DNA of 38,786 bases from Planctomycetota bacterium (GTDB taxonomy: Bacteria; Planctomycetota; UBA8742; JACQVU01; JANLHZ01): contig JANLHZ010000026.1 in assembly GCA_024653775.1 (NCBI GenBank), forward strand, positions 1 through 38,786, in the 5' to 3' direction. The notes beneath the pieces are model-generated. The model worked only from the letters and a program-made list of their open reading frames with translations, ran no database searches and was not told the origin of the DNA. Positions 1-38,786 of the stretch are shown piece by piece. The position numbers were made by a program, and so were the translations under genes. Within the stretch, counting starts at the first letter, position 1; every line of letters starts with the position of its first letter.

Positions 1-65
1 TGACGGATGTGGTTGACCGAATCGTTATGCCGCACTGAGCACTTCGTATAATTCTGATTGAATTT

Positions 66-96
66 ATTTTATAGTCTATAAAATAGACTATAAAAT
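66..96. repeat. Perfect 14-bp AT-rich inverted repeat
   Basis: Arms 66-79 and 83-96 are perfectly complementary around a 3-nt loop (arm ATTTTATAGTCTAT). A second weaker inverted pair (ATGACA at 95-100, TGTCAT at 114-119) follows directly. The composition is far from the GC-rich hairpins elsewhere in the window. It could be an operator, a cruciform site or a remnant of a mobile element; the sequence does not decide. Confidence 0.6.
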
Positions 97-236
97 GACA
101 TCGTAAGAAATAATGTCATAACACAATATTTTCTATTTGGATACCCTTATGGCAATCGCGGATGCGGAAGAAAATAGTTGGAACGTTGGCCGAGTCCTTA
201 GAAACTATCACAAGCAAGCGACATCGATAATTCGGA

Positions 237-265
237 GCCGTCAAACGAGACGTTTGACGGCTTTT
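237..265 (+). terminator. Strong hairpin with T-run, REP-like core
   Basis: A perfect 11-bp stem (237-247 with 251-261) closes an AGA loop and is followed by TTTT on the plus strand, the form of an intrinsic terminator for plus-strand transcription. No plus-strand gene is visible upstream in the window. On the minus strand its core reads AAACGTCTCGTTT, the same loop context (CGTCTCG) found in the GTGGCA-family hairpins elsewhere, so it may be a diverged member of that family. Confidence 0.5.
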
Positions 266-315
266 GCGGACAAGGACGTCCGCGGTCCCAGGCGCCTACG
301 ATAGTTTCTTCGCGT

Positions 316-3300
316 TCACCACTCGCTTCCCGGCCTCGGGAGAGATTGCAGCCTCGCGCGAAAGGTTTCCCGTTCCGCGTTCGCCATCAGTCCGCGGATT
401 TCCGCGAGCGCCTCGAAAGGCGTCTCCGCCTCTTCCGTTCTTCCGGACCAGTATAGCGCGCGGTACAGAAGTTCGAGGGCCTCCGGGTGCCTCGGGTTCG
501 ACGCGAACACCTGGTATAGCTGATCGACGCAAAGCCTGTCGTCGCCCGGAGTTCCGCGTTTGTAGTACACGCGGCCGAGAACGTAGTGCGCGTCCGGATC
601 CCGCGGCATCGAGGCGAGCGCGTTCCTGTATGACGCAATCGCTTCCATATACTCCGAGCGCTGCTCGTGCCAGAGTCCGAGTTCGACGTGGGCGTGCGCG
701 TGGCCTTCATCGAGTTCGATCGCCCGTCGCAGGTGCCTGCGAATTTCGAGACGGTCGGACTCCCGGCCCATCATCCGAAGCGCGCGCGCGTACAGATAAT
801 GCCCTTCGGGATTATCGTCCTTTTCGACGACCGCCCGCTCGAAAACTTCAGCCGCGCGCTGGTACTGTCTGTCCCGCATGTATTCTTCTCCGGATCGAAG
901 CAGCGATTCGAAGTACGCTTCGCCCGATTCGAGTTCCGAATCGCGGCTGCCGCGGACTTCGCCCACCGCCGCGGGGGCGTGAACCACGGGAGCGCTTCCG
1001 TCCAGGGCGAAATGGAGGCTCCTGCACCATTCGGACCTCGCGATGACGTTCGAGCCGCGGGGATCTAACCGATCCTCGGCGGAGTGGATTTCCATCGCGG
1101 GAAGAATCAGCGCGCTGACGCGCAGCACTACGTCCGAGTGATTTCCGGAGGGCGCGTCCCACCTGAATTCGTATTCCTCGAAGGTTGCCTCGTGCTGCCT
1201 CGTGAATCTGATCTGCGACGACGCTATGGGCTGGATGTTCGAGTCGACTTTTGTGAAAGTTCCTTCCCGTCCACCCTGGATGCTCTGCTCTAGAAGGAAG
1301 TGGACGTCGCCCAGGGAGGGGGCGCCATACTGAACGCGGAGCGTGTACTGTCTCCCCGCGGGAAGCATCGGGCGGTTTTCGTGCCTCGCGCGGCTGCGAT
1401 CGAGTTCGGCGAGTTCGAGCGAATCGATACGCAGCGGGCGATCGTCGACGCGGATTTCCATCTGCGCGGGTGTGCCGACGGACAGAACAGGTAGTCGACC
1501 CGAAGTCCCGGCGGAGATACTGCGGTTGCCCGCGCGATCTTCCGCGAGGGCGTACAGTTCGTACACGCCGCGTCCGTCCTCGAATGTCACCCGCATAGGC
1601 GGCATTCCGTCGCGATCCTGCGCGATCAGCTTCCACTCGAGGTTGCGCGCGTCCTGATCGTTCTCGAAGTCGGGCATTTTGCGCGCGAAGAGATACACGA
1701 CCTCGATACCGCTTCCCGGGCTTCCTCCCGGGCCGACGTCCCTTGGTTCGTAATCGATGTTCTCGGTGAAGCGCCTCGTCGTGCCCGGCTTTGTGACGAA
1801 AACCGTCGGTCGGTCGCTGTCGATCACGAAGCTCCTGTAAATCTGCGCGTAGCTCGCGTTACCGGCGAGGTCGGTGACTTTGGCGCGGACGAAGTAGGTT
1901 CCGGACCTCTGGCGCAGATCCTCGTACCGCACCTGATATTCACCCTGTGGAGATTTGCCTTCGCCTCCGGGCATCGCGCTCCACGCGACGCCGCTTGCTA
2001 TGCTGTACTCGACCTGCACGCTGTTATTCGCGAGCGGCCTCGAGTCGGCGTCCTCCGCGATCCAGCCAAGCCTTCTGCTCTCGCCTTCGCGGAAATAGCC
2101 CGTGTTCCAGTCCGCCGCGTTGACGATCCTTATCCTCGGAGGGGTGGTGTCTATTACGATCTGCGCGTGCGGGCTTGAATCCGGCCTAGGCGCCATGCTT
2201 TCGTTTCTCGCCGCGTCTTCGATGACGTAGTAGACGTCGTAGACGCCGTCTCCGGATGGCGGAACGAAGCTGATTTCGCCGAGGCTTCTGCCTGACGCGC
2301 CTATCCCGCGCGCGGGGAGGTATTCGAACTTCGATGTCGACCTCCACGGATTTTGACGCTGGTCGGCGCGGCGATAATAAATCGTCACGCCACGCACCGG
2401 CGGCGGCAGGAGTCTCTCGTCCCGGAGCATCATCCTGTCCGCGGGCGAAAGATTCAGCGACGATCCCGTTCTCTCCACGTCGAGATCGAATTCGTAGACA
2501 AGGTCGACAACGCTGCTGCTATAGACGATGACTCCGGGCTGCTCCCCGAGGTGCGCGTTCGGGATCGAGCGCGCGAATTCGTAAGTGCCGTCGCTGACCT
2601 TGTAGTAGGGCTGAACTACTACGAAAGGTTCATCGCTCGCGTCCGCGCCCCATTCGCCGGAAGCGTCCATCGCGCGGACCCGCAGCCTGTAGTTCGATCC
2701 CTCTTCCTCCGGCATGTCGATGAAAAGGAAGCCTGTAGCGGGGCTTCCGACTCCGCTCGAGTCGAATCCCACCGGAAGCGAGTTCGCAATCCTCCCCGCC
2801 GTGACGGATTTCCACGCGCCGTCCGGAGCGGGAGGCGCGTCCAGCGCGGGCATTTGCGCGCCTTTCGCGAGACTTATCTCGATCGGGTATTCGTCGAGCT
2901 TCAGGTCCGTCGCTCTCCATAGAACAGGGACTTCCGTCCGCGTGAAATAAATCCGCCTCCGGTTGTGGGTGAGAAGCGAAACCCTCGGCGGTCCGAGGTC
3001 GACGTTCACAGTAACGGTGCGGTAGTCGCGGGAATCGGTGTTCGGGTCCGGCATCGCGTTTCCAGCCTTGTCGACTGGCCGGAGCAGAATGTCGTATGCG
3101 CCTTCCTCGAAACAGTTGAACACGATCTGTTCTCCCGGAGAGAAGGTTCTCCGTCCCTGGTCTTCGGACGCGGGTCCGCGCCAGATTTCTGTCGGCGACT
3201 TCCGGCTGCGCATCCACAGCTCTACGCGGTCGAGGTTTCGGACGACCTCCTCCGAAGTCAGCGATCCCTGGGTGAACGCGGCTTCCAGCGGGAAATTCGA

Positions 3301-6300
3301 ACTCTTCTTTTCGCCGGTCAGATCGTCGAGGTTGAAAATCTTTTCGTCTATGGAAACGATTTCCGCCGACGGGATCGTAGAGAGCACCGACACCGCCCCC
3401 GTTTCCGCCACGCCGGAGATACCTGCGCGGTTCGTAACGCTTAGTCTGAACTTCACCGCGAGACTCGTCACGTTGGGCGGCGCGGGGAAGTTGTAGCTCG
3501 ATCTTCCGATGTTCCACCCGCTCGATTCGAGCACGCCCGCCCAGGTCGCTCCGCCGTCGAGAGTGTATTCGAGGTAGAACGGATTGTCCTGAAGTACCTG
3601 ATCGTCCGCGGCGATGTTCACCGTCCACGAAAGGGGAATGAACTCGTTGCCCCGGAACTGCATGTCCGTGGAATCGATCCTCAGAATCACCTGCGGCGCG
3701 GGCTGGACCTCGACCGTGAGTTCGTCCTCTCCGCGGTTTCCCGCCTGATCCTGCGCGACGAGTTTGTAGACTATGTTGCTTCGCTCGCTTGGGAGCGTCA
3801 CTGGGATCTGTCCGGAAAGACCTCCGCCTTCCGGAAGGCTCAGAACCTTCGGCTCGCCGCCTCCGACGCTCTCCGTGAGAGAGATCGATCCCTGTCTGAT
3901 GAACTGCTCCTCGATGCTGAAGCCGAGGGTTATCTCGTCTCCGAGGGGGAACACGTATCTGGAAAGCTGCGGCGTCATTCCGCGCGCAGCGACGGAAAGG
4001 TCGCATATAGGCGGCTCCCAGTCGAGCATCACGTCAGGCCATTCGGGAGCCTGCCCCGGCTGCGGGGGATTCTCCTGCTGGTTCGATCCCCAGCCCGCGG
4101 TTGCGCTGAAGCCGTAGATTCCGGGGCCGAGACCGCTCTGTGAAATCTGCCAGCGTGCGGGACTCTGGAAGTTTTCGTCTTCCATCGCGAGCGCCCAGGT
4201 CCGACCGCCATCGTGGGTGTAGTAAATCCGGATGAATCTGAAGTCCGTATCGAGCCTCGCGCCGATGGAGCGATACGAAATCTCCGGCACTGTCGTGTTC
4301 CTTCGTTCGACTCCCGTGACCTGCGCCTCGATGTCCGTGTCGATCTGGACTCCGAAACTGAGACTTTCCGCGCTGCCCGAATTCCCGGCCTTGTCGAACG
4401 CGACCACTTTGAACTTCAGCGGCGCGCCTGCTCCGGAGCGTACACCGGAAATCGCCGCGCGGGGGACTCTCCACGTATAGCTGCGCTTGTCCGCGGGAAG
4501 GAACTCGACTATCGGCTCGAATGTATCGTCGCTGCTTACGGAGTAGAGGACCGAGAACGGCGTGTCCGCGAGATCCCGCGCGTCAGTTGTCCACGAAATC
4601 AGAACCTCGTCTTCGGGCGAATACGTCTGATCGCTCGTGGGCGACGTCAGTCTGATCGACGGCGGAGTTTTGTCGTACAGCACTTTGTGAACCCTTCCGC
4701 GGAAACCTGCCTCCGGGATCGACCCTGCGTTACCGACGGTGTCTTCCGCGCGGAGGTAGCATTCGTATTCGCCTTCATCGGTCGCGGGGAACTCGATCTG
4801 CGGTCTTTCGATCGAGTAAGGCGACGTCGCGAACTTCCTCCACCCGGCGCCGGTCGTTACGTTTCGCGCGTAAAGCTCGATCGTCTTCACTCCAGCCGCG
4901 CCTTCCTCCCTGACCTTGTAGTTAAGCGTGATCGTCTCACTGCTCGTCTGGTACGGACCCTCGAACCAGCCCACGGGCGGAGACGAGTCGATAGCGAATT
5001 CCGTCCGACCTCCGTTCACAGCGCCCGGGAGGCGGTAATAGTCGTATCCAGGAGTAGTGCTGACGTTGTCGGTGGTCCGAAGCCTTAGGAGCACGTTCGG
5101 CTCCGTGATCTGCGGGATCGTCCATTCCATCTGACGGTTCGCGGGGCTGAGAGCCACCGGCGCGTCGTTGATATTCACGAAATTCCGTCCGCCGTCGACG
5201 GAATACTGGAACTGGACCACGGCGTTTGAGACGGGACTCTGGTTCTTGTACTTCTCCGGATCCCACAGGATCGTGACCTTCTGCCCGCCGCGGTATGGCA
5301 TTCCCGCGGGACTCGGCGTCAGGCTGACGATCTCCGCGGTTTCGGGCGGAGTGTATCTGTTGTATTCAAGCTCCGGCCGCGTCTCCGGCGCCTCGATCGG
5401 AGTCGGCTCGTTGAACTTTTCGTTCGTATCGCCTTCCACTGTCGTTACGGTTATCGCGTAACCCTTGTTGAACGTGTCGAATTGGGAACTCGCCTGCGGA
5501 ATGATTCCGCGCTGAATGTCCTTGTCGAAATTCGTTCTTTCGTTCCAGATTCGCCTGTTCGGGTCGGTGGTATTGATGCTCTCCCACAGCCGGATTCCCT
5601 TCACGGTGAGAATGCCGAGGTTTATGATCCGGAACTCCCAGTTGACTTCCGCGCGGACTTCGTCCGTTATGGGCCTCGTTATCAGCGCCGTCGGCGGATA
5701 CGCCTGTACCGCGAACGTTCCCGTGGTGATAGGCGTCGATACGTTGTCCTTCGCGTCCTTCGCCAGAATCCGCAATCCGCAATTGCGCGAGTCGATGTAA
5801 GGCGCGACGAACGTGTACGATCCGCTTGCGGGAAGTCTGTCGACAATCGGGAGGTACGACTGGCCGTCGAAGAACTCGATGCCGACGCCTCCGGGAGCGG
5901 GATTCACGTCGACCGAATTCCAGGAGACCTGGATTTCTGTGCCACCGAGATAGATTCCGCGGTGGCTCGACGTCGTGCTTAGCTGCGGTCCCGCGCGGTC
6001 GAGGTCTAAGGCGAACGGAGTCTTGTTCGTCCATTCCTCGGAATTTCCGACGTGGTCCGTGGACTGGAGAACGACCTCCCACTTGCCGTCCTCGATCGGG
6101 ACGCTTATACGCTGCCTCGTGCCGGACTCCCTTCCAAGAGTCTGCCACTCTCCTCCGGCTATTCTTCCGCGAACCACGATTTCCCGCACGCCCACGCCGA
6201 CGCTTCCGTCCTCGGCCTGCACGCCGAAGCTGACCGGAGCGCCCGGCTCGCTTCCGCGCGAAAGAACGCTGTCGATCCCGCTCCGCGGCGGTGTCGAGTC

Positions 6301-6687
6301 GATTTTGAACGACTTGCTCGTCACCTGGATTTCATTCGCACCCTGCGCGGTGACGTTCAGCGTGATCACGACCTCGTCTGAAGTTATCGTCCGGGGAATG
6401 TTCTGCCACGTATACGATTTCGTCCCGATTCCAGAGTCCGGGTGGTTTTCGACGATGCTCACAGGCGCTCCCGAGCCGATCTGGTAGCGAATCGTCACTC
6501 TGCGGGAGCCGGGCACGTTCGATCCGGATACGTTCCACTTGATTTCAAGCGAGCTTCCCCCCGCGACCTGGGTTGCCTGAGCGGGGGATTCGATTTCGAT
6601 GCGGTAAGGCGCCTGATCTTGCGCGTAAGCGAGTATCGCAAGCAGACTCAGCGAAAAGAGCGATAGCAGAATAAAGCGGAAGTTCAT
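316..6687 (-). CDS. Secreted multi-domain Ig-like protein with C-terminal TPRs (2123 aa)
   Basis: A signal peptide (about residues 1-22, hydrophobic core then AYAQ) indicates export. The body, about residues 25-1900, is a chain of Ig/fibronectin-like beta domains. Successive domains are joined by recurring linkers of the type ID-S/T-T/S-PP, and many contain an I-x-W core plus phrases such as YSxDGGxTW and SYTWxVP. I count about nine such linkers. The last 190 residues (from about 1932) are helical tetratricopeptide repeats with typical ALxxxPxxxxAHYxLG patterns. The order is unusual: secreted beta domains first, a TPR protein-binding platform last. The start at 6687 is supported by GGAG 5 nt upstream. 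No catalytic domain is recognisable. A structural, adhesive or cell-surface scaffold role is an inference. The gene stands alone on this strand. Confidence 0.9.
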   Translation of the reverse strand: MNFRFILLSLFSLSLLAILAYAQDQAPYRIEIESPAQATQVAGGSSLEIKWNVSGSNVPGSRRVTIRYQIGSGAPVSIVENHPDSGIGTKSYTWQNIPRTITSDEVVITLNVTAQGANEIQVTSKSFKIDSTPPRSGIDSVLSRGSEPGAPVSFGVQAEDGSVGVGVREIVVRGRIAGGEWQTLGRESGTRQRISVPIEDGKWEVVLQSTDHVGNSEEWTNKTPFALDLDRAGPQLSTTSSHRGIYLGGTEIQVSWNSVDVNPAPGGVGIEFFDGQSYLPIVDRLPASGSYTFVAPYIDSRNCGLRILAKDAKDNVSTPITTGTFAVQAYPPTALITRPITDEVRAEVNWEFRIINLGILTVKGIRLWESINTTDPNRRIWNERTNFDKDIQRGIIPQASSQFDTFNKGYAITVTTVEGDTNEKFNEPTPIEAPETRPELEYNRYTPPETAEIVSLTPSPAGMPYRGGQKVTILWDPEKYKNQSPVSNAVVQFQYSVDGGRNFVNINDAPVALSPANRQMEWTIPQITEPNVLLRLRTTDNVSTTPGYDYYRLPGAVNGGRTEFAIDSSPPVGWFEGPYQTSSETITLNYKVREEGAAGVKTIELYARNVTTGAGWRKFATSPYSIERPQIEFPATDEGEYECYLRAEDTVGNAGSIPEAGFRGRVHKVLYDKTPPSIRLTSPTSDQTYSPEDEVLISWTTDARDLADTPFSVLYSVSSDDTFEPIVEFLPADKRSYTWRVPRAAISGVRSGAGAPLKFKVVAFDKAGNSGSAESLSFGVQIDTDIEAQVTGVERRNTTVPEISYRSIGARLDTDFRFIRIYYTHDGGRTWALAMEDENFQSPARWQISQSGLGPGIYGFSATAGWGSNQQENPPQPGQAPEWPDVMLDWEPPICDLSVAARGMTPQLSRYVFPLGDEITLGFSIEEQFIRQGSISLTESVGGGEPKVLSLPEGGGLSGQIPVTLPSERSNIVYKLVAQDQAGNRGEDELTVEVQPAPQVILRIDSTDMQFRGNEFIPLSWTVNIAADDQVLQDNPFYLEYTLDGGATWAGVLESSGWNIGRSSYNFPAPPNVTSLAVKFRLSVTNRAGISGVAETGAVSVLSTIPSAEIVSIDEKIFNLDDLTGEKKSSNFPLEAAFTQGSLTSEEVVRNLDRVELWMRSRKSPTEIWRGPASEDQGRRTFSPGEQIVFNCFEEGAYDILLRPVDKAGNAMPDPNTDSRDYRTVTVNVDLGPPRVSLLTHNRRRIYFTRTEVPVLWRATDLKLDEYPIEISLAKGAQMPALDAPPAPDGAWKSVTAGRIANSLPVGFDSSGVGSPATGFLFIDMPEEEGSNYRLRVRAMDASGEWGADASDEPFVVVQPYYKVSDGTYEFARSIPNAHLGEQPGVIVYSSSVVDLVYEFDLDVERTGSSLNLSPADRMMLRDERLLPPPVRGVTIYYRRADQRQNPWRSTSKFEYLPARGIGASGRSLGEISFVPPSGDGVYDVYYVIEDAARNESMAPRPDSSPHAQIVIDTTPPRIRIVNAADWNTGYFREGESRRLGWIAEDADSRPLANNSVQVEYSIASGVAWSAMPGGEGKSPQGEYQVRYEDLRQRSGTYFVRAKVTDLAGNASYAQIYRSFVIDSDRPTVFVTKPGTTRRFTENIDYEPRDVGPGGSPGSGIEVVYLFARKMPDFENDQDARNLEWKLIAQDRDGMPPMRVTFEDGRGVYELYALAEDRAGNRSISAGTSGRLPVLSVGTPAQMEIRVDDRPLRIDSLELAELDRSRARHENRPMLPAGRQYTLRVQYGAPSLGDVHFLLEQSIQGGREGTFTKVDSNIQPIASSQIRFTRQHEATFEEYEFRWDAPSGNHSDVVLRVSALILPAMEIHSAEDRLDPRGSNVIARSEWCRSLHFALDGSAPVVHAPAAVGEVRGSRDSELESGEAYFESLLRSGEEYMRDRQYQRAAEVFERAVVEKDDNPEGHYLYARALRMMGRESDRLEIRRHLRRAIELDEGHAHAHVELGLWHEQRSEYMEAIASYRNALASMPRDPDAHYVLGRVYYKRGTPGDDRLCVDQLYQVFASNPRHPEALELLYRALYWSGRTEEAETPFEALAEIRGLMANAERETFRARLQSLPRPGSEW

Positions 6688-6772
6688 CTTGGCTCCGGGA
6701 ATTTATAATACTGGACTTTGAATATTACGACTCCCGCAGTCGGTTTCTCAAACAGAAAATCAATACAGGTAA

Positions 6773-6860
6773 GTGGCACGGACGTCTCTTTCGCGGATGG
6801 GAGCGCAGACGTCCCGTCTGCGGATGGGAGTGTAAACGTCTCGTCTGCCTTCACCGCCAC
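6773..6860. repeat. GTGGC-bounded REP-like element with 27-bp tandem hairpins
   Basis: The block begins with GTGGCACGGACGTCTC, the start of a GTGGCA-family unit, and ends with GCCAC. Inside are two direct copies with a 27-bp period, each starting CGGATGGGAG and carrying a hairpin: 6805-6821 (GCAGACG-TCC-CGTCTGC, perfect) and 6832-6848 (GTAAACG-TCT-CGTCTGC, imperfect). It lies between the two minus-strand genes. Confidence 0.65.
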
Positions 6861-6875
6861 TTACGAGTAATCTTC

Positions 6876-7046
6876 ATGTGCCGGGCACAAGTTCGTAGTG
6901 GCGCCGTCAGGCGTTGAAGTTCGTAGTGGCGCCGTCAGGCGTTGAAGTTCGTAGTGACGCCGTCAGGCGTTGAAGTTCGTAGTGACGCCGTCAGGCGTTT
7001 ATATGCCCTCACGGGCACACTACAAACCTGGAAGTGACCGGCACAT
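6876..7046. repeat. Inverted-repeat element (TIR-B) carrying four 28-bp tandem GTAG units
   Basis: Outer arms ATGTGCCGGGCAC (6876-6888) and its near complement (7034-7046) bound the block. Inside, units starting GTTCGTAGTG recur at 6891, 6919, 6947 and 6975, an exact 28-bp period with only G/A variation. Each carries the hairpin CGCC-GTCA-GGCG. The last unit pairs with an inverted second hairpin (GCCC-TCAC-GGGC) closed by CACTACAAAC at 7018-7027. Expansion of one unit inside a mobile-looking frame is the simplest reading. Confidence 0.75.
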
Positions 7047-7067
7047 CCTCGTCCGCGCGTCCGCGCA

Positions 7068-7643
7068 TTATTTTTTTGCTGAAGGCGAGACGCCTGCAGT
7101 CCCATCAGCGTATTCCGACGCGACGAACGACAGGTGCGAAGGCGACGTGTATATAATGTCAAGTGGGTGGAGCTTCAGGTCCACTTTGCTGAGGCCATCC
7201 ACGATTTCGGAAGTCTCGACGGCAATCAGAACGTCATTCTGATTCGCCTCGTCGTCGCTAATCCCTGCTACGACGCGATCGATCAGAACGCACTTCATGT
7301 CGCGGAGTCTGGTGGAGGAAACGTACTCCCGGAGTAGATCGCGGACTCCCGCGCCCGGTTTGACCTTAATTGGGAAGCGAGCGTACTTCTGGTCTGAATA
7401 TCGCCAAAAAAGCAGGACGACTTCGAACTCATCGCCTTGAATTATTGGCGCTGGATATTTGCGGGCCGCGTAGCTTTCGATCGTCAGTATCTCGCCGCCG
7501 GACGGGAGAGCGAAGCTGCCGTCGTCCAGCGCGGCGTCTATAGACTCCGGTACCGGCTCCGGATTCGCCTCGAAAGCATACAGTAGATTGCAGCAGCTCG
7601 ATGATGTCAGCGCGATGGCGAAGAGAAGGTAAAATTTAGGCAT
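7068..7643 (-). CDS. Putative lipoprotein of unknown function (191 aa)
   Basis: The N-terminus is a short hydrophobic signal ending in TSSSC-C, compatible with signal peptidase II processing, so an envelope lipoprotein is likely. The mature part is acidic and beta-rich. The stretch GDEFEVVLLFWR through LHPLDIIYTSPSHL loosely recalls the soluble domains of polysaccharide-export proteins, which often end in a DIIYVP-like phrase, but the match is too weak to assign. The start at 7643 lacks a good ribosome binding site. The final codons (AGVSPSAKK) are encoded by a hairpin unit related to the dispersed repeats (7079-7099), so the natural C-terminus has probably been rewritten by a repeat insertion. 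Confidence 0.65.
   Translation of the reverse strand: MPKFYLLFAIALTSSSCCNLLYAFEANPEPVPESIDAALDDGSFALPSGGEILTIESYAARKYPAPIIQGDEFEVVLLFWRYSDQKYARFPIKVKPGAGVRDLLREYVSSTRLRDMKCVLIDRVVAGISDDEANQNDVLIAVETSEIVDGLSKVDLKLHPLDIIYTSPSHLSFVASEYADGTAGVSPSAKK
7079..7099. repeat. REP-like hairpin inside the 3' end of a coding sequence
   Basis: CTG-A-AGGCG-AGA-CGCCT-G-CAG forms a hairpin with the AGA loop (TCT on the other strand) typical of the CGTCTCG-core units. It overlaps the last codons of the 191-aa gene and is followed by its TAA stop at 7068-7070. Confidence 0.6.
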
Positions 7644-7744
7644 TCAGGTTCCGTCAGAGAGGTTTGCGACTTGGATTTCGAGATTGTAATTCGTACATAG
7701 AATATAGTTGAAGGTGAAACACAACTGTTTTTAAACTCGAAATC

Positions 7745-7862
7745 GTAACTGTTCACGGGGTAGTTCACGTTTGTAGTGACGCCGTAAGGCGTCGAAGATG
7801 CCCTGACGGGCACACTACTACAGAATCCCGCTATAGACTGCGAACTACCCGTGAACAGTTAC
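7745..7862. repeat. TIR-A element, copy A (REPIN-like)
   Basis: The outer inverted repeat is GTAACTGTTCACGGGGTAGT and onward (7745-7766), matched by GAACTACCCGTGAACAGTTA and onward (7842-7862) with one base missing. Inside, a GTAGTG foot leads into CGCC-GTAA-GGCG, then GCCC-TGAC-GGGC, then CACTAC closing the outer stem. A short spacer resembling AGAATCCAGCTATAGAC separates CACTAC from the right arm, as in copy B. Confidence 0.8.
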
Positions 7863-7880
7863 CAAATTTGATTTTATAAT
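7852..7880 (+). promoter_or_regulatory. Candidate promoter formed at a TIR-A edge
   Basis: TGAACA (7852-7857), which lies within the right arm of the repeat element, is spaced 17 bp from a perfect TATAAT (7875-7880). It faces the giant lipoprotein gene about 210 bp downstream. The -35 matches the consensus at 4 of 6 positions. A second TATAAT at 7915-7920 has no good -35. Confidence 0.3.
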
Positions 7881-8093
7881 CAATCAAAACAATGTTTAAA
7901 AAGATTATTAGTGCTATAATCATTGGACTTGGCTGAAAAAATGTAAAAAAAGTCATGCAGAAAAAAAAGCTAATATCAATCGCATTTATTGCATATCGAC
8001 CTCGATTGTGAAATACTTGCGCCAACCTACGTCCAGAGATACGGTACTCACAGCGCAGATAATTGTTACATGATTTCAAATTCGGATAGATCG

Positions 8094-11000
8094 ATGAAGC
8101 AAACAAACCCCTCCGTCGCCGCGAAGCTCGTATGGATCGTGCTCTTCATGACGTCGATCTCATGCGGAGGCGAAATCCCATCTCCCGCGCCGACGACAGG
8201 GTCCGCGAGCAGCGGTGCTGAAACTCCGAATGTCGCTCCAAGCGACGCGCCTACGATCGAGGAGCGTTACGGTTCGCTCGTAACGAAGAACGAGAAGCAA
8301 GGCCTGAAGGAAGTCGTGTTCAACTCGGCAGGCGTCCAGGTCGAACTTATGGCGGAAGAAGGAGAAGTCGTAGGAGATTGGACCTACAGATTATCGTCAT
8401 TCGGAAGGCAGGGCGGACTTCTGCAACTGCAATCGAAGGTTCCCGAACTTGTTTCGTCGAAAGCGATGTTCGATTACGTTTCCGTGAAGGAGTACTACGA
8501 GAACCGCGCACAGGGGGTGAAGCAGAGCGCGATAATCGAGAGTCGTCCCGCGGGCGTGGGGCCGATCGTTCTCGAAGGCGCGGTTTCCGGCTACGAAAGG
8601 GCGGAGGCCCGCGAAGGCGGCGCGGTCATCGTGTTCGATATGGGCGCAAGCCGCTATCTGTATTACAAAGACCTTTTCGTCGAAGACGCACTTGGAATCG
8701 AACTCGACGCGTACATGGAAGTCGCTGACGGTAAAATCCGGATCGTGGTGTACGACACTCCGGAGACGGTTTATCCGGTGAACGTGGACCCGACGATTTC
8801 GTCGAGCGACGACGCGCCGTGGTGGGATATAGACTACGGCTCGCGAACGGTGCTGCACGTTCGAAACTCGAATTCGAGCGATATGCCGCAGGGGTACACG
8901 CTAAGCACTACCTGGGATCACGCGGGCCTCGTTTCCACCAGCCTTTCGCTGGCGTCGGGAAACGACTTCCGGATCGTGTATTACGACAAGACCACGGAGA
9001 CCAGTATCGAACTCGATCGTATCTGCGTTACGAGCTGGAACACTTCGACGACGCAGATTTACTTTCGCGCGCAGGAACGGATTCTCGCTGGCGACGAGTC
9101 GAAAAGCTACTACGCCTACTATAACAATCCTTCAGCGGGATCTCCGCCGAAGGATGGGGTCGACGTCTACATGTTCTACGACGATTTCAGCGGGGGGTTA
9201 TCGTCGTGGGACACGGGAAGCGCGGTTGGATCCTGGTCGACCGTCACGAATTTTCTGGATTCCGCTGATGTCGCGGGCACGCATTATTTCATTCAGCAGA
9301 GCAGCGTCGAGACTCCGACCGATTACGTTGTGGAGTTCGATTGCTATTCGCCTTTCGACGGATCGATCTGGAATCTGTTCATTACGATGAAGGAAAACCC
9401 GGCGGACCCGCAGCAGCGAATCGTCGTCGGAGCGCGGGAAGGCGCCGACCAGTGGGTCGTCGAAAAATGGACCAACTCCACGTCGAACACCACTCTCGCT
9501 TCGGTTTCGCAGACCGTGGATCGCGGTATCTGGTACAAATGCAAGTTGCGGTATCTTTCCGGCACGCTGACTTTCTGGGTCGACGGCGCGCAGAAGTTCA
9601 CTTACACCCTTGTCGCTCCGGAAAACGGCTGGGACGACGTCATCGGTTTAGCGAACGCTAATTCCCACGCGCAGTTCGACAACGTCAAGCTCCGCTATTT
9701 GATGAGTCAGGAGCCAGAAGTGGTCGCGGAGGAGGAGTGGAGCGAGGGCGTGTGCAGTTTCCGCCAGCGAATCGAGGTAACGAACCCGAGCGCGACGAAA
9801 ACGCTCCCCGCCGGATATTCGGTGCGCGTAGACATCCCCCACCAGCTATGGGTGTCTGGTGGAGTGATTGGAGAAGCCGGTTCCGCGACAGTGGACGACA
9901 CCTGGCAGACGATCAACTTCGGTAACGCGTATTTAAGTCCGGTGGTTATCGCGAGCGTTCCGACGTACAATGAGACCGACGAAACCGTCGTGCGGGTCAG
10001 GAACATTTCCGGAAGCTCCTGCCAGATGAAGCTCGAAGAGGTTTCGAACCGCGATGGCGTCCACGGGAACGAAACCGTCGGCTACCTCGTTGTCGAGGAG
10101 GGAGACTGGGACCTCGACGGGACGATCCGTCTGCAGGCCGGGACCGTGGACACCAACGCCGCGGTGAAAGCCGGGACCGGAAACTGGACGAACATCAGTT
10201 TCGCGACGGCTTTTTCAGGCACGCCCGCGGTATTCAGCACGGTTCAGACTTACGCCGAGGCGTATCCGACCAAGACGCGCCAACGCAACGCCACGACGAC
10301 GAACTTCGACGTATCTCTCGAGGAGGACGACGGAGGCGACACCATCCATCTGGCGGAAACCATAGGCTGGGTCGCGGTCACGCAGGGGACGACCACGAAC
10401 AACGGAAGTCTCGCGGAGTTCGATCGGACGGCGGACGCGGTGACGCATAACTGGTACAATCAGACGTTCTCGCAGAGCTACGGCGCGGCTCCGGTGTTCA
10501 TCGCGAATCTCAGCAAGTACGACGGAAGCGACGTCAGCGGTGGCAGGATTCAAAACCTTGCCGCGGGTAGCGTCGACATCAAATGCGAGGAAGACACCAT
10601 CGCCGACGCGGAGATCAACCACACGGGCGAGGAGTTCAGTTTCTTCGCGCTCGAAAACGCCGGGGAGATCACCGCGGTGAACGGTCCCGCTAAGGCGCAG
10701 ATCGACGGCGACGACGTTCGAATCGTCTACTTCAACGGAAGCGCTTACGATGAGATCGACCGCGTCACTTCGAACGGCTGGAACCAGGCTTCGACGAGGC
10801 TCTACTTCAAGACGCAGGCGTCGATCGCGTCATCCGGGGTCGACGACAACTACTTCATTTACTACGGAAACAATGCCCTTGGCGCGCCGCCGGACGACCC
10901 GGAGGACGTGTACCTCTGGTATGACGATTACAAATCGAACACGATCGTCGCCGGTGGAGACGCGTACGCGAACGGCGTTCTCTACGAATCGAACATCACG

Positions 11001-14000
11001 GACAGCTTCTACGCCGTCGGGACCGACTTCCTGAGCAGCAACACTTCCGCGACGATGGGCGCGGGCGGCGTGCTGATTCTCGACATGGGACGAGGCGAGG
11101 AGATCAAGAACGCTGCCGGAACAGACTTCATGGTCGAAACCGAGACCGGCGCCGGGAACGACTTCGACGTCTACATCTCGGAGTGGGAACTCGGACCGTA
11201 CGTCTACGTCGGCGCAGGCACGGCGGCCGATCCGACCTTCGACATCTCGGCAACCGGGATCGCTAAGGCGAGGTACGTCAAGATAGCGCAAACATCGGGC
11301 GCGCCGGAGATAAACGCCATCGTCGCGACCAACAGATTCGCGAGCGTCACCTCGACGAGCTACGTGAACGGAAAGCATGTGGACATAGCGGGGAACAACA
11401 CCGCGCTTGTCCGCTACGATTCCGTCAGGCAGGTCGCGACCTACGACACAGGACGCAACTACTGCGGCGGTCTCAGGCTTCCTTCTATATCCGGGACGGA
11501 CATCCTCGTGCAGGCCGACGTAAACACGTTCCGCGTCTACAACCAGAACGGAACCTTTGGAATGCTCGGCAGGTGGACGACGCAGACCGACAACTACTAC
11601 GCGCACATGTCGAACGGGCAGTACACGTCTCCCGGCATAGCGGTCGGATCGGGCGCGCAGAGGAATACGACGGTCGCCACGCCGGGGGGGAACTCGTACC
11701 TTCCGAACAATACATCCGCAAACGGAGACGGAAACGGCACCAGCGACGGCATGAACCCGCAGCGCTCCACGGTTACGACCGCGGGCGGAATGACCGGGAT
11801 CGACACCCTCCGCTACGGAGTGTATGCGCTCGACGCGAACAACGACGCCCACAGGTTCTGGGTCAACGCGGAAACGGACTCGGCGGCGACTCTGGAAAAC
11901 CTTTCGTACGCGAACGCGGGCTACGCAACCACAGGCCAGCCCGCGATCGAAGCCGCGAACCAGTGGGGATTCCTCGATAATTTCGTCGTGCGAAGGTATT
12001 TCTATCCGGAGCCAGGAGCGGCTCTCACAGGCGAAGCTTCGAGCACCGACTTCAAGGTCATGGGAGTTCATCCGTCGACGAACGCGACGTATCCGGGAGC
12101 GACGGAGGTCCAGATTCTACGCATCGACGTCGAAGCCGGCAGCGGCGAGAGCGCGACGCAGTTCATAATCGCGAGTCAGAACACGACCGACGCCGACGTC
12201 TCTGGAGTTTCTCTCTACTACACCGGGACGAGCACGACCTTCAGCACGACGAGTCCCTTCGGCACAGCAGGCCAGACCTTTAGCGGCGGCGCGGTGACCT
12301 TCAACGACTCTCTCTCCCTCGCAGACGATTCGCTCGTGCACTTCTTCCTCGTGTACGACGTCGCGGGCGGCGCAGGTATCGGAAATACTCTCGACGCGAA
12401 AATCGACGTCGGCGGCGTGACGATAAGCGCGACGCAGTATCCGGAGACCGACCCCGTCGATCCGTCAGGCGGAATCCTTGTCGCAAACCTCCAGACGCTT
12501 TCGGCGGTAACAGTGACGAACATCGATACGTCGAACGCCAAGCCGGGAGGGTCGGACCTTCAGATTCTAAGGATCCAGTTCGACGTAACGGGAACGGGCG
12601 CCCCGCTGTCGATCGAGGAGTTGACGCTGACCACCACGAATATCTCCGACAGCGACGTCAGCACAGTCAGCGCGTACTACACTGGTAACGATCAGGCGTT
12701 CAACACGCTGATGCCATTTGGAACCGTGAACCAGGCGATCTCGTCGGGTCAGGTCGCATTCAGCGATATTCAGGACCTCGGCGATGGAAGCTCGGCGGAC
12801 TCGTTCTATCTTTTCATCACCTATGACATGTCGGACGTCGCAACCCTCGGAAACACCGTCGACGCAAAAATCCTCTCGAACGACATAACCGTCGAAGGCT
12901 CTACGTATCCCGTGACGACACAGGATCCCGCGGGTAACAGGACGATTGCGGTGCCCACGGGAACTATCGCGAACCTGCCGCCGGTCGCGATCTCCGTGGA
13001 CTCGGACCCGTCGCTTCAGAACTTCCAGACCTTTAACGAAACCGACGGCGGCGACGCCGATTTGTACGTCGACAACCTCGAATCCGACGACGGAACCTAC
13101 GCAGGCGGAAACATGGGCGCCATCGGAAACGTGTTCGATCCGCAGAAGGCGAGCGTCGAGTTCCTTTTCGATCTCGACGACGAGGTCGCGGGGATCGAGG
13201 GCAGGGACATCAACTCGCTTCGGGTCGAGTTCGAAATGTACCTGACGGGTCAGAATCTCGGCACCGCTCCTGCGAGTTCGTCCGCCGACTGGGAGGAGGT
13301 GAACTACGCGAAGGTGCAGCTCTACGATTTCGTCAACAGCACATGGAGCACGATGGAAAGCGATTTCCTCCAGACTACCGCGGTCAACTGGAACGGCGGA
13401 GATGAAGCGCTGTATTGGGACAACACCACGGATACGAATCCGGAGCGTCCGCTCAGAAGGTTCAAAAGCTCCGGGTTCTCCGACAGCAACATGAATTCGA
13501 GCGGGCAGATCAAGATCAGGACTGTCATCGAAGGCGTGTTCATCGGAACCGGGGGCAGGTGCAACTTTATCTGCGATTACGCCCACGTGAGCCTCAACTA
13601 CGGCGCGAACGTCGAAATGGTCAGCTACAGGTTCGCCGACAGCGGGCAGCTTCCGCTCGGAAACGAAAACACCGCCTACACCGCGGGAACGGGCGAGGAC
13701 CTACACCTCCGCGCGGGCGTTCGATCGAGGTACAGGCCGTTCGTGGGTCAGAGGATCGGGCTGCAGTACGACACCGACGCGAACTTCACCTCCGGCGACG
13801 GATTCAATCCGAAGGTGATGACGACCTCCACCACGGAACTCACGATGTGGGACGACGGCGCGCACCTCGAAGGCGACACCATCTCGGGTTCGAATCTGCT
13901 TTCGAGTATCGACGTCCTCGGAATATATCACGAGGACGAAATCCCTCCGGTTCAGAACAAAAACCAGGACCTCGTTTACGAGGAGGATTTCACGGTGCGC

Positions 14001-17000
14001 GGACTTTCGACAGGGACGTACTACATTCGCGTGGTGAAGCTCGACGGCTTCGGCGCGCTGCTCGCTCCGCTAGACGTCTCGTCGAACGTGGCGATTTTGT
14101 CAATCGCCACGCCGACGATAAATCAGGCGGCGTATCGCTTTGGAACTAACGTCGCGTCTCCCGTGTGGGACGCGGTGGACACGCCCAAGGAATTGGTCGT
14201 GGACGATATCTACATCCTCGCGGTGCGGATGGAAAATACCGGAGGCACAGGCGCGAACAACAACTGGCAGCTTCAGTTCCAGCAGACGAGCGGGACTCCC
14301 GGACCCTGGCAGAACGTCACCACCGTGGCGAGCGACTGGACCGCGGTCGACGGAGTCTACGCAGCGGACGACGCGAGCGTCGCGACGGCGTCATTCGTCT
14401 GTGGCGCGGGAACTGGCACCGCGGCCGCGGGGAGATACAGCGAAGTCGGCGTGTCGCAGTCCAACACGAATCCGTTCAACATCCCGGCTGGAAATTACAT
14501 GGAATTCTGGTACGCGATTTCGCCTTCGAGCATCGCGGCGGGAAAGGCGTATCGCTTCCGCGTGACGAACAGCGGCTCGTCCGCGGGTTTCAGCTACCTC
14601 GTCAGCCCGGAGGCGCAGCAGGTCAGCACGGAGCAGGTGAGCTACCGCGTGCTCGACGAAAACGAAAGTCCGACAACGAGCGAAAGCGCTTCGGCGCAGG
14701 TTTCGACGGACCAGCTTCTGCATCTTCGCGTCGGGGTCCGCTCGAATAACGGCGGCTGGAGCGGACACCGCCTCGGAATCCAGTACGATACCACGAGCGA
14801 CTTCAGTTCCCCGACGATCGTCACCGACGCGACGTCGATGGTAACGCTCTGGGACGACGGCGATCGCGCGGACGAGAGCGCGGTGGTTGCGCTAAGTCTT
14901 TCGGGAAGTCCGAGCGCGGGTCGCTACCACGAAACGAACGTGCTGAGCGCGGTAGAGCCGGCGATGACCGCGGATCAGCTTTACGAAGAGGATTACTCTA
15001 TCTATTTCGATACCCCTGGGACGTACTACGTCCGCGTGGTGGAGCTTACCGCGGGAGGAGCGTTCAGCGCTGCGCTCGATGACTACTCGAAGCTGATAAC
15101 CTTCAGCGTCACTAATCCTTCTCTCCGTCAGAACTTCTTTAACTTCGCAGCCGACTCGACGACGCCATCGTTTGTCGGGACGGACGTCCAGCTCGAGTTC
15201 GTGCCTGGGACGAAGTACCTGCTTTCGATGCAGATCGAAAACCGCAGCGGCGTGGGCGATGCTCCGTGGTGGAACGGAAGCTACGGCAAGCGCAAACAGA
15301 TCGCGATAACGAACAACAATTCCGTCGACGCGATGCCGACGGGTTACTCGACGTACATCACGATCGACCACGCTTCGCTCGTTACTGGCGGATTATCGCT
15401 CGCAAGCGGAAACGACGTTCGCGTCGTGTACTTCACCGGAGGCGGAAGCGTGGAACTCGATCGAGCCTGCGAGACCTCGTGGAACTCCAGCACGAGTACC
15501 ATCTGGTTCAAGACGCAGGCCTCGATCGGAGCAGGCCTTGCGGACTCGAACTACTACGTCTACTACGATTACAGTTCCGCGGGCGCGCCTCCCGCAAACC
15601 GCGCGAACGTGTACTACTTCTACGACGACTACAGTGGCGGCCTCGGCTCGTGGACTGGGTCTTCGAACGGAACCTGGGCCGTCAACGGCTCCGTGGATGC
15701 GTGGTGCGACGACACGAACCCCGTCGATCAACTCTATTACAAAGCCCTCGGAGGCAGCACCCCCGCGAACAAGTACGTCGAAACAAGATCCCGCGCTTTA
15801 TCGACGGGAGAAAGCAGGAACATGTTCGTCATCACGAACCGCGACAGCGCCACAGGCGACTTCATCGCGTGGGGCGGCGACGACACAAACAACTTCTGGC
15901 GGTTCGAAACCTGGGACATCAGCACCAACGGCCGCGCGACCCAGCAGCAGAACCCATACGCCATCGCATCGGATACCTGGTACACGCTCGGCGTTTCCGT
16001 GGAAGGCGACGAATACGAGATCTACGTCGACGGAGTCCTCAAGATGCAGAGCACTTACAGCACTTCGTGGAATCCGGAGATCGGAATGGGCGCGTATAAC
16101 GCCGACACGGAATTCGACTATTTCAAGGTGCGTCAGTATCTGAGTCCGGAGCCGTCGACGACGGTCGGCGGGACGGACACTCTGGCGAACTTCCAATTGC
16201 AGTTCCAGAAGACGAGCGGCACCCCCGGACCCTGGACGAGCATCACGACGTCTAGCAGCGAATGGCGCGCGCAGAGCGGCGTTTTCGGCGTGGACGGCCG
16301 CACTGTGAATACCAACGAATTCGTCTGCAACTCCGGAAACCCGCCGACGAACGCGGGGACGATCCCGCAGGCCGGCGTATACACCGAAACGGGGGTCTTC
16401 ACGAAGCAGATCACCGCCGGAAACTATCTGGAGCTTTGGTACTGCGTTTCCCCGATGAGCGAAGCCGCGGGCGAAAGCTACAAGTTCCGGGTGACGAACT
16501 CCGGAAACAGTTCCGCGTACACGTATACGACCTACGCCGTCGCGGCGCAGACCCAGATAGAACAGGTGAGCTTCCGCTGGCTCGATTCGGGCGAAGCTCC
16601 CGCGACGAGCGAAAACGCCGGGTACGACGCGACCGTAAACGACGAGCTTCACCTCCGCCTCGGCGTCCGGTCTAATAACGGCGCTTACGGCACGCACTAC
16701 CTCGCGCTTCAGTACGATACGGATATCAACTTCACCTCGCCCACGATAATCACGACGGGCACCTCGAACCTTCGGATGTGGGACGACGGGGATCACAGCG
16801 AAGGCGACGAAGTCGCGGCGTCGTCGCTATCCGGATCGCCCACCCTCGCGAAGTATCACGAGGACAGCATCCCTCCCGCGGAAACGAAGAACGCCGACAC
16901 GCTCTACGAGGAGGACTTCACGGTGAAGGTCGTCGGCACGGGCCAGTTCTACGTCCGCGCGGTCCTTGTGGATTCCTCCGGCGTCTTCGTCAGCGCGCTC

Positions 17001-20000
17001 GATGAATACACGCAGATAATCAGCATAACGGGTAACAATCCATCGTGCAGTCAGACCAGCTACAACTTCGGCGCGGGCGAGTTGACCGCGGGCGCTGGCT
17101 TCGGCAGCGCGAACACCGCGATCCCGTTCTCGCCCGGGACGACGTACACCGTCGCTATCAGAATGGAGAACTCCGGCGCGGTCGCGGTCAACTTCGACAA
17201 CCGCTTGCAGTACCAGAAGACGAACGGCACTCCCGGATCCTGGACCGACGTCACGACTACGTCGAGCGCGTGGAAAGCAGTGGTCAATACCGCTCAGAAC
17301 GGCGCCGCGATCGCTACGGGCAATTTCGTCACGAACGCTGGCGCGCAGGCGCTCATAAACGGAAGGTACTCCGAGACCGGGCACCAGCCGTCGTACAGCC
17401 TGCTCGCGACGAGCGAAACGGAACTCAGATACGAAATTGAGGCCACCGCGTCAGCCATCGGAAATGCTTATCGTTTCCGCGTGACGAACTCTGGCGCGAC
17501 CACGGGTATCGCGTACAGCGTCTATCCGGAGGTCTACGACATCACTTACGAGCAGGTCAGCTTCCGCTTCGCGGGAGAGAACGAAAGCGCGCTCGAGGCG
17601 CAGAACACTTCGCTCCAGGCCGCGGTGGGTCAGCTTCTGCATCTCCGCGTGGGCATTCGCTCGAATAACGCCGCGTGGAACGGGCACAAGCTCGCGGTGC
17701 AGTACGACACGGATAACGCGTTCACGCCGGGCGACGGTTTCAACCCCGTCGTGATGACAATCGGAACAACCGAGCTTCAGATGTGGGACGATTCCGACAG
17801 ATCGGAAAATTCAGGGACCACCGGGCTTATTCTTTCCGGATCGCCCTCCGCGGGAATCTACCACGAAAGCCACGACCTCATAAACGCGCAGAACAAGAAC
17901 GCGGGCACGCTCTACGAAGAGGACTTCACCGTGTGGCCACAGACTACGGGCACATACTACATCCGAGTAGTCGACTACACGACCGCAAGTCCCGTGACGC
18001 TCGATCTCTACACAAGCCCGGTGATTTCGCTGACTGTCAGCGTTCCGAACGTCGGTCAGGCTGCGAGCAACTGGGCGCCGGACGGAGCCACGCCTAGCTT
18101 CGGGACCGTGGACGATATTCTCGAATTCACGACGCCGACGAAATACATCCTCGCGGTGCGCGTCGAAAACACAGGCGCGTCGCCTTCGACGTTCAACTGG
18201 AAATTGCAGTACCAGAAGGATCCGACGGGAACTCCGGGCGCGTGGACGAACGTCACCACCACGAGTAACGATATGCGCGCCACCGACGGCGTCTACGCCA
18301 GCAGCGGAGATACGGTGAACACGGGCAGTTTCGTTACAGGCGCCGGTACGGGAAGCGCCATCGACGGCAAATACACCGAAACTGGAAACGTTAGCGGATT
18401 CACACTCGGCGCGGGCGATTACACGGAACTCTGGTTCGCGGTCCAGACGCAGTCGTCGTCGGCGCTTAACCGTTACAAGTTCCGCGTGACGGACAACGGT
18501 TCGACCAGTTCGTTCACGTACACGGTGTACCCGGAGTGCGCACAGCAGGTTACCGCGCAGCTCGCGTACCGCTGGCTCGATGGTTCAGAGTCGACGGTCG
18601 CGGCGGAGAATAACGTCTACAACGCGATCGTTGGCGATCAGCTCCACGTTCGCGCCGCGATCCGCAGCCGGCATCTAGACTGGGGCACGCATTACTTCTC
18701 GCTTCAGGTAGACGACAACATCGGCTTCTCGTCGCCCGCGATGGTGACGACTTCGGGCGCTGACATCAAATACTGGGACGACGCGGATCGAACCAAAGGC
18801 GACCCCATCGCGGCGCAGATACTAAGCTCCGTGAACGCAAATGGAGTCTACCACGAAGACAGCGTCCCGCCGATCCAGAGCAAAAACGCCGACTCCGTCT
18901 ACGGCGAGGACTTCGCGGTAGAGATCACGAGCGTCGGCAACTTCTACCTCCGCGTGGTGGAGGTAGACTCGGCGGGCACGTTCGTCAGTACCCTCGACTC
19001 CTACTCGTCCACGATCTCTATCTCCGGAAATAACCCGTCGTCGCTGCAGGACAGCTCCGCCTTCGGAAGCGGCGAACTCACGGCGGGCACCGGGTTCCAG
19101 GCCGCCGGGACGTCGCTCAGCATGACTATCGGAAGCAACTACACCCTCGCGGTGCGCATATCGAACACTGGCCTCGTCGCAAGCAGTTTCGACTGGAGAC
19201 TCCAGTACCAGAAGGTAAACGGCACCCCTGGCGCGTGGACCGACGTCAACTCCACGTCCGCCGCGATCAAATCGGTTGCGGGCGGAACCCCGCAGGACGG
19301 GACCGCGATAATCGTCACGGACTTCAGTTCCGGAGCGGGCACTGGAACCGAGGTCGATGGACGCTATTCCGAGACCGGGCATCATCCGGGATACGTCCTC
19401 GGCGCAGGAAACCAGACGGAGCTTCGGTACGAAATCCAACCGCAGACGGGCGCGAAGGGGAACAAATACAACTTCCGCGTGACTAATTCGGGTTCGAGCA
19501 CGGGCTTCGTCTACAACGTCTACCCGGTCTCGTTCAACGTCACGCACGAGCAGGTGGCGTTCGTCGTCTGCGACGACACCGAGGCATCGGTCGCGAACGA
19601 AGACACCGTCGCGTATCTCGCGGTGGATCAGAACGCCCACCTTCGCGTCGGAATCCGCTCGAACCATTCAGACTGGTCCAACCACAAACTCTCGCTCCAG
19701 TACGACGGCGACGGCGACGGCGATTTCTCCACCGGCTCGCCAGTGAACATCACCACCGCAAGCTCTCTCGTTATGATGTGGGACGACGGCGACCACACCG
19801 GCGGCGATTCGCTCACGAGCAAGCTTATCTCGTCGTCGAGCGGAAGCGTCTTCGGCATCTACCACGAAGTCCAGAATCAGGGGTTCCAGACAAAGACCAA
19901 GGACATCAGCTACGAGGAGGATTTCACCATCAAGGTCGATACCGCGGGAACTTACTACCTGCGCGTCGTCGATTACAACGGCGGAACTCCCGCGGCTCTC

Positions 20001-23000
20001 CACACGTATACGAGTCCTGTCGTCCAGATCGTAGTCGCGGTGCCAGCAATTACGCAGGGCGCGTATAACGCGGGGACGAATGTCGCTTCACCCGTCTGGA
20101 CCGGGATCAACACCAAAATGACCTTTGCAACCGGGTCCAACTACATCGCCTCGGTGAGGGTCAAGAACTCAGGCGCGACTCCGCAGAACTACAGTTGGAG
20201 GCTTCAGTTCCAGGAAGATCCACAGGGTACGCCCGGATCGTGGACCAATGTAACAACCACGTCAAGCCACATTCGCGCGGTGGACGGGGCCTTCGGAACG
20301 ACGGGAGACCCCGTGCTCACCGGAACTTTCGTTTCGGGCGCGACTACCGGAACCCCGGTCGACGGCAAATACTCCGAGTCAGGGATAGTGACCGCATACA
20401 CACTCGGCGCGGACGAATATACCGAGTTCTGGTACTGCATCCAGCCGCAGGCCACGGCGGCGCTGAAGCACTACAGGTTCCGCGTCACGAACAACGGAAA
20501 CGCCGGACCGTTCACATACAGCGTCTATCCGGAGATCGCGCAGAAGTCGACGGAACTCGTGAGCTATCGCTGGCTCGATTCCGCGGAAGTCGCGCTGACC
20601 GCGCAGAACACCGCGCTAAACGCCAGCACGAACGACAAGCTCAACCTCCGCGTCGGAGTGAAGTCGAAGGGACTCGACTGGGGAACCCACTACCTCGGTC
20701 TTCAGTACGATACGAACGTCAGCTTCCCATCGCCGATACTCGTCACCACGGGCACCGCGAACGTCCGGTATCACGACGACACCGGGCATAATATTGGCGA
20801 CGCGCTCGGTTCCACGGTGCTCACCGGGACTCCCACCGCGGGCAAGTACCACGAGGGCACCGCGTCGCCGCCAGCGCTTACCGCGAGCGCGTACACCCTC
20901 TACGAGCATAACTTCACCGTCGAGGTTCTGACCGCGAACACGTTCTACCTGCGAGTGGTCGAGCTTAACGGCGACGGCACCTTCAACAAGGTTCTGAATG
21001 TCTATACAATGAAACCAACCGTCAGCGTCTACACGCCGTCGACGGAGCAGATTTCGTACAACTGGGGCGCAGGCGAGCTTACAGCGGGCACGGGCTTCGG
21101 CACCGTGGACACGCAGCTCAGTTTCCTTGTCGACAACACGTACACGCTGACGATGCGCTACGAGAATTCGGGCGGCGCGTCGACCGCCGCCGACTGGCAG
21201 CTTCAGTACCAGAAAACGAACGGCGTTCCCGGCGCGTGGACTAACGTCACCACGGGAAGCGGCGTCTGGAAAGCCGTCGCGAACACGGTTCAGGACGGAA
21301 CCACGGTAACGACGGGCAATTTCGTAACCACCACGGGAGGCGGAACCCCGGCAAGCGGCAGGTACAGCGAAACCGGCAAACACACGAGCTACATCCTCGG
21401 CGCCGGAGACGAAACCGAGCTGAGGTACGAAATCCAGCCTGACTCGGGCGCGGCAGGGAACACGTACAGGTTCAGGCTGACGAACGCTGGCTCGACCACG
21501 GGATTCATTTACAATGTTTACGCGCAGGCGGCGCACGGCTCGACGACCTGGATCGGAACTTCCACCGATTGGAGCGATCCGTCTAACTGGACGAACGGCG
21601 TGCCAGGCGCGAGCGACGACGCGATCGTTCCGGACACCCCATCGGGTGGAAACTTCCCGCTTATTAGCGCGGCGAACGCCTACGCGCGGGATCTCACGAT
21701 TATCGCGGCGACAAGCCCGACGACGATCAGCCTGGACCCAGGGCTGACGCTCACGGTGAACGGCACGCTTACCGTTTCCGGAACGCTGGTGAACAAGGTG
21801 ATTTTCGAGCGTGTCGGAACCACCGGAGGATTCAACTTCACCCTCGGCGCGAGTTCGTCCGTCGACATGGAGTACTTCGAAGTAAACGGCGGACAATTGA
21901 AGTTCGGCTCCGGCACGACGGTATTCCAGTTCAGAAGAGGAAGGTTCGACAATCCCCACACGACGGCGAAATTGTTCCTCGACGTCTCGCTTTACACCGG
22001 CGCCTCGTTCACGGTAGGCGCGGTCAACTTCTTCAACTCGACATACATCGGCGGCGCGAAGAACGTCAAGGCAGCGACGGGGACGAACGTCATCCACTTC
22101 TTCGGGTCGAAGGGTCCGCTCTCGGGCGAGACTTTCGACAACGATCCGTCGAACAAGATCAGATGGTTCGCGAACGAGCCGTGGTTCAGAAACAATAATT
22201 CAGGTTTAGAGTATCCAAACCTGCAGGACGCGATCAACGCCGCTTCGGACGGCGACGAGATAATCTCGAGGAACCCGATTCCGTGGGATGGCGACATCGT
22301 CATTCCCATTAACAACCTTATCCTGCAGGGACTCGTCATCGACGGAAACGTCAACACCAACGGCGTCGCGACCGGCGTCCGTCTTGTAAATCTGTTCGTC
22401 AGCGGCAGCGTCGGAAATACCGGACCTGTGAAGGAGGTTCTGAACTGTAGCGTCGACGGAACGATAAACGCCGATCCTTCGACCGGCGTAGTCAAGTGGA
22501 CGCTTTCCTCCGGAGCCATAAACGCGCCCACGACAGTCGAGAACATCGTCGACGCGTCCGCGTCCACCAACCACTGGCGCGACGTTGCCAAGTTCGATTT
22601 CCATCTGAAGCCGACGTCGACCGCCATCGACGCCGCGACGACCTCCAACGTCCTCATCGACTTCGACGCGCAGACCCGCGCGGACCTCGACTCCATTCCC
22701 GACATCGGCGCCGACGAAGTCGACACCGCGGACGGCATCGGGGATCAGGTCTGGAAGCGCGGCGACAACGACGCCGTTGCGGATCGATTCGGAGTCGTCA
22801 ACAACAAGTATCTGGATCTCTGGGGATCGCAGCTTCTCTGGCTCGTGACTGGACTCGCGGACAACACCGCGTCGAAGTGGCAGAACGCCCTTGTCGCGGT
22901 CGATACGTACCAGGGGGACGTCGTCGCGGGAATCCGCGGCGCGGTCAGCACCACGACCTCCAACCTCGGATTCACGAACGGCTTCATGACATTCCCCGGC

Positions 23001-27489: not shown

Positions 27490-28460
27490 AAGCATTCGTT
27501 ACCGGCGCGGCGGGATTCGTGGGCGGGGCGCTCGTGAAGCTGCTGATTTCGAGGGGATATGAGGTGAAGGCTCTCCTGCGCGAGACTTCGAATCTCGCAA
27601 ACCTTCCCGCGGAGGGATTCACGCGGGTAACGGGCGATCTGCTGAAGCCAGAGACGTATCGCGAAGCGCTTCGCGAGTGCGAGTACGTTTTCCACGTGGC
27701 GGGCAAGGTGAGTTTCTTTCCGGAGCATCGGATGGCGGTGTACTCGGTCAACCGCGAAGCGACCAGGCTGATGATCGCGGAACTCCGCGCGAGTCCGAAT
27801 CTGAAGAAGGCGGTTTTCACCGCGACCATCGGCACCATCGGTTTCGCGGAATCCAGCGGCACCGTGCTCGACGAGACGTCTCCCTGGAACGCTGGCCCGC
27901 TCGACATCCACTACATCACGTCGAAGAAGCAGGGCGAGGACCTCGTGATGCAGGCGGCGAGGGAAGGACTTCCGTTCGCCATCGTGAATCCGTCGGTGAT
28001 ACTCGGCCCGGGGGATATCAATAATTCCTCGACCTTCGTCATAAGCGCGGTGATGAAGCGCCTCGCTATGATTTACGTTCCCGCGGCGCTTAACGCGGTC
28101 GACGTCGATGACGTCGCGATGGGGCACCTGCTTGCGCTTGAAAAAGGTCGCGCGGGGGAGCGGTACATCCTTGGCGGACAGAATATCGGCACGCGGGACT
28201 TCCTGAAACTCGCGGCGAAGATCGCGGGAGTGTGGTTCCCTCTGATCGGCGTCCCGAAGTCTCTCGCGCTGATATTCGGCTTCACCGCGGGACGCTTCAT
28301 GCGATTCCTCCCGATGAACGTCGAGGCGGTGAAGATGAGCGCGGAACCGTGGGTGTACTCGATCGAGAAGGCGCGCGAAGAGCTTGGCTACGATCCGCGC
28401 CCGCTTGAAGAGACGATCAAACGCACCGTGGACGATCTTCGCGCACGCGGGATAGCGTAA
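27486..28460 (+). CDS. NAD-dependent epimerase/dehydratase, HpnA/dihydroflavonol-reductase-like
   Basis: This 324-residue extended short-chain dehydrogenase has the Rossmann motif TGAAGFVG (residues 6-13) and the catalytic YxxxK as Y143-K147 (YITSK). The phrases ETSNLANL, GDLLKPETYREAL and FHVAGKVSFF resemble the dihydroflavonol-4-reductase/HpnA group, which acts on sugars or 3-hydroxy ketones attached to lipids or small molecules; the actual substrate is unknown. The start is fixed by a 4-nt overlap with the agmatinase-family gene. No hopanoid genes such as a squalene cyclase with a DxDD motif are in the window, so I do not use the hpnA name. Confidence 0.85.
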   Translation: MKAFVTGAAGFVGGALVKLLISRGYEVKALLRETSNLANLPAEGFTRVTGDLLKPETYREALRECEYVFHVAGKVSFFPEHRMAVYSVNREATRLMIAELRASPNLKKAVFTATIGTIGFAESSGTVLDETSPWNAGPLDIHYITSKKQGEDLVMQAAREGLPFAIVNPSVILGPGDINNSSTFVISAVMKRLAMIYVPAALNAVDVDDVAMGHLLALEKGRAGERYILGGQNIGTRDFLKLAAKIAGVWFPLIGVPKSLALIFGFTAGRFMRFLPMNVEAVKMSAEPWVYSIEKAREELGYDPRPLEETIKRTVDDLRARGIA

Positions 28461-28485
28461 AGTTGCGCCCGCGTCTCTGCTGCAT

Positions 28486-28557
28486 GCGCGGGACGCCTGC
28501 GCTACAGACATCGCGCGTGATCTACACGTGCCGGGCACTTCGAAAGTTACCGGCACG
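28486..28557. repeat. Degenerate GTAG-type unit and paired TIR-B arms without cargo
   Basis: 28486-28505 read on the minus strand is GTAGCGCAGGCGTCCCGCGC, a GTAG foot with part of a hairpin. Next, CGTGCCGGGCACTT (28527-28540) faces AAAGTTACCGGCACG (28543-28557) almost directly, the same arms that enclose the tandem array at 6876-7046. It lies between two convergent genes and the paired arms may serve as a transcription stop. Confidence 0.55.
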
Positions 28558-28560
28558 CGA

Positions 28561-28929
28561 CTACTTTATCGGCTTTGGATACACGTCCCCGGTCCAGAAA
28601 ACCTTGCGGGGTCTACCGTCGAGGAAGATGTACCCCGACGAGTTCGGGATGTCGTCGATCTGGCTTTTCATCCATGAAGGCGGCTGTCTCTGCGGCGAGA
28701 AGACCACCACCGCGTCGTGGAGGAATTCGCCAGGGTAGAGGAACAGTTCCGCGATGCACGCGAAGGGCAGCATCATAACCGCTAGCACCGCCTCGCCCTG
28801 GCCTTGCAGTCCGAAGCGCAGATTCTGGTCGATAACGAAGAATCCCCAGAACCGCGCGTCGACGGTCCTGCACGAGGACGTCAGCAGCAGGAAAAGCAGC
28901 GCAAAGGTGAATAGAGTCTTCCGGATCAT
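28561..28929 (-). CDS. Small lipoprotein (122 aa), YceK-like
   Basis: The N-terminus MIRKTLFTFALLFLLLTSSC is a clear lipoprotein signal with a lipobox ending at C20. The mature protein has a hydrophobic stretch (EAVLAVMMLPFACIAELFLYPGEFLHDAVV), then SPQRQPPSW and an FxxGRPRKV tail. The phrase around LYPGEFLHDAV is reminiscent of the small YceK/DUF1375-type envelope lipoproteins, in which a similar PxxxxxDxV region occurs, but this is a loose likeness. Function unknown. Its ATG overlaps the stop of the CoA-transferase gene by 4 nt (ATGA), and a GAGGAAG stands upstream, so it is co-translated as the second gene of that pair. Confidence 0.75.
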   Translation of the reverse strand: MIRKTLFTFALLFLLLTSSCRTVDARFWGFFVIDQNLRFGLQGQGEAVLAVMMLPFACIAELFLYPGEFLHDAVVVFSPQRQPPSWMKSQIDDIPNSSGYIFLDGRPRKVFWTGDVYPKPIK

Positions 28930-30107
28930 CTGATGGCTTCGTTCTTCCTCTGGCTTTCGATTTCGTCCTCCGAGTACCCGAGTTCGGACATGATTGCGCC
29001 GGTGTGTTCGCCGAATTTCGGCGCGGGTTTCGATATGGACGCGGGGGTCTTCGAAAACTTCACCGGGAAGCCAATGTACTTGAACGGAATGGTTTCGTCA
29101 CCACATTTCTTCGTCACGAGGCCGCGCTCCTCGAAGTGTGGGTGATCGAGCGCCTCCGCGAGACTAAGCACCGGCTCGACGCACGCGTCCGCGGCCTCAA
29201 AAATCGTTTTCCATTCCGCGAGCGTCTTCTCTGCGAAGATGTTTTCAAGCACTGGCATCTTGTCCGCTGCGAGGTAGAAATGCTCGTTTAGCTCCGACGC
29301 CATCTCTGGCTTTCCGACGACATTGCAAAGCTGCTGCAGGAACTTCGGCTCCAGCGCGCCGACAGCGAGACTGCCTCCGTCCTTCGTCTGGTAGAATCGA
29401 TAATTCGCCGCGGCTCCGGTGAGGATGTTCTTCGAACGCCCGACGCTGACTCCCGCCTGCGCGTCGCCCGCGTGGAAGCTGAGCATCGCGAGGAGTCCAT
29501 CGGCCATGCTCACGTCTATGTGCTGACCTTCTCCCGTGCGCTCGCGGTGGTACAGAGCGCCGAGCACCGAAGCGAGCGCGAGCATACTTCCGCCTGCGAT
29601 GTCTGCGACCTGCACGCCCACTACCGACGGCTCTTTGTCCGCGGGTCCGCTCATAGACGCGACTCCGGAAAGCGCGCTGTAGTTGATGTCGTGCCCCGCG
29701 CGATCCTTCAGCGGACCCGTCTGGCCGTAACCTGTGATGGAGCAGTAGACGATCCGCGGGTTCAGCTTGCAAACGTCGCCAAACCCAAAGCCGAGGCGGG
29801 TCATCACTCCCGGCCTGTTGCCCTCGACGAGAACGTCAGCCTTCCGCGCGAGCCTTGCGAAAACTTCCGCGCCCTCCCGCGATTTCAGATCGATGGAAAT
29901 CGCTTCCTTGCCGCGGTTGATGCTTACGAATCCCGCGCCTTGCCCGCAAAGCTGCACCGGATGCCAGCGGGTGGTGTCTCCGGAGCGGGTGTCTTCGATC
30001 TTGATGACCCGCGCGCCGAGGTCCGCTAGCCACATCGTCATTTGCGGGCCGGGGAGCAGCCGGGTGAGATCGAGTACGGTTACGCCTTCGAGAAGTTTGT
30101 TTGTCAT
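28926..30107 (-). CDS. Family III CoA-transferase, alpha-methylacyl-CoA-racemase-like
   Basis: The 393-residue protein belongs to the CaiB/BaiF family. The beginning (LEGVTVLDLTRLLPGP, then WLADLGARVIKIE) is the family hallmark. The GHDINYSALSG motif supplies H139 and VADIAGGSM supplies D169, matching the His-Asp pair used by alpha-methylacyl-CoA racemases to deprotonate and reprotonate the alpha carbon; formyl-CoA transferases use only the Asp at the second site. I therefore favour a racemase of branched acyl-CoA, with CoA transfer as the alternative. It is upstream of, and overlaps by 4 nt, a small lipoprotein gene. No clear ribosome binding site precedes the ATG. Confidence 0.88.
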   Translation of the reverse strand: MTNKLLEGVTVLDLTRLLPGPQMTMWLADLGARVIKIEDTRSGDTTRWHPVQLCGQGAGFVSINRGKEAISIDLKSREGAEVFARLARKADVLVEGNRPGVMTRLGFGFGDVCKLNPRIVYCSITGYGQTGPLKDRAGHDINYSALSGVASMSGPADKEPSVVGVQVADIAGGSMLALASVLGALYHRERTGEGQHIDVSMADGLLAMLSFHAGDAQAGVSVGRSKNILTGAAANYRFYQTKDGGSLAVGALEPKFLQQLCNVVGKPEMASELNEHFYLAADKMPVLENIFAEKTLAEWKTIFEAADACVEPVLSLAEALDHPHFEERGLVTKKCGDETIPFKYIGFPVKFSKTPASISKPAPKFGEHTGAIMSELGYSEDEIESQRKNEAIR

Positions 30108-30380
30108 AGGTAGGTTATCGTCTGAGCGTCTTTTCCGGCATAGAGAGGGAAATTCGGCGAACGGCTAAAAAAGATGAACTACGTTCGAACCGGAATCTCC
30201 GGACCTCGTTAATAATGTAGGCGCCACAAACAAAGTTCCACAAGCGGATGAAAAGTTATCGAATGCGCGCAGGGCAACGACAGCGCTAGTCGGCACGGGC
30301 CGAAGCCGCGCCAAGCGCCCGCAAGCTTCGAACTAGACGATGAGGGTGAGTCTTTCGTCCGGAGTTTTCGTTTTCAAACA

Positions 30381-30386
30381 AAGGAG
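30381..30386 (+). promoter_or_regulatory. Ribosome binding site of the TonB-like/toroid gene
   Basis: AAGGAG lies 6 nt before the ATG at 30393, the clearest Shine-Dalgarno sequence in the window. It decides this start. The 285-bp gap upstream (30108-30392) is GC-rich with a possible small hairpin (CGGC-ACGG-GCCG near 30275) and no recognised riboswitch. Confidence 0.8.
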
Positions 30387-30392
30387 AAGACA

Positions 30393-32006
30393 ATGGCAAA
30401 AAGTGCTTATAAGGACGGGTATGACGATTTCGAGGAAGGCGCGGACGAGTACGTCGCTCCGGAAAAGGAGAGCGAACTCGGCAGGCTGCTGAAACGGTCG
30501 CCGACGTTTGCGATCTCGGTGTTCGTACACGCGATTCTGCTTTTCATTCTCGCGCTGATCGTGGTCGGCACGTCGGGCGAGGAAGATCAGATCGCGCGGA
30601 TAAACATTCTGCCCCCTGAAATCGAGGACTATATCGACATTCCGGAGCCTCCGCCGCCGAGCACGGTGATCGATCGCTCGGAAGACATCGAGGACTCCGA
30701 ACCTTCGGAACCTGCAATGGTAGAGGCGTCCGATCCGATGGACTCGCCGTCCGAGAATCCGTCGGACGTTCCGAGCGACGTGGACTTCACTTCGCCCAGC
30801 TCGCCGATCGCGTTCGGGCCGACGGGCACGACGAGTTTCTCGCCGCCCACAGGCCATATTCCCGGCGATGACGGTCCGTTTGGAGATCGCGGCCACGGTA
30901 ACGGAGGCGAAGGCACCGGCGACGGGCGCGGATCGACCGAGAACTCCGTGCAGGCCGCGTTGAAGTGGCTTCGGAGGCACCAGGACGAGAGCGGAAGCTG
31001 GAAAGCGAAGGAGTTCCACGCCGAATGCGGATCGCAGACCGACTATCCCGGAAAATGCTCGAACGAGGACGGCGGAACGGACGAGGGGTGGGAGAGCGTG
31101 GACGTTGGAGTAACGGGGCTTGCGCTGCTCGCGTTCCTCGGGAACGGAAACACCGTCTCCTCCGGACCGTACCGCAGAACGGTGCAGAACGCGGTGCGCT
31201 ACCTTATCCAGGTCCAGCAGCCGGACGGGCTTTTCGGGCCGTCCCTGGATTCCCACGCGAATTACAACCACGCCTGCGCCGCGATGGCGATTATCGAGGC
31301 GTACGGGATGACGAATCTCGATCGTCTCGCGGGTCCGGCGCAGAACGCGGTGGACTACATCGCGCGTTCGCAGAATGAAGGTCTCGGCTGGCGCTACGGC
31401 GTCCGCCCAGGCGATAACGACAGCTCCGTCACGGGCTGGATGGTCCTCGCGCTGAAAAGCGCAAAGGTGAGCGGTCTGCACGTCCCCGAACAGTGCTTCG
31501 AAGGCGCAAAGAGGTGGTACGAGATCGTCACGAACGCCGACTACGGCCAGGTGGGATACACGATGCGGGACCAGCTCAATTCAAGGCTTCCGACCGCGAA
31601 CGGAGTACCCGTGTTCGAGAACAACCAGGCGCTTACGTCCGTCGCGCTTACCGCGAATCTTTTCATGGGAACTCCGCGGGCGAACTCTCTCCTCGAACGG
31701 CAGGCGGGTCTGATCGCGCGGGACCTTCCGACCTGGCAGCCGAAGAGGAAGATCGACTTCTACTACTGGTACTACGGGACGCTCGGGCTGTTCCAGATGG
31801 GCGGTCCGTGGTGGAACATCTGGAACGAGGCGATGAAGACGACGCTTTGCGAAAACCAGCGTTCGGACAAGAGCTGCGACCACGGCTCCTGGGATCCGAT
31901 CGGCGCGTGGGGCAGCGCCGGCGGAAGGGTCTACGCGACCGCGATCAACTGCCTCAGCCTCGAAGTGTACTATCGCTACAAGTTGATCCAGTCGAATCGC
32001 GAGTAG
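30393..32006 (+). CDS. TonB-like membrane-anchored protein with terpenoid-cyclase-like alpha-toroid domain
   Basis: The 537-residue protein has three parts. Residues 1-36 are a charged cytoplasmic tail. Residues 37-60 (ISVFVHAILLFILALIVV) form one transmembrane helix whose SVFVHAxLLF pattern resembles TonB N-termini, followed by a Pro/Glu-rich linker (IPEPPPPSTVID, then Ser/Pro/Gly-rich to about 180). Residues 180-537 are a prenyltransferase/squalene-oxidase-repeat alpha-toroid with QxxDGxFG-type repeats and NDSSVTGWMVLALKSAK. No DxDD or DCTAE-type catalytic motif is visible, so cyclase activity is unlikely. Similar fusions are, as I recall, common in planctomycetes. The role is unknown; the linker and TM suggest periplasmic reach or energy coupling. 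A terminator follows. Confidence 0.85.
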   Translation: MAKSAYKDGYDDFEEGADEYVAPEKESELGRLLKRSPTFAISVFVHAILLFILALIVVGTSGEEDQIARINILPPEIEDYIDIPEPPPPSTVIDRSEDIEDSEPSEPAMVEASDPMDSPSENPSDVPSDVDFTSPSSPIAFGPTGTTSFSPPTGHIPGDDGPFGDRGHGNGGEGTGDGRGSTENSVQAALKWLRRHQDESGSWKAKEFHAECGSQTDYPGKCSNEDGGTDEGWESVDVGVTGLALLAFLGNGNTVSSGPYRRTVQNAVRYLIQVQQPDGLFGPSLDSHANYNHACAAMAIIEAYGMTNLDRLAGPAQNAVDYIARSQNEGLGWRYGVRPGDNDSSVTGWMVLALKSAKVSGLHVPEQCFEGAKRWYEIVTNADYGQVGYTMRDQLNSRLPTANGVPVFENNQALTSVALTANLFMGTPRANSLLERQAGLIARDLPTWQPKRKIDFYYWYYGTLGLFQMGGPWWNIWNEAMKTTLCENQRSDKSCDHGSWDPIGAWGSAGGRVYATAINCLSLEVYYRYKLIQSNRE

Positions 32007-32032
32007 CGCCCTTCGCGGCAATTGCGAACGAT

Positions 32033-32072
32033 AAAGCGTCCGGGATTTCGAATCTCGGACGCTTTCGTTTTT
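32033..32072 (+). terminator. Rho-independent terminator
   Basis: A 10-bp stem AAAGCGTCCG (32033-32042) and CGGACGCTTT (32056-32065), with an inner GATT-TCG-AATC helix, is followed by CGTTTTT. It lies 27 nt after the stop of the toroid protein gene. Confidence 0.85.
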
Positions 32073-32079
32073 GGCACTA

Positions 32080-32128
32080 GTGGCATCGGCGTCCCGTCGA
32101 TGTTTCACGGGCATGATGCCCGTGCCAC
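32080..32128. repeat. GTGGCA REPIN, copy with changed hairpin
   Basis: The foot GTGGCA and its inverse TGCCAC bound two hairpins: CATCGGCG-TCC-CGTCGATG (one G-T pair) and CACGGGCA-TGA-TGCCCGTG. The first stem differs completely from the CACGGACG stem of the copies at 24206 and 34016, yet still pairs. Confidence 0.75.
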
Positions 32129-32223
32129 GATTCATCAGTGTCGAACATAATCATTTACAAGTTCCGCGGCGAGGGGTACTTTTGGGTTCGCCCCGCTTCA
32201 ATCCCCCCAACATCGGTACAAAG

Positions 32224-34008
32224 ATGGAAAACGCAGAACGTTTCAGGCTTCCGCTACTTGTAAAGCGGGACATAGACGGCTTTTTTGGTCTGATGGTCGA
32301 CAACCTCATCAACCTTCTAGTGATGTGGACCATCTGGACCAAAGCCCTGAAAATGCCGGAGCATATCGTCACGCACTACGTCCTGCCCGGTGCGGTGCTG
32401 TCTATCGCGTTCGGGAACCTTTTTTACTGGTTACAGGCAAGGAGCCTTGCGAAACGCGAACGCCGGTCGGACGTCACCGCGCTTCCGTACGGAATCAACA
32501 CGCCGAGTTTGTTCGCGTTTCTGTTCCTGATCATTGCGCCGATATATTTTTCCCAGCTTGGCGAGAATCCGACTCCGGAGCAGAAGGAAGCCGCGGCTAC
32601 GATCGCATGGAAGATCGGGATGCTTGCGTGCTTCATTTCTGGAATCGTCGAATTCCTGGGCGCGTTCGTCGGAAACTGGATTCGCAAATGGACCCCCCGC
32701 GCGGCGCTGCTTTCGACTCTCGCGGGGATCGCGATCTCGCTCATATCGCTTCCGTTCGTTTTCAGAATCTGGCAGTATCCGCTCGTCGCGTTCATTCCGC
32801 TTGCGCTGATTCTTTTCGGTTACTTCGGAAGAGTGCGCTTCCCCCTCGGACTTCCCGCGGGTCTCGTGGCGGTAATCGTCGGCACCGCGCTCGCCTGGGC
32901 GCTCGGCCCAGGGTTCGAGCACATCCAGAGCCTCGGCTACCTGACGAACATCGATCCCGTAAACGTCTGGAGCCCGCTCGGGTCCACCGCGGTATCCGAT
33001 CTGCAACATTCGTGGGGACAATTCCTCGCGAAGTTCAGCGATGGGCTTTCGGTCGACAGTCTGACGATTCCGGATGTCGCCGCGGTATACGGACTTCGCG
33101 ACGCGCTCGAGTATCCGGAACTCGGTTCGCTGCTTTCGCTGATAATCGGGATGGGGCTGATAAACGCGCTCGGAACGCTACAGAACATCGAAAGCGCGGA
33201 GGCTGCGGGAGACAAATTCCCAGTACACTCGACGATGATGGTCAACGGCCTTGGAAGTATCGTCGCGGCGTGCTTTGGAAGCTGCTTCCCGACGACGGTG
33301 TACATAGGCCATCCCGGATGGAAGGCGCTCGGCGCGAGAAGCGGCTATTCGATGATCAACGCGTTGTTTCTGATGGCGCTCGTAACCTTCGGCCTCGTCG
33401 GACTTCTTGGCAATCTCATCCCGACGGAAGCGGGCGCGCCGATACTTCTCTGGATCGGCGTGATAATCGCCGCGCAGGCGTTCCAGGTGACTCCGAAGCG
33501 CCACGCGCCGGCGATCGCGGTAGGATTCTTCCCCGCGATCGCGTTCTGGGGCGCGCTGCTGATAGCCGGAGTCGGGCGGGTCTACGGCCAGTTCCTCGAC
33601 AACGAGAAGATTTTCGCGTCCGCCACCGCGGAGAATCCCGGATTCTTCTCGAAGGCCCTCGAAGGCGAAATCTTCGTGCAGGGGATGCTCGACCTTGGAG
33701 GCGGGTTTCTGTTCTCGTCTATGATCCTCGTCGCGATCTGCGTGCACATCATCGATCGCGAGTTCGTCCGGGTTTTCTGGTGGAGCATAGCGGGCGCGGT
33801 GCTTTCGTTCTTCGGCTTCGTCAACTCAGCGGTGTTCAAGGACTCGCAGGTTCTCGACCTGATCGGCGTCGGAACCGGCAAGCGCTTCACGCTTGTCTAT
33901 ATCGCGATCGCCGCGATGGCGTGGTGGTTCGCGGTGAAGAAGTCGCGCGGCACGCTCCAGATCGTCGAGGGCGAAAGCACGGAGATTCTGGACAAGGACC
34001 ATGAGTGA
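32224..34008 (+). CDS. NCS2-type permease (nucleobase/ascorbate transporter family, uncharacterised branch)
   Basis: The 594-residue membrane protein has about 12-14 hydrophobic segments. The NCS2 core is visible in ALPYGINTPSLFAF (helix 3 region), GMGLINALGTLQNIESAEAAGD (with the conserved acidic residue of the substrate helix) and NGLGSIVAACFGSCFPTTVYIGHPGWKALGARSGYS. Known family members import uracil, xanthine, urate or ascorbate by proton or sodium symport. This branch has an extended C-terminal membrane part and no assigned substrate known to me. I chose the ATG at 32224 (MENAERFRLP) because the upstream frame runs through the GTGGCA repeat; no ribosome binding site is obvious. A REPIN follows the stop. 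Confidence 0.85.
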   Translation: MENAERFRLPLLVKRDIDGFFGLMVDNLINLLVMWTIWTKALKMPEHIVTHYVLPGAVLSIAFGNLFYWLQARSLAKRERRSDVTALPYGINTPSLFAFLFLIIAPIYFSQLGENPTPEQKEAAATIAWKIGMLACFISGIVEFLGAFVGNWIRKWTPRAALLSTLAGIAISLISLPFVFRIWQYPLVAFIPLALILFGYFGRVRFPLGLPAGLVAVIVGTALAWALGPGFEHIQSLGYLTNIDPVNVWSPLGSTAVSDLQHSWGQFLAKFSDGLSVDSLTIPDVAAVYGLRDALEYPELGSLLSLIIGMGLINALGTLQNIESAEAAGDKFPVHSTMMVNGLGSIVAACFGSCFPTTVYIGHPGWKALGARSGYSMINALFLMALVTFGLVGLLGNLIPTEAGAPILLWIGVIIAAQAFQVTPKRHAPAIAVGFFPAIAFWGALLIAGVGRVYGQFLDNEKIFASATAENPGFFSKALEGEIFVQGMLDLGGGFLFSSMILVAICVHIIDREFVRVFWWSIAGAVLSFFGFVNSAVFKDSQVLDLIGVGTGKRFTLVYIAIAAMAWWFAVKKSRGTLQIVEGESTEILDKDHE

Positions 34009-34015
34009 CTTCGCC

Positions 34016-34065
34016 GTGGCACGGGCATCTTGCCAGTGAATTCACGGACGAGACGTCCGTGCCAC
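34016..34065. repeat. GTGGCA REPIN between permease and holB 3' ends
   Basis: GTGGCACGGGCATCTTGCC opens the element and CACGGACG-AGA-CGTCCGTGCCAC closes it, almost identical to 24206-24255. Just outside, TAGTTCACAGAAC resembles the right TIR-C arm, but no left arm is present. It sits between convergent genes. Confidence 0.75.
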
Positions 34066-34088
34066 GTAGTTCACAGAACTGATACGGG

Positions 34089-35111
34089 TCACGCGGTCCA
34101 GCCGCGGGTCCAGATGGTCTGGAACAGATTTTCGAGCACGATCGTCGGATGGAGGTTTCGCTCGATGTCCTTGATCGCGCTCAGCGTCGCTTCGACGTTT
34201 CGAAGGAGCTTTCCGCGGTCCGAATTCGCGGCGTAGACGAGCATCTCCTTTTCGAGGTACGCGTTCGTAAGCTCGGAAGGAATGGCGCCCTCCGCGAGCT
34301 TCACCGCGTCCATCAGAACGCTCGCGAGGATCGAAAGCAGACGGACGAGGCGGGGGCGTTTCGCGATCATCGTCTCGTCGCTCTTACCAGTGCTCACGAA
34401 CTCCATAATGGCGTCCGCGAGGACGTACGGATTCTTTTCTCTGCTGGCAAAGATCGCTTCGAGGAATTTCTCGGCGTAGTGGAAAACGTCCTCCTCGATG
34501 AGTTTTCGCGCGTATCCGGGACTGCCTCCTCCGTGGGCGCGGATGAACGCCTTCTGTCGGTCGTCCAGATCGAGGTCCGCGAGGAGCAGCATCAGGCTTT
34601 CGTCATCGAGCGGAGCGAACACGAATTTCTGGCAGCGCGACTCGATCGTCGCGATCGACGGCTTCCTCGACCCGCGGATCAGAAACAGCGCCGCGTGTCC
34701 GAGCGGCTCCTCCAGCGTCTTTAGAAGCTTGTTCGCGGATTCGACGTTCATCAGTTCCGCGTCTTCGAGGATCAGATACTTGCAGCCGAGTTCCGACGGC
34801 TTCAGAGACAAAAACCGGATTGCCTCGTCGATGACGTCGATCGTGAGCTGCGATTTGCCTTCGAGCTTCCCCAGAATCCGGAGGTCCGGACAGATTCCGT
34901 TTTCGATCGACCGGCACGGATAGCACGCGAGGCAGGGTTTATCCTCCGCGGCTTTGCAGCTCATCGTCTGGATCAGCCTGCGCGCGGCGAGCGACTTCCC
35001 GACTCCCTTCGGTCCCGCGAACAGAATCGCGTGCGGGAACATGCCGCGCGTCTTCGCGCGGAGCAGCCGTTCGAAGATATGGTCGTGGCCGTGAACGTCT
35101 TTGAAAACCAT
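34089..35111 (-). CDS. holB: DNA polymerase III delta' subunit
   Basis: The 340-residue clamp-loader subunit helps open and load the beta sliding clamp. The N-terminal AAA+ domain has a P-loop GPKGVGKS (33-40), a four-cysteine zinc module C52-C60-C63-C66 (spacing C-x8-C-x2-C-x2-C, as in DnaX and delta'), LEDAELMNVESANKLLKTLEEP, and the SRC motif in IESRCQ that triggers ATP hydrolysis in a neighbouring subunit. A well-formed P-loop in delta' is seen outside the enterobacteria. A DnaX-type identity is less likely because the protein is short and lacks a C-terminal tail. AAAGGA stands 3 nt before the ATG. Its upstream region is occupied by an inverted-repeat element starting 17 bp away. Confidence 0.85.
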   Translation of the reverse strand: MVFKDVHGHDHIFERLLRAKTRGMFPHAILFAGPKGVGKSLAARRLIQTMSCKAAEDKPCLACYPCRSIENGICPDLRILGKLEGKSQLTIDVIDEAIRFLSLKPSELGCKYLILEDAELMNVESANKLLKTLEEPLGHAALFLIRGSRKPSIATIESRCQKFVFAPLDDESLMLLLADLDLDDRQKAFIRAHGGGSPGYARKLIEEDVFHYAEKFLEAIFASREKNPYVLADAIMEFVSTGKSDETMIAKRPRLVRLLSILASVLMDAVKLAEGAIPSELTNAYLEKEMLVYAANSDRGKLLRNVEATLSAIKDIERNLHPTIVLENLFQTIWTRGWTA

Positions 35112-35127
35112 TCGTCCTTTTTCGATT

Positions 35128-35312
35128 TAGGAGCCTCAAAATAATAAGTAATACATCTCGCATCTCATATTCACGTCATCTTCACATCGCGCTCAATCGT
35201 CAAATCCTCGTCGGAACTATAGCTACGACTGCGGTTTGACTCAATCGCGCAATGCGAATCTGCCGCAACTCTGAGCGCGATTTTGTACGACTTATTACTT
35301 TGAGGCTCCTTA
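35128..35312. mobile_element. TIR-D element, 185 bp, MITE-like
   Basis: Arms TAGGAGCCTCAAAATAATAA and onward (35128-35155) and TGTACGACTTATTACTTTGA and onward (35284-35312) are inverted copies with a few mismatches. An inner perfect pair, ATCGCGCTCA (35186-35195) and TGAGCGCGAT (35272-35281), makes the interior fold too. There is no coding capacity. It lies between holB and trkH, directly upstream of the holB start, so the holB promoter should lie in or beyond it. Confidence 0.65.
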
Positions 35313-35573
35313 CAAGTTCAGTCTGCGAGCAGGATAAATTCGATCAGAAGCGTCGCGGACGCCACAGTCAAAAATGAAAATAAAATCCAGCGCGGGCAGT
35401 TCGTAGTGTGCTCGTGAGAGCATATTTTCCGTTTGTAGTGTGCTCGTAAGAGCATATATTCTTCGCATAAAAACGCCTTACGGCGCCACTACGAACGCGA
35501 ACTACCCCGCGAACAGTTACGCTTTTTCTTTTTACGACTACCCGCTTGCCGCGGTGATTCGTACCTTGGTTTC
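35313..35573. other. Spacer upstream of trkH
   Basis: About 90 bp after the TIR-D element show nothing I can name. Then comes TIR-A copy C (35400-35521), leaving about 50 bp before the trkH GTG. No Shine-Dalgarno sequence is visible before that start. Confidence 0.5.
35400..35521. repeat. TIR-A element, copy C (inverted orientation, one arm lost)
   Basis: GTTCGTAGTG (35400-35409) pairs perfectly with CACTACGAAC (35488-35497). Between them are two direct GTAG units with TGCTC-GTGA-GAGCA and TGCTC-GTAA-GAGCA hairpins and then the inverse CGCC-TTAC-GGCG hairpin. A single TIR-A arm follows (35498-35521, ending GCGAACAGTTAC); the opposite arm is missing. Relative to copies A, B and D the whole element is reversed. 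Confidence 0.8.
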
Positions 35574-36962
35574 GTGTGGATTATCAGATACATCGCGAGA
35601 CTTTTCTCGAAACTCTACAGAACTCCGGAGGGGATGATCGTAGGCAGTTTCGGCGCGATCTCCCTTATTGGCGCGGGGCTGTTGTCCCTTCCCGCTGCGA
35701 GCGCCCGTGGCGCGGGGTTCCTCGACGCGCTGTTCACCGCGACGAGCGCGGTCTGCGTCACGGGACTCGTCACGCTCGACACGGGAACCGACTTCACGCT
35801 CTTCGGGCAGATCGTGATCCTGCTTCTGATCCAGACCGGCGGGCTTGGAGTGATGACCTTCGCCGCGCTGCTGTTCAAAAGCCTCGGAAAGAAACTTTCG
35901 CTGCACAGTCATCTCGCGGTCAAGGACACTCTGTTCCAGGAGGAAATCGCGACAAACTTCAATCGCATGTTCTGGCGGCTCTTCCGGATAATGATCGTGG
36001 TCGAGCTTATTTCTGCCGCGGTGATTTTCGTCGGACTTCCGAAGGACGACGGAATGGCGTTCGCCGCGTATTCAGCGGTGTTTCACGCGGTGAGCGCGTT
36101 CTGCAACGCGGGGTTTTCGCTCTATCCGGACAGTCTTACCGGGGTCCGCCATCTCTGGCTCGTGATGCTTCCCGTCATGTTTCTGATTGTCGTCGGCGGG
36201 CTTGGGCACGTCGTGCTGCAAGAGTGCTGGAGGTTCTTCGCGCGATTGTTCCGGCTCCCTTCGCGAGCCGTCCGGGCGATCGATTACCACGAGTCGTTTT
36301 CATACCACGCGAAACTCGTTCTCGGATCGAGCGCCTTGCTGGTGATCGTCGGCGCGGCGTCGATTTTCGCGCTCGAGTACGGTTCGAGCAAGGACCATCT
36401 GGGCGATCAGATAGGCGGAGCGATCTTCCAGAGCGTTACGACGCGCACCGCGGGTTTCAACACCGTCGACGTCGGCGCAATGCATCCCGCCTCGATTTTC
36501 ATTATGACGATGCTGATGCTCATCGGCGGCTCCCCCGGCTCCTGCGCGGGCGGCATCAAGACGACTTCGTTCATTATCTGGCTGGCGTACATTCGTTCGC
36601 TGATGGTCGAGAAGGAGGACGTGGAAATCTTCGGATGTCGCATCGATCCGGAAATCGTTACGAGGACGAATCTGCTCGTGTCTCTGGCGGTGGTTTTCAA
36701 CATTACAGGTGTTATCGTGCTGCTCGTCGGCGAAAACGATAGCGGATTCACATTCCTGCAGATTCTATTCGAGCAGGTCAGCGCGTTCGCGACCGTGGGG
36801 CTTTCCACCGGGATCACCGCGAAGCTTTCGTCTTTTTCGAAGGTCTGGATAATCGTTACAATGTTCGTCGGAAGACTCGGCCCGCTGACTCTCGTGCTCT
36901 ACGCGTTCGGCGGGACGAGATCCAGGATCAGGTATCCGCAGGGAAAGGTGCTCATCGGATGA
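35574..36962 (+). CDS. trkH: Potassium uptake channel subunit, TrkH/KtrB family
   Basis: The 462-residue membrane pore takes up K+. The four selectivity-filter loops of the SKT superfamily are all visible: TATSAVCVTGLVTLD, FHAVSAFCNAGFSLY, FQSVTTRTAGFNTVD and FEQVSAFATVGLSTG, each with the filter glycine. The length fits KtrB/short TrkH proteins. The start is a GTG at 35574 with no alternative start nearby upstream and no ribosome binding site. Its stop overlaps the ATG of the next gene by 4 nt, so pore and regulator are made together. Whether transport is coupled to Na+ or H+ cannot be told. Confidence 0.93.
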   Translation: MWIIRYIARLFSKLYRTPEGMIVGSFGAISLIGAGLLSLPAASARGAGFLDALFTATSAVCVTGLVTLDTGTDFTLFGQIVILLLIQTGGLGVMTFAALLFKSLGKKLSLHSHLAVKDTLFQEEIATNFNRMFWRLFRIMIVVELISAAVIFVGLPKDDGMAFAAYSAVFHAVSAFCNAGFSLYPDSLTGVRHLWLVMLPVMFLIVVGGLGHVVLQECWRFFARLFRLPSRAVRAIDYHESFSYHAKLVLGSSALLVIVGAASIFALEYGSSKDHLGDQIGGAIFQSVTTRTAGFNTVDVGAMHPASIFIMTMLMLIGGSPGSCAGGIKTTSFIIWLAYIRSLMVEKEDVEIFGCRIDPEIVTRTNLLVSLAVVFNITGVIVLLVGENDSGFTFLQILFEQVSAFATVGLSTGITAKLSSFSKVWIIVTMFVGRLGPLTLVLYAFGGTRSRIRYPQGKVLIG

Positions 36963-37630
36963 CAGCGAAACGAAAACAGGTGTGCGTGATCGGACTCGGA
37001 CAGTTCGGGGCGGAACTCGCGAAACGGCTCGCGAAGTACTGCGAGGTGCTTGCGATCGATAGCACTGTGGAGCGGGTCGACCTGATCGCTAACCACGTCC
37101 ACAGCGCGAGATGCCTCGACGTGCGGGATTTCGACAGCCTCCGCACGCTGATCTCAGAAGAGTTCGACGAGGTCATCTTGAGCATAGGCGACAACATCGA
37201 GGCAAGCATCCTCGGAACGCTCTTCATCGCAAGACTCGGCGTGAAGACCATCCGCGTCAAGGCGAAGAACGACGACCACGCGGAAATCCTCACCGCGATC
37301 GGAGCGACGCATATCATATATCCGGAGAAGGAAACCGCGATTCGCATCGCCGCGCAGATTTACAGCCCGGGGCTTCGGGAGATGCTGCCGCTGTCGGAGG
37401 ATTTTCAGGTGCGGGAAATCGAGACGCCGAAATCGTTCGTCGGAAGGGCGCTCAGCGAAATAAGGCTTCGGAACGAGTACGAAGCCTTCGCGCTCGCGAT
37501 AAAGTGTGGCGCCACGAACAAGCTGACGTTCATGCCGCCCGCTTCGTACGTGCTCACGGAAAAGGACGTGATGATCCTGATCGGCAAGGAGGAGAACCTT
37601 ATGAAGCTCCAGGAACTTTCCGCGACGTGA
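36959..37630 (+). CDS. trkA: Potassium uptake regulatory subunit, TrkA/KtrA family
   Basis: This 223-residue cytoplasmic RCK protein gates the TrkH/KtrB pore. The Rossmann nucleotide-binding loop is GLGQFG (12-17), and D34 at the end of strand 2 (AIDST) is the ribose-binding acid that favours NAD(H) or ATP/ADP binding. A C-terminal TrkA_C domain (about 140-223, FVGRALSEIRLRNEYEAFALAIK, then VLTEKDVMILIG) is present. The single RCK unit matches KtrA rather than the double-length TrkA of enteric bacteria; ktrA would be an equally fair name. It overlaps the pore gene by 4 nt. Confidence 0.93.
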   Translation: MTAKRKQVCVIGLGQFGAELAKRLAKYCEVLAIDSTVERVDLIANHVHSARCLDVRDFDSLRTLISEEFDEVILSIGDNIEASILGTLFIARLGVKTIRVKAKNDDHAEILTAIGATHIIYPEKETAIRIAAQIYSPGLREMLPLSEDFQVREIETPKSFVGRALSEIRLRNEYEAFALAIKCGATNKLTFMPPASYVLTEKDVMILIGKEENLMKLQELSAT

Positions 37631-37756
37631 CGCTCAGCTTGCGGGGAGCCGCTATATTCGATGCGAGGCGGGGAATGAATCCGCTTGTATACGCGGAGTT
37701 ACGCTGTATTCTGTTCACCGATTGTTTGCAAGGACAGAAGGAGCCTAGAGCTGACC

Positions 37757-38686
37757 ATGAAAGAAAAAGACGTCGGAATGCTGCGCGAGGCGCTGCCATA
37801 CCTCCACGAATTCACCGGGCAGACGTTTGTCATCAAGCTCGGCGGCGAACTCGTCGATCACGAGAATCTGAAAGTGCTCGCGGAGGAAATCGCCTTCGTC
37901 AGCAAACTTTCGCTCGACCTCGTCGTCGTCCACGGCGGCGGCGCGCAGGCGGACGCGCTCCAGAAGAAGCTCGGATACGAAACCGTGCGCGTAAGCGGAC
38001 GGAGACTCACCGACGAAAACACCCTCGACGTTGCGAAGATGGTTTTCCGCGGCAAGGTCAACATGGAACTCGTCGCGAACCTCCAGAGCGTCGGAGTGCA
38101 GGCGGTCGGACTAAGTGGACTCGACGCGGGTCTGATACAGGCAAAAAGGCGTCCGCCGCAGAAGGTGAAAGACCCCGAGACCGGGAAGAAGGTCGAAATC
38201 GACTACGGCCACGTCGGCGACGTTACGGGAGTCAACCCCGCGATCCTTCGTTCGCTTATCGGGGCGAGATTCGTTCCCGTGGTGTGCAGCCTCGGCGCGG
38301 ACGAAAAGGGCAACGTCCTCAATATCAACGCGGACACGATCGCAACGGAAATCGCGATCGCGATGAAGGCGCACAAGCTTATCGTGCTGACGAACGTTCC
38401 GGGCGTACTCGAGGACGTCAAGAACCACGAGTCGCGCATTTCCGCGCTCACCGCTGAAAAAGCGCAGGCCCTCATCGAGTCCGGCACCATCGCTGGCGGG
38501 ATGATCCCGAAGATCGAAAACGCGCTCAAAGCCTGTAAGGGCGGCGTCCCGCGGGTTCATATCGTCGACGGAACCGTTCCGGACAACCTCCTTCGCGAAC
38601 TGTTCACGAAGGAAGGCTCAGGCACGATGATCGCGCGAACCGAGGAAATAGACACCTGGAAATCCGAAGGATGGATGATCGTTTGA
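37757..38686 (+). CDS. argB: N-acetylglutamate kinase
   Basis: The 309-residue amino-acid kinase phosphorylates N-acetylglutamate, the second step of arginine synthesis. Visible motifs are IKLGGELV (K27 and the glycine-rich phosphate loop), VVVHGGGAQ (59-62 GGG region), a long substrate lobe with GRRLTDENTLDVAKMVFRGKVN, NINADTIATEIAIAMKAHKLIVLTNVPGVL, and TIAGGMIPKIENALKA, which contains the conserved lysine contacting ATP. The length and N-terminal helix (KEKDVGMLREALPYLHEF) suggest the hexameric, arginine-inhibited form. The ATG at 37757 is chosen because it starts this helix, with AAGGAG about 14 nt upstream. No other arginine gene is in the window; speB would act further along arginine breakdown. 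Confidence 0.93.
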   Translation: MKEKDVGMLREALPYLHEFTGQTFVIKLGGELVDHENLKVLAEEIAFVSKLSLDLVVVHGGGAQADALQKKLGYETVRVSGRRLTDENTLDVAKMVFRGKVNMELVANLQSVGVQAVGLSGLDAGLIQAKRRPPQKVKDPETGKKVEIDYGHVGDVTGVNPAILRSLIGARFVPVVCSLGADEKGNVLNINADTIATEIAIAMKAHKLIVLTNVPGVLEDVKNHESRISALTAEKAQALIESGTIAGGMIPKIENALKACKGGVPRVHIVDGTVPDNLLRELFTKEGSGTMIARTEEIDTWKSEGWMIV

Positions 38687-38688
38687 AC

Positions 38689-38786
38689 GTAACCGTTCAC
38701 GGGGTAGTTCGCGTTCGTAGTGGCGCCGTAAGGCGTTTCTTTGATCCACCACACCGCGAAAATATGCTCTCACGAGCACACTACGA
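38689..38786. repeat. TIR-A element, copy D (cut by window end)
   Basis: The left arm GTAACCGTTCACGGGGTAGT starts 3 nt after the argB stop. GTTCGTAGTG, CGCC-GTAA-GGCG, a longer spacer, TGCTC-TCAC-GAGCA and CACTACGA follow. The right arm would lie past the window. It is in the same orientation as copies A and B and its second hairpin matches copy C. Confidence 0.8.

Follow-up and report, generated by a model that had tools for sequence, protein, structure and literature searches.

REP sequences are normally ascribed to RAYT enzymes, yet certain REP families lack a linked RAYT. REPs and REPINs are built from a short stem–loop with a GTAG foot and occur between genes, as inverted pairs and in tandem clusters (Bertels and Rainey, 2011, PMC3116915; Di Nocera et al, 2013, PMC3733652). 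In Anabaena variabilis, GTAG-15 dimers lie in long palindromes, and GTAG-23 was noted in small ones; neither was linked to mobile ends, and the GTAG-15 palindromes were reported neither as mobile nor with a target duplication (Di Nocera et al, 2013, PMC3733652). MITEPsy1, an element of about 100 bp with 18-bp inverted ends, is thought to be moved in trans and targets CTAG with a 4-bp duplication (PMC3189936). Finally, IS66 elements have inverted ends that begin with GTAAGCG and generate 8-bp duplications (PMC11946415). Here, we describe a new and abundant MITE family, apparently of IS66 type, that carries a REP-like dimer; REP dimers within palindromes as such were already known.

The stretch of DNA analysed, hereafter the window, comprises 38,786 nucleotides of a Planctomycetota genome (contig JANLHZ010000026.1), and its relevant features are collected in Table 1. 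A first-pass annotation of the window had described four copies of one plan, in which hairpins of REP form are wrapped in a 22-bp outer arm. Copies 1 and 2 are indeed complete and follow the order arm, GTAGTG foot, CGCC-type hairpin, oppositely oriented GCCC-type hairpin, inverse foot and arm. Copy 3, however, has only one arm, its left side showing no match to it, and the contig ends within copy 4. The arm length of 22 bp was about right, as a 19-bp core, GTAACYGTTCACGGGGTAG, is extended by WTCGC, and the loops, given as GNNA, are in fact GTNA. The REP form of the inner hairpins was correctly recognized (they have the GTAG foot, stand in inverted pairs and also occur in arm-free copies), as was their enclosure in a second, larger terminal inverted repeat. 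Copy 1 shows no intact target duplication (flanks TCGAAATC / CAAATTTG). Folding gave z = -9.3 for copy 2 as DNA and z = -9.2 for copy 1 as RNA, and no Rfam match was found within the window. Elsewhere in the window, a single 5372-aa open frame spans positions 7989–24107; its first 837 aa match DUF2341 and sugar-hydrolase-like models only weakly.

Table 1. Positions of the armed elements, REP-like hairpins and related repeats in the window.
Feature	Positions	Strand	Description
MITE copy 1	7745–7862	+	Complete, 118 bp; core of left arm 7745–7763, right arm 7845–7862; compact inner pair
First REP-like hairpin of copy 1	7773–7793	+	Foot GTAGTG, stem ACGCC/GGCGT, loop GTAA
Second REP-like hairpin of copy 1	7799–7818	-	Foot GTAGTG (leftwards from 7818), stem TGCCC/GGGCA, loop GTCA
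MITE copy 2	25834–25953	+	Complete, 120 bp; plan as copy 1
Target-site duplication of copy 2, left	25826–25833	+	CAGCCGTG; 7/8 bases equal to right side
Target-site duplication of copy 2, right	25954–25961	+	TAGCCGTG
Copy 3	35403–35520 (first annotated as 35400–35521)	-	One-armed, with the arm at the right end; three hairpins, one of CGCC type and two of GCTC type
Copy 4	38689–38786	+	98 bp of the element, then contig end (= window end); right half missing
Arm-less REP-like cluster	6889–7028	+	Four tandem CGCC-type hairpins (28-bp period) and one inverted GCCC-type hairpin
Member of the second MITE family	24153–24275		Exact 8-bp duplication CAATATTC; hairpin pair GTGGCACGG...CCGTGCCAC

Further copies elsewhere in the genome proved to be numerous and conserved. 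When the arm pattern GTAACNGTTCACGGGGTAG was searched with up to 3 mismatches across the 5,417,346-base host assembly, 265 matches were obtained (140 forward and 125 reverse), against a single match for the reversed-pattern control in the same assembly, which excludes chance. With two arms per element, this number corresponds to about 100 to 140 elements in the genome; an unselected host sample of ~0.57 Mb contained about 10. We recovered 52 complete elements of 118–172 bp, which have GTAACYGTTCACGGGGTAGWTCGC at both ends, forming inverted ends that start with GTAA. Most of them are 140–142 bp long; the commonest length class is 138–143 bp, and 33 copies of this class share a mean identity of 88%, with nearest neighbours up to 98% identical. 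The 8-bp flanks are identical in 26 of the complete elements and differ by one mismatch in nine more (together 35/52), whereas flanks re-paired between elements agree to this degree in only ~1.5% of cases. If the boundary is allowed to shift by up to 2 bases, an 8-bp duplication is found in 39/52, compared with 1.8% of re-paired flanks, and the other 13 have no clear duplication. The 8-bp direct repeats around 35 of the 52 complete elements identify the outer unit as a MITE; the elements are short and none contains a transposase gene. On crude ORF maps, 25/29 elements lie between ORFs, compared with 15% of random points, and the neighbouring ORFs are arranged in every orientation (nine tandem minus, six divergent, nine convergent, five tandem plus). 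Two variants were observed in addition. At L070 (9300–9640), an armed element is partly duplicated in tandem, with the arm repeated inside, and at L228 (G000:C310:41114-41255) the 8-bp flanks GCTGAAGG / CCTTCAGC are inverted rather than direct, perhaps reflecting insertion into a hairpin loop.

The combination of arms starting with GTAA and an 8-bp duplication is the signature of IS66, and the arms would accordingly be of IS66 type. In an exact-pattern scan of GTDB genomes, the arm was found in PVC, Planctomycetota, Desulfobacterales, Chloroflexi and other MAGs, often near contig ends. Three of these matches, all in genomes other than the host, are single ends, nearly identical to the arm, that lie next to genes for IS66 transposases. 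At L236 (PVC group), GTAACCGTTCACGGGGTAC ends 415 bp past the stop codon of an IS66 transposase and matches 18/19 arm positions; at L235 (Chloroflexi), GTAACCGTTCACGGGGGT adjoins a C-terminal IS66 transposase fragment and matches the first 16 arm positions; and at L231 (Planctomycetota), GTAACCGTTCACAG lies directly beside an IS66 transposase (NF033517, 278.6 bits), whose relatives on plasmids share <60% identity with it. A full IS66 element is present at L180, in the same phylum, where the transposase lies between the ends GTAACCGTTCA/GTAAGCGTTCA (also given as GTAACCGTTCAGCCCC and GTAAGCGTTCACCCTC) and is flanked by the exact 8-bp duplication GACCGCCG. None of the IS66 elements recovered is full-length and matches the arms at both ends, which leaves the assignment to the family strong but provisional. 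The host assembly (96% complete, 331 contigs) contains no IS66 transposase detectable with PF03050 or NF033517, so the parent element was lost, unassembled or unbinned. A parent hidden at contig ends was considered and rejected, since of the 28 arms located at contig edges 27 run into the MITE interior; the remaining one is too short to tell. Neither viral contigs nor 59 further genomes of the phylum, one of them from the same order as the host, contained the arms, and the consensus element was absent from plasmids and phages.

The interior of the element consists of two different hairpins in opposite sense, GTAGTG-[A/G]CGCC-GTNA-GGCGT and GTAGTG-TGC[C/T]C-GTNA-G[G/A]GCA. The GTAGT foot does not vary among 18 distinct hairpins. 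Of their stem cells, 96.7% are paired, and four of the five pairs vary on both sides, compared with 27–50% pairing when the partner is slid by 1–3 columns; as the hairpin sequences are related, this covariation supports the structure and is no measure of selection on it. Like REPs and REPINs, the hairpins form inverted pairs and lie outside genes. In a host sample of ~1.19 Mb, which was partly chosen for holding arms, 64 hairpin clusters have one or both arms and 18 have none. Several of these 18 are decayed MITEs or split pairs, and the remaining arm-less pairs belong to another sub-type with GTCA/GTGA loops, GCCC stems, a short spacer and unrelated flanks, which includes tandem 28-bp arrays such as that in the window at 6889–7028. 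The boundary of the arm-less pairs, GTTCGTAG...CTACRAAC, is also that of the pair within the MITE. The arm-less copies in unrelated flanks are at most suggestive of independent movement of the pair. We regard the inner unit as having REP form, an identity based on that form, and not as a proven REPIN.

The same hairpin occurs inside other wrappers, and the same arms enclose other interiors. A search of 392 genomes of the phylum identified the exact hairpin, besides the host, only in G283, a genome of a different family, which has 23 copies and no IS66-type arms. At the sampled sites (L255, L262–L264), the G283 hairpins lie in units of ~140 bp. These have CTAGCCCGCATYATTTACGAAC at one boundary and its inverse at the other, forming an inverted repeat of 18–22 bp, and the flanking CTRG resembles a 4-bp duplication. 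The G283 wrapper, judged from these boundaries, resembles a CTAG-targeting MITE. The same hairpin is found in two different wrappers in two lineages. The host also contains a second MITE with the ends GTGAACGTTCGGTGAACCACG (37 end matches in the DNA examined), which is mostly 123 bp long, has 8-bp duplications and carries a different hairpin pair. At L108 (14572–14747), a member of this second family, with the duplication CGTTTATA, splits an arm-less REP-like pair mid-way, which gives an order of insertions. Conversely, the elements at L102 (2139–2302) and L103 (17885–18048) have IS66-type arms around a different interior with GACGTCC hairpins.

Five Y1_Tnp loci were found in the host genome. 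Four of their proteins were scanned: three have their best score, which stays under the cut-off, with the model of REP-associated transposases, and the fourth is IS200-like. Some of the host Y1 genes adjoin repeats other than the GTAGTG hairpin. At L011 (G000:C164), the abundant repeat TTCGTGCCGTCTACGAA lies on both sides of a RAYT-like gene (1096–1193 and 1896–2013), and is probably the own repeat family of that enzyme. At L012 (388–2736, G000:C288), the translation reveals a Y1 transposase-like domain within a 783-aa frame that is otherwise PurH-like; the domain is perhaps an in-frame insertion.

Several mechanisms could account for the spread of the outer unit. The first-pass annotation had suggested a RAYT, that is an IS200-like Y1 transposase, as the mover and had named a search for its gene near one copy as a check. 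The GTAG foot, the inverted pairs and the several RAYT-like Y1 genes in the genome fit this proposal. However, none of the five host Y1 loci, nor any of five in G283, has the GTAGTG hairpin within 1.5 kb, the Y1 genes examined adjoin other repeats instead, and it is the outer arms that are flanked by 8-bp duplications, as with an IS66-type DDE transposase. HUH/Y1 enzymes are not known to make such duplications. Movement of the whole unit by a RAYT is thus unsupported and highly improbable, being largely refuted for the outer unit though not for the inner pair, whose status as a RAYT-driven REPIN is unproven, given that the hairpins are absent from the 1.5 kb around every Y1 or RAYT gene examined. 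The elements might also be kept mainly as RNA structures, for instance terminators or 3'-end stabilizers, and spread by recombination. The intergenic bias and the very stable folding are consistent with this, but target duplications at most sites show transposition and the adjacent ORFs lie in all orientations, which makes this explanation very unlikely. We instead favour a well-supported mechanism in which the outer unit would be a non-autonomous IS66-type MITE, mostly 140–142 bp long, whose 19–24 bp ends an IS66-family DDE transposase would recognize in trans, inserting the element mostly between genes and duplicating 8 bp of the target. The hairpins may also have a role in RNA or DNA.

For the inner pair, an origin by acquisition is probable. 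The pair could instead be native to the MITE and not an acquired REP, the arm-less pairs being MITE fragments; in neither the host nor G283 is a RAYT found within 1.5 kb of the hairpin, 27/28 contig-edge arms open into the same interior, and the arm-less sites C312:8302 and C165:25627 are clearly decayed MITEs. Most arm-less pairs, however, are of the other sub-type (GTCA/GTGA, GCCC, short spacer, arrays) in unrelated flanks, and the identical hairpin pattern is present 23 times in G283, which lacks such arms, so that we consider a native pair unlikely. Alternatively, REP-like dimers may prefer palindromes as insertion sites, the MITE having been a favoured target that then spread. GTAG dimers inside palindromes have been described (Di Nocera et al, 2013, PMC3733652), and the G283 hairpins lie within another inverted repeat of 18–22 bp, but no dimer-free scaffold sharing the subterminal sequence was found for either wrapper, the IS66-type arms included, which makes an insertion event undemonstrable; this preference seems somewhat unlikely. 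It is quite probable, in our assessment, that a non-autonomous IS66-type element amplified a REP-like dimer that it had acquired: the inverted pair of GTAG-foot hairpins, perhaps then a mobile REPIN, would have entered the interior on one or a few occasions, to be copied thereafter as a passenger with each new copy of the element. Against this reading, no arm scaffold that lacked just the hairpin pair was found. More tentatively, it is conceivable that MITEs of differing ends are entered time and again by REP-like dimers, which so spread without a RAYT of their own, DDE transposases thereby dispersing REPs. This reading of mobility on two tiers draws on the IS66-type wrapper here, the CTAG-flanked wrapper in G283 and the second host MITE with its other hairpin pair.

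Compared with the known systems, the element shares with the IS66 family and with IS-derived MITEs the inverted ends starting with GTAA, the 8-bp target duplication and the near-identical ends beside IS66 transposases elsewhere. It differs from them in that its interior is a REP-like pair and not a shortened IS, and in that no IS66 transposase occurs inside it or elsewhere in the assembly. With REPs and REPINs it has in common the GTAG foot, the short stem–loop, the inverted pairs, the tandem clusters and the intergenic position (Bertels and Rainey, 2011, PMC3116915; Di Nocera et al, 2013, PMC3733652), but it differs in having no linked RAYT, in pairing two different hairpins with a 5-bp stem, and in that most copies lie within a larger element that has its own target duplication. 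MITEPsy1 is similar in its size of about 100 bp, its inverted ends and its presumed mobilization in trans, and the flanks of the G283 wrapper are similar to its CTAG target; it differs in its 4-bp duplication and contains nothing REP-like. The form, which the first-pass annotation had not recognized, is not wholly new, as in the Anabaena variabilis GTAG-15 family a longer inverted repeat likewise encloses a GTAG dimer (PMC3733652). This is the closest published precedent found, and apart from it the open literature, which leaves most subscription journals outside, yielded no direct precedent for IS66-type MITEs or for REPs inside MITEs, those of IS66 type included. Here, in contrast to the GTAG-15 palindromes, the outer repeat is mobile and of an identifiable IS type.

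For the host, the element family accounts for many of the contig breaks in its assembly. The analysis also advises against assuming that each GTAG hairpin is driven by a RAYT. Taken together, one mobile repeat family appears to be spreading another, and a REP-like dimer inside an element of different transposition chemistry would provide a concrete, testable route for the spread of REPs without a RAYT.
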